Origin: Thermodesulfobacteriota bacterium
GTDB taxonomy: Bacteria > Desulfobacterota > Desulfobacteria > Desulfobacterales > JAUWMJ01
Direction of reading: 5' to 3'
Length of the DNA stretch: 64,000 nucleotides
NCBI GenBank assembly: GCA_034189135.1
Contig: JAXHVO010000021.1
Coordinates: 1-64,000 of the forward strand
Below are positions 1 to 64,000 of this stretch, one piece after another (position 1 is the first letter of the stretch; each line of letters begins with the position of its first letter). Below the pieces are notes generated by a model. The model was not told where the DNA came from. It saw only the letters and a list, made by a program, of their open reading frames with translations, and did not search any database. Made by a program: the position numbers and the translations under genes.

Positions 1-185
1 CTTTAACGAGTTGCCAATGCAAGTAAATTATGCATTTTCTGGAAAATCTTCGTTTTACTTCTATGCGATTTTACATCGTAAATTCAAACAGTTTTCAATT
101 GTCGTTCAGACACTAATTAAAAAATTGATTTTTTGTCAACTATTTTCTTGACAAGTTTTTTGAGGGGGAATTTTCGGCAGAAAAA

Positions 186-277
186 AGGCCATCAACTTTT
201 GAACTTTGGCGAGATCGGAGTTGATGGCCTGGAAAGTGTTCCAGTGGACAAAGCCACTTAGGAACCTTTACTTTTTT
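186..277 (+). terminator. Two consecutive hairpins with T-run (terminator or structured RNA)
   Basis: A perfect 12-bp inverted repeat (arms 186-197 and 219-230, AGGCCATCAACT) is followed at once by a second stem, GTTCC-AGTGG (238-247) pairing with CCACT-TA-GGAAC (254-265). A run of CTTTTTT ends the structure at 277. The second hairpin plus T-run looks like an intrinsic terminator. With the first hairpin it could also be a structured leader for the gene at 321. The rest of bases 1-311 is AT-rich and shows no gene. Confidence 0.5.
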
Positions 278-320
278 CTATCGTATCTTCCCGGAAAAAT
301 CAAGAAAGGAGGTGATTTTA

Positions 321-626
321 TTGAACACAAGCAGCCTTGAAACAACAGACATATTCAGAGGCGCATTCTTTTTATGCATGGGCGGTGATTTAAGTGATAT
401 CCGGTTCAGAACCAATGGAAAACGAATCGCATCTTTTATGTTTACCGGCGCTGATCTGGATAAGCTGGATAAAGATTATATGAACGGCCATGCCCTGGTT
501 AATCCGGTTCAGTTCAGAGAGTCCTTAAATCGTTTGCGTGACATTTTATTTGAAAAACTACGAGATAGCAGGAGATACGAGAATGATAGAAAAAGAAAAA
601 ATCGAACGCATCAAAACCACGGTTGA
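321..626 (+). CDS. DUF5659-like small protein
   Basis: About 101 residues, resembling the DUF5659 family (ETTDIFRGAFFLCMGG near the start, then a short beta-rich stretch with RFRTNGKRIASFMF). The function of the family is unknown to me; members often lie in mobile DNA. The start is taken as TTG at 321: the earlier in-frame GTG at 312 lies inside a near-perfect Shine-Dalgarno (AAAGGAGGTGAT), which sits 7 bases before the TTG. It overlaps the next gene by 44 bases, which suggests translational coupling. The C-terminal tail (RRYENDRKRKNRTHQNHG) is low-complexity and may simply be read from the overlap. Confidence 0.55.
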   Translation: MNTSSLETTDIFRGAFFLCMGGDLSDIRFRTNGKRIASFMFTGADLDKLDKDYMNGHALVNPVQFRESLNRLRDILFEKLRDSRRYENDRKRKNRTHQNHG

Positions 627-945
627 CCTTGCCGCCCTGGTCAGGGCCAAAGGCGTTAAACTCAAGAAAAACGGCAAAAGCTTTTTTGGCCTGTGCCCCT
701 TCCATGACGATCACAATCCATCACTTTCTATCAATCCAACCACAAACTTATGGCAGTGTTTTGGCTGCGGCACAGGCGGTGATGTGATCCGGTTTGTCGA
801 GCTGTTTGACCAGGTGGACTTTAAAGAGGCGGTCGAGATATTGACGGATAACGGTTTTAAAAAGACCGCTGAAAAGGGGTCAAGTCCATTTATGACTTAT
901 TTGGCCAGTAATGATAGGCAATCCAATTATGGCACGACCATTTAG
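583..945 (+). CDS. Short CHC2 zinc-finger (primase-type) protein
   Basis: About 120 residues containing the primase-type CHC2 zinc-binding module: CPFHDDHNPS, then WQCFGCGTGGDVIRF (ligands C-x2-H ... C-x2-C). DnaG normally continues into a TOPRIM domain; here the protein stops about 35 residues after the finger, so it cannot be a complete primase. ATG 583 is preferred over the upstream ATG at 538 because AGGAGA lies just before it and the family homology begins there. It sits between a DUF5659-like gene and a broken REP-associated transposase, so it is probably a mobile-element remnant or a stand-alone nucleic-acid binding finger. Confidence in the domain is high, in the function low. Confidence 0.7.
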   Translation: MIEKEKIERIKTTVDLAALVRAKGVKLKKNGKSFFGLCPFHDDHNPSLSINPTTNLWQCFGCGTGGDVIRFVELFDQVDFKEAVEILTDNGFKKTAEKGSSPFMTYLASNDRQSNYGTTI

Positions 946-1040
946 AATACAATATCCAGATGCATAGTAGCATGTAATGAACCGTGGAAGACGTGGCGAG
1001 GATATTTTTTCAGATGATCAGGACTATATGATGTTTAAGT
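929..1040 (+). pseudogene. REP-associated tyrosine transposase (RAYT/Y1) remnant
   Basis: From ATG 929 the frame reads MARPFRIQYPDA, two consecutive TAG codons (965-970), then HVMNRGRRGEDIFSDDQDYMMF. This matches the family start (MARPLRIEYPGAWYHVMNRGRR), with the W-Y pair replaced by stops. The homology fades after about 1040, and the catalytic HxH and Tyr regions are absent. It overlaps the 3' end of the CHC2 gene in another frame. Bases 1041-1257 hold no recognisable gene and contain the phrase TCCTGTTAATCCTGTC, which is partly repeated near 44.06 kb. Confidence 0.75.
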
Positions 1041-1257
1041 ATTTTATCCGCTGCCTTGATAATGAAGTGCCCTTTACCCTGCAACAAATAAAACAAATGA
1101 ACCACCTATCCAATAAATCCTGTTAATCCTGTCAACATTAGTGGCTTCCAGACATCCACGGTTGAAAGATATGAGTTGATATTTAAATCTCTTTGTTTTA
1201 AAAATATTTCTCATTATTTTCTGCCTTAATTCAGGCTTTTTTTCTAAGGAGGATTTT

Positions 1258-1995
1258 ATGAATGATATCAATGTAAAGGATGAGGCTTCAACTAAATTTA
1301 AGCCTTTTCTGGATGTTGTATTAAACAAATATATGGACAAGATCCATTCCATTCACCTCACGGGGAGTGCATTGACTGAAGATTTTAATCCCCATACCTC
1401 GGATATCAATTCCATCATTGTACTGAATCGAATGGATTTGAAATTTCTTGAAGATTTTGCCCCTCTTGGCAAAAAATTCGGCAAAAAGCAGGTTGCTTCC
1501 CCGCTGATTATGACCCCGGATTATATTTCAACTTCCCTGGATGTTTTCCCGGTTGAATTTCTAACCATAAAACTCCTTCACCATACCGTTTTCGGACAAG
1601 ATATCCTCCAAGACATTGAAATAAACCACTCTGATCTCAGGCATCAGTGTGAAAGTGAGCTGAAAGTGAAATTAATTGAACTCAGGCAGGGATATCTTTC
1701 TTCTTTAGGGAGCAAAAAGTTCCTAGCAGACGGATTCATACGTTCTTTTTCCGGATATATTCCCCTTTTCAGGGGTATCATTGTTCTTTTTGGGAAAGCG
1801 CCTCCCAAAGAAAATGAAGAGGTACTGACCGCTTTGCGGGATGCATCCGGTGTTAATCTCGATGTATTTAAAAAGGTATTGAAAGCTAAAAAAGATAAAA
1901 CAGAGCTTTCCATTGAAACGTTAAACTCCATATTCGAAGACTACTATAGGGCGATCGAACAACTGGGGAATATTACCGATGAAATTAAAGCGTAA
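1258..1995 (+). CDS. Nucleotidyltransferase-fold protein, degenerate active site
   Basis: 245 residues. Residues 35-55 (LTGSALTEDFNPHTSDIN) resemble the GS-x(n)-D-x-D signature of the polymerase-beta-like nucleotidyltransferase fold, and a later acidic strand (TSLDVFPVEF) fits the third carboxylate. The second carboxylate position is Asn (DIN instead of DxD/E), so catalysis may be impaired. The C-terminal half is helical. The start ATG has AAGGAGGA upstream. It overlaps the TPM gene at 1979 by 17 bases, so the two are probably translated together. The substrate is unknown. Confidence 0.65.
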   Translation: MNDINVKDEASTKFKPFLDVVLNKYMDKIHSIHLTGSALTEDFNPHTSDINSIIVLNRMDLKFLEDFAPLGKKFGKKQVASPLIMTPDYISTSLDVFPVEFLTIKLLHHTVFGQDILQDIEINHSDLRHQCESELKVKLIELRQGYLSSLGSKKFLADGFIRSFSGYIPLFRGIIVLFGKAPPKENEEVLTALRDASGVNLDVFKKVLKAKKDKTELSIETLNSIFEDYYRAIEQLGNITDEIKA

Positions 1996-2761
1996 TTTAA
2001 TATATATTCTTTCAATTTTATTTTTATTGCTGTTGACGGCCCAATTTTCCCATGCGGTCAGCATACCGGAAAGCCCCGGCAAACATGTGGTTGACCTTGC
2101 AGATATCATTGATCATCCGATTAAAATCAAACTCAATCAGTACTTAAGAGAACTCCAACTGAAGACCACCGCACAGATTGCGATTCTCACCATTAAAAGT
2201 CTCGAGGGCGGATCAATTGAAGATTTATCCATAACGGTGGCTCATGATAAATGGAAACTCGGCCAAAAAGGAAAGGACAACGGCATATTGCTGCTGGTAT
2301 CCCTCAACGACAGAAAGTACAGAATTGAAGTCGGCTACGGCCTTGAGGGAGTGATTCCGGATAGTTTGGCCGGAAGCATTGGACGCAACTATCTGGTTCC
2401 TTTTTTCAGAAAGGGGGATTATTCCACCGGAATTTATACTGCTGCGGTTGCTTTGGCCAATGAAATCGCCAAAGATTCCGGCGTCACCATCAGCGGAATG
2501 CCACAACCGGGGAAGACCTTTCAACGCACCAAAGAAGATCAGCCCACCGGTTTCTTTGGCAAGATCGTATCCGTTATTTTTTTCGTCATTTTATTTATTC
2601 TGTTTATCAGAAATCCAAGACTGTTTCTCATGCTTTTGCTTTTTTCTTCCATTGGAGGAAGACGCGGAGGCTGGGGAGGCGGAGGCGGTTTCGGTGGAAG
2701 CGGCGGCTTTGGTGGCGGAGGCGGCGGTTTCGGCGGAGGCGGCGCTTCAGGGGGATGGTAA
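1979..2761 (+). CDS. TPM-domain (YgcG-type) membrane protein
   Basis: 260 residues: signal peptide (about 1-26, ending FSHA), TPM domain (about 30-165, with VVDLADIIDHP, LSITVAHDKWKLG and NGILLLVSLNDRKYRIEVGYGLEG), a TM helix (about 195-220), and a glycine-rich tail (GGWGGGGGFGGSGG-type) typical of the family. TPM proteins are exported or membrane-anchored, and some have phosphatase activity; several are linked to respiratory-complex or photosystem upkeep. The tail and the pairing with lemA downstream are the classic arrangement. The start overlaps the preceding gene. Confidence 0.88.
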   Translation: MKLKRNLIYILSILFLLLLTAQFSHAVSIPESPGKHVVDLADIIDHPIKIKLNQYLRELQLKTTAQIAILTIKSLEGGSIEDLSITVAHDKWKLGQKGKDNGILLLVSLNDRKYRIEVGYGLEGVIPDSLAGSIGRNYLVPFFRKGDYSTGIYTAAVALANEIAKDSGVTISGMPQPGKTFQRTKEDQPTGFFGKIVSVIFFVILFILFIRNPRLFLMLLLFSSIGGRRGGWGGGGGFGGSGGFGGGGGGFGGGGASGGW

Positions 2762-3018
2762 GATCATAATGATTCGAGGGTTCAGGTGTTCGAGTGATCC
2801 GCCACAGAACAGGCGGATAAAACTGCTTAAGAATTAAAAGTTTAGTAAAGGTACTATGTAACCATTTACGGCTTGAAACTCGAAATTGAAAAGTAGAAAT
2901 TCGGGAAACATGAAAACTAAATTTCCAATCTCAACTTTCTAATTTCAACGTACTGTGAACGCTTACAATCAATCAATCTGGAAGAAAACCATTTTAAAAT
3001 ACCTTTATGGAGGTTTCT

Positions 3019-3597
3019 ATGTCAACTGGAACAAAAATCATTCTAATCATATTCGGTGTATTTCTCTTGCTTGCCTTGCTGGTGGGCGGAAAACTGATCA
3101 GCGGGTATAACACCGTCATTTCCATGGACGAAAATGTTAAGGGAAAGTGGGCCCAGGTGGAAAATCAGCTCAAGCGAAGGTATGACCTTATTCCCAATCT
3201 GGTTGAAACAGTTAAGGGCTATGCCAAACACGAAAAAGAGCTGTTTGAAAATATTGCAGAAGCCAGAACCAAGTACTTTCAGGCCAAAGGTGTAAAAGAT
3301 AAGGTGGCAGGCGCCAATCGTCTTGAAGGTGTACTGTCAAGGCTGCTCCTTTTGCAGGAAAGATATCCGGACCTAAAGGCAAACCAGTCGTTTCTCAAGC
3401 TCCAGGACAGCCTTGAAGGAACCGAAAACAGAATTGCGGTTGAAAGGAAAAGATACAACGATGCGGTTCAGATCTTAAATACATACATCCGAACATTTTT
3501 CGGCAGATTCTTTGCCGCATTTGCCAACGTCTCAAAAGCAGAATACTATGAAATTCCTGAAGCTGAAAAGGCCGCACCCAAAGTGAAATTTGAATAA
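3019..3597 (+). CDS. lemA: LemA family membrane protein
   Basis: 192 residues: one N-terminal TM helix (about 6-27), then the LemA helical domain with the signature MDENVKGKWAQVENQLKRRYDLIPNLVETVKGYA and LKLQDSLEGTENRIAVERKRYNDAVQ. ATG 3019 is chosen because the upstream in-frame ATG at 3007 forms part of the Shine-Dalgarno (TGGAGGT), 5 bases before 3019. LemA proteins are envelope proteins of uncertain function that are repeatedly encoded next to TPM proteins, as here on both sides. The 257-base gap before it contains a hairpin-rich, repeat-like segment (2855-2975). Confidence 0.92.
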   Translation: MSTGTKIILIIFGVFLLLALLVGGKLISGYNTVISMDENVKGKWAQVENQLKRRYDLIPNLVETVKGYAKHEKELFENIAEARTKYFQAKGVKDKVAGANRLEGVLSRLLLLQERYPDLKANQSFLKLQDSLEGTENRIAVERKRYNDAVQILNTYIRTFFGRFFAAFANVSKAEYYEIPEAEKAAPKVKFE

Positions 3598-3755
3598 ATG
3601 TAACTAATCACGTCGTCAGGCTGAAGCTGTTTAGACTGAAGGCTGAAGGGGAAAAAACACGATTTCTGTATGTTGACGAAAATATCTGATTTCCATGACA
3701 ACCTTCTTTCTTAAACCTAAAATCTGAGTAGTTACTACAAAGAATACAAGGTCAA

Positions 3756-5414
3756 ATGAAGAAATATTTTCTCATTTTCTTTATCTGTATCCTCGGAGCG
3801 GTTCTTTATACCCTCTATTTTCATCAAATACTTTTTCCACTCCAAAACATTGACTTTAAGCACAGGCCGGCCGGTAATGCCCATCTTTTTGACTACGCCA
3901 ATATACTTCAAGATGTGGAAGAATATTCAAATAACTATCTAAAAACGATTAATGATCGTTATAAGATAGAAACGCTTATGGTAAGCATTCCCTCCCTTAA
4001 CCACCTGAGAACTGTTGGGGAAGCGGCTGTGGAGATATTAAACAACTGGAAAATCGGAAAAGATGATAATGGCAGAGGAATCCTCCTGCTGCTGGCAGAT
4101 AAAGAAAAACAGGTTAAACTTGAAGTATCGTATGAACTGGAAGACGTATTTACCGATATTTTCTGCGGCTATGTGGAAGACAAACAGCTTGGACCCTATT
4201 TTTTAGCTGGACAACTGGGCACCGGCCTGCTGGCAGTCATGGAAGAAATAGAAAACCGCGCTCAAATAAAACACCAGGGTAAATATAACGTCCATTCAAT
4301 TTCACGGTTGGATGGTATTCTGCTTTCAGGAGGTGCAGGGGCCACACAAAAGTTACTCGAGTTTAACAAAGAGACTGTGCAAACAGGCAACGCTTTTTTT
4401 CCGGCCGGAAAAACCCCTGCGCAAGCATGGGAGACCCTGCTAAACAGCTGGCGCATGAAGTCCCGCAACCCGAACCTGGAAATATATACCCACGTCACCC
4501 GACTGGCTTACAGGGATTTTCAAAACCTTCCGGATTCCCGATATGAAGAAGATGTAAAAACCTACGGGAAAAAACCCTATGAGGTCATTGGCAATAATCA
4601 TTATGCGGTCATTTTTTTCGGGAATAAAACCGGATGGGAAAATGCCCCCTTCTTATTCTGCAGGACTTCTGAAGGATGGCAGTTTGATATCGTCCATCAA
4701 CGCAAGTATATCCGCATGGGCCCCAACCCCAAATGGGGGATTGAACGCACCAACCATCCCTATATCGATCTGTTAGCAAAATGCCCTTATTGGATGGGTC
4801 AGGACATCCCCCTTGAAAAACAGGATAAATATCGAACGATCGATGATAAACAAATTGCCGGGCAGATCAAAAGGCTTGAAAAGAAATATCAAACCAATCC
4901 CGCTGACATCGGTTTACTGATTGAACTGGGTAGGTTATATACCATTACGTCTATGGGCTTAAAAAGCATTCCTATTTTGAAAAAGGCGAAACAGTTTAAC
5001 CCTGACCACCCGCTTCCGTATAAATATCTTGCCATTCGCTATGTGGACAGTACTTACCAGTACCGTAAAGCCATACAAGAGATGAAAGCCTATGTAAAAT
5101 TAAAACCGGACGATGTCTTTGGGCGAAATTTTTTGGGTTATGTTTATTTTTGCCTAAAAAAATATCACCCGGCCATTACTGAATTCAATAAAGCCGTGGA
5201 GCTGAAAAAAGACAATTGTTACGCTTTTTGCAAATTATCAAGATGTTATGGTTTGCTTCATCTCAATAAATCTAGATCCGTAATGCCTATTTCAACCCAC
5301 AGCAACAAGCAACTTACCATTGAAATGCAGCAAAAAGCCCAACAGACGGTGACACCGGATGCAAGAAGAATCACCTGGTTGAAATCGTGGCTGAGAAAAA
5401 ATAAGCTGTTATAG
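3756..5414 (+). CDS. TPM domain-TPR fusion protein
   Basis: 552 residues: N-terminal signal or anchor (about 4-24), a TPM domain (about 40-170: HLFDYANILQDVEEYS, NNWKIGKDDNGRGILLLLADKEKQVKLEVSYELEDVF), a middle region of unknown fold (about 225-360), then three or four TPR-like repeats (about 380-500: LIELGRLYTITSMGLKSIPI, PYKYLAIRYVDSTYQYRKAI, GRNFLGYVYFCLKKYHPAI). The TPM part likely faces the periplasm, and the TPRs suggest protein scaffolding. It is the second TPM protein in the cluster with lemA. The fusion is unusual; no enzymatic function can be assigned. Confidence 0.8.
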   Translation: MKKYFLIFFICILGAVLYTLYFHQILFPLQNIDFKHRPAGNAHLFDYANILQDVEEYSNNYLKTINDRYKIETLMVSIPSLNHLRTVGEAAVEILNNWKIGKDDNGRGILLLLADKEKQVKLEVSYELEDVFTDIFCGYVEDKQLGPYFLAGQLGTGLLAVMEEIENRAQIKHQGKYNVHSISRLDGILLSGGAGATQKLLEFNKETVQTGNAFFPAGKTPAQAWETLLNSWRMKSRNPNLEIYTHVTRLAYRDFQNLPDSRYEEDVKTYGKKPYEVIGNNHYAVIFFGNKTGWENAPFLFCRTSEGWQFDIVHQRKYIRMGPNPKWGIERTNHPYIDLLAKCPYWMGQDIPLEKQDKYRTIDDKQIAGQIKRLEKKYQTNPADIGLLIELGRLYTITSMGLKSIPILKKAKQFNPDHPLPYKYLAIRYVDSTYQYRKAIQEMKAYVKLKPDDVFGRNFLGYVYFCLKKYHPAITEFNKAVELKKDNCYAFCKLSRCYGLLHLNKSRSVMPISTHSNKQLTIEMQQKAQQTVTPDARRITWLKSWLRKNKLL

Positions 5415-5442
5415 CAGACCTGTCTAAACGCGGATGTACAAA

Positions 5443-5480
5443 TAAAAAAGGGCACCTCAAGTTGAAGTGCCCTTTTTTTG
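5443..5480. terminator. Bidirectional intrinsic terminator
   Basis: AAAAAAGGGCAC, a short loop, then GTGCCCTTTTTTT forms a GC-rich stem flanked by A-run and T-run. It separates the plus-strand TPM-TPR gene (ends 5414) from the minus-strand rhodanese gene (ends 5495) and can serve both. Confidence 0.9.
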
Positions 5481-5494
5481 AATAATGGGGGGGG

Positions 5495-5929
5495 TTATTC
5501 AATCGGATATCCGGCTTTTTCCCAAGCCTTCCAACCACCAGCCATATTTTTGACGTTTTTGTATCCCATTCGACAAAGGGTACAGGTTGCCAGGCATCCC
5601 CGTCCTCCGCTCTTGCAGTACATGGCAATTTTGGCATTCTTGTCGGGGATTTTTTTAGCAATCTTAAACTCCAGCAAGCCCCTGGGGATATTCATTGCCC
5701 CGGGGATATGTCCCATTTTAAACTCCTTTTTTGTCCGACAGTCCAAAAAAATATATCCGCCTTTGTCTAGTAGGCCTTTGGCTTCAGAGACCGATACCTC
5801 ACAAATATTTTTTTTGGCTTCGGCCACAAGCTCTTTGGCTGTCATATCCTTGGCCACCGCAACAGGAGCGGTCAGAGCCAAGGTTGAAACTATAGCCAGT
5901 ACAAATACAAACAGAATACTTTTTTTCAT
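5495..5929 (-). CDS. Exported rhodanese-like domain protein
   Basis: 144 residues: signal peptide (about 1-26, ending VAVAKD), then a single rhodanese domain with FLDCRTKKEFKMGHIPGAMNIP and active-site loop CKSGGRG, where the first Cys would carry a persulfide. An extra CxxxC (CLATCTLC) lies just downstream. Periplasmic single-domain rhodaneses move sulfane sulfur or serve in redox metabolism. AAAGGAGG lies 7 bases before the ATG. It lies 160 bases downstream of the multiheme cytochrome on the same strand with no visible terminator between, so it is probably in the same sigma-54-controlled unit. Confidence 0.9.
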   Translation of the reverse strand: MKKSILFVFVLAIVSTLALTAPVAVAKDMTAKELVAEAKKNICEVSVSEAKGLLDKGGYIFLDCRTKKEFKMGHIPGAMNIPRGLLEFKIAKKIPDKNAKIAMYCKSGGRGCLATCTLCRMGYKNVKNMAGGWKAWEKAGYPIE

Positions 5930-6090
5930 GGCATTTCCTCCTTTAATCCTTAAGTGTGAAGACCATTTGCCGGCAGATACCTTGAGACGATATCACTAAA
6001 TGTCTGTTTGCCATTATCTTCCGGTATTGAATCATTATCGATCATTTCGCTGATTCAAAAACCTGCGGTAAAAGCCGGGTGTAGCTCTTT

Positions 6091-7209
6091 TTACTCATTT
6101 CTCCTTTTAGGGGGAATCAGATGTTTGGGCACAATCACATTTTTGTTCGCCTTTACATATTTTCTTTTCACATCCTTTTTAAGCAGAAACAGTTCTTTAT
6201 TTCCATGACAGGCATTGCACGTTTTGTTTTGCGGCGTCTGTCTTCTTATATTATGCGGCGTAGCCAGTTTCCACGTGGGAAGTCTATCAAAGTTTTTCAA
6301 TCCACGCTTGACATAAAACTTAAAGGTATCCTGATCCACCGGGATATGACGAACCGTAACAAAACTTTCGGGTCTTTTTTCCGATTTCGCGGGATTCAGA
6401 CCGATCTTGAATTGCATGTCTGACGACTTGGTTTTAAAGAACTTAAGGCCTTTTTTATCCTTTCCAACATGACAGGCATAACAGTTTTTGTAGGGCTGTG
6501 AATGACAAACATTACAGCTCACCTGATCTTTATGAATCCAATGGTTTTTAACATTTTGCGCTTTTGCGTCATAGATCGCCTGATGGCAATCCAAACATTT
6601 GGGACCGTTTTCCACCTCATAACGATTCGCATAATCCTTGCCATCCCCGTGCATTTCATCTGCTTTGTGGCACTTATTGCATTTAAAATATTTTTCTTTA
6701 TGTATATCCGGTTTAAATCCCTTATTTTCACCGAGATACTCTTTTCCGACCCGGCTTCCGTGACAAGCCGTACAGACTTCCTGCATCGGAGGTCTTTTCT
6801 GGAACAGGTGTCCTTCCAGTAATCCTCCTTCCACCGAATCAGGACGGCTGATATGGCATTGCCCGCAACTGCTGTGGCAGGCACTGCAATGACCCTCTCT
6901 GGCCGCATTTACCTTTTGGTGGACCGGCTTGTCCGTATTCGCCCTGGCGTCTATTATTTTCTTAAAAGGAGACAGGCTAATGTGAAGGCTGGTTTTATAG
7001 TTTTCTGCAATCTCTTCATGGCATGCACCGCAACTTTCTGACGGATCAGGAAAGGATGGATCTTTGGCTACTCCTTTGTGGGCTTTACGCCAGTCAGGTT
7101 CGTCTGGATTACCACCATGGCATTCCTGACATTCAATCTCACCATGATTTTCATCTTCGGCTATTTCGCTGTCCACAAAGAGCTTTTCGTGCGGAGCCAA
7201 CGGCTCCAC
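6091..7209 (-). CDS. Multiheme cytochrome c, main part (10 CxxCH) after in-frame TGA
   Basis: 372 residues from GTG 7209, with ten CxxCH heme sites: CQECH, CGACH, CSACH, CGQCH, CTACH, CNKCH, CLDCH, CNVCH, CYACH and CNACH. It has no signal peptide of its own, yet heme attachment requires export. The signal peptide and an eleventh site (CFTCH) are in the same frame immediately upstream, separated only by one TGA (7219-7221) and three codons. The two parts therefore almost certainly form one 447-codon undecaheme protein. The GTG lies inside a hairpin stem and is a doubtful start. Possible explanations are selenocysteine or stop readthrough, a recent nonsense mutation, or a sequencing error. It probably acts as a periplasmic or outer-surface electron carrier; the partner is unknown. 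Confidence 0.8.
   Translation of the reverse strand: MEPLAPHEKLFVDSEIAEDENHGEIECQECHGGNPDEPDWRKAHKGVAKDPSFPDPSESCGACHEEIAENYKTSLHISLSPFKKIIDARANTDKPVHQKVNAAREGHCSACHSSCGQCHISRPDSVEGGLLEGHLFQKRPPMQEVCTACHGSRVGKEYLGENKGFKPDIHKEKYFKCNKCHKADEMHGDGKDYANRYEVENGPKCLDCHQAIYDAKAQNVKNHWIHKDQVSCNVCHSQPYKNCYACHVGKDKKGLKFFKTKSSDMQFKIGLNPAKSEKRPESFVTVRHIPVDQDTFKFYVKRGLKNFDRLPTWKLATPHNIRRQTPQNKTCNACHGNKELFLLKKDVKRKYVKANKNVIVPKHLIPPKRRNE
7191..7209 (-). promoter_or_regulatory. SECIS-like hairpin just after the in-frame TGA
   Basis: On the minus strand the TGA is followed by nine bases and then GTGGAGCC-GTT-GGCTCCGC, an 8-bp stem (one U-G pair) with a GUU loop. The loop begins 17 bases after the TGA and starts with G. 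These features meet the general bacterial SECIS model (loop roughly 16-37 bases after UGA, G at loop position 1 or 2). The stem also covers the GTG at 7209. It could be a chance product of GC-rich codons. Confidence 0.35.
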
Positions 7210-7218
7210 CGCTCCACC

Positions 7219-7434
7219 TCATCCCTCTCCTTTCGTTTCTGCTGAAGCTCCGGGCTTACCTTTATTGACTTTAGCAATCTCTCTGGTGATCTTTATCAAC
7301 TTTCGTGCATTTGTATGGCAGGTGAAACAGTAATTCTCCTTCTCTGCCGATCGGGCCCCCGGGCTGCTATAAAGCAATAAAAGGGAAACAGCAAAGACCA
7401 ACCCCAAACAAATGACAACTCTAATGGCTTTCAT
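7219..7434 (-). CDS. N-terminal part of the multiheme cytochrome c (signal peptide, first heme)
   Basis: 71 residues: hydrophobic signal peptide (about 1-29, ending GARSAEKEN), one heme site CFTCH, a charged helix, then a small linker (GKPGASAETKGEG) ending at TGA. The stop is in frame with the ten-heme segment that begins three codons later (GGA, then VEPLAPHEK). ATG 7434 follows AAGGAGCAAGACC. Alone it would be a monoheme peptide, which seems unlikely. The glycine-rich codons on both sides of the TGA would also fit a single GGA-to-TGA change. Confidence 0.75.
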   Translation of the reverse strand: MKAIRVVICLGLVFAVSLLLLYSSPGARSAEKENYCFTCHTNARKLIKITREIAKVNKGKPGASAETKGEG

Positions 7435-7543
7435 GGTCTTGCTCCTTAATTTTCATACTTCAATTATTCTTGGCATCAATTTTACCCCTCAAACAATCCT
7501 CCTTTACCCTTATCACCTCCTTTATGCTTTAAACCAGGTCCCA

Positions 7544-7891
7544 TCAGCGGCTATACTTGAATCCAGGCATATGAAACCGAGGTTCGTTTAGCTTCTTAGA
7601 CAAATATGCCGCCACTATCTGGTCTATCTCTCCGGCAATGCCGGTGGTTAAATGGATCTTTGCACTCTGAAGCATGTGGTAAAGCAAATCACTGATTCCG
7701 CTGCATATAATGGTTTTAACTTTCAGCTTTTGCAAAATTGCCGCGCGTTCCGTTATGGACAACTGATCCAGATAGATCTCACTTCTTTCTATTTCTTTGC
7801 TATGGTCAATATCCACCAACAAGAGCCGGGTACATGAATCAAACACCGGCGAAACCCTTGATTGAAAAATGGGAATCGCAATTCTAACCAT
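7544..7891 (-). CDS. NifX/NifB-domain (dinitrogenase Fe-Mo cofactor biosynthesis) family protein
   Basis: 115 residues matching the NifX/NafY-type cofactor-binding family: start VRIAIPIFQSRVSPVFDSCTRLLLVDID, then TIICSGISDLLYHMLQ and the C-terminal GEIDQIVAAYLSKKL. Family members bind metal clusters or precursors. In anaerobic deltaproteobacteria, short versions occur far from nitrogenase, so no role in nitrogen fixation is claimed. A consensus sigma-54 promoter lies about 90 bases upstream, and the cytochrome begins 110 bases downstream, so it is probably the first gene of the unit. That gap holds two Shine-Dalgarno-like motifs and a possible 20-codon ORF that I do not consider convincing. 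Confidence 0.85.
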   Translation of the reverse strand: MVRIAIPIFQSRVSPVFDSCTRLLLVDIDHSKEIERSEIYLDQLSITERAAILQKLKVKTIICSGISDLLYHMLQSAKIHLTTGIAGEIDQIVAAYLSKKLNEPRFHMPGFKYSR

Positions 7892-7977
7892 ACCGGTTAT
7901 GCTTTAATTTTTTTCGGTTCACTAAATGAAAGGCCTATCGGTCTCATTATTGAACGACAACACTACACATATATTTC

Positions 7978-7993
7978 AGCAATATACGTGCCA
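7978..7993 (-). promoter_or_regulatory. Sigma-54 (-24/-12) promoter
   Basis: The minus strand reads TGGCACG-TATA-TTGCT, an exact match to the sigma-54 consensus TGGCACG-N4-TTGCW with correct spacing. Transcription would start near 7966, about 75 bases before the NifX-like gene. A sigma-54 activator gene lies divergently at 8338, which strongly supports function. Confidence 0.85.
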
Positions 7994-8084
7994 AAACCCC
8001 AATTAATTTTCCCATCATAGATAACTGACTGAATAACAATTAAATAAATAATATTTAAAAATTAACATCATCAGTATTCACCCG

Positions 8085-8147
8085 ATTATTGGGGTCATTT
8101 TACACCCGTTTGCTACATTTTTAAGGAACAAAATAGCCCCATTATAA
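8085..8147. promoter_or_regulatory. Candidate activator-binding inverted repeat
   Basis: ATTATTGGGGTCATTTT (8085-8101) and AAAATAGCCCCATTATAAT (8130-8147) form an imperfect inverted repeat 100-150 bases upstream of the sigma-54 promoter, the usual place for an enhancer site. A third related element, CCCCAATTAATTTT, lies at 7997-8010. The rest of 7892-8337 is AT-rich with no gene. Confidence 0.35.
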
Positions 8148-8337
8148 TCCATATATTATGACTTTTATCGATTTTAATTCGCCAAAACCGGTCTAGATGA
8201 TTGACATCACCACTATATTATTGTTAAAAAAAGATGTTTGTTCGCAGCTATTTTGTAGGCCAAACAGCCCTGCAGCAAAAAACGGCATTTAACAGATAAA
8301 AATAATTTTTGCATAAGCCAAAAATCCAACTGGGTAA

Positions 8338-9678
8338 ATGAAACTACCTAAAGAACAAATTAAAGAACACTATCAAATTATCTTGGACAGCATTGCAGAT
8401 GGCGTTTTTACGGTTAACCTGGATTTACACATTACCTCCTTTAACAGAGGATCAGAACATATCACCGGGATCCCCAGAGAAGAGGCGATCGGACGGCCGT
8501 GCTTTGAAGTCTTAAGGGCCAGTATGTGTGAAACCGACTGCCTTATTCGCAAGACCATTGAGGAAAAAAAACCGATTGTAAACATGCCGGTCTATATTCT
8601 TCGTGCGGATAAAAAGCGCATTCCCATCAGTGTGACCACCGCTTTGTTGAAAGATTCACAGGGCGAGATTATCGGAGGCGTGGAGAGTTTCAGAGACTTG
8701 ACGGTAGTTAACAAACTGAGGAAAGAACTTCGCAAACAACATTCTTTTGACGATATCGTGAGCAAGAGCGGGAAGATGCTCGAACTTTTTTCAATTCTGC
8801 CACAAATATCTGAAAGCAACAGTACCGTGCTGATTATGGGGGCAAGCGGTACCGGAAAAGAGCTTTTTGCCAGAGCCATTCATAACAATAGCCTGAAAAA
8901 AAAGGGGCCTTTCATAGCCATCAATTGCGGTGCCCTGCCCGACAATCTTTGCGAAGCCGAACTCTTTGGATACAAGGCCGGTGCGTTTACGGATGCAAAA
9001 AAAGACAAGCCCGGCCGGTTTGCCCTGGCCCAGAATGGGACCATTTTTCTAGACGAAATCGGTGATATCTCAAAGGCCGTGCAGGTCCGCTTGCTCCGTG
9101 TTCTGGAAAATAAGGTCTACGAACCTTTAGGATCCACCAAAACAATCAAAACAAATGCCAGGGTAATTGCGGCCACCAACCGAAACCTGGAAAGTATGGT
9201 AAAGGAAGGTAAATTCAGGGAAGACTTGTATTTTCGTATTGATATTATAAAATTATCACTACCGCCTCTTTTAGAACGAAAAGAAGATATTCCGCTGCTG
9301 GCAGACCATTTTTTAGAACGCTTTAAGCATTTAACCGGCAAGAAAAACGTAGGCCTGTCCCAAAAGGCTGTAGCCGCACTGATGCTCTATGATTGGCCGG
9401 GAAATGTACGTGAACTGGAAAATGCCATCGAACACGCCTTTGTGCTCTGCCGGGATGATTTGATCCGCATGCATAACTTACCTGACCGGATTGTACCCAA
9501 AAACGATTCCGTGCTTGTCCCCACGGGTTTGACCCTCAAGGAAATTGAAAAACACGCCATCCAGCAGGCCCTTCAAAGAAACCAGTGGAAAAGAATGGCA
9601 ACGGCCCGTGAACTGGGCATCGATAAGAACACCCTGCGCCGTAAAATCAACCGGTTCGGAATCGCTACACCCCGTTAG
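8338..9678 (+). CDS. Sigma-54-dependent activator (PAS, AAA+, Fis-type HTH)
   Basis: 446 residues. PAS sensor (about 8-120: IILDSIADGVFTVNLDLHI, and GGVESFRDLT at its end), sigma-54 AAA+ domain (about 135-365: Walker A GASGTGKE, sigma-contact loop GAFTDA, Walker B GTIFLDEIGD, arginine-finger region NVRELENAIEHA), and C-terminal Fis-type HTH (WKRMATARELGIDKNTLRRKI). The loop reads GAFTDA rather than GAFTGA, a variant I associate with PAS-type activators of anaerobes. Divergent from a consensus sigma-54 promoter, so it most likely controls the NifX-cytochrome-rhodanese unit. The PAS has a few Cys residues (CFEVL, CETDC); the signal it senses is unknown. Confidence 0.95.
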   Translation: MKLPKEQIKEHYQIILDSIADGVFTVNLDLHITSFNRGSEHITGIPREEAIGRPCFEVLRASMCETDCLIRKTIEEKKPIVNMPVYILRADKKRIPISVTTALLKDSQGEIIGGVESFRDLTVVNKLRKELRKQHSFDDIVSKSGKMLELFSILPQISESNSTVLIMGASGTGKELFARAIHNNSLKKKGPFIAINCGALPDNLCEAELFGYKAGAFTDAKKDKPGRFALAQNGTIFLDEIGDISKAVQVRLLRVLENKVYEPLGSTKTIKTNARVIAATNRNLESMVKEGKFREDLYFRIDIIKLSLPPLLERKEDIPLLADHFLERFKHLTGKKNVGLSQKAVAALMLYDWPGNVRELENAIEHAFVLCRDDLIRMHNLPDRIVPKNDSVLVPTGLTLKEIEKHAIQQALQRNQWKRMATARELGIDKNTLRRKINRFGIATPR

Positions 9679-9735
9679 TTTTTTTTTAAAATAAGCGTTG
9701 GCGCATTGCTTTGCGGTTTATGTTTTGTTTGAATT

Positions 9736-10245
9736 TTATACGCCAACCGTCTTAAACAGTAAGTTTTTGAATCTCCTTGGCTTTCTTAGCAGAAAAAATC
9801 TAACCAGCTTATTAAATTTTGTTTCTACCCCATTGATTTCTTTTTTAATTGAGTTGTCACCACCGCAAAAAGAGGTAATACACATTTCCGGTCTCAAATC
9901 AGATGGGAAAATGCACGGTCCTTCTCCTCCTTTAAGAAAGATACAGTTGGACGAAAATAAGGTTTCTTTTTTTAAACATTCCGAAATTTCACCTCTCACA
10001 GAGCTTTCCATCACCAAAATATACACAAAATCCGTAAGGGTGATAATTTCGTCCGGTTGTATATTACGGCAACATAGTCCCCGGCACCTGTGCTGACAAT
10101 AGGCTAAAATCTCTTTTCCCTCTTTAAAAAGATTATTTTGAGCCATTTGAATTTCTTCACATATTCCCTTAACAGCTATCAGATCTTTATGATCTAAATC
10201 TTCAATAATTCTCTGCGCTTTGTTAAATTTATATTTTAGCCCCAT
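9736..10245 (-). CDS. Cysteine-cluster protein of unknown function
   Basis: 169 residues. Cys pattern: YCQHRCRGLCC (about 49-60), then SNCIFL, GPCIFPSDLRPEMC and SFC. It resembles the YkgJ/UPF0153 pattern (C..C...CC then GPC...RP..C), which is thought to bind zinc or Fe-S. No catalytic motif is recognised. ATG 10245 is one base after the larE stop, so it is the last gene of the liv-hut operon. A GTTGGCG/CGCCAAC inverted repeat (9697-9703 and 9741-9747) overlaps its 3' end. Confidence 0.7.
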   Translation of the reverse strand: MGLKYKFNKAQRIIEDLDHKDLIAVKGICEEIQMAQNNLFKEGKEILAYCQHRCRGLCCRNIQPDEIITLTDFVYILVMESSVRGEISECLKKETLFSSNCIFLKGGEGPCIFPSDLRPEMCITSFCGGDNSIKKEINGVETKFNKLVRFFLLRKPRRFKNLLFKTVGV

Positions 10246-10246
10246 T

Positions 10247-11071
10247 TTAGAGATTTACCAAACCAAAAGATCTGTTCAAGCTCCCCGATATATATCCTTC
10301 CAGATCCATGGATATATATAAAAACCCGAGATCTTTCAAATTATTTATAATAGCTGTCCTGGTTTTATCATCGATTAATTTTTTAAAATCACCTGGACTT
10401 ACCTCTATTCTGGCCACCTCATTGTGGTATCGTACACGACAGGATATAAATCCAAGACTTAAAATGAATCGTTCGGCCCGGTCAATCTTGTCAAGGGCTT
10501 CTCCGCTTATGGGAATGCCATATGGAATCCGGCTGGCAAGGCAGGCCATTGAAGGCTTATTCCATACAGCTAAACCCATTTCTTGGGAAAGCCTGCGGAT
10601 ATCTTTTTTTGTCATTTTCGCATCCAACAGCGGAGCAATTATTCCCATTTCCACTGCCGCCTTAAATCCCGGGCGAAAATCATCCAGATCGTCCACATTG
10701 GCGCCATGGGCGACATATTGAATCCCCATTTCAGCAGCCAGTTTTAAAAGCCCTTCGGCAAGCAGTTTCTTGCAGACGTAGCACCTGTCCTCGTTGTTAA
10801 CCACAAACTCGGGCAGTTTCATCTCTCTTGATTGCATCATAATGTGCTTTATACCCAATCTTTTGGCAAACTTTTTGGTAAATTCGGTTTCTCTTTCAGG
10901 GTGAATGGGAGATTGTGCCGTTACCGCAATTACATTCTTGTGTAATACTTTACTCGCCGTCTCAAGAAGAAATGTGCTGTCCACACCGCCTGAGAAAGCA
11001 ACCATCAAATGATCGTATCTCTCTATAATCGAAATTAATTTTTGCTTTTTATTTTGAATGTCTTTGTTCAT
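10247..11071 (-). CDS. larE: LarE-like ATP-dependent sulfur transferase
   Basis: 274 residues with the PP-loop ATP-pyrophosphatase motif SGGVDSTFLL, the LarE-typical EDRCYVCKKLL, and MACLASRIPYG, whose Cys lies where the sacrificial cysteine occurs in LarE. LarE adds sulfur to the pyridinium dicarboxylate precursor of the nickel-pincer cofactor, normally with LarB and LarC; neither is in this window. Here it sits ten bases after fchA in a histidine-degradation operon, so it may serve an enzyme of that pathway or another sulfur-transfer reaction. Family assignment is firm; the substrate is not. Confidence 0.88.
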   Translation of the reverse strand: MNKDIQNKKQKLISIIERYDHLMVAFSGGVDSTFLLETASKVLHKNVIAVTAQSPIHPERETEFTKKFAKRLGIKHIMMQSREMKLPEFVVNNEDRCYVCKKLLAEGLLKLAAEMGIQYVAHGANVDDLDDFRPGFKAAVEMGIIAPLLDAKMTKKDIRRLSQEMGLAVWNKPSMACLASRIPYGIPISGEALDKIDRAERFILSLGFISCRVRYHNEVARIEVSPGDFKKLIDDKTRTAIINNLKDLGFLYISMDLEGYISGSLNRSFGLVNL

Positions 11072-11080
11072 TTACTTGTT

Positions 11081-11710
11081 TTATATGGAAATACCCAACA
11101 GTATTATTCTTTCCTTGTTTTCGATCTCTTTTTCCAAATGGATGACATCTTTTCTTATTCCTTTTACAAAATCCACATCCTCTATGGAAGCCAGATTGAT
11201 TTTAACATTATATAAAGCGGAGAGAACAGCAGTTCTTGCCATCATAGCTGCCACTGCCCCGTCTGTAACGGCATTCTTATTTCCGTGTTTTACTACTTTA
11301 TGGGCTAGTTCAATAATCTTTATAGCTTTTTTGGCTACACCCAGTGGAACCAGGGCAGCATTTTTTAACGCATCCTGTATCGCCCGTTTTCTCTTGTTCT
11401 CCTCCTGTCCATTGCCTTTTGGCAATTTAAATGCTGTCAGCACATCATCATATGCACCTGAATCCCGGTCTATGTCTTTCATAAGTTCAATTCTAAAATC
11501 AGTGGCATCTTTTACAATATCTTTCATCTGTGTTTCTGTTGCTTCAAAACCTTTTTTCCCTATCGTCAGGTGAGCCACCATTTCAGCAAGGCTTGCCGCT
11601 ATAGCCGCACTCAGTGCAGAAATACTCCCTCCTCCGGGAACCGGAGAACCTGACGCGGTCTTTGCCAGAAATTCTTTTATGCTTAACTCTGCTAAATTCA
11701 TATGATTCAT
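11081..11710 (-). CDS. fchA: Formimidoyltetrahydrofolate cyclodeaminase
   Basis: About 209 residues of the cyclodeaminase/cyclohydrolase family: SPVPGGGSISALSAAIAASLAEMVAHLTIGKKGF near the N-terminus, then a helical bundle. It converts 5-formimino-THF to 5,10-methenyl-THF and ammonia, the step after FtcD, in the cytoplasm. ATG 11710 is preferred over TTG 11725, because AAAAGGA within the end of hutI serves as its ribosome site and only one base separates the hutI stop from the ATG. The product could feed the folate C1 pathway of an acetyl-CoA-pathway anaerobe. Confidence 0.9.
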   Translation of the reverse strand: MNHMNLAELSIKEFLAKTASGSPVPGGGSISALSAAIAASLAEMVAHLTIGKKGFEATETQMKDIVKDATDFRIELMKDIDRDSGAYDDVLTAFKLPKGNGQEENKRKRAIQDALKNAALVPLGVAKKAIKIIELAHKVVKHGNKNAVTDGAVAAMMARTAVLSALYNVKINLASIEDVDFVKGIRKDVIHLEKEIENKERIILLGISI

Positions 11711-11711
11711 T

Positions 11712-12965
11712 TTATTCCTTTTCAAAAACCAGGTTTCCGTCTTTTATCACTTTTTCTACCGTACTTACCCCAATATGGTAGGGAATATATTGGTAAGAGG
11801 GAAATTCAAGTACGATAACATCACCTTTCTTGCCGATATCAATACTTCCGATTGTATCTGCCCTGTCGAGGGCCGCTGCTCCGTTAATTGTCAAAGCCGT
11901 CACAGCCTCCTCCGTGGTTATATCCATATAAAGAACAGCCAGGGCAAAAATCAACGGTATGGACTCCGTAAAACAGCTTCCCGGGTTTAAGTCGGTTGCC
12001 AGAGCCACCGCACAGTTGCTGTCAATCATGTATCGGCCCTTGGCGTATGGTTCTTTCAGGCTGAATGCCGTTGCCGGAAGCAATGTAGCTACTATGCCTT
12101 TTTGGGCCATATCCCGGATACCTTTTTCAGAGGCGCAAAGCAAATGATCTGCCGATACGGCACCGAGTTCGGCAGCCAGTTCTGCCCCTCCAAGCTGAAC
12201 AATTTCGTCTGCATGAATTTTTAATAAAAATCCCATATCCCGGGCTCGACTTAACAGTCGCCTCGACTGCTCCACGGAAAATACATTCTTTTCGCAAAAA
12301 ATATCGCAAAATTCTGCCAGCCTTCTCTTTGAAACTTCGGGTATGACATGTTCAATCACATAGTCGATATATTCGTCTTCCCTTCCTTTATAATCTTTTG
12401 GAACAGCATGAGCGCCTAAAAATGTCCGCACAATATCAACCGGGTGGGTTTTATTCAAGTCCGACATAACTTCCAACTGTTTCAGCTCAGTATCATAATC
12501 CAAACCGTAACCGCTTTTCCCTTCAACCGTGGTCACACCAAATGACAGCATTGAATCCAGCCTTTTTTCCCCAGCTTCAATCAATTCATTTTTTTTGGCT
12601 TCCCTGGTTGCCAGAACCGTATTGATGATTCCCCCGCCACGTTCCATAATTTCCATGTAGCTGTCACCGCGAAGCCTCCATGAAAACTCTTGTGCCCTGT
12701 AGCCTCCAAAGACAAAATGGGTGTGTGAGTCGACAAATCCAGGCAAAACCGCTTTGCCTTCGGCATCTATGACTGTAAATTTGTCTTCATCAAATCCGGC
12801 TAAAACTTCTCCGGTCTTGCCAACCGCCTTAATGATACCTTTTTCAATAACCACAGTCCCATCAGTAATAATTTTAAGATCGGACATGTCTTTTCCCTGT
12901 TTGCCTTCAAACCCGCTGCAGGTAACCAGTTGAGAAGAATTCTTTATGATGATATTTCCGTTCAT
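11712..12965 (-). CDS. hutI: Imidazolonepropionase
   Basis: 417 residues of the amidohydrolase superfamily: metal-site HTHFVFGG (about 81-88), GKSGYGLD, the later HADEIVQLGG, and SADHL. It hydrolyses 4-imidazolone-5-propanoate to N-formimino-L-glutamate, the third step of histidine degradation. Length is normal for HutI (about 400-420). It lies between ftcD and fchA in the operon whose first genes encode the Liv-type transporter. Confidence 0.95.
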   Translation of the reverse strand: MNGNIIIKNSSQLVTCSGFEGKQGKDMSDLKIITDGTVVIEKGIIKAVGKTGEVLAGFDEDKFTVIDAEGKAVLPGFVDSHTHFVFGGYRAQEFSWRLRGDSYMEIMERGGGIINTVLATREAKKNELIEAGEKRLDSMLSFGVTTVEGKSGYGLDYDTELKQLEVMSDLNKTHPVDIVRTFLGAHAVPKDYKGREDEYIDYVIEHVIPEVSKRRLAEFCDIFCEKNVFSVEQSRRLLSRARDMGFLLKIHADEIVQLGGAELAAELGAVSADHLLCASEKGIRDMAQKGIVATLLPATAFSLKEPYAKGRYMIDSNCAVALATDLNPGSCFTESIPLIFALAVLYMDITTEEAVTALTINGAAALDRADTIGSIDIGKKGDVIVLEFPSYQYIPYHIGVSTVEKVIKDGNLVFEKE

Positions 12966-13000
12966 TTTGTGTCCTTTTAGCTCATTTTGTCTGATTTAAC

Positions 13001-13909
13001 TTACTCCCAAATCCTGGCTTCCAGTACCTGCTTCGTAGTAAAATTTTCTATTCCCATATAATACACAGCTGTATCAATTAAGGCCTCCATAGGCACAAGT
13101 CCGACAATTTCACTTCCAATGACCTGAACTCCATATCTTTTAGCCTCTGTCCTGACCAGCTCAAAAGACCGGTATAGAGACGTCTTGGTATAATCCGTCA
13201 TATTCATGGAAACCTGAACAATGCCTCTTTCCGTTAAAGATATTCCGATGGCTTTGCAGTATCGCAGTCCTCCACTTATATGCCTGACATTTTTTGATAT
13301 GGCGTCGGCAATTTTCATATCACCTGTATTCAGATTAACATTAAAAGCCACCAGCGGCATTCTGGCACCCATTGCTGTTACACCGGCGCTTGGATGGATT
13401 TTCTCCGGACCAAAATCAGGCTTCCATGCGGAAGCTTTCATTTTTTCGGCCATTTTCTCAAACTCTCCCTTTCTTATTAGCGCCAGATTTTTCCTTTCAG
13501 GAGCAGTAGCGGATTCTTCATATAAAAATATGGGCAACTCATATTTTGACGCTATCTCCTTGGCGACCTCTTTGGAAAAATCGATAGCCTCAGTCATGTT
13601 GATATTTCTCACCGGTATAAAAGGAACCACATCTATTGCCCCCATTCTCGGGTGCTGCCCCTTATGTTTTCTCATGTCAATGAGATCAATGGCAGTTCCT
13701 ATGGCTTCCATAACCGACTGTTTCAGGGGAGGCGGCTCTCCTATGGCTGTGACGACCAGCCTGTTGTGATCTTCATCTCTTTGATAGTCCAAAAGCTTGA
13801 CACCCTTTTTTCCTCTGAAGGGATGTATAATTTTGTCTATTTTCTCCAAATCTCTGCCTTCGCTGAAATTGGGAACACACTCTAAAATTTTTTTCATGCC
13901 TGACATCAT
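13001..13909 (-). CDS. ftcD: Glutamate formimidoyltransferase
   Basis: About 302 residues, the length of a stand-alone formiminotransferase domain. Motifs: LECVPNFSEGRD, DEDHNRLVVT, GQHPRMGAIDVVPFIPV and NLNTGDMKIA. It transfers the formimino group of formiminoglutamate to THF, releasing glutamate. The mammalian enzyme fuses this to the cyclodeaminase, which is a separate gene here (fchA). The start is ambiguous among ATG 13909, 13906 and 13897; AAAGGAG sits 4 and 7 bases before the first two. Confidence 0.94.
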   Translation of the reverse strand: MMSGMKKILECVPNFSEGRDLEKIDKIIHPFRGKKGVKLLDYQRDEDHNRLVVTAIGEPPPLKQSVMEAIGTAIDLIDMRKHKGQHPRMGAIDVVPFIPVRNINMTEAIDFSKEVAKEIASKYELPIFLYEESATAPERKNLALIRKGEFEKMAEKMKASAWKPDFGPEKIHPSAGVTAMGARMPLVAFNVNLNTGDMKIADAISKNVRHISGGLRYCKAIGISLTERGIVQVSMNMTDYTKTSLYRSFELVRTEAKRYGVQVIGSEIVGLVPMEALIDTAVYYMGIENFTTKQVLEARIWE

Positions 13910-13918
13910 CAAGCTCCT

Positions 13919-14653
13919 TTATTGTTTCTCTTCGGACATTTCATTTTCATCACTCAATCCCAGCAATGCATCAATCAACCCCATATCATTTCGAGCTTCT
14001 GCAGCAGATCCCTTCCACACAGCTCTGCCGGATTCCAGCACACAGACCTGATCAGACACTTCGAGAGCTCTTTGTGTGCTTTGCTCGACCAAAATAATGG
14101 TCAAACCGTCTCGTTTCAATTCTGTGATGGCCTCATAACAAATATCGATGACTTTTGGCATCAATCCCAAAGAGAGCTCATCGATTAAAAGTAATTGCGG
14201 TTTGGACATAAGGGCCCGTCCGATGGAGAGCATCTGTTGTTCGCCACCGGATAGTGATCCGGCCTTTTGCGGTAACCTTTCTCCTAATCGAGGAAATAGA
14301 GCAATGATCCGATCGATACCCTCCTGCGTCTTATTTTTGGCTCTGCTATACCCGCCTACGATTAGATTCTCCTTAACTGTCAGGCTTGCAAAAAGCCTCC
14401 GACCTTCCGGCGACACGGCAATTCCGCTTTTTATGCGTGCCATAGGCGATGCTTGAGTGATGTCTAAATCCTGGTAAATGACATGGCCTTCATGTACAGC
14501 AACATGGCCGGCAATACATAGAATGGTAGATGTCTTGCCCGCACCGTTGGCCCCGAGCAAGGCAGTAATTTTTCCTGCCGGAACATCGAGCGATAAGTTA
14601 TGTACCGCAGTCATTTCTCCGTATCCACAACTTAAAAGATCAAGCTGCAACAT
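13919..14653 (-). CDS. livF: Branched-chain-type ABC transporter ATPase (LivF-like)
   Basis: About 244 residues: Walker A GANGAGKTS, signature LSGGEQQM, Walker B LLLIDELSLGL, and the LivF-type VEQSTQRALEVSDQVCVLESG. ATG 14653 is used because AAAGGAAA precedes it and the domain starts there; the longer reading (to 14698) lies inside livG. It overlaps livG by 14 bases. By context it powers uptake of histidine, urocanate or a related imidazole compound rather than leucine. Confidence 0.93.
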   Translation of the reverse strand: MLQLDLLSCGYGEMTAVHNLSLDVPAGKITALLGANGAGKTSTILCIAGHVAVHEGHVIYQDLDITQASPMARIKSGIAVSPEGRRLFASLTVKENLIVGGYSRAKNKTQEGIDRIIALFPRLGERLPQKAGSLSGGEQQMLSIGRALMSKPQLLLIDELSLGLMPKVIDICYEAITELKRDGLTIILVEQSTQRALEVSDQVCVLESGRAVWKGSAAEARNDMGLIDALLGLSDENEMSEEKQ

Positions 14654-15404
14654 GATGTTTTTCCTTTCCAACGTATGCCGCTCGTACCCCTGGATCACGC
14701 ATTACTTCATCTGGAATTCCGTCTGCAATCTTGCAGCCATTATCCAGTACCACCAGTCGCTGGCTGACCCGCAAAACTTCACCCAGATTGTGTTCGATCA
14801 TAACAACGGTCAGCCCTTTTTTATTGATGGTTGCCACCGTATCTGCCAGTTGTGCGGCTTCAATATTATTTAAACCGGCCAATGGCTCGTCCAGCAACAG
14901 AACTTTAGGTTCCAAAGCGAGAGCTCGGGCCACTTCAAGCCGCTTGGTCACTCCCAAAGGTTGGCTCACAACGCTTTTTTCTGCAGCATCGGCAATGCCA
15001 ACCATATTCAGGTATTTTCGAGCACGTTTTCTTTCGGCCGAACGATCGCTATGAACCATGGCCTTGAACACGTTTTTAATACGTCGGTGACCGGCTGCCA
15101 GAGCAACGTTGTCCAGCACGGTCATAGACCTAAAAGGCCTTACTATCTGGTGGGTCATCGCCAGGCCCAACAAGGCCCGTTTGTGAGTGGGTAAATGGGT
15201 TATGTTCCGCTGTGCTAAAAAAACGTTAGCTGATTGAGGTTTGATGATTCCGGTGATGGCCAGCATCATAGTCGTTTTGCCTGCGCCGTTAGGTCCGATC
15301 ATACATAAAAATTCGCCTTGATTAACCTTGAATGAAACATTATCCACGGCGACGACTCCGTCGAAGCGGACGGTGACATTTTTCATATCCAGGATTTCGT
15401 TCAT
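14640..15404 (-). CDS. livG: Branched-chain-type ABC transporter ATPase (LivG-like)
   Basis: About 254 residues: Walker A GPNGAGKTT, signature region QPLGVTKRLEVARAL (an LPLG-type variant of the usual LSYG), Walker B VLLLDEPLAGL, switch His MIEHNL. ATG 15404 shares a base with the TGA of livM, so the two are translationally coupled. It is the second ATPase of the Liv-type transporter in the hut operon. Confidence 0.93.
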   Translation of the reverse strand: MNEILDMKNVTVRFDGVVAVDNVSFKVNQGEFLCMIGPNGAGKTTMMLAITGIIKPQSANVFLAQRNITHLPTHKRALLGLAMTHQIVRPFRSMTVLDNVALAAGHRRIKNVFKAMVHSDRSAERKRARKYLNMVGIADAAEKSVVSQPLGVTKRLEVARALALEPKVLLLDEPLAGLNNIEAAQLADTVATINKKGLTVVMIEHNLGEVLRVSQRLVVLDNGCKIADGIPDEVMRDPGVRAAYVGKEKHHVAA

Positions 15405-16273
15405 CAAGACACCTCTTTTCCCCGTACCTTTTTTTTAATAAACCCGACCATACTCTTTACAAACCCTGCCAAACCGTCAGGTGCGAACCGCATGACGGAA
15501 AATAGCAAAGCCCCGTACAGCAGAAGTTTATAGTTACTGATGAAACGAAAAAATTCGGGCATGAGGGTGAGTATAATGGTGGCCACAATCACACCAAATA
15601 CTGAACCAATCCCACCCACGGCCACCATCGAGAGTACGGTGATTGAAGTGATGAAACCGAAGTCATCAGGCATAAGGAACCGTGAAAAAAAAGTATACAG
15701 GCCGCCAGCAACGCCTGCCATAGCTGTGCCCATGGCAAAGGCTGCCAGCTTGTAAGCGCCCACATCAACGGTTACTACCCGGGCAGTGTCTTCGTCATCG
15801 GCCACGGCATCGAAAGCAAAACCCATCCATGACCGCTTTATCCACAAACTGAAAGCTGCGGTTAAACAGGCAATGACCATGACCAGAATCAGATATCCGA
15901 CTTTTCCCAAGCCTGGCGCAGGAATTCCAGATATACCCAGTTCACCGCCCAGGGCTTCCTGTTGGCGCACAATTCCTAAAAATAAGAAACCGACACCCAT
16001 GGTTGTAATGGCTAAAAAATCATGGCGTACGCGCAGGCTGGTCAAACCTACGATCAGTCCGGCGCCACTGGCCAAAATCATGCTAGCTGCAATGGCTGCA
16101 GGAAGAGGTATTCCGGTTTTTGCCAGAATGGCGGCCGTGTATGCGCCTATGCCATAGAATGCGGCATGTCCCAAGCTGATTTGTCCACAAAAACCGGAGA
16201 TCATGTTCAGACCAAGTGCCAGAATGATATTTATACACACGATGGTAGCCAAACTGATTTCATAGATGCCCAT
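15404..16273 (-). CDS. livM: Branched-chain-type ABC transporter permease (LivM-like)
   Basis: 289 residues, about eight TM helices, with the LivM motifs LGLNMISGFCGQISLGHAAFYGIGAY and SWMGFAFDAVADDEDTARVVTVD. It forms the membrane channel together with LivH. Its start is four bases past the livH stop, which indicates one transcript. Confidence 0.94.
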   Translation of the reverse strand: MGIYEISLATIVCINIILALGLNMISGFCGQISLGHAAFYGIGAYTAAILAKTGIPLPAAIAASMILASGAGLIVGLTSLRVRHDFLAITTMGVGFLFLGIVRQQEALGGELGISGIPAPGLGKVGYLILVMVIACLTAAFSLWIKRSWMGFAFDAVADDEDTARVVTVDVGAYKLAAFAMGTAMAGVAGGLYTFFSRFLMPDDFGFITSITVLSMVAVGGIGSVFGVIVATIILTLMPEFFRFISNYKLLLYGALLFSVMRFAPDGLAGFVKSMVGFIKKKVRGKEVS

Positions 16274-16276
16274 AAC

Positions 16277-17137
16277 CTATCTCCCGGATATCAATCCTTG
16301 GGGCCTGATCATGAGGACCACGATTAAAAATGCGAATGCGATGGCATCACGGTCCAAAAAGTCGCCAATGTAAATAGTGCCAAAAGCTTCGAGCACGCCC
16401 AGCAGCAGTGAAGCAATGAGAGTACCTCTGACGTTTCCCAAACCGCCCAGGACTATGATAGCCAAACCCTTATAACTGGGAACGCCGCCCATGGTTGGCT
16501 CGACTATATTGCTAAGAAGAGAAATAAAAATTCCGGCAATAGCGGCTAAAGCGGAGCCGATAAAAAAGTTCAGATATCTAACCTTAATGGTGTCGATGCC
16601 GAAAGACTTGGCCATCTCCGCATCGTCCACCGTAGCCCGCCATGCGATACCGATCCTTGTGCTCTGAGCCATGTATGAGAGCAAACCCAGCAAGACGATA
16701 GCGGTGACTACCATACTAATCTCCGCGGTCCTCAGGTTGACACCAACAAAGCTGATCTGTGATTGAAGCGGTGGATTGTTGTAAGTCAGTCCATAGGGTC
16801 CGAAAACCAGACGAAATATCTCTTCCATGGCAATGAACAGACCTATCGAGGCGATTAGAGCAACGTATGGGGGTCGGTTAAGGATGGGTTGGTAGCAGAT
16901 ACGATACATTAACATACCTACGATGCCGACAATTACGGCTGAAGAAATCATGGCCAGTGTCAAGCTGTCTGTGGCGTTGGTTATAATTAGTCCCAGATAT
17001 GCTCCCATGGCTAAAAGACCTGCGTGAGCCACGTGCAGGATGCGAAGCAAACCGTAGACCAGAGTCAGCCCCACGGCAATCATGGCATACATACTGCCGT
17101 AAATGAGTCCTTGAATCAACAATTCTAGGTATAGCAT
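16277..17137 (-). CDS. livH: Branched-chain-type ABC transporter permease (LivH-like)
   Basis: 286 residues, about eight TM helices. LivH signatures: GLIYGSMYAMIAVGLTLVYGLLRILHVAHAG, then ARATVDDAEMAKSFGID-type loop (WRATVDDAEMAKSFG) and GGLGNVRGTLIASLLLG. It pairs with LivM. A 132-base gap with strong hairpins separates it from the binding-protein gene, which probably lowers permease expression relative to the binding protein. Confidence 0.94.
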   Translation of the reverse strand: MLYLELLIQGLIYGSMYAMIAVGLTLVYGLLRILHVAHAGLLAMGAYLGLIITNATDSLTLAMISSAVIVGIVGMLMYRICYQPILNRPPYVALIASIGLFIAMEEIFRLVFGPYGLTYNNPPLQSQISFVGVNLRTAEISMVVTAIVLLGLLSYMAQSTRIGIAWRATVDDAEMAKSFGIDTIKVRYLNFFIGSALAAIAGIFISLLSNIVEPTMGGVPSYKGLAIIVLGGLGNVRGTLIASLLLGVLEAFGTIYIGDFLDRDAIAFAFLIVVLMIRPQGLISGR

Positions 17138-17178
17138 AAAAGTCGACTCCCGGTGAATATCCCGCAGATCATCCTTCA

Positions 17179-17244
17179 GGAGGCAGAGTTTATATCTCTA
17201 CCTCCATCTGGATCATAAGAATAGTAAACCTGTCTAGAGTTTAC
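17179..17244 (-). promoter_or_regulatory. Intercistronic hairpins between livK and livH
   Basis: In the minus-strand transcript two stems occur: GTAAAC/GTTTAC (17244-17224), followed by TATTCTT, and GGAGG-TAGAG pairing with CTCTG-CCTCC (17205-17179). The second would sequester or protect the 3' end. Such structures commonly stabilise the binding-protein message and reduce downstream readthrough. Confidence 0.45.
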
Positions 17245-17269
17245 CCTTCCAGGTATGCGTCAAACAGAT

Positions 17270-18424
17270 TTATTCTTCCGGTGGGGCAAGGAGTTTTGGA
17301 TCATCAATAATCGAATGCCTGTGCCAGTTACCACTTTTGACTATCTGATTCTGAACAGCCTTCATGACTTCTCCCAGCTTGTTGAAGGCAATCGTGCCGG
17401 TAGAAACCTTAAGATTAGTCTCAGCTATAGCTTTTCTCAAGGCTTTTGGATTTGTCGATCCGGCCCGCTTTAAGGCATCAGCAGCGACCATGATGGCTGT
17501 ATGGGCTGAAGCTGCCACCATATCTGCTTTGAAACCGGCTTTTTTCTCAAATTTTTTGATAAAACTTTTGGTCTCAGCAACATCCGAGTCGCGGTCCAGG
17601 CTGGTGGTGATGATCACCCCCTCTGATGCCTTACCGGCAATCTCAATGAATTTTTGTGAATCATATCCTTCCTGGCCGATAATTGGTACAGTCACACCGG
17701 CGGCTCTAAGCTGATTTACCAAAGGCCCGGCAGTAAAGTAGTACCCGGATGCATAAATGGCATCTGGATTGTCCGATTTGACCTTGGCCACTATCGAACC
17801 GAATTTTCTGTCCTTGATGGAGTATTGGTATTCATTAATTACTTTGACACCAAACTTATCGGTTGCATTTTTAAATCCGGCAGCCAACGACTTTCCAAAA
17901 TCATTTCTAAGGGTGATGATGACCACGCGTTTTTTGTTTAATATTTTTCCTATAAGCTTTGCCCCAGCGCGCCCCTGAATCTCACCCAAAAAAGAAGTTC
18001 GGAAAACATAATCACCGGCACGTGTGATGTCCGGATGGATGGCATAAGCGGATATAAAGGGTATGTTTGCTTCCTGAAACACACCGGCAGCTGACCTTGT
18101 TGCACCGGAATAACTACCGGAAACACCTATGACGACTTTGTCCTGACCAATAAGTTTATTTGCAATATGTATTGCTTGGGATGGCTGTGCCTGATCGTCG
18201 TATATCACCAGTTCAATCATCTTGCCATGAATCCCCCCTGCTTCGTTGATTTGTTCCAATGCCAGTTTTGCACCCTCTGATGCCGATTTGCCATCGGATG
18301 CTGCAAAGCCTGTCAAGGGAACATTGAGTCCAATTTTAATTTTTTTATCAGCCATTGCAATCCCTGCTACCACCGCTATACCCAAAAATAATACCAAAAC
18401 AATCACCGAAATTCTTTTAATCAT
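17270..18424 (-). CDS. livK: Periplasmic amino-acid-type binding protein (LivK-like)
   Basis: 384 residues: signal peptide (about 1-25), then a type I periplasmic-binding fold (KIKIGLNVPLTGFAASDGKSASEGAKLALEQINEAGGIHGKMIELVIYDDQ). It captures the substrate for LivHMGF. The ligand cannot be read from sequence; its place as first gene of the operon with ftcD-hutI-fchA and its HutC-operator promoter point to histidine, urocanate or imidazole derivatives. AAAGGAGG lies just before the ATG. Confidence 0.93.
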   Translation of the reverse strand: MIKRISVIVLVLFLGIAVVAGIAMADKKIKIGLNVPLTGFAASDGKSASEGAKLALEQINEAGGIHGKMIELVIYDDQAQPSQAIHIANKLIGQDKVVIGVSGSYSGATRSAAGVFQEANIPFISAYAIHPDITRAGDYVFRTSFLGEIQGRAGAKLIGKILNKKRVVIITLRNDFGKSLAAGFKNATDKFGVKVINEYQYSIKDRKFGSIVAKVKSDNPDAIYASGYYFTAGPLVNQLRAAGVTVPIIGQEGYDSQKFIEIAGKASEGVIITTSLDRDSDVAETKSFIKKFEKKAGFKADMVAASAHTAIMVAADALKRAGSTNPKALRKAIAETNLKVSTGTIAFNKLGEVMKAVQNQIVKSGNWHRHSIIDDPKLLAPPEE

Positions 18425-18587
18425 TTCCGTACCTCCTTTTTATCATGTTTTCAAAATTTATATATGTGTAATATACCGAAATTAATTTGTATATCTCAGC
18501 CAATATGGAACAATTTTATAAACCACGATCAAACCTGTCACCCTCTTCATCCTACAATAATCGTTTTTTATTTCAAATCTTAAAATA

Positions 18588-18597
18588 TGTATATACA
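18588..18597. promoter_or_regulatory. HutC operator (livK promoter, downstream site)
   Basis: TGTATATACA, a perfect palindrome just downstream of the predicted livK start of transcription (near 18608). It is one of four copies, found only in the two control regions flanking hutC. Binding would block the liv-hut operon. Confidence 0.8.
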
Positions 18598-18616
18598 ATT
18601 TAACTTTAATTATTAA

Positions 18617-18645
18617 TATATACTTTTTTGAATGCGCATTTTCAA
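18617..18645 (-). promoter_or_regulatory. Sigma-70-type promoter of the liv-hut operon
   Basis: On the minus strand, TTGAAA (18645-18640), a 17-base spacer, then TATATA (18622-18617). It is bracketed by the two TGTATATACA operators, which fits repression by HutC. The remainder of the 300-base region 18425-18726 is AT-rich and empty. Confidence 0.6.
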
Positions 18646-18651
18646 ATTAGT

Positions 18652-18661
18652 TGTATATACA
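18652..18661. promoter_or_regulatory. HutC operator (livK promoter, upstream site)
   Basis: TGTATATACA within TTGTATATACAT, just upstream of the -35 box of the livK promoter. It is spaced 64 bases from the other livK operator, so both could be held by a looped or paired repressor. Confidence 0.8.
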
Positions 18662-18726
18662 TCTTATATTTCTGGTAACAGTCCTCATTTTTTATGTCAA
18701 GTTTTTATTCTTTGTTTTAAATATCT

Positions 18727-19467
18727 CTAATATAAAATTCCTAATGACTTCTGATCAATTTTTTCACCCGGCTTGAAATTATCTTCAAATGCAAGTTCAC
18801 CACGGATATAATATTCCACAAATGTGACCGGTTTTTCGAAAGTATAAGTTAAACGCTTGATATGAAAAGCAGGATGACCGGGAGGTTCATGGAATATTTC
18901 TGCAATTTCTTTTGTCATGGACAAAGCGGTCATTCGTTGCCAGACTTTGGTAAGCGGTAGGTTGAACTTTTTCACTAAAAGCTCGTGTATGGATATTTTT
19001 TCTAAATTTTCCCAAAGAATACCGCCGCATAAATCTCCACGTAAAAATCTGATTTCGTATCGAACCGGTTTTTCATTAAAAAAATGCAACCGTCGCGCAA
19101 GAATTGTTTGCTGTTTATATTGTAGCCTTTCGACAACTTCCTGTGGAGGCTCGGCTACAGGTTGAAGCTGTAATACTTTTGTGGTCAGTTTTACGTTTAA
19201 TTCCTCGGCCTGTTGCCATGAGGGTTGAACTTTAAAATATCCTTGTGAAAAATTACGCTTTTTTACAAAAGTCCCCTTCCCCTGAATTCGTTTAACATAA
19301 CCGTCATTCTCCAGCTCGGTTAATGCTCTGCGCGCAGTCATGCGGCTGACGGTGAACCTCTTTGCCAGCTGATTTTCTGATGGCAAGGCCGCTTTAAAAT
19401 GATTCAGCCTGATGCCTTGAAGAAGATGCTGCTTAATTTGCTGGCATTTGGTATTTTGATTTCTCAT
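18727..19467 (-). CDS. hutC: GntR/UTRA histidine-utilisation repressor
   Basis: 246 residues: N-terminal GntR winged helix (about 1-70: LPSENQLAKRFTVSRMTARRALTELENDGYVKRIQGKGTFV) and a C-terminal UTRA ligand domain (about 90-240: ARRLHFFNEKPVRYEIRFL, PAFHIKRLTYTFEKPVTFVEYYIRG). HutC proteins bind urocanate as inducer. It is divergent from hutU and upstream of the liv-hut operon. A TGTATATACA site (19496-19505) lies just before its own start, so it probably represses itself. Confidence 0.9.
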   Translation of the reverse strand: MRNQNTKCQQIKQHLLQGIRLNHFKAALPSENQLAKRFTVSRMTARRALTELENDGYVKRIQGKGTFVKKRNFSQGYFKVQPSWQQAEELNVKLTTKVLQLQPVAEPPQEVVERLQYKQQTILARRLHFFNEKPVRYEIRFLRGDLCGGILWENLEKISIHELLVKKFNLPLTKVWQRMTALSMTKEIAEIFHEPPGHPAFHIKRLTYTFEKPVTFVEYYIRGELAFEDNFKPGEKIDQKSLGILY

Positions 19468-19495
19468 TCTTTATCTTTATTATTCCAGCAATAAA

Positions 19496-19505
19496 TGTAT
19501 ATACA
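19496..19505. promoter_or_regulatory. HutC operator (hutC side)
   Basis: TGTATATACA inside ATGTATATACAT, 28 bases upstream of the hutC start; the likely autoregulation site. Confidence 0.8.
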
Positions 19506-19657
19506 TCAATACATTTTAAAACTGTGTTGGCAATGAGCCAAATAAACGTTATATTTCTTTATGTTGTAAATCAAATATTTTATCCTATTTTATCATTAAA
19601 CTATATTACAGGACTGACAAGCTATTGCATATTCAATCTATTTTGTCGATATTTTTC

Positions 19658-19685
19658 TTGACAATTAAAAAATATATTGTATAAA
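19658..19685 (+). promoter_or_regulatory. Sigma-70-type promoter of hutU
   Basis: TTGACA (19658-19663), 16-base spacer, TATAAA (19680-19685). The expected start near 19692 falls on the operator at 19693. Confidence 0.75.
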
Positions 19686-19692
19686 CATAAAA

Positions 19693-19702
19693 TGTATATA
19701 CA
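19693..19702. promoter_or_regulatory. HutC operator (hutU side)
   Basis: TGTATATACA within ATGTATATACAA, covering the predicted transcription start of hutU, a position that would block initiation. Confidence 0.8.
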
Positions 19703-19779
19703 ACTTATTTTACTGGAGAGTAACCGCACGGGATCAACTAAAAACTCCATCATTTGACAACCCACCTTATTAAGGAGAC

Positions 19780-21819
19780 ATGATTCACATGAAAATGCTT
19801 TCCAATCATCAAATATCTAAAACAATGAATATCAAGTTGGATGATAAACTTCCGGAAATGCCAGAATTTGTTAAAGGCATTCGCCGTGCGCCTGACAGAG
19901 GATTCCGTCTTTCTAAGAATCAGACCGAAATTGCCTTAAAAAATGCTCTTCGTTACATCCCGGAAAAACTTCAGCCTGTGCTGGTACCGGAATTTTTAAA
20001 AGAACTAAAGGAAAGAGGAAGAATCTACGGTTATCGTTATCGACCCAAAGGACATATAAAGGCAAAACCCATTGACTCCTATCGTAGTAACTGTCTGGCA
20101 GGTAAAGCTTTTCAACTCATGATCGATAATAATTTAGATTTTGACGTGGCTCTCTATCCCTATGAGCTGGTTACATATGGCGAGACCGGTAGTGTATGTC
20201 AAAACTGGATGCAATATCGACTGATTAAGATGTACTTGGAAGCACTAACCGAAGAGCAGACACTGGTGGTTCAATCCGGCCATCCTCTTGGCTTGTTCAA
20301 ATCCGGACCTGAAAATCCCAGGGTAATTATCACCAACGGCTTAATGGTTGGATTGTATGATAATTTGAAAGACTGGGAAGTTGCCACTCAAATGGGTGTT
20401 TCCAGCTACGGCCAGATGACTGCCGGCGGCTGGATGTACATCGGCCCACAGGGCATTGTCCATGGCACCTATAATACGTTGCTCAATGCAGCACGATTAA
20501 AATGCAATGTCGGACCTGACGAAGATTTGCAGGGTTTGTTGTTTGTCTCATCCGGTCTGGGTGGCATGAGCGGGGCTCAGCCTAAAGCCGCAGAAATTTC
20601 CGGCGCAGTATCAATCATTGCCGAGGTGGATTTCTCTCGCATTCAGTCCAGGAACGAACAAGGATGGGTTAAAATAATCTCTTCTGATCTTGACGATGTC
20701 TTTGCAAAAGCAAATGAGGCGATAAAGTCGAAAACCCCTCTATCCATTGCCTATCATGGCAACATAGTGGATCTTTTGGAATACATAGTTGCCCAGAATA
20801 TTAAGGTGGATCTTCTCACCGATCAGACCTCCTGCCATGTTGTTTATGATGGCGGTTACTGCCCGCAGGGCATTACTTTTGAAAAAAGAACGCAGCTTCT
20901 TGCCTCAGACCGGGCTGCTTTCAAAAAGCAAGTGGATAAAAGTCTTAAGCATCATTTTGAGCTGGTTAGAATTTTGGTAGACAGAGGCGTCTATTTTTTT
21001 GACTATGGGAATTCCTTCATGAAAGCTGTTTTTGACGCAGGAGTCAAAGAGATTTCAAAAAATGGAAAAGACGACAAAGACGGTTTCATCTTTCCATCCT
21101 ATTTTGAAGATATTATGGGACCCATTTTTGACTATGGATATGGTCCGTTCCGCTGGGTCTGCCTGAGCGGAAAGCATGAGGATCTGGTGAAAACCGATCA
21201 TGCGGCCATGCACTGCATTGACCAGAAACGCAGAGCAGAAGACCGGGATAATTATGTTTGGATTAGGGACGCGGAAAAGAATAAACTGGTGGTGGGAAGC
21301 CAGGCCCGCATCCTGTATCAGGATGCCGCAGGACGCATGCGAATCGCCTTGAAATTTAATGAGCTGGTGAGAAACAACGAAGTCGGCCCCATCATGATCG
21401 GCAGGGATCACCATGACCCCGGCGGAACCGACTCCCCTTTCAGAGAGACCGCTAATATCAAAGACGGAAGTAACGTCACTGCAGATATGAGCATCCACTG
21501 TTTTGCCGGTAATGCCGCAAGAGGTATGTCTCTGGTGGCCTTGCATAATGGAGGTGGAACAGGCATCGGAAAAGCGATCAATGGTGGATTTGGTTTGGTA
21601 TTGGACGGCAGTGAAAGAATTGATAAAATTATTCGGTCGGCCCTTTCATGGGATGTTTTGGGTGGGGTGGCCAGAAGGAACTGGGCGCGCAACCCCAACG
21701 CCATGTCCGTTGCTATGGAATATAATCGTAACAATCCAAACAGCGACCAGATTACCATCCCCTATATTCCGGATGAGGATCTTGTGAAGACTGCGGTTGC
21801 AGATGTTTTTAATAAATAA
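19780..21819 (+). CDS. hutU: Urocanate hydratase (long form)
   Basis: 679 residues. Motifs: SNCLAGKAFQLMIDNN, QSGHPLGLFKSGPENPRVIITNG, the NAD-binding region GLGGMSGAQPKAAEISG, and DQTSCHVVYDGGYCPQG. It hydrates urocanate to imidazolonepropionate using tightly bound NAD+. The common form is about 550 residues; the longer ~670-residue form occurs in various anaerobes. AAGGAG is only 2 bases before ATG 19780 and 11 before ATG 19789, so either start is possible. Divergent from hutC and repressor-controlled. Confidence 0.96.
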   Translation: MIHMKMLSNHQISKTMNIKLDDKLPEMPEFVKGIRRAPDRGFRLSKNQTEIALKNALRYIPEKLQPVLVPEFLKELKERGRIYGYRYRPKGHIKAKPIDSYRSNCLAGKAFQLMIDNNLDFDVALYPYELVTYGETGSVCQNWMQYRLIKMYLEALTEEQTLVVQSGHPLGLFKSGPENPRVIITNGLMVGLYDNLKDWEVATQMGVSSYGQMTAGGWMYIGPQGIVHGTYNTLLNAARLKCNVGPDEDLQGLLFVSSGLGGMSGAQPKAAEISGAVSIIAEVDFSRIQSRNEQGWVKIISSDLDDVFAKANEAIKSKTPLSIAYHGNIVDLLEYIVAQNIKVDLLTDQTSCHVVYDGGYCPQGITFEKRTQLLASDRAAFKKQVDKSLKHHFELVRILVDRGVYFFDYGNSFMKAVFDAGVKEISKNGKDDKDGFIFPSYFEDIMGPIFDYGYGPFRWVCLSGKHEDLVKTDHAAMHCIDQKRRAEDRDNYVWIRDAEKNKLVVGSQARILYQDAAGRMRIALKFNELVRNNEVGPIMIGRDHHDPGGTDSPFRETANIKDGSNVTADMSIHCFAGNAARGMSLVALHNGGGTGIGKAINGGFGLVLDGSERIDKIIRSALSWDVLGGVARRNWARNPNAMSVAMEYNRNNPNSDQITIPYIPDEDLVKTAVADVFNK

Positions 21820-21926
21820 AGGCTGACAAAAAAGCCGGTCGCATAAAAAATATAGCCCAACATATCGTTTAGCATATTTCTGGTGAACAAATCTCGATTT
21901 TGAAATGATGGTTTGGATCACCACAT

Positions 21927-22925
21927 TTATCCTTTAAAAGACAATTCTCCAGCACGAAGACATGCCTGCAAATGATTCTTTCCAATGCTTCCAGGTGCAG
22001 GAGACAATTCCGGTTCTTCTTTCCTACAACGATCTGTCACATACTGACAGCGGGTATGAAAAACACACCCGGACGGTGGATGGATCGGTGAGGGAACATC
22101 TCCCTTTAGAATCTGTTTTTTCTTTCTTATAGCAGGATCAGGAACCGGAATGGCCGATATGAGTGCATGGGTATAAGGATGCGCAGGCCTTTGATAAAGG
22201 GTGTCGGCATCCGTATATTCCACGATTTTGCCCAGGTACATCACGGCAATACGATCTGAAATATGTTTTACCACTGAAAGGTCGTGAGCAATAAAAATAT
22301 AAGATAGTTTCATCTCCTCCTGAAGCTCTAAAAGCAGATTTAAAATTTGTGATTGAATTGATACATCAAGGGCAGATACCGGTTCATCACAAATAATCAT
22401 TTTTGGTTTCAGTGCGATAGCCCTTGCGATACCAATTCGCTGTCGCTGACCGCCGCTGAATTCATGGGGAAACCGATTGATGGCATTTTCATTAAGCCCG
22501 ACTCGTTCAAGCAGTTTGTTTACCTCTATCTTGCGCATTTCGGATGTACCAATTCCATGAATAATAAAAGGTTCTTCCAGAATATCACCCACCGTCTGCC
22601 TGGAATCCAATGATTCAAAAGGATCTTGAAATATAATCTGCAAATCCCTCCGCAACTCTCTAAGTTCCTTGCGGCTGATATGCGACATATCTTTTCCATC
22701 AAATATTACTTTTCCTTCAGTCGGCCTATAGAGTCTGGCTATACTGCGACCGACCGTTGTTTTGCCACAACCGGATTCTCCCACCAGTCCAACGGTTTCG
22801 CCTGCTTTTACTTTAAGGGAAATTCCGTCAGCGGCATATACTTTGCCAATTCGCCTCCAGAGTATACCCCCGTGGATGGGGAAATGCATTTTCAGATTTT
22901 TAACTGCCAGCAAATACTCGGACAT
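21927..22925 (-). CDS. oppF: Oligopeptide ABC transporter ATPase (OppF/DppF-like)
   Basis: 332 residues: Walker A GESGCGKTT, signature FSGGQRQRIGIARAI, Walker B MIICDEPVSALDVS, and the Opp-type C-terminal Cys cluster (GCVFHTRCQYVTDRC...LQAC) that binds Fe-S or metal in this subfamily. It is the second ATPase of the peptide importer and the last gene of the opp set. Confidence 0.94.
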   Translation of the reverse strand: MSEYLLAVKNLKMHFPIHGGILWRRIGKVYAADGISLKVKAGETVGLVGESGCGKTTVGRSIARLYRPTEGKVIFDGKDMSHISRKELRELRRDLQIIFQDPFESLDSRQTVGDILEEPFIIHGIGTSEMRKIEVNKLLERVGLNENAINRFPHEFSGGQRQRIGIARAIALKPKMIICDEPVSALDVSIQSQILNLLLELQEEMKLSYIFIAHDLSVVKHISDRIAVMYLGKIVEYTDADTLYQRPAHPYTHALISAIPVPDPAIRKKKQILKGDVPSPIHPPSGCVFHTRCQYVTDRCRKEEPELSPAPGSIGKNHLQACLRAGELSFKG

Positions 22926-23022
22926 ATTTTTTTAGCTCGATTGATTTCAAATCAAACCCAATACGAAGTTTAACTTGTCAGTTTTCAAACCTTATCGTCA
23001 CCAAATCTCTTGCCCTCAGGAT

Positions 23023-23997
23023 TTAATAGAGAAAACAACTCACCAAATGGTTCTCACCCACTGACTTCAGCGGTGGTACTTCGATTTGGCAACGCGGCAT
23101 GGCCTTTGGGCAACGGTTTTGAAATCGACATCCTTTGGGCAATTCGTAAAGACTCGGTACCATGCCTTTAATTGTGTTCAGTTCGATTTTTCTTTCATTT
23201 TCAAGTCTTGGAATTGATGAAAGCAAACCCATACTGTAAGGGTGTTTTGGATTTTTAAAGAGTTCTTTCACCGGCGCTTTTTCTGCTATTTGACCGGCAT
23301 ACATGACCAAAACATCATCACAGATTTCCGCGATCACCCCAAGGGCGTGTGTAATGAAAATGATGGCCATACCGGTTTGCCGCTGCAAAATTTCCATCAA
23401 TTCTAAAATCTGTGCCTGTATGGTGACATCAAGTGCTGTGGTGGGTTCATCGGCAATCAGGATATCCGGTTCACCTGCCAAAGCCATTGCAATCATCACC
23501 CGCTGACGCATGCCCCCTGAAATCTGATGGGGATACTCCTCCATCCGCTGTACTGGCTCAGGAATACCCACTTTTTGGATCATTTTAATCGATTTTTCCC
23601 GGATCTCTTTATCGTTCATTTTCGGAAAATGGAGCTGAAAAACTTCACCGAGTTGTCTGGCGATTTTATGCACCGGGTTCAACGCAGTCATCGGTTCCTG
23701 GAAAATCATGGAGATGCCATATCCCCTTATTTCATGCATCTTTTCTGCAGGAAGCTTGGCAATGTCTTTATCATGAAAAATAATTTCCCCGTTTTCAATG
23801 ATACCGATGGGTTTTGGCAGAAGCCTCATGATAGAAAGTGCGGTGACACTTTTCCCACACCCGGATTCCCCCACAATTCCCAGAGTCTGGCCCTTCTTTA
23901 CTGCGAAGCTGACATTTTCAACCGCTCGAATCCGGCCCTGTTCAGTATCAAAGGCGGTAACAAGGTTTTTAACTTCTAGAATCACTGGGTTGTTCAA
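23023..23997 (-). CDS. oppD: Oligopeptide ABC transporter ATPase (OppD/DppD-like)
   Basis: 324 residues: Walker A GESGCGKSV, signature ISGGMRQRVMIAMAL, Walker B ILIADEPTTALDVT, and the C-terminal CRFQNRCPKAMPRC...LVSC cluster. It pairs with OppF. A 97-base gap separates it from oppF without an evident terminator. Confidence 0.94.
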   Translation of the reverse strand: MNNPVILEVKNLVTAFDTEQGRIRAVENVSFAVKKGQTLGIVGESGCGKSVTALSIMRLLPKPIGIIENGEIIFHDKDIAKLPAEKMHEIRGYGISMIFQEPMTALNPVHKIARQLGEVFQLHFPKMNDKEIREKSIKMIQKVGIPEPVQRMEEYPHQISGGMRQRVMIAMALAGEPDILIADEPTTALDVTIQAQILELMEILQRQTGMAIIFITHALGVIAEICDDVLVMYAGQIAEKAPVKELFKNPKHPYSMGLLSSIPRLENERKIELNTIKGMVPSLYELPKGCRFQNRCPKAMPRCQIEVPPLKSVGENHLVSCFLY

Positions 23998-24031
23998 CTA
24001 TTATTCCTTTCAGTCATTGGCTTAAGTCCGG

Positions 24032-25933
24032 TCAATTGTCCTTGTATGTTTTATCTATAATGGTCGTCGGCAAAAACGTTTTTTTCTTTTTCATGGCTTT
24101 TTTAGTCTCTTCATACCGCTTTTGGTCGTACCAGAAAAGTCCGCCGGTAAAACTGTTAAAGGGAGCAAACAGGTTCTCAGAATGTTTCGTTCCCGGGATC
24201 TTTGGAAGCCGCCACCATCTCCAGTATGCCACACGCAAATAAGGCTTCATGGCTTCCGGAACAAATGCTCCTATTTCATGGATCTTCTGTTGAATGATCA
24301 GTGACAGTCTTATTCTTTCTTGTTCATCAAGAGAATTTCGATATGTTTCAATCAGCTTGTCCAGTTCAGCATCATCCGTATTGGTAACATTATTGGTTTG
24401 AGGTTTATGCGCGTTGTCCGAATGAATGGTTTGCCAATACGAAGGTCGAAGGTTGGTGCCAAATCCCATCCAGACCGCCTCATGGCGGTTTTCGCTAATC
24501 TTTTTGTACCATGCGCTTGGATCCAGCTTGGAAAGTCTCAATTTCACCCCGGCCTTTTTGGCTTCCTCTTTTAAAACCACCAGCTTGGGGGTATGATGTT
24601 CAGAGCCGTAAGTCATCTCCACCGAAAAGCGCCTCCCATTTTTCACCCATATACCGTCGGCACCTCTTTCCCAACCTGCTTTTTTCATGTAATCATTTAC
24701 CTTTTCAAGAGCAAACCGCCTGGCTTTAATACTGTTATTTGAATAGGGTCCGTAACCCACATAACCGTGTTCAAGCCTAATAAAGTCGTTCCGTAGCACT
24801 TCCTCAATCACCTTTTGCATATTCAAAGCATGTGCAAAAGCATACCTCACATTTCTGTCTTTAAAAATATCTTTGTCCTGATTGAGCCATACTCCAAAAG
24901 GCGACCGGGTTGTATCGTTGTAAAACCATACTCTATTAACATAACCATGATCAATGACCGGTGTATGGCTCTTGACATGCCAGTACTTGGGCAATCCCAA
25001 ATCGAAAACATCAATCTTTGCTTTTTTGAAATACTCCCATTCTAGATTGTCCTCCCTTACCACACTAAATATGACACGATTCACGTTAAATCGATTTTTG
25101 AAATAGCGCAGTTCTTTGGCCCACCATTCCTTTTTTCGTTTGAACTTTACATATTTGCCTTTCTTAAAATCGGATATCTGATAAGGTCCTGTGTTTGGTA
25201 CAATTTTCCAGTTGTATTTCCTCACAAAATCACTTTTGAGTTGACCAAAGTAATGCCTGGGAGTCGGCGCCAGTGAAAGTTTAAGATGGAGATCGGGTTG
25301 TGCTTTGGTGCTAATAACTGCCAAGGTGTGGTCATCATAAACAATGACGTTCTCAATTTCTTCCGTGTAATAGTTATTGTACCAAGGTGCCACAATATAT
25401 TTCGAACGCATAAACTCTATGGTATAGGCATAATCATGCGCTGTAACAGGCGCCCAGTCGGACCATCGGGCAGATTTGTTGAGCCTAAAATACATCGTTT
25501 TTTTATCTTTGCCATAAGCCCAGTGGGTGGCAAGTTCCGGGACGATGTTCATGGTATTAGGGTGAAGCCCTATCAGGGAAAGTTGGTTACCGAGAATCGC
25601 GCTTCTGAATTCAGTGTTTGAATCGGGTCCCACGGTGCGAAAGGTCAACGGGAAGCTCCTAACGGATAGCTTCAAAGTCCCTCCCTTTTCTGTTTTTACA
25701 GCTGAAAAAACACGGTCCGAATTATTGGTTAACCATTTTAAGTTAGGGGGAAGAGGTGTTTTAGAAATATCTGCTTTGAAAATCACCTTGTTTTCAGCCA
25801 AGTTCGCCTGGCTCGATCCGACCTCTCCTGAGCTTTTACTCTGGTATGCAACCATAAACACAACCAGCAAAAACATCATGGCAATTAGAGCAACTGCTAA
25901 CAAAAAAGTTTTTTCTTTGGATGTTGTTGCCAT
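24032..25933 (-). CDS. oppA: Oligopeptide-binding protein (SBP family 5)
   Basis: 633 residues: N-terminal TM or signal anchor (about 10-30), then the family 5 solute-binding fold (LIGLHPNTMNIVPELATHWAYGKDKKTMYFRLNKSARWSDWAPVTAHDYAYTIEF-type region, FAHALNMQKVIEEVL). It is larger than the usual 520-560 residues. No lipobox Cys is seen, so it may stay anchored by the uncleaved N-terminus. It delivers peptides to OppBC. Position between permease and ATPase genes is typical of some gamma- and deltaproteobacterial sets. Confidence 0.9.
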   Translation of the reverse strand: MATTSKEKTFLLAVALIAMMFLLVVFMVAYQSKSSGEVGSSQANLAENKVIFKADISKTPLPPNLKWLTNNSDRVFSAVKTEKGGTLKLSVRSFPLTFRTVGPDSNTEFRSAILGNQLSLIGLHPNTMNIVPELATHWAYGKDKKTMYFRLNKSARWSDWAPVTAHDYAYTIEFMRSKYIVAPWYNNYYTEEIENVIVYDDHTLAVISTKAQPDLHLKLSLAPTPRHYFGQLKSDFVRKYNWKIVPNTGPYQISDFKKGKYVKFKRKKEWWAKELRYFKNRFNVNRVIFSVVREDNLEWEYFKKAKIDVFDLGLPKYWHVKSHTPVIDHGYVNRVWFYNDTTRSPFGVWLNQDKDIFKDRNVRYAFAHALNMQKVIEEVLRNDFIRLEHGYVGYGPYSNNSIKARRFALEKVNDYMKKAGWERGADGIWVKNGRRFSVEMTYGSEHHTPKLVVLKEEAKKAGVKLRLSKLDPSAWYKKISENRHEAVWMGFGTNLRPSYWQTIHSDNAHKPQTNNVTNTDDAELDKLIETYRNSLDEQERIRLSLIIQQKIHEIGAFVPEAMKPYLRVAYWRWWRLPKIPGTKHSENLFAPFNSFTGGLFWYDQKRYEETKKAMKKKKTFLPTTIIDKTYKDN

Positions 25934-25991
25934 AACCCTTTCACATCTCTTTGCTTTAAACTACAATGGTCATAAAAGCCACAATTGCGAA

Positions 25992-27035
25992 TTACTCATA
26001 GGTGGTATGCAATTTAGGGTCAAAGGCTTCTCTTACCGCTTCTCCGATAAAGGTAACAGTGATCAGCGTCACAATCATTGCAATAATAACCGAACCTGCG
26101 ATCCACCAGGCATCCAGATTATTCCAGCCCTGCTGCAACAGCTCGCCCCAACTCGGTGTGGGGGGGGGCAATCCAAATCCCAGATAGTCAAGGGAGGTCA
26201 GAGCGACGATTCCACCTGAAACCGCAAAGGGAGCAAAAGTGACAATGATCGCAATGGTATTGGGAATGATGTGTTTGAATATGATGCGAAGGCTGGAAGA
26301 CCCCAAAGCCCTGGCGGCAAGCACATATTCCCTTTCTCTTTCCTTGTAAGTCACCGTTCGCATGGTCCAGGTGATACCGATCCAACCGAAAAATGCCATG
26401 ATCAAAATCAACATGAAAAAATTTGGCACCATGATGGAAGCAATAATAATGATCACATATAAAAATGGCACGTTTGACCAGATTTCGATGATCCGTTGGA
26501 AAATCAGGTCGAATTTTCCGCCCCAAAACCCCATGGCGCTTCCAATGCTAACACCAATCACGTAGTTGACCAGCAAAAGCAAAAGCGAGAAAAATATTGC
26601 AATTCTGAATCCATATACAAGCCTGGCAACAATGTCCCTGCCAACTGCGTCCGTGCCCAAATAGTGTTTTTCTTTTATAGACGGCGGAAAAGGTGGAAAT
26701 TCGTCTTTTTTCAAATCGTTTTCGTAAGCGTTATAAGGTACCAAAGGCATCAAGACCCAGTTTCCTTTGCCTTCAACACCAAAGAGGTTGTCAAGCTGCC
26801 GGTAATTTGTCTCGTAGTCGTAGCTTAAGCCAAATGTGGTTCCAGTGATCATTTGTGTGTACGTTGGAAAATAGAACTCGCCTTCATAATACACCATAAT
26901 TGCACGGTTATTGACAAGCAGTTCGGCAACAAGAGAGGCAATGATCATCACAACGAAAATGATAAAGGAATAGTATCCCCTTTTTATCGATTTGAAACGC
27001 TTGATTTTTTTTAATGTTAACGGATTGAGTTTCAT
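25992..27035 (-). CDS. oppC: Oligopeptide ABC transporter permease (OppC-like)
   Basis: About 347 residues; five or six TM helices with the permease loop EREREYVLAARALGSSSLRIIFKHIIPN and a large periplasmic segment (about 60-140). The start is put at ATG 27035 because the extra N-terminal residues of the longer reading (TTG 27068) are encoded by a dispersed repeat that begins about 27045. No clear Shine-Dalgarno precedes 27035, so the repeat may have replaced the native ribosome site. Confidence 0.9.
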   Translation of the reverse strand: MKLNPLTLKKIKRFKSIKRGYYSFIIFVVMIIASLVAELLVNNRAIMVYYEGEFYFPTYTQMITGTTFGLSYDYETNYRQLDNLFGVEGKGNWVLMPLVPYNAYENDLKKDEFPPFPPSIKEKHYLGTDAVGRDIVARLVYGFRIAIFFSLLLLLVNYVIGVSIGSAMGFWGGKFDLIFQRIIEIWSNVPFLYVIIIIASIMVPNFFMLILIMAFFGWIGITWTMRTVTYKEREREYVLAARALGSSSLRIIFKHIIPNTIAIIVTFAPFAVSGGIVALTSLDYLGFGLPPPTPSWGELLQQGWNNLDAWWIAGSVIIAMIVTLITVTFIGEAVREAFDPKLHTTYE

Positions 27036-27044
27036 CATATTCAT

Positions 27045-27318
27045 TAGAAACAAACAGTCGTTTTTCAATTTTAGTTCGGTTCGTCCGGGGAATCGCCTAT
27101 TTGCCCGGTACCGGACTTAACAAATGATATCGGTATCGTACACGCCCCCTATCTTCTCAGTTAAACCGATACAGTCAGAGACGATCAGCACCGCCGTGGG
27201 ATTCTGTCCCTTGGGGCTGGATCAAATATAATCTCATCAAGGTTGCTACCGTACGTTCATTTCCAGATAAGATGGTAAAGTCCGGTACCGGGCAAATAGG
27301 CGATTCCCCGGACGAACC
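27045..27318. repeat. Dispersed repeat with perfect 41-bp inverted arms, inside the opp operon
   Basis: The arms 27078-27118 and 27278-27318 are exact inverted copies (core GGTTCGTCCGGGG ... CCGGTACCGG). The left piece (27045-27118) and, inverted, the right piece (27318 to about 27150) each match parts of one copy at 55180-55375. So this looks like two partial copies in opposite orientation. It occupies nearly all of the 311-base oppB-oppC gap and could form a very stable hairpin in the transcript. Confidence 0.85.
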
Positions 27319-27346
27319 TTCGTTGTGCCCAGTCAGGCATGAAAAT

Positions 27347-28375
27347 TTATTCAAATTTTACCCGGGGATCCACAATAGCCACACATATATCCGACAGAAT
27401 ATTTCCAATCATAAAAAGAAGAGAGGATATCACCAGAATCCCCATCACCACGGGATAATCCCTTTCCACAACTGACTCATAGCCCAGTAGCCCCATTCCG
27501 TTTATATTAAAAACAGTTTCAATAAGAAATGAACCGGAAAGGATGATGGATATATTGTTTCCAAAACTGGTCGCAATGGGGATCAGGCTGTTTCGTAAGG
27601 CGTGTTTAAAAATAGCCTCCCTAAATGGCAGTCCCTTGGCAATGGCAGTGCGCACATAATCCGAAGCCAGGTTATCCATAAGCGTGTTTTTCATCAGTAG
27701 GGTCATCACGGTAAACGACCCGATCACGTAAGCGATGAGAGGAAGAATTGTGTGCCAGATTACATCCAGCATTTTTCCAATCAGCGTAAAGTCTTCAAAA
27801 TCATCGCTCACCAGGTTTCCGAGGGGAAATATTCCCCAGTGTGAGGCAAAGAACACCAGCATAAATACACCGGCAACCCAGCCGGGTATGGCATAACCGG
27901 TAAAAACCACCACTGATGAAAAATTATCAAAAGAGCTTTTATGCTTAATCGCCTTTAGAATGCCCAGGGGAATGCATACCCCGTAAACCAGAATCAAAGA
28001 GAGTATGCCGAAATAAAGAGATATGGGAATCCGTTCCTTAATCATATCCCAGACCGGATCGTAATATCGGGTTGAGGTACCAAGATCTCCGGTCAGCACT
28101 TTGCCCAGCCAGAGGAAATAGCTCGCCAGAATAGGCTTGTCAAACCCGTAGTATTTTTTTAATTCTTCGATCTGTTCATCGGAAAGCGGCTGGGTTTGCT
28201 CAGTGGATGATTTTCCGCCTCTCCCACCTTCAATGCCTGACATCTGCTGAGCCTGAGCGATGATACGTTCAATGGGACCACCAGGAACAAAACGGGTGAC
28301 GGTGAACACCATAATGGTTATTCCAATAAACGTCGGTACAATCAAAAGCAAACGCCTGATAAAATAAGCTGTCAT
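27347..28375 (-). CDS. oppB: Oligopeptide ABC transporter permease (OppB-like)
   Basis: 342 residues, six TM helices, N-terminal YFIRRLLLIVPTFIGITIMVFTVTRFVPGGP and permease loop DYVRTAIAKGLPFREAIFKHALRNSLIP. It is the first gene of the opp set and is separated from oppC by the inverted repeat. The segment DSEQ-rich loop near residues 45-75 (GGRGGKSSTEQTQPLSDEQ) is the usual variable periplasmic insert. Confidence 0.94.
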   Translation of the reverse strand: MTAYFIRRLLLIVPTFIGITIMVFTVTRFVPGGPIERIIAQAQQMSGIEGGRGGKSSTEQTQPLSDEQIEELKKYYGFDKPILASYFLWLGKVLTGDLGTSTRYYDPVWDMIKERIPISLYFGILSLILVYGVCIPLGILKAIKHKSSFDNFSSVVVFTGYAIPGWVAGVFMLVFFASHWGIFPLGNLVSDDFEDFTLIGKMLDVIWHTILPLIAYVIGSFTVMTLLMKNTLMDNLASDYVRTAIAKGLPFREAIFKHALRNSLIPIATSFGNNISIILSGSFLIETVFNINGMGLLGYESVVERDYPVVMGILVISSLLFMIGNILSDICVAIVDPRVKFE

Positions 28376-28543
28376 TTAATTCTCCGCTTGAATGACCCAC
28401 AACTTTTTCAACTAAAACATGCATACATCACAACTGCCCTTTTTTCAAGGCAAGGTTGCTGTTTGACTGCAAAGACAAGTGATGATAATACCCTTTCAAT
28501 TTTAATTATAACACTTTTACAACACAACAGGATATTTGACCAA

Positions 28544-29758
28544 ATGGAAACTGAAAAAATGTTCAACACGGATTTAAACACACCGAAATCAGAGCTGGAA
28601 AAAAGAATTAAGAAACTCCAAACAAGGCTTGGTGAAAACAACATTGATGCCGCACTGATCCTTCAAAAGGCAGACCTTTTCTATTTTTCAGGAACCATTC
28701 AGGATGCCCATCTATATGTACCTGCAGATAAAGATCCAATCCTAATGGTTTACAAAAATAATAAACGTGCCAGGGCAGAGTCCTCACTGAAGAATATGGT
28801 GACTTTAAAAAATACCGGACAAATTTGCAGTCTGTTGCATGATAACGGATACGTACTGCCCCGTATTCTTGGTATGGAACTCGATGTCCTTCCTGCCAAT
28901 TTATATTTTAACTACAACAGCCTCTTTGAACATGCAAAGATTATAGATATTTCACATCATCTACGACTCATAAGAGCTGTAAAATCGGCTTATGAAATCG
29001 ACCTTATCCAAAAGGCTGGCCGTATGTCAGATCAGGTAGCCGATTGTGTTCAGGAATTTCTCCACGAAGGAATATCTGAAATCGAACTTGCGGGAAAAGT
29101 TGAAGCCAGGGCACGGAAACTGGGCCATTCGGGATTCGTCCGTATGAGACTGTGGGGCAGCGAATTGTTTTACGGACACTTAATGTCGGGCCCTTCTGCT
29201 GCCGTGCCTAGTTATTTATCTTCTCCCACAGGGGGCACTGGTGTCAGCCCGGCTGTGTCGCAGAGCGCCGGTCTCAGACCGATTCAACGCGGTGAACCTG
29301 TGCTTGTCGATTATGTTTTTGTCTTAAACGGCTACATGTCGGACCATGCGCGGGTTTTTGCCCTGGGCCATCTTCCCGATGATCTGCTCAAAGCACATGA
29401 TTCCATGCTGAAAGTTCAATCCGTTATAAAAAAAGAAGCCAAACCGAAAGTAAGGTCCGGCAAACTGTATCATATAGCCCTTGAGCTAACCAAAAAACTC
29501 GGTTTTGAAAAATCTTTCATGGGAGTCGACGCTCCCCGTATCCGTTTTGTCGGACACGGCATCGGTCTTGAACTGGATGAGTATCCCTTTCTGGCAAAGG
29601 GTCAGGACCTTGAATTAGAAAAAGGAATGACCATCGCACTCGAGCCAAAACTGATCTTTCCGGGAAAAGGAGTGGTTGGAATTGAGAACAGCCATGTGGT
29701 AACAAGTGAAGGCTTGAAACAGCTGACCCATTTTGATGAAAAAATTATTATATTATAG
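28544..29758 (+). CDS. M24 family metallopeptidase (Xaa-Pro aminopeptidase-like)
   Basis: About 404 residues: N-terminal creatinase-like domain (about 20-150), then the pita-bread fold with the dinuclear metal ligands visible: D in VLVDYVF, D in MSDHARVF, H in FVGHGIGLELDE, E in IALEPKLIF, E in GIENSHVV. It removes N-terminal residues next to proline or similar, which fits the divergent peptide importer. ATG 28544 is chosen over the 52-residue longer reading, whose extension shows no family similarity. It ends 8 bases from pxpC, tail to tail. Confidence 0.9.
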   Translation: METEKMFNTDLNTPKSELEKRIKKLQTRLGENNIDAALILQKADLFYFSGTIQDAHLYVPADKDPILMVYKNNKRARAESSLKNMVTLKNTGQICSLLHDNGYVLPRILGMELDVLPANLYFNYNSLFEHAKIIDISHHLRLIRAVKSAYEIDLIQKAGRMSDQVADCVQEFLHEGISEIELAGKVEARARKLGHSGFVRMRLWGSELFYGHLMSGPSAAVPSYLSSPTGGTGVSPAVSQSAGLRPIQRGEPVLVDYVFVLNGYMSDHARVFALGHLPDDLLKAHDSMLKVQSVIKKEAKPKVRSGKLYHIALELTKKLGFEKSFMGVDAPRIRFVGHGIGLELDEYPFLAKGQDLELEKGMTIALEPKLIFPGKGVVGIENSHVVTSEGLKQLTHFDEKIIIL

Positions 29759-29766
29759 CCTATGAA

Positions 29767-30726
29767 CTATCGACTATAAGCCGCAATGATATGCTTTTCT
29801 TCTATCTCTTTCATCAGCTTATGACGGTCATGATACAATGCATGCGCTTTTTCCAGAGTCACCTGTTCAAAACAGATCGTGTCTCCTGGTGTCGCTTGCG
29901 CAATTTTGTCAAGATCTGTGGAGATAACGGTTGCAATTTTTGCATATCCGCCCACGGTTTGCTCTACCATCAGTATGATCGGCTGCCCATCCGCAGGGAT
30001 TTGAACACCACCGGGCACACTTGGTTCCGAAATAATACTTTTGGGCACGTTATCCCGGTGAGTTATTACAGGACCCTGGAGCCTGTATCCCATTCGATCC
30101 GCCTTTGGGCTGACCATAAATTCTGATTTAAACAAAGTTTTTAAACTTTCATTAAAAAAATCATCCTGAGGCCCGGCAACCGCATGAATAACAATATTAG
30201 AGGAATATTTTGGTATCACAACGGAAGAAAGTTGCCGCGCCTGGTTTTGCCGTTGCCCTTTTCCTCTTTTAATAATATCCCCCTGCTTAAGCAAACGACC
30301 GTAATACCCACCGATATTGCCACCCACATAGGTTGAACGGCTTCCCATCACATCGGGAACGTCAATGCCGCCGGTCACTGAAAGGTAAGCCCGACAACCA
30401 CTTTTAACCTGTTTAATATCAATAGTATCCCCGGATTTTACCCCGAATGATCTCCAACATTCCACCGGTTTTTCATTTATGGTCATTCCCATCTCTGCAC
30501 CGGTTATGGCGATATCTGCTTCACCCAGTACTTCAAGGCGAGGTCCCATAACAGTAATTTCCAACGCGGCACTGTTAACGGAATTTCCCACCAGCATATT
30601 CGCCATACTAAAAGCAAATGAGTCAAGAGCGCCACAAACCGGTATGCCTACCTGTTGATACCCGAAACGGCCAAAATCCTGAACTGTGGTATAGGCGCCG
30701 GGTGTGAGGACTGAAAATACATCCAT
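29767..30726 (-). CDS. pxpC: 5-oxoprolinase subunit C (KipA/biotin-dependent carboxyltransferase family)
   Basis: 319 residues: VLTPGAYTTVQDFGRFGYQQVGIPVCGALDSFAFSMAN and GGVQIPADGQPIILMVEQTVGGYAKIATV are hallmark motifs. With PxpA and PxpB it makes the ATP-dependent prokaryotic 5-oxoprolinase that opens 5-oxoproline to glutamate. The start ATG overlaps the pxpB stop (TAATG), so the two are coupled. The same fold occurs in allophanate hydrolase and carboxyltransferases. Confidence 0.95.
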   Translation of the reverse strand: MDVFSVLTPGAYTTVQDFGRFGYQQVGIPVCGALDSFAFSMANMLVGNSVNSAALEITVMGPRLEVLGEADIAITGAEMGMTINEKPVECWRSFGVKSGDTIDIKQVKSGCRAYLSVTGGIDVPDVMGSRSTYVGGNIGGYYGRLLKQGDIIKRGKGQRQNQARQLSSVVIPKYSSNIVIHAVAGPQDDFFNESLKTLFKSEFMVSPKADRMGYRLQGPVITHRDNVPKSIISEPSVPGGVQIPADGQPIILMVEQTVGGYAKIATVISTDLDKIAQATPGDTICFEQVTLEKAHALYHDRHKLMKEIEEKHIIAAYSR

Positions 30727-31436
30727 TATTTCCTTACCTCCCCGGCCAGTCTGTTGTAATCTTCAGCGGATATAGGCGTAAACTTAATCCTATCCCCTGC
30801 TTTGTATAGGAAAGGCTTTGAGCTTTCCGGGTCAAACAACTTTATCGGAGTCCGCCCGATCAACTGCCAGCCTCCCGGGCTTGCCACAGGATATATTCCA
30901 GTCTGATTGTTGGCAATTCCCACTGACCTTTCGGGAACAAAAGAACGCGGAGTTTCCAGCCTCGGAGTGTAAAGTTTTTTCGGAAGCCCCCCTAAAAACG
31001 GAAAACCCGGTGTAAATCCGATCATATAAATCTGGTACTCCGCTCTTGAATGGATTCGAACCACATCATCTGTGGTTATAGAGTTATGTTCTGCCACGAA
31101 CCGAATATCCGGTCCATACTTTCCTCCATAACAAACCGGTATTTCGACCCTATCCGGTGGTGGTATTTTAATTGTCGATAAACGCTCTTCCAGAGCTAAA
31201 ATTTCTTTTTCCAGCTTGGTGGGATTTGTCATGTCCGGCTCATAAATAATCAACAGTGAACGGTATGTTGGAATAACTTCTAAAACACCTGTCAATGACT
31301 CCTTTTCCATAACGATGGCCATGGACCTGACCTTGTTATTAATATCAGGATCGATTTCATCACCGTATTCCACCAGCAACCCACGATCTCCAGCAATACG
31401 AAAAGAGGGTTTGGTAAAAAGATTATTTTGCATCAT
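30726..31436 (-). CDS. pxpB: 5-oxoprolinase subunit B (KipI family)
   Basis: About 236 residues: RIAGDRGLLVEYGDEIDPDINNKV, HSRAEYQIYMIGFTPGFPFLGGLP and the conserved end SPGGWQLIGRTPIKLFDP. It works in complex with PxpC. ATG 31436 is preferred; a TTG start at 31451, directly after the pxpA stop, is possible. No strong ribosome site is seen, which suggests translational coupling. Confidence 0.94.
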   Translation of the reverse strand: MMQNNLFTKPSFRIAGDRGLLVEYGDEIDPDINNKVRSMAIVMEKESLTGVLEVIPTYRSLLIIYEPDMTNPTKLEKEILALEERLSTIKIPPPDRVEIPVCYGGKYGPDIRFVAEHNSITTDDVVRIHSRAEYQIYMIGFTPGFPFLGGLPKKLYTPRLETPRSFVPERSVGIANNQTGIYPVASPGGWQLIGRTPIKLFDPESSKPFLYKAGDRIKFTPISAEDYNRLAGEVRK

Positions 31437-31451
31437 GCTTCGTGCTTTCAA

Positions 31452-32228
31452 TCAGGCAAATTCTATCATGGGTTTAACTTCGACTCTGTTATCTTTAAGT
31501 ATTGTCCGGATGCTTTTGACAAGATCAACAGCAGTCGGCGTATCACCGTGAACGCAAAGGGTCTGGACCTCCAAAGGGATAGTTTTACCATCTACTGCGA
31601 TCACCTGGCCCTCCTTGGCCATTTTCAATGCCCGTTTGGATACAACTTCGGGATCTTTGATCACCGCTCCAGGAAGCTTTCGCGACAGCAAATTTCCCTC
31701 CGGCGTGTAGACCCGGTCAGGAAACGCTTCATAAACCACTTTTAAACCCACCTCCTGACCGATTTCCCTCATACGCTCGCCTTTTTTACCTGCAAGAGCA
31801 ACGTAAAAAAGATCGTCATTCACACTGACGATGGCTTCAGCAACCGCACGGGCAACTTCTTGGTTCTCAACTGCCGTAAGGTACAATGCACCATGAGGTT
31901 TGACATGGCATAACCGGGTCCCATGTACTTTACAAAATGCTTCAAGAGCGCCAATCTGATAGACCAGGTAGTCTTTAACATCTTTTGTGCTACAGTTCAT
32001 ATTCCGGCGTCCGAAACCGAGCAAATCAGGATATCCCGGGTGCGCTCCGACACCGACCCCGTGCTCAACTGCCATTTTTACTGTTTTTTCCATTACGGAG
32101 GGGTCCCCGGCATGCCATCCGCAAGCAATGTTTGCAGATGTGATATATTTTATCACTTCTTCATCCATACCGAGCTTGTATGCACCAAAGCTTTCGCCCA
32201 CATCGCTGTTAAGGTCTATTGCTTTCAT
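31452..32228 (-). CDS. pxpA: 5-oxoprolinase subunit A (LamB/YcsF family)
   Basis: 258 residues: DLNSDVGESFGAYKLGMDEEVIKYITSANIACGWHAGDP at the N-terminus and HVKPHGALYL in the middle are diagnostic. It is the first of the pxpABC genes, 53 bases after the TRAP permease, so 5-oxoproline (pyroglutamate) uptake and hydrolysis look coupled. Confidence 0.96.
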   Translation of the reverse strand: MKAIDLNSDVGESFGAYKLGMDEEVIKYITSANIACGWHAGDPSVMEKTVKMAVEHGVGVGAHPGYPDLLGFGRRNMNCSTKDVKDYLVYQIGALEAFCKVHGTRLCHVKPHGALYLTAVENQEVARAVAEAIVSVNDDLFYVALAGKKGERMREIGQEVGLKVVYEAFPDRVYTPEGNLLSRKLPGAVIKDPEVVSKRALKMAKEGQVIAVDGKTIPLEVQTLCVHGDTPTAVDLVKSIRTILKDNRVEVKPMIEFA

Positions 32229-32281
32229 TAAGTCCTCTCAACTTTTTTTTATCCTCACTTCGATATTCGATATATTCTTTT

Positions 32282-33592
32282 TTATTTTCCTACCATCAAT
32301 TTTGGAAGTATCAGCGCAATTTCCGGGAAAATTGTAAGAATAGCTGTGGTAATAAGCATCAGCAGGAAAAATGGAAACGCATATTTGGCGATTTGTACAA
32401 TCGGTTCACCGGTCAAGCCTTGTATAACAAAAAGGTTAAATCCCACCGGCGGCGTAATCTGGCTGACCTCCACCATTAAAATAAGATATATGCCGAACCA
32501 TATTGGATCAAAACCAACTGCAACAACCATTGGTAGCGCGATGGGCAGCGTCATCACCACAATGGAAAAACCGTCCAGAAGGCATCCCAATAAAATATAG
32601 AACCCGCCCAGAAGCAACATCAGCGTGTAAGGGGAAAGGTTCAGCTCTGTTATGGCTGTGGTGATGGCGGTCGGTATTCCGAGAAATCCCATTACCCTTG
32701 ATAAAAAACCCGCTCCAACCACAATCAGCATAATCATAGCGTTGGTCTTGACTGCGCCAATCAGACACTCAAACATAATTTTTTTATTCATCCGTCGGTT
32801 GATATAGGCAAATATGGTTGCTCCCAAAACACCCAGAGCAGCCGCCTCTGTGGGAGTCGCAATCCCCCCGTAAATGCTTCCTAAAACCATAAGGATGAGA
32901 ATAAGTACCGGAGCGATGTCCTTAAGACCCACCAGACGCTCCTTCCAGCTGTAGCTCTCCTGTGTTCTGGGTGCAATTCCAGGATTCCTTATGCCCCGGT
33001 AAATAATATAGCTCGAATAAATTCCCGCTAAAAGCAAACCCGGAAGGATACCGGCCATAAACATTTTACCGATGGAAACTTCGGCGAGAATGGCATAAAC
33101 AATCATGATCAAGGAAGGTGGAATGAGAAATCCGAGTGTTCCGGCCCCGGCCAGAGACCCCATGGCCAGACGCTTGTCGTAACCGAGTTTATCAAACTCT
33201 GCCAGAGTTATCCTCCCTACTGTGGCAGTTGTAGCAGCACTTGAGCCTGAAACAGCGGCAAACAGAGTGCACGAGATAATATTCATCAAAAGAAGACCCC
33301 CCGGGAGGCGATAAAGCCATGGAACCAAAGATTTAAAGAGTTTTTCAGAAATTCCGGATCGGTACAGTATCTCACCCATAAGTATAAAAAGAGGAAGAGC
33401 CACATATTCCCATTTTTCACAGGTTGCCCACAACGATGAGGCCATGTTATTTCCAGCGGGTAGAGTGCCGAAAAGAACCATCCCCATAAAACCTACGATG
33501 AAAAGGGAAAAACCGACCCAGATGCCGGAAGCCAGGGTTAAAAAAAGAATTCCAAACACGATAAAGGACATGTATCCCATGCTCGCTTCCAT
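32282..33592 (-). CDS. dctM: TRAP transporter large permease (DctM-like)
   Basis: 436 residues, about 12 TM helices, with DctM features (FGILFLTLASGIWVGFSLFIVG, GSSAATTATVGRITLAEFDKLGYDKRLAMGSLAGAGTLGFLIPPS). It carries out Na+-coupled import with the small permease and the binding protein. The start overlaps the dctQ stop. The operon context suggests 5-oxoproline or a related organic acid as substrate. Confidence 0.95.
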   Translation of the reverse strand: MEASMGYMSFIVFGILFLTLASGIWVGFSLFIVGFMGMVLFGTLPAGNNMASSLWATCEKWEYVALPLFILMGEILYRSGISEKLFKSLVPWLYRLPGGLLLMNIISCTLFAAVSGSSAATTATVGRITLAEFDKLGYDKRLAMGSLAGAGTLGFLIPPSLIMIVYAILAEVSIGKMFMAGILPGLLLAGIYSSYIIYRGIRNPGIAPRTQESYSWKERLVGLKDIAPVLILILMVLGSIYGGIATPTEAAALGVLGATIFAYINRRMNKKIMFECLIGAVKTNAMIMLIVVGAGFLSRVMGFLGIPTAITTAITELNLSPYTLMLLLGGFYILLGCLLDGFSIVVMTLPIALPMVVAVGFDPIWFGIYLILMVEVSQITPPVGFNLFVIQGLTGEPIVQIAKYAFPFFLLMLITTAILTIFPEIALILPKLMVGK

Positions 33593-34095
33593 TATATTAC
33601 ATCCTCTCCCGCTCCGATAGCATTAAAGGTTTTAATTGTCGTTGCAAAAAGCTGAATGAGAAAACACCCCGCACCGACTAGCATCATTGCCTGCGGAATC
33701 CATAAAGGCGTATTCGTCAATGTGCCGGAAGTTGAGTTGTAGCGAAATGTTGCACTCACCATTTTAAAAAGATACCACCACAGATATCCCATAAAAATGG
33801 TGGTGATTCCGGTCGCTACACATGCGATCACTCTTGACAATTTTTTGGGAAGAAAGCCGAGCACAAGGGTAATTCTGATGTGTCCCTTTTCTTTGAGACA
33901 ATATCCGGCCCCCATAAAAATAATGGCGGCCAGACCGTAAGCACAATATTCATCAGCTATAAGGGTGGTTTTTGTAAATACATTCCATAAAAAGATTTCA
34001 ACCAGGATTAAAATAGTCATCAATCCCAGCATGACACCCGAAATCCTGGCCAACCAGTCACTAAGACTGTCTATGACGCGAACGAGGGTATTCAT
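33592..34095 (-). CDS. dctQ: TRAP transporter small permease (DctQ-like)
   Basis: 167 residues with four TM helices and the DctQ pattern (FLWNVFTKTTLIADEYCAYGLAAIIFMGAGYCLKEKGHIRITLV). It bridges the binding protein and the large permease. It overlaps dctM and is separated from dctP by a terminator-like hairpin. Confidence 0.93.
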   Translation of the reverse strand: MNTLVRVIDSLSDWLARISGVMLGLMTILILVEIFLWNVFTKTTLIADEYCAYGLAAIIFMGAGYCLKEKGHIRITLVLGFLPKKLSRVIACVATGITTIFMGYLWWYLFKMVSATFRYNSTSGTLTNTPLWIPQAMMLVGAGCFLIQLFATTIKTFNAIGAGEDVI

Positions 34096-34128
34096 TATAT
34101 CACCATAAGAAAATTTAGATGAGGGTCT

Positions 34129-34169
34129 AAAAAAGAGCGGGACTACGCGCTGGAATGTAAATCCCGCTC
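34129..34169 (-). terminator. Terminator/attenuator between dctP and dctQ
   Basis: In the minus-strand transcript GAGCGGGA (34169-34162) pairs with TCCCGCTC (34142-34135) and is followed by TTTTTTAG. It is an intrinsic terminator right after the binding-protein gene, probably leaky, giving more binding protein than permease. Confidence 0.8.
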
Positions 34170-34209
34170 ATTGACCTATGCAAACTATAAAACTTATTTA
34201 TTATAGCTT

Positions 34210-35202
34210 TTAACGTCCTGTAATCTTGTCATATTCTTTTAGAATTTTCTGGGCGTCTTTTCCGGCCTTTTTTGCCCAGGTAGCTCTCAGTTCGCTGCCG
34301 ATTTTTTCAAGCTCTGAGCGGAACTTTTTACTCACAGGGTTAATAGTCATTCCGTTTTCTATAAGCGTCGCTTTGCTCTTACGATCCATGTCACCTGCCA
34401 GGTTCCACATTTCGTCTTCCATATCAGCGGCAATTTCTAATACCTTTGCCTGAATACTTTTCGGCAGTTTATTCCATGCCTTGATGTTGACATTCATCAT
34501 ATTCACCGGGCCAACTATATTGATCGGTGTAAAATACTTGAGCACTTCCCATGCCTTTGCATCCACACCTGACACGGATGATGTATACATGGAGTCTAAC
34601 AGCCCGGCCTTCATGGCAGGATACACTTCACTAAAAGGCATCTTTCGTGCCGCAATGCCGGTAGCCTTACCAAAATTAAGACCAGTACCGTCATACACCC
34701 TCATTTTAAGTCCTTTAAGATCAGCCTCAGACTTAATAGAGCGTTGGGTATAGATCCCGGAAAAAGGCCAGACAGATGTATAAAGAGTAATCTGGTTGAA
34801 TTTCTTAAGTATCTTTGCGTATGTCGGTTTGGCTATTTGATACAACAGTCTTTGTTCAAAAGCATTGGTTGATAAAAATGGTTGTGCAGTCAGCGCAAGA
34901 ACAGGACCATCTCCTTCCACCATTCCGGTGGGAATTTCAGCTAAGGAAAGCTGGCCTTCTGCAACTGCACGAAGCAATTCCGGACCCTTAAATCCAAGGG
35001 CGCTGCCCGGATGAAGTACAATTTCCAGTTCGCCATTGGTGGCTTCCTTTACCCTGTCAGCAAACCGTTGAGCGCCTTTTGAATGAAAATTACCTGCCGG
35101 ATAATTCAAATGAACGTCCCATTTTGTTTTTGCCAATACATCAGAAGCGGCAAATACAATCACCACACCAAGACAAAGCATTACAAGTATTACTTTTTTC
35201 AT
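34210..35202 (-). CDS. dctP: TRAP transporter binding protein (DctP-like)
   Basis: 330 residues: signal peptide (about 1-24, ending VLAKTK), then the DctP fold (DVHLNYPAGNFHSKGAQRFADRVKEATNGELEIVLHPGSALGFKGPELLRAVAEGQLSLAEI; the conserved substrate-carboxylate Arg probably lies in LKGLKMRVYDGTG). It binds the substrate of DctQM. As first transporter gene of the operon with pxpABC, its ligand may be 5-oxoproline. AAGGAGG precedes the ATG. Confidence 0.94.
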   Translation of the reverse strand: MKKVILVMLCLGVVIVFAASDVLAKTKWDVHLNYPAGNFHSKGAQRFADRVKEATNGELEIVLHPGSALGFKGPELLRAVAEGQLSLAEIPTGMVEGDGPVLALTAQPFLSTNAFEQRLLYQIAKPTYAKILKKFNQITLYTSVWPFSGIYTQRSIKSEADLKGLKMRVYDGTGLNFGKATGIAARKMPFSEVYPAMKAGLLDSMYTSSVSGVDAKAWEVLKYFTPINIVGPVNMMNVNIKAWNKLPKSIQAKVLEIAADMEDEMWNLAGDMDRKSKATLIENGMTINPVSKKFRSELEKIGSELRATWAKKAGKDAQKILKEYDKITGR

Positions 35203-35262
35203 TTTTCCCTCCTTTTACTGTTGAATAAATGGGTTGATTGAATATGGCTGACATTCAGCACG

Positions 35263-35937
35263 TCATGAAGCCATATAGCGGATAATCCGTTTTTGAAACG
35301 TTTTAATGTGCCGGCAGATGGTTTCGTTAAGCCCGGTCTCGTCTCGTTTTTTTATATAATTAATGATATCATTATGTTCACTGATAACAGATTGATAATG
35401 TTCGTGCAGGGAGTTACACGGATCTATTTCATTGCCATAGGATAAATAGGCCAGCCTGTTTGTTTCACATCTAACCTTATGCAAGCTCTGAATAAGATAG
35501 TCGTTGTTTGAACAGTGTGCGAAATAGCTGTGAAAAGCGCTGTTGGCTTCAACCAGACCAAGAATGTTCATTTTTTCCATTACGTCTTTAAGCGAACGAT
35601 TGGCGATCTCCATTTGTGACAGATAGTGGGTGACATCCCGCTGAACAGCCAGACCAGCCACACCCAGTTCCAGAATCTTTAATGCGGTAAATGCCGCTTT
35701 TGTTTTTTGAATCGTAATGGGGCTGACCACAAACCCCTTATTGGGCTGTGATTCAACCATCATATCGGCTGACAGAGTCAAAAGAGCTTCTCTTATTGGA
35801 GTTCGCCCGATTCCCAGTTGCTTCACAAGCTGATTTTCTTCCAGCCTCTGGCCCGGTTCATACTCCAGACTGATAATCTTTCGGTAAATTTTTTCGTAAG
35901 CGGCGGCACCCAGCGGTTTCTTATTATTGGTAATTAT
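35263..35937 (-). CDS. GntR/FCD regulator with abnormal 5' end
   Basis: From GTG 35826 only the second half of the winged helix remains (GIGRTPIREALLTLSADMMV), followed by a full FCD domain. The missing helix is present in frame upstream (LGAAAYEKIYRKIISLEYEPGQRLEENQLV), so the protein should start near 35940. No in-frame ATG, GTG or TTG exists there. AAGGAG (35952-35947) is followed by ATG 35945, but that frame hits TAA after GAA AAA. One more A in the five-A run would give MEKIITNNKK joined to the HTH. Thus a one-base deletion or sequencing error, transcript slippage, or an ATA/ATT start is likely. It probably regulates the TRAP-pxp and BCCP genes. Confidence 0.75.
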   Translation of the reverse strand: MITNNKKPLGAAAYEKIYRKIISLEYEPGQRLEENQLVKQLGIGRTPIREALLTLSADMMVESQPNKGFVVSPITIQKTKAAFTALKILELGVAGLAVQRDVTHYLSQMEIANRSLKDVMEKMNILGLVEANSAFHSYFAHCSNNDYLIQSLHKVRCETNRLAYLSYGNEIDPCNSLHEHYQSVISEHNDIINYIKKRDETGLNETICRHIKTFQKRIIRYMAS

Positions 35938-35990
35938 TTTTCCATTCTCCTTAAAAGAGATATTTTTTTGCAGAAGATCAATAACTTCGA

Positions 35991-36033
35991 AAATATACTT
36001 GACATATATGTTTTGTATATGTCAAGTATATTT
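35991..36033. promoter_or_regulatory. Perfect 18-bp inverted-repeat operator
   Basis: AAATATACTTGACATATA (35991-36008) and its exact reverse complement (36016-36033) flank a 7-base spacer. Each arm contains TTGACA, readable as a -35 box in opposite directions. It lies between the divergent GntR and BCCP genes and is the obvious binding site for that regulator. Confidence 0.75.
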
Positions 36034-36060
36034 TTAACAAAATTGAAAGGAGGCAAATCA

Positions 36061-36315
36061 ATGAGCCCGGCAACATATAAAATAACCTCTCCTCTTATGG
36101 GGACCTTTTATAAAGCATCTGCACCAGGAGAAAAGCCTCTGGTGGAGGTCGGTCAGAAAATTAAAGCAAATAAAGTGGTATGTGTGATTGAGTCAATGAA
36201 AATATTCACTGAGCTCCGAGCGGATCATGAGGGAACCGTAATAAAAATTCTCGTTGATGATGAAGAGCCGGTCATGAAAAACCAGGAGTTGATTGAAATT
36301 GAAATCGATTCATAA
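36061..36315 (+). CDS. accB: Short biotin carboxyl carrier protein
   Basis: 84 residues: only the biotinyl domain, with [19 protein letters not shown] carrying the biotinylation Lys in ESMK (usual form AMKM/SMKM). Typical AccB has an extra 60-80 residue N-terminal region that is missing here. AAAGGAGG is 7 bases before the ATG. It overlaps the biotin carboxylase. Such short BCCPs are found with pxpABC genes in several bacteria. The carboxylation target is uncertain. Confidence 0.9.
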
Positions 36316-37651
36316 AATACTCATCGCCAACAGGGGTGAAATTGCTCTCCGGGTGATTCGTGCATGCAAAGAAATGGGAATTACTTCCGTGGCTGTTTAT
36401 TCAGATGCAGATAAAGATTCCCTTCACGTAAAATATGCAGATGAAGCTGTCAATATCGGCCCTCCTTTAAGCAGGAAAAGTTACCTGAATATGGATCACA
36501 TTATTGAAGCCGCACTGGATAAACAGGTGGACGCCATCCACCCCGGATACGGTTTTCTTTCAGAAAATGAATCCTTTGCAAAAGCCTGCTCGGAAAACGG
36601 CATCATATTTATCGGCCCCACAGCTGAGTGCATTGCCATGGCCGGCAATAAGTCTGCTGCCCGTAAAAAAATAACCGCCATAGGTGTTCCGATTATTCCC
36701 GGAAGTAATAGCGTCATCTCTTCTGCAAAACAAGCCATTCATATCGCCACAGATGTAGGCTATCCTGTTATTATAAAGGCCTCTGGTGGCGGAGGCGGCA
36801 GGGGCATGCGTATCGCCCATAATAAGCAAGAGCTGACTGAAGCAATTTCTATTGCCTCCGGCGAAGCCAGAGCGGCCTTCGGCAACTCGGATCTCTATCT
36901 TGAAAAATACATTGAAAAACCACGGCATATAGAAATTCAGATACTGGGAGACAGTTTTGGCAACTATATTCATTTGGGTGAACGGGAATGCAGCATTCAG
37001 ATGAGATATCAGAAACTGATTGAAGAGTCTCCATCACCTTTTGTCGATTACGCATTGCGAAATAAATTGGGAGAAACGGCTATTCTTATTGCGCGTTCCA
37101 TCGGTTACACCAATGCCGGTACCATGGAATTTTTGCTTGATCGCAATAAGAATTTTTATTTTATGGAAGTAAATGCCCGGGTTCAGGTTGAACATCCCGT
37201 AACCGAAATGGTTTCCGGTATCGATATCGTCCAGCAGCAAATTCTGATTGCCTCCGGCAGCAAACTGGCGTTTAAGCAGGATGATATTCAATTAAACGGA
37301 TGGTCAATGGAATGCAGGATTAACGCTGCCGATCCTGCAGACAACTTTATGCCTTCGCCCGGAAAGATAGAAAATCTTGTTATCCCCGGCGGCCCCGGGG
37401 TCAGGCTGGATACCCATATTTATAACAACTATGAAATTTCTCCTTTTTATGATTCCCTTATCGGAAAACTGGTGGTGTGGGGTAATGACCGTCCCATGGC
37501 AATCAAGAGAATGCAACGCGCCCTGGCAGAATTTAGCATACAGGGCATTAAAACGACCACCGGTTTTCATGAGAGGGTATTTCAAGACCCAGACTTTATC
37601 AAAGGGGATATCCATACCCATTTCTTAGAAAAATTTGACGCTTTTGTATAA
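36299..37651 (+). CDS. accC: Biotin carboxylase
   Basis: About 450 residues: [26 protein letters not shown]-grasp motif [35 protein letters not shown] (catalytic Glu and Arg), and C-terminal [21 protein letters not shown]. It carboxylates biotin on the carrier encoded just upstream. The start is a TTG, either 36293 or 36299; the latter has better spacing from AGGAG (36284-36288). No carboxyltransferase beta or alpha subunit follows, so it is not a complete acetyl-CoA carboxylase locus. PxpC, of the carboxyltransferase-like family, lies nearby. Confidence 0.93.
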
Positions 37652-37784
37652 AGTCCAACTTCTTCGTTGTGCTGCATTTCGCAATCATTCAACGTACGAC
37701 AAGTACGCTTCATGATTACAAAATTTGCACGCCTTTTTATCCCGTTGCTTTTTAGCGAGGGAATTTGAACTTTATACGAAACCG
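37648..37784. repeat. MITE-like element with terminal inverted repeats
   Basis: The ends TATAAAGTCCAACTTC and GAATTTGAACTTTATA form imperfect terminal inverted repeats about 130 bases apart; the interior holds no ORF (it includes CAACGTACGACAAGTACGC). It begins at the accC stop codon. The segment 37785-37872 is AT-rich and empty. Confidence 0.55.
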
Positions 37785-37872
37785 TCTAAACATAGCTTTT
37801 TACGAGTTTTTTTAAATTATTCCTCTTAAAGCAACTTAACCCTTTTTATAGAGTTAAAATTTTGCGAACATT

Positions 37873-38646
37873 TTATTCCTGTAGAAATTCAATCACCTCT
37901 ACCATCCTGTCAACGAGATGTTGATGATATTTTTTTCCGCCTTCCTGCGAAGCCTTGCTTGGTTCACCGGAAGTTCCGCCTGATTTTTGTGCAAGCTCTT
38001 TCATTTCTGCAGGACTGCTGGGAACATAGCACAATGTATCTCCTTTATACTTTGGATCCACATGGTATAGACTGTTATGATTATGCGCGTTGTCTTTGGC
38101 CCGTTCCATTTTTACCAGATCAGGATAACAATACCACATATGCGATCCTTCAATCTCCTCGGCATGCCCCACTTCGCCCCATTCCAGGTCATTTTTAAAC
38201 TCTTTTGACATATAGGCCGGGTCAAATATAACGATTTTAACCCCAAGTTCTCTTTTTGCCCTTTCAGCCGCAATTTGCAGCCAGGTGACATTAACGATAC
38301 GATGCCCGTTTAACAGGATGAATTTATCAAATTTGTGACGATACAATGATTGAATGATATCGTACACAACCTCAATCAGCACTTCAGCCCTTATGGTAAT
38401 CGTCCCCGGAAGAACGAGGTGATGAGGGCTCCAGCCGAACCAGAGGGGTGGTGCAACCAGCACTTTGGCTTTTTCTGCTGCGGCTTCCGCTATTGAATTG
38501 GCCACCATGGTATCTGTTCCAACCGGAAGATGATACCCGTGCTGTTCGGTACTGCCAATTGGCAGAATAATTGTTCCCCTGCTTTTCTCGGTCTTTGCCT
38601 GAACCTCTTCCCACGTCAAATTCTGTAACCAAACCTGTTTTTCCAT
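37873..38646 (-). CDS. Creatininase family amidohydrolase
   Basis: 257 residues: TIILPIGSTEQHGYHLPVGTDTMVAN (metal-site E-x-HG and D), FGWSPHHLVLPGTITIR, LLNGHRIVN (family usually NGHGGN) and GHAEEIEGSHMWY. Members hydrolyse cyclic amides such as creatinine or act on formamides in cofactor synthesis. The changed NGH loop suggests a different substrate. It is encoded alone, but next to 5-oxoproline and peptide genes, so a cyclic-amide substrate is conceivable. Confidence 0.88.
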   Translation of the reverse strand: MEKQVWLQNLTWEEVQAKTEKSRGTIILPIGSTEQHGYHLPVGTDTMVANSIAEAAAEKAKVLVAPPLWFGWSPHHLVLPGTITIRAEVLIEVVYDIIQSLYRHKFDKFILLNGHRIVNVTWLQIAAERAKRELGVKIVIFDPAYMSKEFKNDLEWGEVGHAEEIEGSHMWYCYPDLVKMERAKDNAHNHNSLYHVDPKYKGDTLCYVPSSPAEMKELAQKSGGTSGEPSKASQEGGKKYHQHLVDRMVEVIEFLQE

Positions 38647-38680
38647 AATAATGGCCTCTCTTTGTATGATTTATAAAACA

Positions 38681-38719
38681 AAAAAGGGGGCACAGCTTAT
38701 TACCTGCTCCCCCTTTTTT
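38681..38719. terminator. Bidirectional terminator
   Basis: AAAAAGGGGG, a loop with a small inner stem (AGC/GCT), then CCCCCTTTTTT. It lies between rpsI (ends 38750 on the minus strand) and the creatininase gene and ends the rplM-rpsI transcript. Confidence 0.85.
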
Positions 38720-38749
38720 AACTTCATCATCAATTTAAAAATAAATATT

Positions 38750-39145
38750 TTAACGTTTGGAAAACTGAAATCGCGCTCTTGCACCTTTCTGTCCGTACTT
38801 TTTTCTTTCCTTGACTCTTGAATCTCGCTTGACAAACCCGGCCTTTTTCAAGGTCGCCCTGAGGTCAGGGTCGATCAGTATAAGCGCCTTGGTAATACCG
38901 TGCCTTATTGCACCGGCCTGCCCTGCAAAGCCTCCACCAAGTACCCGTACTTTCACATCATATGATTCAAGTTTATTGGTAAGTAGCAGTGGTTTAATGA
39001 GTTTGCTTTTTGCTGATTCAACACGAAAGTATTCATCTACCGGACGATCATTTATAATGATTTCACCTTTTCCGGGTTTCATCCAGGTTTTGGCTATCGC
39101 ATTTTTTCTTTTTCCGGTTGCGTAATAAATGTTTTCTTTCTCCAT
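38750..39145 (-). CDS. rpsI: Ribosomal protein S9 (uS9)
   Basis: 131 residues: [32 protein letters not shown] at the start and the conserved end [24 protein letters not shown]. It is a component of the 30S head that reaches the P-site tRNA. It follows rplM by 45 bases, the universal gene order. Confidence 0.98.
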
Positions 39146-39190
39146 TAAATTTTTCTCCAGATTTCAAATCGGTTACACCGGCTTGTATAA

Positions 39191-39625
39191 TTATTGTTGC
39201 ATGATTTCCGGCATCTGTGCATCGTGGGGATGTTTATCACCTGCATATACCTTTAGCTTTTTAAATAGCTTTCTTCCCAGCCTGTTTTTTGGCAGCATTC
39301 CTTTAACAGCAAAACGTAGAAGGTCTTCGGGGCTTTTTTCTATCAGATCTCTCGCTGTAGTTGTTTTCAGTCCGCCAATATAGCCGCTGTGCCGGTAATA
39401 ATTCTTTTTTTCCATTTTTTTTCCGGTGAGAATAATTTTATCCGCGTTTACCACCACTACCCAGTCACCGGTATCAACGTGAGGCGTAAACAGAGGGTTA
39501 TGCTTACCTCTTAGACGCGCAGCTATCCTGGTTGCCAGTCTACCCAGAATTTCGCCGTTTGCATCAACAAACCACCATTTGCCCTTATTGTCAGAGTTCT
39601 TTGCGCTATAGGTATATTTTTTCAC
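39191..39625 (-). CDS. rplM: Ribosomal protein L13 (uL13)
   Basis: 144 residues: [45 protein letters not shown] and the end [15 protein letters not shown]. It is an early-assembly 50S protein. First gene of the rplM-rpsI operon, with AAAAGGAG before the ATG. Confidence 0.98.
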
Positions 39626-39659
39626 GGTTTATAAAGCTCCTTTTTTAAAAGAAACGAAT

Positions 39660-39688
39660 TATCTAAATAAATAATTGTCAAGTGTCAA
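39660..39688 (-). promoter_or_regulatory. Promoter of rplM-rpsI
   Basis: On the minus strand TTGACA (39688-39683), a 17-base spacer, then TAGATA (39665-39660). It is 35 bases from the rplM start. Confidence 0.6.
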
Positions 39689-39832
39689 GGAAAAAATATC
39701 TTAATTTCAGAACAATTTACCGTTCATTAAAAAATCTTTAGAAAATTGTGGACATACATGTCAAAATAATGTTAGATATATTTTTTTAAAATTTTTCAAT
39801 ATTTAAAATAACTTTAGACTGGGGGTGATACA

Positions 39833-39931
39833 TTGGGCAGCGTAGTTAAAAAACGAAGAAAAAAGATGAGAAAACATAAACACAGAAAGCTTCTTGCAAG
39901 TACGCGTCATCAGAGAAGGAAAGGTAAATAA
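39833..39931 (+). CDS. 32-residue basic ribosomal-type peptide (COX24/AURKAIP1-like, bS22-like)
   Basis: TTG 39833, preceded by GGGGGTGAT, opens a 32-residue reading frame: MGSVVKKRRKKMRKHKHRK continuing LLASTRHQRRKGK. The family is known from mitochondrial COX24/AURKAIP1 C-termini, and a related peptide (bS22) has been seen on mycobacterial ribosomes. 15 of 32 residues are Lys or Arg. It is followed by a strong terminator at 39959, so it is its own transcription unit. The gap 39689-39832 is AT-rich. Easily missed because of its size and TTG start. Confidence 0.85.
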   Translation: MGSVVKKRRKKMRKHKHRKLLASTRHQRRKGK

Positions 39932-39958
39932 TTATGCCTGCTATCTTTTCTGCCCACC

Positions 39959-40000
39959 AAAAAAGCGCCTGATTGCATACTATGGCAACGGCGCTTTTTG
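39959..40000. terminator. Bidirectional terminator
   Basis: AAAAAAGCGCC, about 20 bases of loop, then GGCGCTTTTT. It terminates the small basic-peptide gene on the plus strand and hflKC on the minus strand. Confidence 0.88.
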
Positions 40001-40023
40001 ATTTTTTGTCTTTGACTTAAATC

Positions 40024-40965
40024 TTACCGGGAATACCCTTTCATATATTTTAGAAATTCCGAGTCGGTTGAAAGAACGAGAGAACTTTTTTCATCCAAAG
40101 CTTCGTTGTAAATTTCAAGGGTCCGGGTGAACGAATAGAATTCCGGATCCAAACCATAGGCTTTGGCATAGATCTTGGTTGCCTCGGCGTCAGCCTTACC
40201 CTTAATCTCTTGGGCTGTCTTATATGCTTGGGAGGTGATCTTTTTTAAATCCCTCTCTTTCTCACCGATAATTTTGCGGGCTTCGCCCCTTCCCTCGGAA
40301 CGAAACTTTTCAGCAATCTGGTTTCTCTCTGCAATCATCCGGTCATAAACCGATTTTCTTACAGACTCCACATAATTAATCCGCTTTATTTTAACGTCTA
40401 CCAGTTCGATGCCGAATTGAGCCAGTTTCGGCTGGGCCTGCTTCATAATCCCCTCGGTTATCTTTTCCCTGCCGAACGAAATCGCATATGACGCCTGTTG
40501 ATCTGATTTAATATCTTCAAGCCCGATCTCATCTATCCCCAACTCCCGATTGGTTTTACGTACCGCCTCAATAAGGCTGTAAGAGGTAATATAATTTCGC
40601 ACAGCCGGATCAATGATATCGTTGAGCTTGGTTATGGCATTAAACCGGTTGTTTACTGTCTGAAAAAACTTAACCGGATCAACTATCTTCCATCTGGCAA
40701 AGGTGTCCACCCATATGAAAGTCTTATCCAGTGTCGGTATCTGGCCGGGGTCACCATCCCATTCCAGCAGATTTTTATTAAAAACATTCGCATTCTGGAT
40801 AAAGGGGATTTTAAACCTAAGACCAGGGGTCGTTTTTGATTCCCCGGTGATTCTGCCGAACTGGGTGATTACCACCTGTTCAGTCTCATCCACTACATAG
40901 GCTGAATTATAGACTAAAATTATTGCGGCTATTAAAATTATTATTATTATACCTTTTGATTTCAT
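40024..40965 (-). CDS. hflC: FtsH modulator HflC
   Basis: 313 residues: N-terminal TM (about 4-22), then the SPFH/band-7 domain (VVDETEQVVITQFGRITGESKTTPGLRFKIPFIQNANVFNKNLLEWDGDP) and the coiled coil (RMIAERNQIAEKFRSEGRGEARKIIGEKERDL). With HflK it forms a periplasmic cage around FtsH. Its ATG overlaps the hflK stop. Confidence 0.96.
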   Translation of the reverse strand: MKSKGIIIIILIAAIILVYNSAYVVDETEQVVITQFGRITGESKTTPGLRFKIPFIQNANVFNKNLLEWDGDPGQIPTLDKTFIWVDTFARWKIVDPVKFFQTVNNRFNAITKLNDIIDPAVRNYITSYSLIEAVRKTNRELGIDEIGLEDIKSDQQASYAISFGREKITEGIMKQAQPKLAQFGIELVDVKIKRINYVESVRKSVYDRMIAERNQIAEKFRSEGRGEARKIIGEKERDLKKITSQAYKTAQEIKGKADAEATKIYAKAYGLDPEFYSFTRTLEIYNEALDEKSSLVLSTDSEFLKYMKGYSR

Positions 40966-41999
40966 TTCACTATACCTTTTTGTTCTCCAAGATTAAGCAG
41001 AGGGAGTACATTTTTTTGATCCGCATCGATGATATATTTTGCACCGAGTTTTGGAAAAAGACCTTTTAATGTCTCGAGATATAATCGCCTTTTGGTCACA
41101 TCTTTGGCCTTTATATATTCATTATACACAGAAACAAATCTTGCCACATCACCCTTGGCCCGGTTCACCCGGTCAAGGGCATACCCTTCAGCACCTTTGA
41201 TGGTTCTTTCCGCCTCTCCGCGGGCGGCAGGAATCTCCTTGTTATATTCCTCTTTTGCCTGATAAATCATCTGCTCTTTTTCCTGTGTTGCCTGGTTCAC
41301 TTCATTAAATGACGGCTGTACAGGACCCGGCACATTGGTTCGTTTCATTTCAATGGTAACAATATGAATGCCGGCTTCGGCGTGATCCAGCTCTTTTTGA
41401 AGGATCTCCCTGGCTTCAACCGCAATTTCATCCCGCTTGTTAATGATATCATTAATGCTCCTGTCACCCACCACCAGCCTCATTGAAGCTTCGGACATGT
41501 CTACAAGGATTTTCCTGATGTCCCTAACTTTAAAAAGATAATTAAACGGATTTTTTACCCGGTACTGTACAATCCACGGAACAAGGCCCACATTCAAATC
41601 TCCTGTAAGCATGAGAGCCACGTTTACATTCTCACTTCTGCCTGAAAAACGAGATCTCGTATCTCCTGGACCTGAAGTAAAACCGAACTCTTCTGTCCGC
41701 ACTTGTTTGACATTGACCTTGGTAACCTTTTCTATTCCTATAGGAAGCTTGAAGTTAAGTCCCGGCTGGGTGGTGCGTACATACCGGCCGAATCGCTGGA
41801 CAACTCCCACCTCATCTTGTTTAACCGTATAAAATGTTGAAGTTCCCACCAGCAAAATAATAACGATTAATGCTATAATCGGTCCGCCGGGTAGTTTGAC
41901 CTTTTTGAATTTTTTTACAAATTCATCCATTTGGGGCGGAACACCGCCCCCACCCGTCTGCCTCTGTTGTTCTTTTAGTTTTTCCCAATCCCAAGCCAT
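40962..41999 (-). CDS. hflK: FtsH modulator HflK
   Basis: 345 residues: short glycine-rich N-terminus (RQTGGGGVPPQMDEF), TM (about 40-60), SPFH domain (TFYTVKQDEVGVVQRFGRYVRTTQPGLNFKLPIGIEKV) and a coiled coil rich in A/E/R (EIPAARGEAERTIKGAEGYALDRVNRAKGD). It heterodimerises with HflC. Confidence 0.96.
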   Translation of the reverse strand: MAWDWEKLKEQQRQTGGGGVPPQMDEFVKKFKKVKLPGGPIIALIVIILLVGTSTFYTVKQDEVGVVQRFGRYVRTTQPGLNFKLPIGIEKVTKVNVKQVRTEEFGFTSGPGDTRSRFSGRSENVNVALMLTGDLNVGLVPWIVQYRVKNPFNYLFKVRDIRKILVDMSEASMRLVVGDRSINDIINKRDEIAVEAREILQKELDHAEAGIHIVTIEMKRTNVPGPVQPSFNEVNQATQEKEQMIYQAKEEYNKEIPAARGEAERTIKGAEGYALDRVNRAKGDVARFVSVYNEYIKAKDVTKRRLYLETLKGLFPKLGAKYIIDADQKNVLPLLNLGEQKGIVK

Positions 42000-42393
42000 A
42001 GTATTCTACCTTATGTTTTTATTTGATATACAAAAAATTGCCCCTTCTCTATCGGAGCAGGCCAATCTGTAGCCTTTTTAAACTTTACTAATAATTTACT
42101 CAAACGTCCAAGTCAAGTAAAAAGCAATTTAATACAATTTTAAGCTTTTGGTAAAACCGGGTTATTTCACTTTGTTCCATATCTTAAACAAATGCGTCAT
42201 GATGTAAACATGTTATCATCCGTTCACGTTTGATGTTTTAAATGAAAGATTGAAATTCGCCGTAATTCCAACTTTCCCCTTTCTGCTTTCCGGTTTCAAC
42301 ATCCCGTGAACGTTTGCTATTTTTAAGTATAATTCTTGCAATATTTATTAAAATTACGGTATGGACTTTTTATAAATTCATCATTATTAAGTC
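42000..42393. other. Intergenic region with a repeat-like hairpin segment
   Basis: This 394-base gap lies between divergent hflK and the DUF721 gene. Bases 42215-42316 contain CCGTTCACG and CGTGAACG in inverted orientation around a pyrimidine-rich stretch (TTCCAACTTTCCCC). A similar arrangement is present at 2855-2975. No ORF is seen. Confidence 0.4.
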
Positions 42394-42711
42394 ATGAAGA
42401 AAAAAAGAAAAAAACTAAAAGAATCTGTTCATATCAGCGCGATTCTGGATAATATATTACATACGTATCGTGAGAAATCAGATTCAAGGCTTTCCCATGT
42501 TTGGAGTTTCTGGGATGATGCAGTGGGAAAAACGATTGCGAAAAACGCCCAACCCGCTGCATTTAAAGGCAAAGTTTTGCTTGTGCACGTCACCAGTTCA
42601 ACCTGGATCCATGAGCTTCGTTTTCTTAAAAAGGGCATCATTAATAACATTAACTCAGTGTCAGGGGAAAACCTGGTGGAAGAAATAAAGTTTAAAATAG
42701 GAACATTTTAG
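42394..42711 (+). CDS. DUF721 (DciA-like) protein
   Basis: 105 residues of the DUF721 family: HISAILDNILHTYREKS, LSHVWSFWDDAVGKTIAKNAQPAAFKGKVLLVHVTSSTWIHELRFLKKGIINNIN. DciA, a member, loads the replicative helicase in many bacteria; short forms like this consist of the KH-like domain only. Its location is near dnaX-recR but not in the same transcript. The start has no clear Shine-Dalgarno. Confidence 0.85.
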   Translation: MKKKRKKLKESVHISAILDNILHTYREKSDSRLSHVWSFWDDAVGKTIAKNAQPAAFKGKVLLVHVTSSTWIHELRFLKKGIINNINSVSGENLVEEIKFKIGTF

Positions 42712-42768
42712 GCTTTGAGGAGCGTCCCTTCGGGCCCAATGAGTGGTCTGGCGCCCCTGAAGACCAGT

Positions 42769-42788
42769 CCCCCGCCAAGGCGGGGCTT
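42769..42788 (+). terminator. GC-rich hairpin, probable terminator
   Basis: CCCCCGCC-AA-GGCGGGG followed by CTTTAAA, 58 bases after the DUF721 gene. It has a short T-run, so its efficiency is uncertain. Another inverted repeat (TGGTCT/AGACCA) lies just upstream. Confidence 0.5.
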
Positions 42789-42916
42789 TAAAGAGCGGCC
42801 TTCAGCCTCGAGGAATATGGCACTATACGGAATTTAATGCCTCAAATCACGTGCCCCTTGAACGCAGTGGTCTTTAAGCAAAACGATCCTTGAACCAAGT
42901 ACCTATGTTAGGAGCT

Positions 42917-43639
42917 ATGAAATCGAAAACCCCGGAAACCTTTTTCAACGGCCGCATAAAAGTTAAACAGGATCGCTGCGGATACCGATTTTCCATTGAT
43001 TCGATTTTGCTGGCCTGCCATGCCGCACCCCGGCCTGGAGATAAGGTGGTTGACCTGGGAACCGGTTGCGGCATTATCTCTCTTATACTGGCACATCGAG
43101 AACCGAATCTGAAAATTTATGGAATCGAAGTGCAACAAGAACTGGCCGACATCGCTTCTTGCAATGTTAAAGAAAATCTGATGGACAACATTATAACCGT
43201 TCTTTGTAAAAATATGAAAGAACTGAAAAATGATATGATTTCAGGCCCTGTCGATCTGATCATAAGCAATCCGCCATACCGGAAGGCAAATTCCGGAAGG
43301 ATAAATCCTGATAAACAACGCGCAGTGGCACGACATGAAATCAAGATCTCTCTTGATGATATTACTGCAACCGTTCGCCGTGTTCTGCGAACCGCCGGAA
43401 GGTTCGTCACCATTTACTCAGCCGAACGTATCACCGACCTACTGACCCATCTAAGATATGCCGGCATTGAAGCAAAATTTCTTCGCATGATTCACTCAAA
43501 TATTAAAACAGAGGCAAAACTGGTTCTGGCGGAAGGAATAAAAGGTGGGCGTCCGGGCCTGAAGATTGGTCCGCCGCTTTTAATCTACGACGAAAATGGC
43601 TCTTATACACAAGAAGTGGAAGCAATGCTTTCCCCTTAA
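42917..43639 (+). CDS. trmN6: tRNA1(Val) adenine-37 N6-methyltransferase-like
   Basis: About 240 residues: SAM motif I VVDLGTGCGIISLILAHR, and catalytic LIISNPPYRKANSGRINPDKQRAVARHE, with the NPPY signature of N6-adenine methyltransferases and the R-x-P..Q.A.AR.E string typical of the YfiC/TrmN6 group. It modifies A37 of tRNA. ATG 42917 follows TTAGGAG closely; ATG 42905 and TTG 42890 are alternative starts. Confidence 0.88.
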   Translation: MKSKTPETFFNGRIKVKQDRCGYRFSIDSILLACHAAPRPGDKVVDLGTGCGIISLILAHREPNLKIYGIEVQQELADIASCNVKENLMDNIITVLCKNMKELKNDMISGPVDLIISNPPYRKANSGRINPDKQRAVARHEIKISLDDITATVRRVLRTAGRFVTIYSAERITDLLTHLRYAGIEAKFLRMIHSNIKTEAKLVLAEGIKGGRPGLKIGPPLLIYDENGSYTQEVEAMLSP

Positions 43640-43750
43640 TCCAGTTTTATTTTTCCCAATGCGTTTACCCGGAGAAGATTCCAGAAGGTTATTGACAGGC
43701 TTTAATAAAAAATTATATTGAAAGCATCTTTATAACATGTTTAAAGTTCC

Positions 43751-43843
43751 GGAGAGGTTGCCGAGTGGCTGAAGGCCCCGCTCTCGAAAAGCGGTATTCC
43801 GTTAGAAACGGGATCGTGGGTTCGAATCCCACCCTCTCCGCCA
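43751..43843 (+). tRNA. tRNA-Ser (CGA)
   Basis: A class II tRNA of 93 bases with encoded CCA. Acceptor GGAGAGG/CCTCTCC, anticodon stem CCGCT/AGCGG with loop CTCGAAA (anticodon CGA), long variable arm (TATTCCGTTAGAAACGGGAT), and T loop GGTTCGAATCC. Confidence 0.96.
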
Positions 43844-43880
43844 GGCAATCACTAAGGACTCGCGTAGAAATAGGCTTTCC

Positions 43881-43974
43881 GGAGAGATGTCCGAGCTGGC
43901 TGAAGGAGCACGACTGGAAATCGTGTGTGCTGTCAAAAGCGGCACCGAGGGTTCGAATCCCTCTCTCTCCGCCA
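43881..43974 (+). tRNA. tRNA-Ser (GGA)
   Basis: A class II tRNA of 94 bases with encoded CCA. Acceptor GGAGAGA/TCTCTCC, anticodon stem ACGA/TCGT with loop CTGGAAA (anticodon GGA), long variable arm (GTGTGCTGTCAAAAGCGGCACC), and T loop GGTTCGAATCC. It lies 37 bases after tRNA-Ser(CGA), so the two are probably co-transcribed. Confidence 0.96.
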
Positions 43975-44096
43975 TCATAATCTGACAGGTTGAACAGGGT
44001 TTTTGATTTTTTATTTTTTTGCCTTTCTTTCGAAAAGGCAAAAGAACCCCGAAAATCCTGTCAATCCGATCATAAAAAATATTCAGAAATTTTTCT

Positions 44097-45767
44097 ATGT
44101 CCTATCTCGTTCTTGCACGCAAATATCGTCCACAAACATTTGAAGAGGTGGTTGGGCAGGACCATATTACCCGTACCCTGGCCAATGCAATTTCCTCTGA
44201 CCGGGTCGCCCATGCAATCCTGTTTTCCGGCCCTAGAGGAACAGGCAAGACCACCGTGGCCCGTATACTTGCCAAGACCATGAATTGCAAAAAAGGACCT
44301 GCGCCTATCCCTTGTAATGAATGCAGATCCTGCAGAGAGATTACCTCGGGAAGAGCTGTGGATGTTTTTGAAATTGATGGTGCCTCGAATAACAGCGTTG
44401 ATCAAATAAGGGAACTTCGCGAAAATGTACGGTATATGCCTGCGCACAGTCTCTATAAGATATATATAATAGATGAAGTGCATATGCTCAGCACATCTGC
44501 TTTTAATGCTCTGTTAAAAACTTTAGAAGAGCCTCCTTCCCATGCCATGTTTATCTTCGCCACCACCGAACCCAACAAGATTCCAATAACTATTCTATCG
44601 CGCTGCCAAAAGCATGATTTCAGACGCATAAACGTGGAATTAATGTCAAAACACATGTCGCTTCTTTGTTCAAAAGAAGGAATTGATATTGAAGATGAAA
44701 GCCTGGAACTTATTGCCCGTGAAGCCGACGGAAGCCTGAGAGACGCCCTCAGCCTTCTTGATCAGGTTATGGCCTGTCTTGAAGGAAGGATCACCCTTGA
44801 CCGCATAGTTGATATTCTTGGCGTGATTGATCGTAAAAATCTTTTTGCCATTTCCTCCGCTATTATAAGCGGAAATATTCCGGTGATACTTGATATTCTT
44901 GATGATATTTATACCCATGGCCATGACATAAAAAAGCTTTATTCGGATCTTGTTGAACATTTCAGAAATCTGCTGGTGGTTAAAATGGGAAAAAAAATAA
45001 GCAAACTGGTTGATCTTCCTGCCCACGAAATTGACCTGCTGACAGACCAGGTAACACACATTTCTGAAGTTTACTTAAACCAGCTTTTTAATATTCTTTT
45101 TAATGAGGAAACAACCATAAAATTTTCCGCACAACCGAAGATCGCCCTTGAAATGGCGTTTGTCAAAATGTTTCAGATCAAACCGGCCCTGTCCATTGAT
45201 GAATTGATTGATAAACTCGACACCCTAAAACAGGAGACCGGACCGATTCAAGGAAAAGAGCTTTTTGAAACACAGGCCCCTTATATCCCTAACAAAAATA
45301 AAAATGAACCAAATGATAACGTGACGGACACACTCAGAAAACAGGATATTGGAGGGACTGAAAGCCAAGCGCCATCCACTGTTTCAAACTCCTCTTATAA
45401 TCTGGGTTCAACATGGAACAGGCTGTTTGAAATTATTTCAAAAAAACATCCTTCCCTTGCCGCAAACCTGGCAAACAGCACTCTGAAAAGTCTAACGGAA
45501 CAAAGCCTTGAAATAGAAGTAAATGGAAACGCTTTTAATGCTCAGATGGTACGACGCAGCAAAAACATGGGCATTTTAAAAAATATCTGCAAAGATTTTT
45601 TCTCAAAAAACATGAAAATTATTATCATCGAAAAAATAGCTAGTGCAAATACGAGGGATAAAAAAAGGAGGGACAATCACCTCAAAAAAGAAGCCCTCAA
45701 CCATCCGCTTATTACTGATGCAATACAAATTTTCAACGGCAAGGCGGTGGATGTAAAAGTGAATTAA
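44097..45767 (+). CDS. dnaX: DNA polymerase III gamma/tau subunit
   Basis: 556 residues: YLVLARKYRPQTFEEVVGQDHI, Walker A GPRGTGKTT, zinc-binding CNECRSC, Walker B IDEVHMLS, sensor IFATTEPNKIPITILSRCQ. Residues about 370-556 form the tau-type C-terminal extension. It loads the beta clamp and couples polymerases at the fork. It starts the dnaX-ybaB-recR cluster, which is conserved widely. The gap before it (43975-44096) contains nested inverted repeats (GCCTTT/AAAAGGC). Confidence 0.96.
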   Translation: MSYLVLARKYRPQTFEEVVGQDHITRTLANAISSDRVAHAILFSGPRGTGKTTVARILAKTMNCKKGPAPIPCNECRSCREITSGRAVDVFEIDGASNNSVDQIRELRENVRYMPAHSLYKIYIIDEVHMLSTSAFNALLKTLEEPPSHAMFIFATTEPNKIPITILSRCQKHDFRRINVELMSKHMSLLCSKEGIDIEDESLELIAREADGSLRDALSLLDQVMACLEGRITLDRIVDILGVIDRKNLFAISSAIISGNIPVILDILDDIYTHGHDIKKLYSDLVEHFRNLLVVKMGKKISKLVDLPAHEIDLLTDQVTHISEVYLNQLFNILFNEETTIKFSAQPKIALEMAFVKMFQIKPALSIDELIDKLDTLKQETGPIQGKELFETQAPYIPNKNKNEPNDNVTDTLRKQDIGGTESQAPSTVSNSSYNLGSTWNRLFEIISKKHPSLAANLANSTLKSLTEQSLEIEVNGNAFNAQMVRRSKNMGILKNICKDFFSKNMKIIIIEKIASANTRDKKRRDNHLKKEALNHPLITDAIQIFNGKAVDVKVN

Positions 45768-45997
45768 CCCGACAACGCAACTTGCAAGCCAAATTTAGCA
45801 ACAGTGTCTTTGCGTGTCACATGTAATCGTTTAGGGTTAAGGGTTGCGGGTCATAAAAAGAATTATTCCCGATAAAAAAAGAAGGCAACACGCAACCCGA
45901 AACAATTACGTAATTACCAAACGAACCAGTTTTAAAAAACGTATTACGGGTAACGACAAATGTCGTTGTAAGATGAAGCATATATGGAGGTATGTTA

Positions 45998-46309
45998 ATG
46001 AAAGGCATGGGAAACATGATGAAACAGGCCCAGAAGCTTCAGTCAAAAATGCTGAAACTTCAGGAAGAACTGGCTGACAGGACAGTTGAAACAACATCTG
46101 GCGGTGGCATGGTTAAGGTTGTGGCAAGCGGAAAGCAGCAGATTGTATCCATACAGGTGGAAAAAGAAGTGGTCGACCCTGAAGACGTGGAAATGCTGCA
46201 GGATTTAATTTTAGCTGCGGTAAATGACGCTCTGGCAAAATCCCAGGAAATGGTTTCATCAGAAATGAGCAAATTAACCGGTGGATTAAACATCCCGGGA
46301 TTGATGTAA
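45998..46309 (+). CDS. ybaB: YbaB/EbfC nucleoid-associated protein
   Basis: About 103 residues: [45 protein letters not shown] and the end [21 protein letters not shown]-binding dimer, always near dnaX and recR. ATG 45998 is taken because GGAGG (45986-45990) stands 7 bases before it; ATG 45992 is only 1 base from that site. The 230-base gap from dnaX includes a GGGTTGCG/CGCAACCC inverted repeat. Confidence 0.95.
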
Positions 46310-46310
46310 T

Positions 46311-46910
46311 ATGAACTACTATCCACCTTCAATTCAAAACGTGATTAAAAATATCTCAAGGCTACCCGGCATCGGAGAAAAAACCGCCGAGCGTCTGGCA
46401 TTGCATATTCTGAAAACGCCCCGCATTGAAGCGGAGCACCTCGCCCGCAGTATCCTAGAACTCAAAGACAAGATCAGATTGTGCTCCAGATGTTTTGCTT
46501 TAAGCGATAGCGATCTTTGCAGTATCTGCAGTAACCCGGCAAGAGACAGCTCTTTATTGTGCGTGGTGGAGCAGCCGGCTGACATGGTAGCTGTGGAAAA
46601 ATCCGGCGCATTTCAAGGTCTTTATCATATTCTATCCGGTGTACTGTCCCCCATGAACGGAGTCGGACCCGGTGATATAAAAATCAGGGAATTGGTATCC
46701 AGGCTAAAAGAAGGCAACGTTAAAGAGGTGGTTCTCGCCACAGGCACAAATATTGAAGGAGAAGCAACTGCCTCATATATTGCTCAACTTGTTGATAAAC
46801 TTCCTGTCAAGGTGACTCGAATCGCCTCGGGCGTTCCCATGGGAGGTGACTTGAAATACGTAGATCAGGTGACCTTGAAAAGAGCCATGGAGACCAGGCA
46901 CAATGTCTGA
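46311..46910 (+). CDS. recR: Recombination protein RecR
   Basis: 199 residues: helix-hairpin-helix LPGIGEKTAERLALHIL, C4 zinc finger (CSRCFALSDSDLCSIC), TOPRIM (LLCVVEQPADMVAVEKSGAFQGLYHILSG) and C-terminal ASGVPMGGDLKYVDQVTLKRAM. It works with RecF and RecO in gap repair. It starts 1 base after the ybaB stop. Confidence 0.97.
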   Translation: MNYYPPSIQNVIKNISRLPGIGEKTAERLALHILKTPRIEAEHLARSILELKDKIRLCSRCFALSDSDLCSICSNPARDSSLLCVVEQPADMVAVEKSGAFQGLYHILSGVLSPMNGVGPGDIKIRELVSRLKEGNVKEVVLATGTNIEGEATASYIAQLVDKLPVKVTRIASGVPMGGDLKYVDQVTLKRAMETRHNV

Positions 46911-47307
46911 TTCCCTTCCTGAAATTTTCCATTGTCAAAAATGCGGGGACTGCTGCTGTGGTTATGGCGGAACTTTTTTATCCGAAAAGGATATCAAAGC
47001 GATTGCCAAATTTAAAGGAACGGATGTTAAATCTTTTTTGGAAAATTACTGCACCTTTTCAGGCACCAAACCAATCCTTGCCCAGGGCAATAACGGGTAC
47101 TGTGTGTTTTGGGACGAACTTTGCACCATTCACCCGGTAAAACCGTATATGTGTAAAGCATGGCCTTTTATAAACAGCGTGCTGGTGGATGTTGGAAACT
47201 GGCGTGTGATGTCGTCCATGTGCCCGGGGATTGACCCGGATGTTCCGGACAGCATGGTAAGGAAATGCGTGACTGAAAAAATAGCTGGTATGGTAGTTAG
47301 TTCATAA
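46903..47307 (+). CDS. YkgJ/UPF0153 cysteine-cluster protein
   Basis: 134 residues: FHCQKCGDCCCGYGGTFL, then GYCVFWDELCTIHPVKPYMCKAWPF, the standard YkgJ pattern of eight or so metal-ligand cysteines. Function unknown; probably zinc or Fe-S bound. It overlaps recR by 8 bases, so it belongs to the dnaX-recR operon in this genome. Confidence 0.88.
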   Translation: MSDSLPEIFHCQKCGDCCCGYGGTFLSEKDIKAIAKFKGTDVKSFLENYCTFSGTKPILAQGNNGYCVFWDELCTIHPVKPYMCKAWPFINSVLVDVGNWRVMSSMCPGIDPDVPDSMVRKCVTEKIAGMVVSS

Positions 47308-47384
47308 CTGCCAGGGATAGATGACATTGTTGAGAGATGAGTTGTGTGTGGTGAGAAACTCACCACAAATCTTCACTCATTTGA

Positions 47385-47663
47385 CTAATGACCGGTTTTC
47401 CAGTGTTCTACATCCACCAGTTTATAAACATCATGCTCCTCTCCGTCTGATAAAATCCTGAGAAGAATGTTTTTTTCTTCCAGAGTGCTCAGACAGTCTC
47501 TTAATTCTTCTTCATCGCTGTTCCATATTTCAAGAATATTTTTTTTTGAAATGGTACTCCCTGCGTCTGCAAGGCCGCAACATAGAAGATATAAAGATAC
47601 TGTTTCCATGGAAAGGCCAATATTAAAAATTTTCTGATCCATTGATTTTGTATGTATATGCAT
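47385..47663 (-). CDS. Small protein of unknown function, possible winged helix
   Basis: 92 residues: MDQKIFNIGLSMETVSLYLLCCGLADAGSTISKKNILEIWNSDEEELRDCLSTLEEKNILLRI looks like a helical DNA-binding or adaptor fold, ending in a short acidic tail. I do not recognise a named family. It is monocistronic, between convergent YkgJ and divergent murI. The start has GAGAG upstream. Confidence 0.65.
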   Translation of the reverse strand: MHIHTKSMDQKIFNIGLSMETVSLYLLCCGLADAGSTISKKNILEIWNSDEEELRDCLSTLEEKNILLRILSDGEEHDVYKLVDVEHWKTGH

Positions 47664-47864
47664 TAAATTTTCTCTCGGTTTATTTTGCTTGTAAACTCCA
47701 ACACCTACTTATATACAATAAAATTGTAAAAAGTCAATTTTTAGCGTTTTAAACTTAAAATTTGAAATTTATATTAATTTATTTAGCTGATTTATTAGTC
47801 GGTTAATTCATGTAACTTAAATCATTTGCTAAAAAAGTAGTTTTTTAAAAACCATCCAATTAAA

Positions 47865-48653
47865 ATGATCGGAATATTCGATTCAGGAATAGGCGGGCTT
47901 ACCGTTGTTCGCGCTGTTATGGAGCAAATCCCCGGCTATGATATCATCTACTTTGGTGATACTGCACGTACGCCTTATGGATCAAAAAGTCCGGAAACGG
48001 TCATCAGGTATGCCATTGAAAATACTGATTTTCTGCTGGAAAAAGGAGCTGAAATTGTTGTAATGGCCTGTAACAGCGCGTCAAGCGTTGCCACCGAAAG
48101 CCTGGTTCAAAAATACAATGTACCCATTTTTGAGGTTATCACACCTGCAGCCAGGCTTTCTGTTCAAGCCTCAAAAAAAATGTGTATCGGAGTTATCGGA
48201 ACCCGTGCGACCGTACAAAGCGGTATTTATGAAAAAAAGATACTTGCAATAAATCCGAAAGCCCGGGTCTATTCCGCTGCCTGTCCCCTGCTTGTTCCTC
48301 TGGTGGAAGAAGCATGGTTTAAAAAGCCGGTGACTTCAATGGTTGTAAAAAAATATCTCCATCCACTTAAAATCCGGCAGATAGACACGCTTATCTTGGG
48401 TTGCACCCATTATCCGCTTTTAAAAAATATTATACAGCATAAAATCGGAAAACGGGTAAATATTATAGACTCCTCTGCCGGTGTGGCAAAAAAAGTAAGC
48501 GATTTTATTAAAACCAATAAAGATATCGAAAACAAACTGGCTAAAAACGGAAAATTTCAGCTTTTTGTATCGGATATCACCCGGCAGTTTGAAAAAACAG
48601 CCAAAGCGGTTTTAAACAGGAAGGTGAAGCTCGAAAGAATAGATGCATTGTAA
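47865..48653 (+). CDS. murI: Glutamate racemase
   Basis: 262 residues: IGIFDSGIGGLTVVRAV, FGDTARTPYGSKS, catalytic Cys in MACNSASS and in LILGCTHYPLL. It makes D-glutamate for peptidoglycan. The length is normal. The start ATG has no strong Shine-Dalgarno, and the 200 bases upstream are very AT-rich. Confidence 0.96.
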   Translation: MIGIFDSGIGGLTVVRAVMEQIPGYDIIYFGDTARTPYGSKSPETVIRYAIENTDFLLEKGAEIVVMACNSASSVATESLVQKYNVPIFEVITPAARLSVQASKKMCIGVIGTRATVQSGIYEKKILAINPKARVYSAACPLLVPLVEEAWFKKPVTSMVVKKYLHPLKIRQIDTLILGCTHYPLLKNIIQHKIGKRVNIIDSSAGVAKKVSDFIKTNKDIENKLAKNGKFQLFVSDITRQFEKTAKAVLNRKVKLERIDAL

Positions 48654-48738
48654 CGATTAAACTAAAACTTTATACTACGTATCTTCCCAATCAGTGGCAT
48701 CAATCACATATTTTGGAAATGATGTCGCCAAGCACCAA

Positions 48739-49563
48739 TCACCTCTTAGTATATTCAGGACCTGCGATTAAAAGATTATTACTTATGGTAGATTGTATAT
48801 CTTCCATCTTACTTCCAAAAACAATATCTCTTATTAAACCGTGACCGAATGCACCTAATATGACCAGGGAATCATGAGGCACATCGTAAAGATTCTCCTT
48901 AAAGTTTCCTTTTTCAAACATATGCCACTCATTAACATAGCGTTTGATATCTTCTTTCAAATTTTCACTTTCAACGACTTTTTCGTAAGATTCTTTATAT
49001 TTTTTTTCAACCTGGGTAAAAATGTCAAGCTGCATTCCTGTTTCTTTTTTGATATAAAATCCAAGCTTTAGCGCATTTACCGCATTTGGAGATCCTCCGA
49101 AAAAAACACTGATGCTGTTCCACTCTTTATAAGTGGGACTTGTGATCAAAACCGGAAAATGTGCAGATTTTACAATACGCCTGACTTTGGGGCCTATGTG
49201 ACCCAGGCCGATTTTAGAAGACAAATCACTTATACTTCTCGGGCAGCACATAAAATCAAAATTTGTAGGGATATCGGGTAATGTTGAAGCCGTATAATTC
49301 TTTGGTTTTAATAACCTGGGCGTTATTCCCCCCTCTTGTAGCAGTTTTTCCGCATGTTTCACGGCTGTTTGCGGTGATGTCAAGTAAGACTTGTCAAGGT
49401 CAATCTGGACAACATCGTTTTCAAAATACATTAAAAACTGTGTAAATTCAGGAACATAAACTATTGGAGATACCCCCACCTTCTTGCAAAAATAAATGGT
49501 CTGCAATATCGTTTCTCTTCCCAAAGGGGTATTTCTGAAAATGTGAAATATGGTCGTATTCAT
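48739..49563 (-). CDS. Universal stress protein family
   Basis: 274 residues, about two USP domains in length. The N-terminal domain is atypical (FHIFRNTPLGRETILQTIYFCKKVG); the C-terminal part ends with HDSLVILGAFGHGLIRDIVFGSKMEDIQSTISNNLLIAGP, a USP signature with the ATP-loop G-x(2)-G-x(9)-G-S partly kept. It ends the ClC-USP pair, 15 bases after the chloride-channel gene, so it may respond to the same ionic stress. Confidence 0.85.
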   Translation of the reverse strand: MNTTIFHIFRNTPLGRETILQTIYFCKKVGVSPIVYVPEFTQFLMYFENDVVQIDLDKSYLTSPQTAVKHAEKLLQEGGITPRLLKPKNYTASTLPDIPTNFDFMCCPRSISDLSSKIGLGHIGPKVRRIVKSAHFPVLITSPTYKEWNSISVFFGGSPNAVNALKLGFYIKKETGMQLDIFTQVEKKYKESYEKVVESENLKEDIKRYVNEWHMFEKGNFKENLYDVPHDSLVILGAFGHGLIRDIVFGSKMEDIQSTISNNLLIAGPEYTKR

Positions 49564-49578
49564 TAAAGTCTCCTTTCG

Positions 49579-51303
49579 TTATTGATGCGTCTGCACCATA
49601 AGCTCTTTACGATATTGATTTAGAAGTGTCGCTTTTGAAACCATACCCAGAAACCTGTTATTAGCGACAACCGGCATACTGAATAGATTGTTTTTATCCA
49701 TTTGGCGTAAAACATCAACCAAATCATCATCCGGACTCACGGTTTCAATTCTTGTGTCCATTATCTGTTCTAAAATGACAGCATCATAGATAGCTGGATC
49801 AAAAAGATACTCCCTGATATCATCTAAATGAATCATTCCTAAAAAATGCTTGTTCTGGTTGTCTTCAACCGGAAAATAATTTCTATGCGATTTTTTTATA
49901 ATATTAATAAAATCATGAAGCAACATGTTATGTTTTACTGCGATGCAATCTTTTTCAATAAGTTCACTTATATTTAAATCTGCCAGAACCCTTTCATCCG
50001 TTCCGGGCCTTAAAAGCTGCCCTTTTTCAACCAGATCTTTTAAATAAAATGATGCCGGCTCAAAATAATGGCAAAGTGACGCAGAAACGGCTGACACAAT
50101 AATAAGTGGCAGAATAACTCCATAACCACCTGTGATTTCTACGATCAAAAAAATTCCGGTAAGCGGTGCCTGCAGCATGCCGCTGATAAGACCGGCCATG
50201 CCCAGCAAAGCAAAACATCCTTCGTTTGCCAGAGGTATTGAAGGCCAGATCATTATCAATGCCCTGCTATATGCCAAGCCAACCAGACTGCCAATAACAA
50301 GACAGGGAGCAAATATTCCCCCGGAACCTCCCCAGCCCAGGGTGAAAGCAGTAGCCAACATCTTGGCAAATGCCCCGAGCGCAACTATGACAAGTCCCTG
50401 GGTATATGCACCTTCAATCATCAGTCTAACTGAATTGTATCCTTCTCCTAAAATAACCGGTAGGAAAATGCCGAGTGTACCAACCGCACAGCCACCGATG
50501 GCAGCGCGAATCCACAAGGAAACTGTCAATTTGCTTGACAAACCATACATAACCCTGAGCAACCGGGTCAACACGATGGAAGCTCCGGCGGCAATAACTG
50601 CCAGCCCAATGGAGGAAAAGATATCAAAAATGCTGATGTCAAAAAGATGATGACTGAAAGCAATCTGGTTGCCCTGCATCACACGGCTAATTTCAGCTCC
50701 TGCTACCGAGGCGATTGCAATCGGAATAATATGCAAAGATTTCCATTCCGCTAAAATCACCTCCATAGAAAAGACCATTCCCGCAATCGGCGCATTAAAA
50801 ATTGAAGATATTGCCCCAGCTGCGCCACAACCGACCAGGGTTATACGCTGGCGATCATTTAACAAAAAAAACTTTCCAATATTCGAACCAATGGCAGCGC
50901 CGCTCATTACCACAGGAGCTTCGGGACCTGCAGAACCACCGCTACCGATAGTCAGAAAACTTGATATCAATCTGGAAAAGCTGGAGCGAAAACGCATAAG
51001 GCCCCCATGACGCGATACACTGTATATTACTTCCGGAACGCCATGACCCGCCCCTTCCTTTACAATTTTTTCAAGAAATAGTGAAGAAAGAGCCGCTCCC
51101 GCGGCAGGCAATATAAATGCCCACCATAAATGCCGGAAGTGATGCAGCCACTCAAGCATTGCCGTGAGTGACCGGTTAAGTATAACCGCTGCCAGGCCAC
51201 TGCATATTCCAACAATCGCTGCGATTATCATCAGCATCAGGCGATCGTCTGACCTGAAAATGCGCCATCTTGCCGGATATTTCCATGTTTTATAAGCGCT
51301 CAT
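49579..51303 (-). CDS. ClC-family chloride channel/transporter with CBS domains
   Basis: 574 residues: ClC membrane domain (about 25-430) with GSGGSAGPEAPVVMSGA (the GREGP filter motif reads GPEAP, with the gating Glu kept) and GWGGSGGIFAPCLVIGS; then a CBS pair (about 450-570: ELIEKDCIAVKHNMLLHDF, MDTRIETVSPDDDLVDVLRQM). It moves Cl- or another anion. It overlaps no gene but is closely followed by the stress protein, and preceded by a PTS EIIA. Confidence 0.93.
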   Translation of the reverse strand: MSAYKTWKYPARWRIFRSDDRLMLMIIAAIVGICSGLAAVILNRSLTAMLEWLHHFRHLWWAFILPAAGAALSSLFLEKIVKEGAGHGVPEVIYSVSRHGGLMRFRSSFSRLISSFLTIGSGGSAGPEAPVVMSGAAIGSNIGKFFLLNDRQRITLVGCGAAGAISSIFNAPIAGMVFSMEVILAEWKSLHIIPIAIASVAGAEISRVMQGNQIAFSHHLFDISIFDIFSSIGLAVIAAGASIVLTRLLRVMYGLSSKLTVSLWIRAAIGGCAVGTLGIFLPVILGEGYNSVRLMIEGAYTQGLVIVALGAFAKMLATAFTLGWGGSGGIFAPCLVIGSLVGLAYSRALIMIWPSIPLANEGCFALLGMAGLISGMLQAPLTGIFLIVEITGGYGVILPLIIVSAVSASLCHYFEPASFYLKDLVEKGQLLRPGTDERVLADLNISELIEKDCIAVKHNMLLHDFINIIKKSHRNYFPVEDNQNKHFLGMIHLDDIREYLFDPAIYDAVILEQIMDTRIETVSPDDDLVDVLRQMDKNNLFSMPVVANNRFLGMVSKATLLNQYRKELMVQTHQ

Positions 51304-51455
51304 ATTCCTTCCATTGGCCGGATAATACAGTATAATTTTGCGGGGAAACCTGAAAAGATGTTTTTAAACAGATCAAAATTGTTCTGGTTTCCCAACCTGT
51401 TTTTAAGAAAAACGGATTTTCTGACTTTTTAAGAAATTATTGAAAATAAAAAGAA

Positions 51456-52142
51456 CTAGTTGTCTCCGATTTCTGGTGGTTTCTCGAAATCAGCAATTTT
51501 TTTAAAAAGTTGTTCTGAAGCGGGATATGTCTGTAAAAAATCAACAAACTTGTTGCTGCGAACGCAGAAAGATAGCTTTGAAAGAAGATGTAGATGTATC
51601 TGAATAGATGGACTTAAAAGAACAAACATGACAAACACCGGTCTTTTGTCTACTGCTTTAAAATCAATCGGTCTTTCAAAAAAACAGGTTGTGATTACAG
51701 GATGAATAACCACATCGGCAAGTGGAATCCTTGGATGGGGGATTGCAATTCCTCTGCCGATTCCTGTGGATGTAAGTTTCTCTCTTTCAAGCAACTTCAC
51801 CAATAATGCCTCTTTTGCACCTGTTGAAAAAAAGGATAAATGATCCACAGCTGATTTGAGAACCTCCTCAACTGTATCGCCCTTCAAATGGTTGATTACA
51901 CCTCCTCGTTTCATCACCGGAAGAAGATTTTCCAGCTCGGTCTGTTTCTCCTTTTCGGAGTTTTGTTCAAAAAATGTAAATGTAAGGTTATGGGATTGCG
52001 CCCATTTGTTTAAAACAGATTTTTTGAATATACATTCTTTTCCGCTTTGCTGAACAGGTATTCTGCCTTGCCGAATCCACCGTTCCATCGTAGCTGGCGG
52101 AAGGTCGAAACTTTTTGCAATTTTATTTAATGTTGATTTCAT
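51456..52142 (-). CDS. PTS EIIA (nitrogen/fructose type) with N-terminal HTH
   Basis: 228 residues: N-terminal MerR/excisionase-type helix-turn-helix (about 1-50: KIAKSFDLPPATMERWIRQGRIPV), then an EIIA-2 domain (about 75-220) with the phospho-accepting His in GRGIAIPHPRIP. No sugar EIIB/C is near. This layout fits a regulatory PtsN-like protein that may bind DNA and report phosphorylation state. Located before ClC, USP and MscS genes, suggesting ionic or osmotic regulation. Confidence 0.9.
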   Translation of the reverse strand: MKSTLNKIAKSFDLPPATMERWIRQGRIPVQQSGKECIFKKSVLNKWAQSHNLTFTFFEQNSEKEKQTELENLLPVMKRGGVINHLKGDTVEEVLKSAVDHLSFFSTGAKEALLVKLLEREKLTSTGIGRGIAIPHPRIPLADVVIHPVITTCFFERPIDFKAVDKRPVFVMFVLLSPSIQIHLHLLSKLSFCVRSNKFVDFLQTYPASEQLFKKIADFEKPPEIGDN

Positions 52143-52206
52143 AAAGTTAAAATAAAACTATCTTAAAATTTGAAAAATTGGTGACTACACCTATCTAGTG
52201 ATCAAA

Positions 52207-53319
52207 TCAAGAAGATTTATCACCACTGCTTTCCCGTTTAATATGAATATCCCTTCTGGGATAGGGTATTTCAATTTTTTCCTTATCGAAGGTGGCTTTA
52301 ACATGGTCGGTAATGTAAGAAATTGTATCCATCCTCCTTCTGGCATCATCAATCCATACACGAAGCTGAAGATCGACTGAAGATTCACCGAAATTTCTTA
52401 CAACCACCTTGGGAGCCGGATTTTTTAATATCCATTCAGCGGAATCGGCAACTTCCCTAATCAACCCTTTTGCTTTCTCTATATCCGCATCATATGCAAT
52501 GCCTATATTGACACGAACCCTTATTTTAGAGGTAATGATGGTGTAATTTATGATATCCCGCTTCATTATTTCATTGTTGGGAATAACAATGACGATATTA
52601 TCTGTGGTCTTAATCTTGGTCGCACGCAGGCCGATATCTATGACATCACCCCAGGTCGCACTGCCGGATGGAGCGGTCCACACTTCGATTCTGTCACCTA
52701 CTTCAAATGGACGGTCAATAATCAATAAAACCCCTGCGATAAGATTCGATAAAGTGTCCTTGGCGGCAAAACCGATGGCTATACCTGCAACACCTGCACC
52801 GGCAATAAAGGGCATCACATTAACACCCAGCATATCCAAGGCAATAATTATAGCGGTTATATAAATAATGGCGCCGGCAAATTTCTTTAAAAGATCAAAA
52901 ACAATATTATCTATATCTGTCTCTGTCTTGTCGGCCAAATGTTTCTCAAGATATTGAATGGCAATTCTGAAAAACTCGTTAGCCGGAGATGCCAAAAGCA
53001 CCACCATAATTGCATGAAAAACATTTTCAATAACCTGAATATTAAAAAGCCGGATCAGATAAGTAACAGTTACCAGGAACAGCACATAAAAGAATACCTT
53101 TTTTACCGATTTAAAGGCCTGGCCGTTTATTTGTAAATCAGTATGTTTTTTTATTCTTTTTTCAAACGTACTTAAAACCCCTTTTAAAATGAACCATGCA
53201 ATCAATGCACCTGCAATGGCCATCATAGATTTAAGCATAAGCGCAAAATAAGTCGTCTCTATACCTACACCTGCTGCAATTTTTTCAATAAGCTCATTCC
53301 ATTTGTTCATAATTCGCAC
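52207..53319 (-). CDS. MscS-family mechanosensitive channel
   Basis: 370 residues: TM region (about 20-170), pore helix and beta domain AGVAGIAIGFAAKDTLSNLIAGVLLIIDRPFEVGDRIEV, and C-terminal RIRVRVNIGIAYDADIEKAKGLI typical of MscS. It releases solutes upon osmotic downshock. About 64 bases separate it from the EIIA gene. Confidence 0.94.
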   Translation of the reverse strand: MRIMNKWNELIEKIAAGVGIETTYFALMLKSMMAIAGALIAWFILKGVLSTFEKRIKKHTDLQINGQAFKSVKKVFFYVLFLVTVTYLIRLFNIQVIENVFHAIMVVLLASPANEFFRIAIQYLEKHLADKTETDIDNIVFDLLKKFAGAIIYITAIIIALDMLGVNVMPFIAGAGVAGIAIGFAAKDTLSNLIAGVLLIIDRPFEVGDRIEVWTAPSGSATWGDVIDIGLRATKIKTTDNIVIVIPNNEIMKRDIINYTIITSKIRVRVNIGIAYDADIEKAKGLIREVADSAEWILKNPAPKVVVRNFGESSVDLQLRVWIDDARRRMDTISYITDHVKATFDKEKIEIPYPRRDIHIKRESSGDKSS

Positions 53320-53676
53320 TCCTTTTATTACCCGTCTTTGTGCTGTAAATAAATAATTTCCCAGCGGCAGTCAACCAATCATTTTTTAACAAACGAGGTG
53401 ACATCTATAGTGTAAATACGAATCCCCCTGCCCTCTTTTTTAAGCCTGTCTTAAAAGCACGCATGGTGCCGAGAGCAAGTTCCGGCCATTTGGTTAAAAC
53501 GATAAATTTTGAAATATCGAACCATTGTCAGAGAGATTTGCCCAAAGTTTTCCCTGATATTCAAAATATTAAGGTTTATAGAGTCACATTGGGTAGGTAC
53601 GGATGAAAATAAAGAAATATAAATAAGAAAGAGGCAATAAGGTATTTACAGATAAGATTACACTCAGGGACGATTG
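53320..53676. other. Intergenic region without a recognised gene
   Basis: 357 bases between the MscS gene and the REC-HisKA protein. I see no ORF with family similarity and no clear terminator or repeat. Confidence 0.5.
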
Positions 53677-54369
53677 TTATCCCGCTGCATTCGAAGCCTT
53701 ATCAATATCGACAATTCTGCTACCTTCAATATAATCCTGGGTTTCATATTTAGTAATACGCATGAGTTTTCGGGTAATACTTCCCATTTTATCGGTTTGT
53801 TCTTTAATCATCTTAATATATGGATAAGCCGAATTTTCCTTTCCCATATCCATTAAAAGCAATTCGCTGTATCCTGAAACAACCTGCATCGGCTGGTTCA
53901 ATTCGTGACAGATTCCTCCTGCCATTTCCAACACACCGTTGAATTTCTCTTCTTCCATAAATTTTTTTTCCATCTTTTTATGGAGCAAAACAGATTTGAT
54001 TCTTGCTAAAAGCTCTGTTTTATTTACCGGCTTGCGTACGTAGTCGTTGCCACCGGCTTCGAACGCTTCCTTAAGTGTCTCATTGTCCGTGCTTGAAGTG
54101 ACGAATATAACCGGTATCTCACTTGTCTGCTCGTCGTTTCGCAAAACTTTGCACACCTCAATGCCATTCATCCCAGGCATCTGGATATCAAGAAGTATGA
54201 GATCTGGTTTTATCTCCTTGGCTTTCTTTATACATGCCGGCCCATCCCAGACGCTGACCGTATAATAGTCGCTGTGTTTTTTCAAAATCAGGCTCACCAC
54301 CATGCTGCTGAGGGGGCTGTCATCCACAACCAGAAGGGTGCTACCGGAAACATCCATCATGCCACGCAT
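53677..54369 (-). CDS. Response-regulator receiver fused to HisKA, no kinase ATPase domain
   Basis: 230 residues: REC domain (about 10-130; VVDDS, phospho-acceptor D in LILLDIQMPG, Lys in YVRKPV) followed by a HisKA-type helix pair (about 145-200; GGICHELNQPMQVVSGYSEL, with the H of the H-box). It ends about 30 residues later without an HATPase domain, so it cannot autophosphorylate. It may be a phosphorelay intermediate or the remainder of a truncated kinase. AACGGAGG precedes the ATG by 8 bases. Confidence 0.88.
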   Translation of the reverse strand: MRGMMDVSGSTLLVVDDSPLSSMVVSLILKKHSDYYTVSVWDGPACIKKAKEIKPDLILLDIQMPGMNGIEVCKVLRNDEQTSEIPVIFVTSSTDNETLKEAFEAGGNDYVRKPVNKTELLARIKSVLLHKKMEKKFMEEEKFNGVLEMAGGICHELNQPMQVVSGYSELLLMDMGKENSAYPYIKMIKEQTDKMGSITRKLMRITKYETQDYIEGSRIVDIDKASNAAG

Positions 54370-54438
54370 CTCATATTCCTCCGTTGAGCAGATAATTCGT
54401 TAAAAAGTTGAGTGATTCATTCAGCACAAATCATTCAC

Positions 54439-54837
54439 TCAACATACAGCCATCACCTCATTTAATTTCTCAGACAACGCATTAAGGCTGTACGGCTTTT
54501 TAATAAACCCTTTGGCCCCTGCATCAAGTATTTCTCGGACCGGACCCTCAAGTTCATATCCGCTTGAAACGATCACTTTCATATTCGGACGTGCTTTGAT
54601 AATTACCGGGTAAAGTGCATCACCCCTTATATCGGGTAAATTAATATCCATTATGGCAAGGTCGATGATGCCACTATATGTTTTTACAACCCGGTTGGCT
54701 TCCGATCCGTTTCTTGCCTGTAGAACACGGCACTCAAGCTTTTCCAGCATCTTTCGACTGACATCCATGACCATCTCTTCATCCTCAATAACCAGCACGG
54801 TGCATGTTTCATTCGCAGGTTTCATTGATTTTGCCAT
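54439..54837 (-). CDS. Single-domain response regulator
   Basis: 132 residues: VLVIEDEEMVMDVSRKMLEKL, phospho-acceptor D in LAIMDINLPD, switch Ser in IVSSGYE, Lys in GFIKKPY. CheY-like, no output domain. It is 69 bases upstream of the REC-HisKA gene on the same strand; the two may form a relay. Confidence 0.92.
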   Translation of the reverse strand: MAKSMKPANETCTVLVIEDEEMVMDVSRKMLEKLECRVLQARNGSEANRVVKTYSGIIDLAIMDINLPDIRGDALYPVIIKARPNMKVIVSSGYELEGPVREILDAGAKGFIKKPYSLNALSEKLNEVMAVC

Positions 54838-55179
54838 CCTTCAACAACCCTGGCATAACTAGTGGCAAGGAAAACAAGCCTTCCGCTACCCTTCCCGCGG
54901 TTTCGTCAACCGTTATGTAATCAAAATATTTTTATGCATCATCCATTATTCCGATATGCATCCATTTTGACAAATCCTGATACAATACCGGTTGTTCAAT
55001 GGAAGTGAAAATAAAGGGCTGTGACTAGTAATATCGACAGGTTTTAAAAAAACTTGAGCAATATGGAAAATTTTTTTTGAAAAGATGGGCTATTGTATAT
55101 AATAGAGATGGATCACTTTCGATTTAATTGAATGAAGAAGATGGAATTTATTTCAAAAAAATAGCACGACGGAACATAT

Positions 55180-55375
55180 TCATTAGAAACAAACATTCGT
55201 TTTTCCATCTTGGTTCGTTTGTCCGGAGAATCGCCTGTTTGACCGGTACCAGACGTTTCCATCTTATCTGGAAATAAACGTACGACAGCTATCTCGTTGA
55301 AATCGGATTTGAACCAGCCCCAGGGAGCAAAGAACCCCACGGCAGTGTTAATCGTTTCCACTTGAACCCTGGAAT
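55180..55375. repeat. Second copy of the dispersed repeat
   Basis: It matches the opp-operon repeat: left part ATTCATTAGAAACAAACA and the GGTACC core, right part CCATCTTATCTGGAAAT, AACGTACG and CCAGCCCCA, with substitutions scattered. It fills much of the 608-base gap 54838-55445, which otherwise has no gene. A minus-strand reading frame inside it (55113-55382) shows coding-like conservation with the other copy (AVGF, FPDKM). Confidence 0.75.
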
Positions 55376-55445
55376 CCTCCAACCATTTTCACCAACTATA
55401 TTGGAAAAGAAACATATTTTTGAACTGCTTTTAATGGCGGGTTGA

Positions 55446-56213
55446 TTAAAATTTTTCTGTTGAGAAAAATCCTGCTTTAAAAAATTCACGATTTAACCGG
55501 GCAATGTTGGTAATTGAAATCTCTTTGGGACATTCTGCTTCACATTCGGTTTCATTGCTGCAGTTTCCAAATCCCAACCTGTCCATTTCCCTGATCATGG
55601 ATATTGCTCTTTTGGCGGCTTCCGGTTTTCCCTGAGGAAGTAAGGCAAACTGAGAAATCTTGGCGCCTACAAAGAGCATCGGGGAGGCATTGGGGCAGGC
55701 TGCGACACAGGCGCCACATCCGATGCAGGCAGCAGCATCCATGGCCAGTTCAGCCGCTTCCTGGGATACCGGGATTGCATTGGCATCCTGAGCCCCACCG
55801 GTATTTACCGAAATAAACCCTCCTACCTGGATCATTTTATCAAGTGCGCTGCGATCCACTGCCAGGTCTTTTATCACCGGGAACGCCCTGGATCGCCATG
55901 GCTCTATTATAAGAGTATCACCATCGGAAAAATGCCTCATGTGCAACTGACAAAGGGTTGTGCCTTTTTCAGGACCGTGGGGACGTCCATTAATAACCGC
56001 TCCGCACATTCCACAGATGCCCTCTCTGCAGTCATGGTCGAAAGCGACAGGCTCCTTGCCTTCAAGGGTAAGTCGCTCGTTTATCACATCAATCATTTCT
56101 AAAAACGACATGTCTGTGGATATATCCTCGGCTTGGTAAGTTTCGAGTCTGCCTTTGTTTTTCTGTCCTTTTTGGCGCCAGATCTTAAGGGTTAAATTAA
56201 TCGTCTTGCTCAC
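55446..56213 (-). CDS. sdhB: Succinate dehydrogenase/fumarate reductase iron-sulfur subunit
   Basis: 255 residues: 2Fe-2S motif [31 protein letters not shown], then 4Fe-4S/3Fe-4S motif [13 protein letters not shown] and [15 protein letters not shown]. It carries electrons between flavoprotein and cytochrome b. It overlaps sdhA by 4 bases. The gene order C-A-B and the CIGCGAC type match the B-type (di-heme) enzymes of deltaproteobacteria. Confidence 0.97.
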
Positions 56214-58123
56214 TTGTAACTCCTTTGTGTTAATTCGACATTCTCAAATTTAAGCTCTTCCTTGTTAAGTGCCGGTTCATTATCCTTACCGGCATATTCC
56301 CATGCGCTGACGTGGCAAAAGTTTTCGTCATCCCGTAAGGCTTCATTTTCGTCAGTCTGATATGCCTCGTTGAAATGACCACCGCACGATTCCTGCCGGG
56401 AAATGGCATCAATGAGCATCAATTCTCCAAACTCGAGAAAATCTGCCACTCGTCCAGCGCGTTCCAGACTCTGGTTGAAATCTTTGCTTGATCCCGGGAC
56501 GATCACATCCTCCCAGAATTCTTCCCGTAGCTGTTGTATCAATCCTCTGGCCTTTTCAAGCCCTTGGTTATTTCTGGCCATACCGCAGTAATCCCACATA
56601 ATGTGTCCCAGTTGCTTGTGGAAATCATCAACAGTTCTTTTTCCGTTGATCGAAAGCAGCCTTTCAATACTGTCGTTTACTGATGTGCGGGATTCTTTGA
56701 ATGCCGAATGGTCGGTGGTTACTTCTTTTAAGGATGTGCCTGCAAGATATCCGCCTATGGTGTATGGCAAAACAAAATACCCGTCTGCAAGCCCCTGCAT
56801 CAAAGCACTTGCTCCCAGACGGTTGGCTCCGTGATCAGAAAAGTTGGCCTCTCCGAGAACAAAAAGACCGTCTATGGTACTCATCAGATTGTAATCGACC
56901 CACAACCCTCCCATGGTATAGTGAATCGCAGGATAAATCATCATCGGTGTTTCGTAGGGGTTTTCAGCGGTTATTTTTTCATACATCTGAAAGAGATTAC
57001 CGTATTTTTTTTCTATCACATCCTTCCCGTCTCTTTTTATGGCATCGTCAAAATCAAGATACACGGCAAGACCGGTTTCTCCTACTCCCTTTCCCATATC
57101 ACACTGTTCCTTGGCGTTGCGGGAAGCCACATCCCGCGGCACCAGGTTTCCGAAACTGGGATATTTGTTCTCCAGATAATAATCCCGTTCAGACTCCGGA
57201 ATCTGGTGAGGTCTGCGTTTGTCTCCCGGATTTTTAGGCACCCATACCCGACCGTCGTTTCTCAGGCTTTCGCTCATTAGGGTGAGTTTAGACTGGTAAT
57301 CGCCGTGTACCGGAATACAGGTGGGATGAATTTGGGTAAAACACGGATTGGCAAAATATGCCCCTTTTTTATATGCCCTGAACGCGGCGCTGGCATTGGA
57401 TGCCATGGCATTGGTGGAAAGAAAGTAAACATTGCCGTAGCCACCGGTGCACAGGACAACAGCATCGCCTGAATGTGTTTCAATTTCACCGGTAATCAGG
57501 TTTCGGGCAACTATTCCCCTGGCCTGCCCGTCCACAACGACGAGGTCGAGCATTTCCCTTCGGGGAAACATTTTAACTTTGCCTGTTCCCACCTGTCGCA
57601 TAAGGGCACTGTATGCGCCAAGAAGAAGCTGCTGACCTGTCTGTCCCCTTGCATAAAAAGTTCTTTGGACTTGGGCGCCCCCAAAGCTCCTGTTTGCCAG
57701 GAGTCCACCGTAATCCCGTGCAAAGGGAACCCCCTGTGCCACACACTGATCAATAATGTTATTGCTTACCTGGGCAAGCCGATGCACATTGGCCTCTCGG
57801 GCCCTGAAATCACCACCTTTTATGGTATCATAAAATAGCCGCCATATACTGTCTCCCTCATTGGTATAATTTTTGGCCGCATTGATTCCTCCCTGGGCTG
57901 CAATGCTGTGAGCCCGCCGGGGACTGTCCTGTATGCAGAATGTCTTTACATTGTATCCCAGTTCGGCAAGGGAAGCGGACGCACTTCCCCCGGCAAGTCC
58001 GGTTCCCACAACAATAATTTCAAATTTTCTTTTATTTGCAGGATTGACCAGTTTGAGCTCAAACCGGTGTCTGTCCCACTTTTCGGCAAGCGGGCCAGCA
58101 GGAATTTTCGCATCAAGCTTCAT
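56210..58123 (-). CDS. sdhA: Succinate dehydrogenase/fumarate reductase flavoprotein
   Basis: 637 residues: FAD motif [35 protein letters not shown] (His that carries FAD), [11 protein letters not shown], active-site Arg region [12 protein letters not shown] and [14 protein letters not shown]. It interconverts succinate and fumarate. AAGGAGA precedes the ATG. Confidence 0.97.
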
Positions 58124-58311
58124 GTATTATCTCCTTGTACGATAAGTGGGTAAAAAGGTTACGTCCCGCCGCGGCAGGATGGTAACACTATAAAAATTAC
58201 TGATGTTTTCGGGTTCAGGAGTACCTTTCTTTGCTCGGCCCTGCCCATAGAACGCTTCATATTTCGCTTAACTCTGAATTACTGAAGCATTGAACCCTTG
58301 GACGGTTACCC

Positions 58312-58953
58312 TCAGGCCATATACGCAAGATAAATCGGGAGTGAACCGAACCCGAGCACAATGATTATACTGAAAACATAACTTAGGCCCTTTATAAAAG
58401 GCATGTACTTTACATGGTTGGCACCCAGAGTTTGAAATGCACTCCAAAGACCGTGACTTATATGAACCGCTGCAACGATCATGGCCGAAACGTAAATAAT
58501 GACATAGGTAAAATTTGCGAATGCACTGTGCACTATTTGATAAATGGTTGTGTCGGTTTTATCAATAAAGTGAAAATTAATCAGATGCAACACGATAAAA
58601 ATAAGCAGAATGAAACCGGTATACGGCATTGTGGCTGAACCAATGGTTCGTCCTCCGGCGCTTTTGTTAACTGAATACCGTATCGGCCTGGACCTAAAGT
58701 TCTGGTAAAAAAGTGTGGCACCTGTCAATATGTGTACCACAGCAAAAAATAAAAGCCCGAGTTCAACCAGCGTAATAATTGGCCCCAGGGAATGCAGATG
58801 TTCGGCATATGAATTAAAAGCATCCTTTCCCATGTAGATGGTAAGATTACCGGCAAGATGCCCTGCGAGAAAACCGCAAAAGCAAAGGCCGGTTATTGCC
58901 ATCATCAGCTTCTTGCCGATTGAAGATAACAGGGTGCTCGCAAGCCAGTTCAT
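58312..58953 (-). CDS. sdhC: Succinate dehydrogenase/fumarate reductase cytochrome b
   Basis: About 213 residues with five TM helices and heme-ligand His candidates in AGHLAGNL, YAEHLHSLG, VVHILTG, VLHLINFHF and AVHISHGLWSAF. This long single subunit is the B-type anchor that binds two hemes and quinone. ATG 58953 is preferred, since GGAGG of the in-frame upstream ATG (58965) is its ribosome site. A 188-base gap separates it from sdhA. Confidence 0.94.
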   Translation of the reverse strand: MNWLASTLLSSIGKKLMMAITGLCFCGFLAGHLAGNLTIYMGKDAFNSYAEHLHSLGPIITLVELGLLFFAVVHILTGATLFYQNFRSRPIRYSVNKSAGGRTIGSATMPYTGFILLIFIVLHLINFHFIDKTDTTIYQIVHSAFANFTYVIIYVSAMIVAAVHISHGLWSAFQTLGANHVKYMPFIKGLSYVFSIIIVLGFGSLPIYLAYMA

Positions 58954-59090
58954 TTTTTCCTCCATGGTTTTGTCGTTGATCAGTCTTCGCTTCTATTCAG
59001 GCTTCGCAGTGGTAAGCCAGCTTCCGGGTTTACGATTCAAGGGTTTTCCGCTAAATGCGGGATTAACCGCGAACCTTTTGCAAAGGAGTA

Positions 59091-59119
59091 CTTTTATTCT
59101 CAAACCATGGAACTGTCAA
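59091..59119 (-). promoter_or_regulatory. Possible sdhCAB promoter
   Basis: On the minus strand TTGACA (59119-59114), 17 bases, TAAAAG (59096-59091). The -10 box is weak. It leaves a leader of about 130 bases before sdhC. Confidence 0.35.
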
Positions 59120-59200
59120 TAAAATTTTACATATAATTTTGCAATATGTCACCTTATTTCCCTTCTTAGTTATAAAAAAAGATAAATTCACCTTTCGCTC

Positions 59201-59230
59201 TTGACAAATTGTATGTTTTTAGCATACAAT
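59201..59230 (+). promoter_or_regulatory. Strong promoter with internal palindrome, upstream of tolQ leader
   Basis: TTGACA (59201-59206), 18-base spacer, TACAAT (59225-59230). The perfect inverted repeat ATTGTATG (59208-59215) and CATACAAT (59223-59230) fills the spacer and -10 box, suggesting a repressor site. Confidence 0.7.
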
Positions 59231-59236
59231 GTAGCA

Positions 59237-59381
59237 CATACAGATCTACGGAAGGCAAGCCTGTTGAAAAGCAATGACACAAAAATGCCATATTAAATCC
59301 TGGCACCACACTGTTTATATGGGTAGTTAAATATTGCCTTTGCAACGCCTTTGGGATATAGTTTCCAAGAGGCGTTTTTTT
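59237..59381 (+). ncRNA. Structured leader or small RNA ending in an intrinsic terminator
   Basis: Between the promoter at 59201 and tolQ a transcript of about 145 bases would end at the hairpin AACGCCTTTGG (59344-59354) / CCAAGAGGCGTT (59365-59376) followed by TTTTT. Bases 59253-59288 read GGCAAGCC-TGTT-GAAA-AGCA-ATGACACAAAAATGCC, which resembles one half of a GEMM-type (c-di-GMP) aptamer; the second half is not recognisable. It may be a riboswitch or attenuator for the tol operon, or an independent sRNA. Confidence 0.5.
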
Positions 59382-59420
59382 AGTACTTTAACCACACCCA
59401 ATGAATTTGGAGCATTTTTT

Positions 59421-60155
59421 ATGATTCAACATGAAATCGATATATTCCATATGATGGTTAATGCCGGCCTGATGGTTCAGGCTGTTTTGCTGCTTCTGTT
59501 ATTTTTTTCCATATCATCATGGGCAATCATCCTAATTAAATACAGGTATATCATGAAAGCCTTTCGCGAATCAGCCAGGTTTACCGATTTTTTCTGGAAA
59601 AGCCGGGATCTGTCCAATGCGTTTATAAAAGCAAAACAGCTGGGAGGCAGCCCTGTTGCAAGAGTTTTCCGGGTGGGCTATCTTGAACTTAAGAAATTGA
59701 GTAAATCCGGTGTTCCCTTATCATCATCTCAGTCCGCTGAGGATAAAACCTCGTCACTTTCTTCCATGTTTACCGGCACTGATAATGTCAAACGTGCTTT
59801 ACGTCGCGCCATCAACACAGAAATGACCAAAATGACTCAAATGGTTCCTTTCCTGGCTACAACCGGAAATACAGCCCCTTTCATCGGTCTGTTCGGCACT
59901 GTCTGGGGTATCATGAATTCTTTTCATGGCATCGGTCTCAAAGGATCGGCCAGCCTGGCTGTTGTTGCTCCCGGTATATCAGAAGCGCTTGTTGCCACTG
60001 CTGTCGGCTTGGCAGTGGCCATACCTGCAGTCATTGCTTTTAATTATTTTACACAGAAAATAAGGATTATTGAGTCTGAATTGCAAAGTTTTGCCGCAGA
60101 CTTTCTAAATATCGTCGAACGCGACATTCTAAGGATAGAAAGGAGAAGGAAATGA
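59421..60155 (+). CDS. tolQ: TolQ (MotA/TolQ/ExbB proton channel)
   Basis: About 244 residues, three TM helices (about 13-35, 135-160, 175-200). MotA/ExbB motif: PFLATTGNTAPFIGLFGTVWGIMNSFHGIG and VAPGISEALVATAVGLAVAIPAVI. ATG 59421 is used since GGAG lies 8 bases before it; the reading from 59334 would run through the terminator hairpin. It forms the proton-driven motor with TolR to constrict the outer membrane at division. Confidence 0.95.
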   Translation: MIQHEIDIFHMMVNAGLMVQAVLLLLLFFSISSWAIILIKYRYIMKAFRESARFTDFFWKSRDLSNAFIKAKQLGGSPVARVFRVGYLELKKLSKSGVPLSSSQSAEDKTSSLSSMFTGTDNVKRALRRAINTEMTKMTQMVPFLATTGNTAPFIGLFGTVWGIMNSFHGIGLKGSASLAVVAPGISEALVATAVGLAVAIPAVIAFNYFTQKIRIIESELQSFAADFLNIVERDILRIERRRK

Positions 60156-60577
60156 CCAACGGAGGCAATCAGAGCCGCCTGATGTCTGATATTAACGTGA
60201 CACCGTTTGTCGATGTCATGCTTGTGCTATTAATCATCTTTATGGTGACCGCTCCGATGATGATGGAAGGTGTGAATGTCACTTTACCTGAAGCCACTTC
60301 AAAGCCGCTTGTATCTGAAAAAAAGCCTCTGATAGTTAATATAGACCCTGAAAACAATATTTTCATCAATGATTTTAAGGTAAATGTGGATGGCCTGGGA
60401 GAAAAACTGAATAAAATATTAGACGGCAGAAAAGACCGTGAAGTTTATCTTAAGGCGGATAAGAATATTTCTTACGGAATGGTTGTACGGGTAATGTCGG
60501 AAATAAAAGCGGCCGGGGTTGAAAAGCTCGGCATGGTCACCATACCGATCAGCGAAAAAAATCGATCTGGAAAGTAA
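60152..60577 (+). CDS. tolR: TolR (ExbD family)
   Basis: 141 residues: SDINVTPFVDVMLVLLIIFMVTAP contains the proton-binding Asp in the TM helix, followed by a periplasmic domain (VYLKADKNISYGMVVRVMSEIKAAGVEKLGMVT). It overlaps tolQ by 4 bases. Works with TolQ and TolA. Confidence 0.96.
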   Translation: MTNGGNQSRLMSDINVTPFVDVMLVLLIIFMVTAPMMMEGVNVTLPEATSKPLVSEKKPLIVNIDPENNIFINDFKVNVDGLGEKLNKILDGRKDREVYLKADKNISYGMVVRVMSEIKAAGVEKLGMVTIPISEKNRSGK

Positions 60578-60603
60578 AAATTGAAAAAATTAGCTTTAGG
60601 GAA

Positions 60604-61455
60604 ATGGTAACTAAAAAAACATACGCCCATACAGATATGTTGCATCCGGACAGGGAAAATACCGGTACATTATTTTTATTTGTCTCTGTTTCCACCGTGT
60701 TCCATTTTATTTTTTTTGCTGTTTTGATTTTTTTACCCGATTTTTCCCCCAAAAAAAAGTTTTCCATGGCTGCCATAAATGTCAGCCTGGTTTCGATACC
60801 TGATGCGGGAAAACCGGCAGTATCGAGCAACAGAACTTCTGTTACGAGGTTAAACCGCGCTAAAAATTTAACATCAACAAAAAATGCGGCAAAAACGATA
60901 TCCATTGCACCGCGGAAAATAAAAGTTAAAAAATCGCTTAAAAAAAAGACGTTTAAATCAGATAAGGTGGTAAAAAGCGCCATATCGGAACTTAAAAAAA
61001 AGGTTGACGAATCAACACCAAAGCCGATAACCAAAGCCCTTGAACGTCTCAAACGTGAAGTTGAACAAACAGCGCCGGTCAGGCATACAGAAACCAAAGG
61101 GGTGACAGGGTCAAATACCGGCACCTATGGAAAGCCCGATGCCAAGGGCGAAAAAACCCCTGAAATCATGCAGATATATAACGCTGAAATTGCCTGGCAA
61201 ATCAAAAAGAACTGGGTCTTTTCTGAGGACTTCGCACAAAGTAGCTCTGATCTTGAGGCTGCCCTGGCTATTAGAATTGCGTCCAATGGTGAAATTCAGG
61301 AAATCTGGTTCGATAAAAAATCAGGGAACAGTTTTTTGGATGATTCAGCGTATAAAGCGATCATGAAGTCTAACCCGCTTCCTCCGCTTCCTAAGGGATT
61401 TTCGCTTCCGTATTACACGGTTGGGTTTTTATTCGGACCTAAGGGAATTAAATAG
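60604..61455 (+). CDS. tolA: TolA/TonB-like periplasm-spanning protein
   Basis: 283 residues: one TM (about 20-42: TLFLFVSVSTVFHFIFFAVLIFLP), a basic, Lys-rich stalk (about 80-190), and a C-terminal TonB/TolA-like domain (about 195-283: IYNAEIAWQIKKNWVF, EIQEIWFDKKSGNSFLDDSAYKAIMKSNPLPPLPKGF). It links TolQR in the inner membrane to TolB-Pal. Its stalk is shorter than that of E. coli TolA. TonB annotation is possible, but the Tol context favours TolA. Confidence 0.88.
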   Translation: MVTKKTYAHTDMLHPDRENTGTLFLFVSVSTVFHFIFFAVLIFLPDFSPKKKFSMAAINVSLVSIPDAGKPAVSSNRTSVTRLNRAKNLTSTKNAAKTISIAPRKIKVKKSLKKKTFKSDKVVKSAISELKKKVDESTPKPITKALERLKREVEQTAPVRHTETKGVTGSNTGTYGKPDAKGEKTPEIMQIYNAEIAWQIKKNWVFSEDFAQSSSDLEAALAIRIASNGEIQEIWFDKKSGNSFLDDSAYKAIMKSNPLPPLPKGFSLPYYTVGFLFGPKGIK

Positions 61456-61555
61456 CTCATGGTTCAGAGCGCATGGCTGATATTGAAATGATTAAATCCT
61501 TTATTCTACGAGCGTTGAGCTTTGAACCCTGAACGAATAACCATGAAATAACTTA

Positions 61556-62878
61556 ATGAAACGATATCTAATAAAAATATTACCTTTGGTTGCTCTGGCT
61601 TTGTTTATCATTCCGGGATTGTCCCATGCGGATTATGATTATATTGACATCAATAATCCTTTCTTGCGTAAAATTCCCATGGCGATTCCTGTCTTTTCCA
61701 CCCTGCCAAATGCAAAAGCAAAAAAAACGATTTTAAAAAGGGCATCGAATTTACTTTCAGATACGCTTGAATTTACAGGGTATTTCAAGATGCTGGATCG
61801 AGACGCCTTCCTTATCGATCCTGACAATGCACCTTTGATTACCCCGAAAATCAACTTTAATAACTGGGTAAGTATCGGGGCTGAGTTTCTTATTACCGGT
61901 GGCCTGGCGGAAAAAAATAACACCATTGCCATGGAGCTTCGACTGTTCGATACCTTTAAGGGGAAAAGGCTGGTAGGTAAAAAGTATGAAGGGCCCACCA
62001 AGGACCTTCGTCAAATGGTGCGCCGTTTTTGCAGCGAGGTTATCTATCATCTCACCGGCAATCGTGGTATTTTTAACAGTAAAATAGCATTTATATCAAC
62101 CGGTTCAGGGAATAAGGAAATTTTTATCTGTGATTTTGACGGTTCCAATATAAAACAGCTGACGCAAAATAATCGAATTAACCTTTTCCCGGCATGGTCA
62201 TCCGATGCAAAATGGATGGCCTATACCTCTTATTTGAATGGAAAACCAGATATTTACATCATAAATTTAAAAAACAAGCATCGCACGTCAATATCCAAAA
62301 AAGGCCTCAATATTGCACCGGCATGGAAGCCCGCCAGATTTGAACTGGCAGCCACACTTTCCTTTTCAGGAGATCAGGAAATTTATCTGTTGACTGGAAC
62401 AGGAAAAATTATTAAAAGACTGACCAGGAAATGGGGCAGCGATGTATCACCGACCTGGTCCCCGGACGGTAAAAAAATCGCCTTTGTTTCCAACCGTGCC
62501 GGATCACCTCAAATTTATATAAAGGATATCGCTTCAGGACAGGTTGAAAGGTTGACATTTAACGGCCAATACAATACACAACCAGACTGGTCTCCCCGGG
62601 GAGACAAAATTGTCTATTCGTCACTACAGCAAGGAAGAAATAATATTTTCGTGGTTGACATCAAGAATCGGCAACCGACACAGCTTACCTTCGATTCAGG
62701 AAACAACGAAGCCCCTTCCTGGTCATCAGATGGAAGCCTGATTGTATTTAGCTCAACACGAAAAGGACCGTCCAGACTCTATATTATGACTGCCTTTGGA
62801 ACCGACCAGAGGCGGTTGCTTTTTTTACGCGGTGAGCAGACCAACCCAAAATGGTCACCGAATGTTAACAATGAATAG
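61556..62878 (+). CDS. tolB: TolB beta-propeller protein
   Basis: 440 residues: signal peptide (about 1-25, ending SHADYD), N-terminal domain, then WD40-like propeller blades (IFICDFDGSNIKQLTQNN, PTWSPDGKKIAFVSNRAGSPQIYIKDI, PDWSPRGDKIVYSS, PSWSSDGSLIVFSSTRKG). It binds Pal in the periplasm. The 100-base gap before it contains a weak CATGGTT/AACCATG inverted repeat. Confidence 0.95.
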   Translation: MKRYLIKILPLVALALFIIPGLSHADYDYIDINNPFLRKIPMAIPVFSTLPNAKAKKTILKRASNLLSDTLEFTGYFKMLDRDAFLIDPDNAPLITPKINFNNWVSIGAEFLITGGLAEKNNTIAMELRLFDTFKGKRLVGKKYEGPTKDLRQMVRRFCSEVIYHLTGNRGIFNSKIAFISTGSGNKEIFICDFDGSNIKQLTQNNRINLFPAWSSDAKWMAYTSYLNGKPDIYIINLKNKHRTSISKKGLNIAPAWKPARFELAATLSFSGDQEIYLLTGTGKIIKRLTRKWGSDVSPTWSPDGKKIAFVSNRAGSPQIYIKDIASGQVERLTFNGQYNTQPDWSPRGDKIVYSSLQQGRNNIFVVDIKNRQPTQLTFDSGNNEAPSWSSDGSLIVFSSTRKGPSRLYIMTAFGTDQRRLLFLRGEQTNPKWSPNVNNE

Positions 62879-62908
62879 ATGACTTTTGATTTTGAAAGGA
62901 GGAAAAAA

Positions 62909-63463
62909 ATGCGAAAAAATTTGTGGATAGGTTTAGTGATGCTTTTTTTAATTCCCGGGTTGCTGTTTACCGTATCCTGTGCCCAACAAGAAGTTAAGGA
63001 TACGACTGAAGAAACAGCTACGGAACCTGAAAAAGCACCTGAAGAAACAGCAACACAGGCAAGTAAAGGAATTCAGCAGCCCACTGAAGACATGACTGCG
63101 GAAGAACGAGCCGCTCTGGCAGCACGGAACATGTTCTTGAGCGAAGATATCTACTTCGAGTTTGATAAAGCCACCCTTGATTCAATGGCACAAGATATCT
63201 TATCAAGAAAGTCGGACTGGATGCGGGATAACCCTGATGTGGTCGTGAGCATTGAAGGCCATTGTGATGAGCGCGGCACCAATGAATACAATCTTGCCCT
63301 GGGCGAAAAACGTGCTGAAAGCGCAAAGTCTTTTCTCGTTGACCTTGGCATTGATGCTTACAGAATTTCAACTGTAAGCTATGGTGAAGAACGTCCTGCA
63401 GATGAAGGTCACAACGAAGAGGCCTGGGCCAAAAACAGGCGAGCTCATTTTATTATTCCATAA
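62909..63463 (+). CDS. pal: Peptidoglycan-associated lipoprotein Pal
   Basis: 184 residues: lipoprotein signal with lipobox TVSC (Cys about 24), acidic linker, OmpA-type peptidoglycan-binding domain ([49 protein letters not shown], with D and R ligands of diaminopimelate). ATG 62909 is supported by AAAGGAGG 6 bases before; the longer reading from 62879 contains that site. It anchors the outer membrane to peptidoglycan. Confidence 0.96.
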
Positions 63464-63484
63464 AATATTTATTCATGAGCCTAA

Positions 63485-63522
63485 AACAGACCGCCCGCCT
63501 TTATGGCGTGCGGTCTGTTTTC
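63485..63522 (+). terminator. Terminator after pal
   Basis: AACAGACCGC, a loop, then GCGGTCTGTTTT. A small inner stem (CGCC/GGCG) tightens it. It probably reduces readthrough into the cpoB-like gene. Confidence 0.85.
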
Positions 63523-63570
63523 CAAAGATCTCTCTGTATCACATGATCAACTATCGTTATTCTTTCTAAC

Positions 63571-64000
63571 ATGAAACACGCAATCCCAATTATCATTGTT
63601 TTTTTTCTCGTTATGTGCGGATGCGCATCCCAGCAGGATGTAATCATTCTGGATGATCGTCTGGTGGAATTAGAATATCAGCTGTCCAAGATTAAAACGG
63701 TCACAAAATCTCAAAAATCCGAGGGTAAAAAATTAAGGGGTCAGTCTGCCGGACTTCGCGCAGAACTCAGCGAAATCAGAGCAGAAATTCAGGCATTAAA
63801 TGGAAAAATTGAAGAAACCGAATTCCTGCTAAAACAAAATTTAACCGCTTCTTCAAAGGCAGAAGATGATTTAAACAAAAAGTCGGAAAAACGGTTGGAA
63901 AGGTTGAAGGAGATTACCGCTTTTAATAAAGAGCGTATTATTCGTATTGAGCAGTACCTGAATCTCGAATTTTCCGAATCCGCCCATAGCCAAAAAACCG
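63571..64000 (+). CDS. cpoB: CpoB/YbgF-like lipoprotein, 5' part only
   Basis: 143 codons to the window edge without a stop. The N-terminus MKHAIPIIIVFFLVMCGCA is a lipoprotein signal (lipobox Cys about 16 or 18). It continues with a coiled coil (DDRLVELEYQLSKIKTVTKSQ, LRAELSEIRAEIQALNGKIEE). The position after pal matches CpoB/YbgF, which coordinates Tol-Pal with peptidoglycan synthesis. The TPR part would lie outside the window. Confidence 0.8.
   Translation, partial: MKHAIPIIIVFFLVMCGCASQQDVIILDDRLVELEYQLSKIKTVTKSQKSEGKKLRGQSAGLRAELSEIRAEIQALNGKIEETEFLLKQNLTASSKAEDDLNKKSEKRLERLKEITAFNKERIIRIEQYLNLEFSESAHSQKT

Follow-up and report, generated by a model that had tools for sequence, protein, structure and literature searches.

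An undecaheme cytochrome c gene with a conserved in-frame UGA: a predicted selenoprotein family of sulfate-reducing bacteria

Two neighbouring open reading frames on the minus strand of the window (the whole 64-kb stretch of DNA that was analysed) look like a split pair, but judging from their sequence and that of their relatives they are almost certainly one intact gene, encoding an exported eleven-heme electron-transfer protein with selenocysteine (Sec). We put at about 95% the probability that the UGA at codon 72 is decoded as Sec by SelB and tRNA-Sec under the direction of a hairpin, and that the protein belongs to an uncatalogued family. This reading adds a selenoprotein family; under standard annotation each of its members would come out as two proteins, a small exported one and a cytochrome with no means of export.

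The reading frame and its conserved TGA

As the sequence-only reading had recognised, the 71-residue segment and the ten-heme segment share one reading frame, which runs through 447 codons (7434-6091, minus strand) and is interrupted by a sole TGA (Table 1). Reading through this codon yields a protein of 447 amino acids with Sec as residue 72 and 11 CXXCH motifs (at residues 36, 102, 135, 183, 190, 221, 252, 280, 307, 318 and 406), one of them N-terminal and ten of them C-terminal of the TGA. A signal peptide was called by eye at residues 1-30, and the only Pfam matches are to generic c7, c3 and c554 domains (PF14522, PF14537, PF13435); with this signal peptide, several CXXCH motifs and Pfam cytochrome domains, the protein has the features expected of a multiheme cytochrome c. 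Residue 72 lies in a Gly-rich arm, G-E-G-U-G-G, between heme 1 and heme 2.

Table 1. Features of the cytochrome locus, in positions of the window
Feature	Position	Strand	Basis
Predicted Sec-containing undecaheme cytochrome c gene	6091..7434	-	Open except for 1 TGA; ATG at 7434-7432, TAA at 6093-6091; 11 CXXCH; N-terminal signal peptide by eye
UGA codon, predicted Sec72	7219..7221	-	Sole in-frame TGA (7221-7219); TGA in 96/97 aligned relatives, Tyr in 1, Cys in 0
Putative bacterial SECIS hairpin	7191..7209	-	8-bp stem with GUU apical loop 17 nt past UGA; conserved, covarying
Hairpin 5' arm, GUGGAGCC	7209-7202	-	
Hairpin loop, GUU	7201-7199	-	
Hairpin 3' arm, GGCUCCGC	7198-7191	-	
Exported single-domain rhodanese (PF00581), next gene downstream	5495..5929	-	Pfam E 3e-24
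Small NifX/NafY-like protein (PF02579), upstream, same direction	7544..7891	-	E 1.3e-7
Predicted sigma-54 (-24/-12) promoter, TGGCACGTATATTGCT	7978..7993	-	Zero mismatch
Divergent PAS / sigma-54 activator / Fis-type regulator	8338..9678	+	PF00158 E 1.4e-65

Seen in a single genome, a TGA within a Gly-rich stretch could have arisen from GGA by one substitution, and the sequence-only reading had weighed such a mutation, or a sequencing error, on equal terms with Sec. The comparison of orthologs that it had proposed refutes this alternative. Scanned for relatives, the GTDB species collection yielded 195; in all of the best 80 of these, which were read, TGA occupies the identical column (80/80), and its context is Gly-rich, mostly G-E-G-U-G-G. 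An alignment of 97 rows has 96 TGA, one Tyr, and neither Cys nor Gly in the Sec column, and the conserved pattern of the arm is G-x-G-U-[GA]. Nearly every full-length relative in the 96 related genomes searched has one internal TGA. That the gene is a pseudogene, whether by nonsense mutation or by sequencing error, was rejected on these comparative data; such an origin, or mere low-level readthrough of the UGA, is extremely improbable given also the second TGA-containing copy in the source genome, the covarying SECIS hairpin described below and the intact frames on either side of the codon.

When 395 genomes of the phylum were surveyed, most matches to the family profile were full-length with the TGA, and a divergent clade had the Sec motif EGEG-U-AG[AP]PP. 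Because matches occur in 44 of the 246 genera sampled, some of the selenium requirement of sulfate reducers may be due to this family. The sequences derive mostly from metagenome-assembled genomes (MAGs), and the isolates include Desulfosarcina alkanivorans, D. widdelii and Dethiosulfatarculus sandiegensis. The survey contained a single intact relative without the TGA (L129), in which the site is Tyr (KGKG-Y-MVR); since this replacement occurs despite selA in the genome, the Sec residue can evidently be lost. The Tyr-variant locus (L129:252-2387 and L145:2762-4522) encodes two rhodanese domains fused C-terminally to the cytochrome and has a gene for an outer-membrane DUF3373 protein upstream.

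The lack of a neighbouring redox Cys had been counted against Sec in the sequence-only reading. We confirm that no extra or partner Cys is conserved in the 97-row alignment, but its absence is no argument against Sec, given that conservation extends to the Gly-rich arm (G-x-G-U-[GA]). Homologs with Cys at the Sec site are a common criterion for the discovery of selenoproteins, not a defining one. No such homolog was found among the 97 rows, so searches based on Cys homologs cannot detect this family.

The search for selA, selB, selC and selD, also proposed at the outset, found selA, two selB and two tRNA-Sec genes above their cut-offs, and selD in the source genome (G000), and the selenoprotein reading has been borne out both by this machinery and by the retention of the TGA in orthologs. 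The fdhA and selD genes of this genome, each with one in-frame TGA, served as positive controls, and the Sec of SelD lies in the context SGSG-U-AS. Among the 58 genomes that carry the family, 53 had a match to selA; the five with no match are probably incomplete assemblies. The two selB and two tRNA-Sec genes of the source genome are on contigs C62 and C140, and one selB/tRNA-Sec pair is adjacent (C62:115833-117874), with the Sec-containing selD about 20 kb away.

Conservation of the UGA would by itself fit decoding as some residue other than Sec, through another suppressor tRNA or a genome-wide reassignment of UGA, and nothing else in our results does. Because 16 of 79 family genes have TGA as their terminal stop, as does the NifX-like gene of the operon in the window, UGA is not globally reassigned and the recoding would be local. 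With a full Sec machinery, TGA-containing fdhA and selD genes in the same genome and a hairpin that fits the constraints on bacterial SECIS (bSECIS) elements, we regard a non-Sec residue as very improbable.

The hairpin downstream of the UGA

Bacterial SECIS elements are constrained to an apical loop of 3-9 nt, a stem of 4-16 bp, a G at loop position 1 or 2, a distance of 16-37 nt from the UGA and a minimum free energy (MFE) of at most -7.5 kcal/mol (PMC13188914). The hairpin in the window lies within all of these bounds, with a GUU loop that has G in first position, 8 bp, 17 nt and -19.2 kcal/mol (the MFE of a 42-nt stretch; z = -2.8 relative to shuffles). The 8-bp stem, the GUU loop and the general fit to a SECIS model had been described correctly from the sequence; the 17 nt that had been given as the start of the stem are the distance from the UGA to the apical loop, and the stem starts at 9 nt.

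On its own, the hairpin is weak evidence and unconvincing, because 48 of the 2473 TGA trinucleotides in the window (about 2%) have an equally long SECIS-like stem; what takes it far beyond chance is its conservation across relatives. Among 68 distinct sequences, 93.2% of stem cells are paired, against 31-49% when the stem is slid along the sequence and 81% after shuffling, and among 21 diverse sequences the corresponding values are 93.5%, 34-50% and 80%. In these 21 sequences, two-sided changes occur in 19 cells where 7.0 are expected, and the covariation score is 0.377 against 0.158 +/- 0.023, with 0 of 500 shuffles scoring as high. RNAalifold, unaided, finds the same helix.

The two commonest stems in the 68 distinct sequences are mirror images of each other, GGAGCC-GUU-GGCUCC (31 sequences) and GGCUCC-GUU-GGAGCC (17 sequences), and a GGCGCC type is also seen. 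Because the stem is coding sequence, the protein changes with it, and the encoded segment, VEPLAPHEK or VAPLEPYEK, tracks the stem haplotype. A tree built without the stem columns requires at least two exchanges between the EA and AE types, and five changes over the three states. Codon choice is similarly restricted: the Leu codon of the loop is TTG in 78 of 79 genes (background use 18%), and the Pro codon that precedes it is CCG in 73 of 73 (background use 28%). Judged by these patterns of substitution, the hairpin is under selection at the level of RNA, and the EPLAP/APLEP exchange would be a clear example of a protein change imposed by an RNA element. The Rfam model SECIS_1 (RF00031) had no match in the source genome, nor in any control genome, and an Rfam scan of the region returned chance-level matches only.

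Relation to catalogued selenoproteins and cytochromes

The family is widespread in sulfate-reducing bacteria and apparently uncatalogued. NCBIfam 20.0 has no family model for the cytochrome, and none of its selenoprotein models matches; its best model is ExtM (NF040943), at 39 bits (E 2.8e-10) against a cut-off of 800 bits. A catalogue from 2026 comprises 119 prokaryotic selenoprotein families with two multiheme cytochromes among them, ExtKL and an OTR-like octaheme (PMC13188914), and none of the 119, as far as its entries could be matched, fits the protein described here. No description of a Sec-undecaheme family was found in the literature searched or in NCBIfam 20.0. One further catalogued candidate, 'hypothetical protein DG' with a GUxG motif (NF049953), was rejected, its model being a 172-position ribbon protein with no match to the cytochrome.

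The nearest parallel is ExtKL (NF040886), which is likewise a multiheme cytochrome c that is exported and has a single in-frame UGA. ExtKL differs in having five hemes and a Sec near its C-terminus (NKAGHAIPDG-U-PTPNRL), whereas the present family has eleven hemes and GEG-U-GG after heme 1. A profile comparison with ExtKL members fetched from the same phylum aligned 21 columns, around one heme motif, and NF040886 (cut-off 250 bits) had no match in the source genome. An identification as ExtKL was rejected on the lack of a match, the differing heme count and Sec motif, and the 21-column alignment; because ExtKL has five hemes, a C-terminal DG-U-PTPNR and only these 21 columns in common with it, the Sec-undecaheme family is not ExtKL.

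Other multiheme proteins are more remote. The octahemes of the tetrathionate-reductase family TIGR04315 are also multiheme c-type cytochromes, and are listed as selenoproteins in the 2026 catalogue (PMC13188914), but they have eight hemes, and the window protein had no match to TIGR04315 at E up to 1. ExtM shares weak similarity in its heme region (the E of 2.8e-10 given above), but in PMC5877670 it has 12 hemes and is not described as a selenoprotein. A PDB sequence search gave only short heme-region matches to UndA, a cytochrome c552 and a multiheme cytochrome. An AlphaFold model (pLDDT 78, pTM 0.76) was built without hemes and kept out of our reasoning on mechanism; a PDB fold search with it returned no match (best E 1.6), as expected for a model without hemes.

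Gene neighbourhood and proposed function

The cytochrome gene is predicted to lie in a sigma-54 operon, in which the NifX-like gene (7891-7544), the cytochrome gene and the rhodanese gene (5929-5495) follow one another on the minus strand. Its promoter is the only zero-mismatch -24/-12 site in the 64-kb window. Sites with at most one mismatch occur within the 900 bp upstream in 13 of 77 other loci, where about 0.65 would be expected, and 10 of these 13 are also beside a regulator. Among the loci of the best 80 of the 195 relatives, 57 have a rhodanese gene next downstream (median gap 76 bp), 31 a sigma-54 regulator nearby and nine a NifX-like gene as a neighbour. The rhodaneses retain the loop with the catalytic Cys, which is CKSGGR in the window.

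Further arrangements extend this association. In L009, L010, L129 and L138 the cytochrome carries rhodanese domains as a C-terminal fusion, and a gene for cytochrome b561 adjoins the cytochrome gene in L085 and L088. In L143, selA is followed by an unrelated gene, the Sec cytochrome gene, genes for two exported rhodaneses, and a gene for a 621-aa protein with N-terminal hemes and a hydrophobic C-terminal part that by eye resembles cytochrome b. Taken together, the frequent rhodanese neighbour, the fusions, the paired rhodaneses and multiheme membrane cytochrome of L143, and the b561 genes suggest a link to chalcogen chemistry. Such a link has a precedent in the ext cluster of Geobacter, where the rhodanese ExtH is paired with the Sec cytochrome ExtKL (PMC5877670). 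A formate dehydrogenase cluster (FdhA, FdhB and FdhE-like, by eye) lies near the cytochrome gene in about 8-10 loci, as in the flanks of L036, L070 and L106.

Rhodaneses hold sulfane sulfur (or selenium) on a Cys. Because a rhodanese is constantly present, sulfur exchange between the selenol and the rhodanese is suggested, and because Sec72 lies in a conserved Gly-rich stretch with no conserved partner Cys, a dithiol reaction of the UxxC type is unlikely. A reactive Cys in a flexible Gly-rich stretch also carries sulfur in the GGCGG carrier arm of SoxY. This arm and the Gly-rich Sec/Cys loop of SelD are alike in their working only; no homology is claimed, and the arm considered here lies between two hemes, is not C-terminal and is not part of a kinase-like fold.

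We favour, at slightly less than even odds, a model in which a Sec arm exchanges chalcogen with the rhodanese and a heme wire connects it to the quinone pool. The cytochrome would be exported to the periplasm with its eleven-heme wire, and the Sec, on its flexible Gly-rich arm, would be the site of exchange. The rhodanese would pass sulfane sulfur from thiosulfate, polysulfide or persulfide (possibly selenium) to the Sec, the hemes would exchange electrons with the quinone pool, in either direction, by way of a partner cytochrome b, and sulfide would be released, or oxidised if the pathway runs in reverse, with transcription governed by the sigma-54 activator. The protein may thus be a quinone-linked periplasmic chalcogen reductase or oxidase, the substrate and the direction of electron flow being read from the gene neighbourhood alone. 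The broader proposal, more tentative than the model itself, is of an obligately Sec-dependent cytochrome family that belongs to a respiratory or sulfide-oxidising pathway coupled to the rhodanese and linked to quinone, with the selenol arm as the place where chalcogen is exchanged. If true, it would provide for periplasmic turnover of thiosulfate, polysulfide or elemental sulfur in sulfate reducers without a molybdenum enzyme or Dsr; the family points to a so far uncharacterised pathway for sulfur or selenium in the periplasm.

The Sec might instead have no swinging role, its selenolate (or oxidised selenium) serving as an axial heme ligand that tunes a heme or creates a catalytic site. For the eleven hemes there are only nine invariant non-motif His, and H182 and H363 are absent from the divergent clade in the 97-row alignment; because these two occur in only part of the family, an open or Sec-ligated heme is possible, and the lack of a conserved partner Cys would suit such a ligand. 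We nevertheless think this unlikely, in that most of the main group has both H182 and H363, the flanks of the Sec are Gly-rich and modelled at lower confidence than the C-terminal half, and Cys replacements, which might be expected for a ligand, number 0 of 97. Similarly doubtful is a role in selenite or tellurite reduction or in selenium supply, with the rhodanese carrying selenium. This would parallel the Geobacter ext cluster, in which a rhodanese (ExtH) and a b-type cytochrome accompany the Sec cytochrome ExtKL and mutation of extI impairs the reduction of selenite and tellurite (PMC5877670). That cluster is alike in its genomic company: the loci of the present family offer an exported rhodanese, a Sec multiheme cytochrome, a b-type cytochrome and, once, an upstream outer-membrane DUF3373 protein, and selA lies near the cytochrome gene in G312 and, in L143, two genes upstream of it. 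The two cytochrome families have no relation to each other apart from the heme motif, however, and a sigma-54 regulator, together with the wide range of sulfate reducers that carry the family, suggests a mainstream substrate. Our estimates for these three functional readings overlap in part.

Several other observations concern individual loci. A rhodanese was previously noted beside SirA/OTR-like octahemes in a sulfur reducer (PMC10376724). The Sec cytochrome gene of L143 lies at L143:4340-5728, and the proximity of selA in the other genome (G312:C19) was judged by coordinates. The source genome has a second Sec-undecaheme cytochrome gene with TGA (L027:1477-2832, on G000:C26), 51% identical and with an AE-type stem, and a rhodanese gene is next downstream of it as well. 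Both clades of the family are found together in several other genomes (L035/L090, L039/L098, L040/L094, L045/L092, L060/L105 and L073/L110), which suggests that they are old paralogs with separate roles. The gene at L109:702-2010 keeps the conserved TGA and has an apparent frameshift just downstream, from either assembly error or decay. Two MAGs labelled as Spirochaetes carry the family (L075, L076), through either binning error or horizontal transfer, and a variant with 13 CXXCH and about 585 aa is present in L082, L085 and L088.
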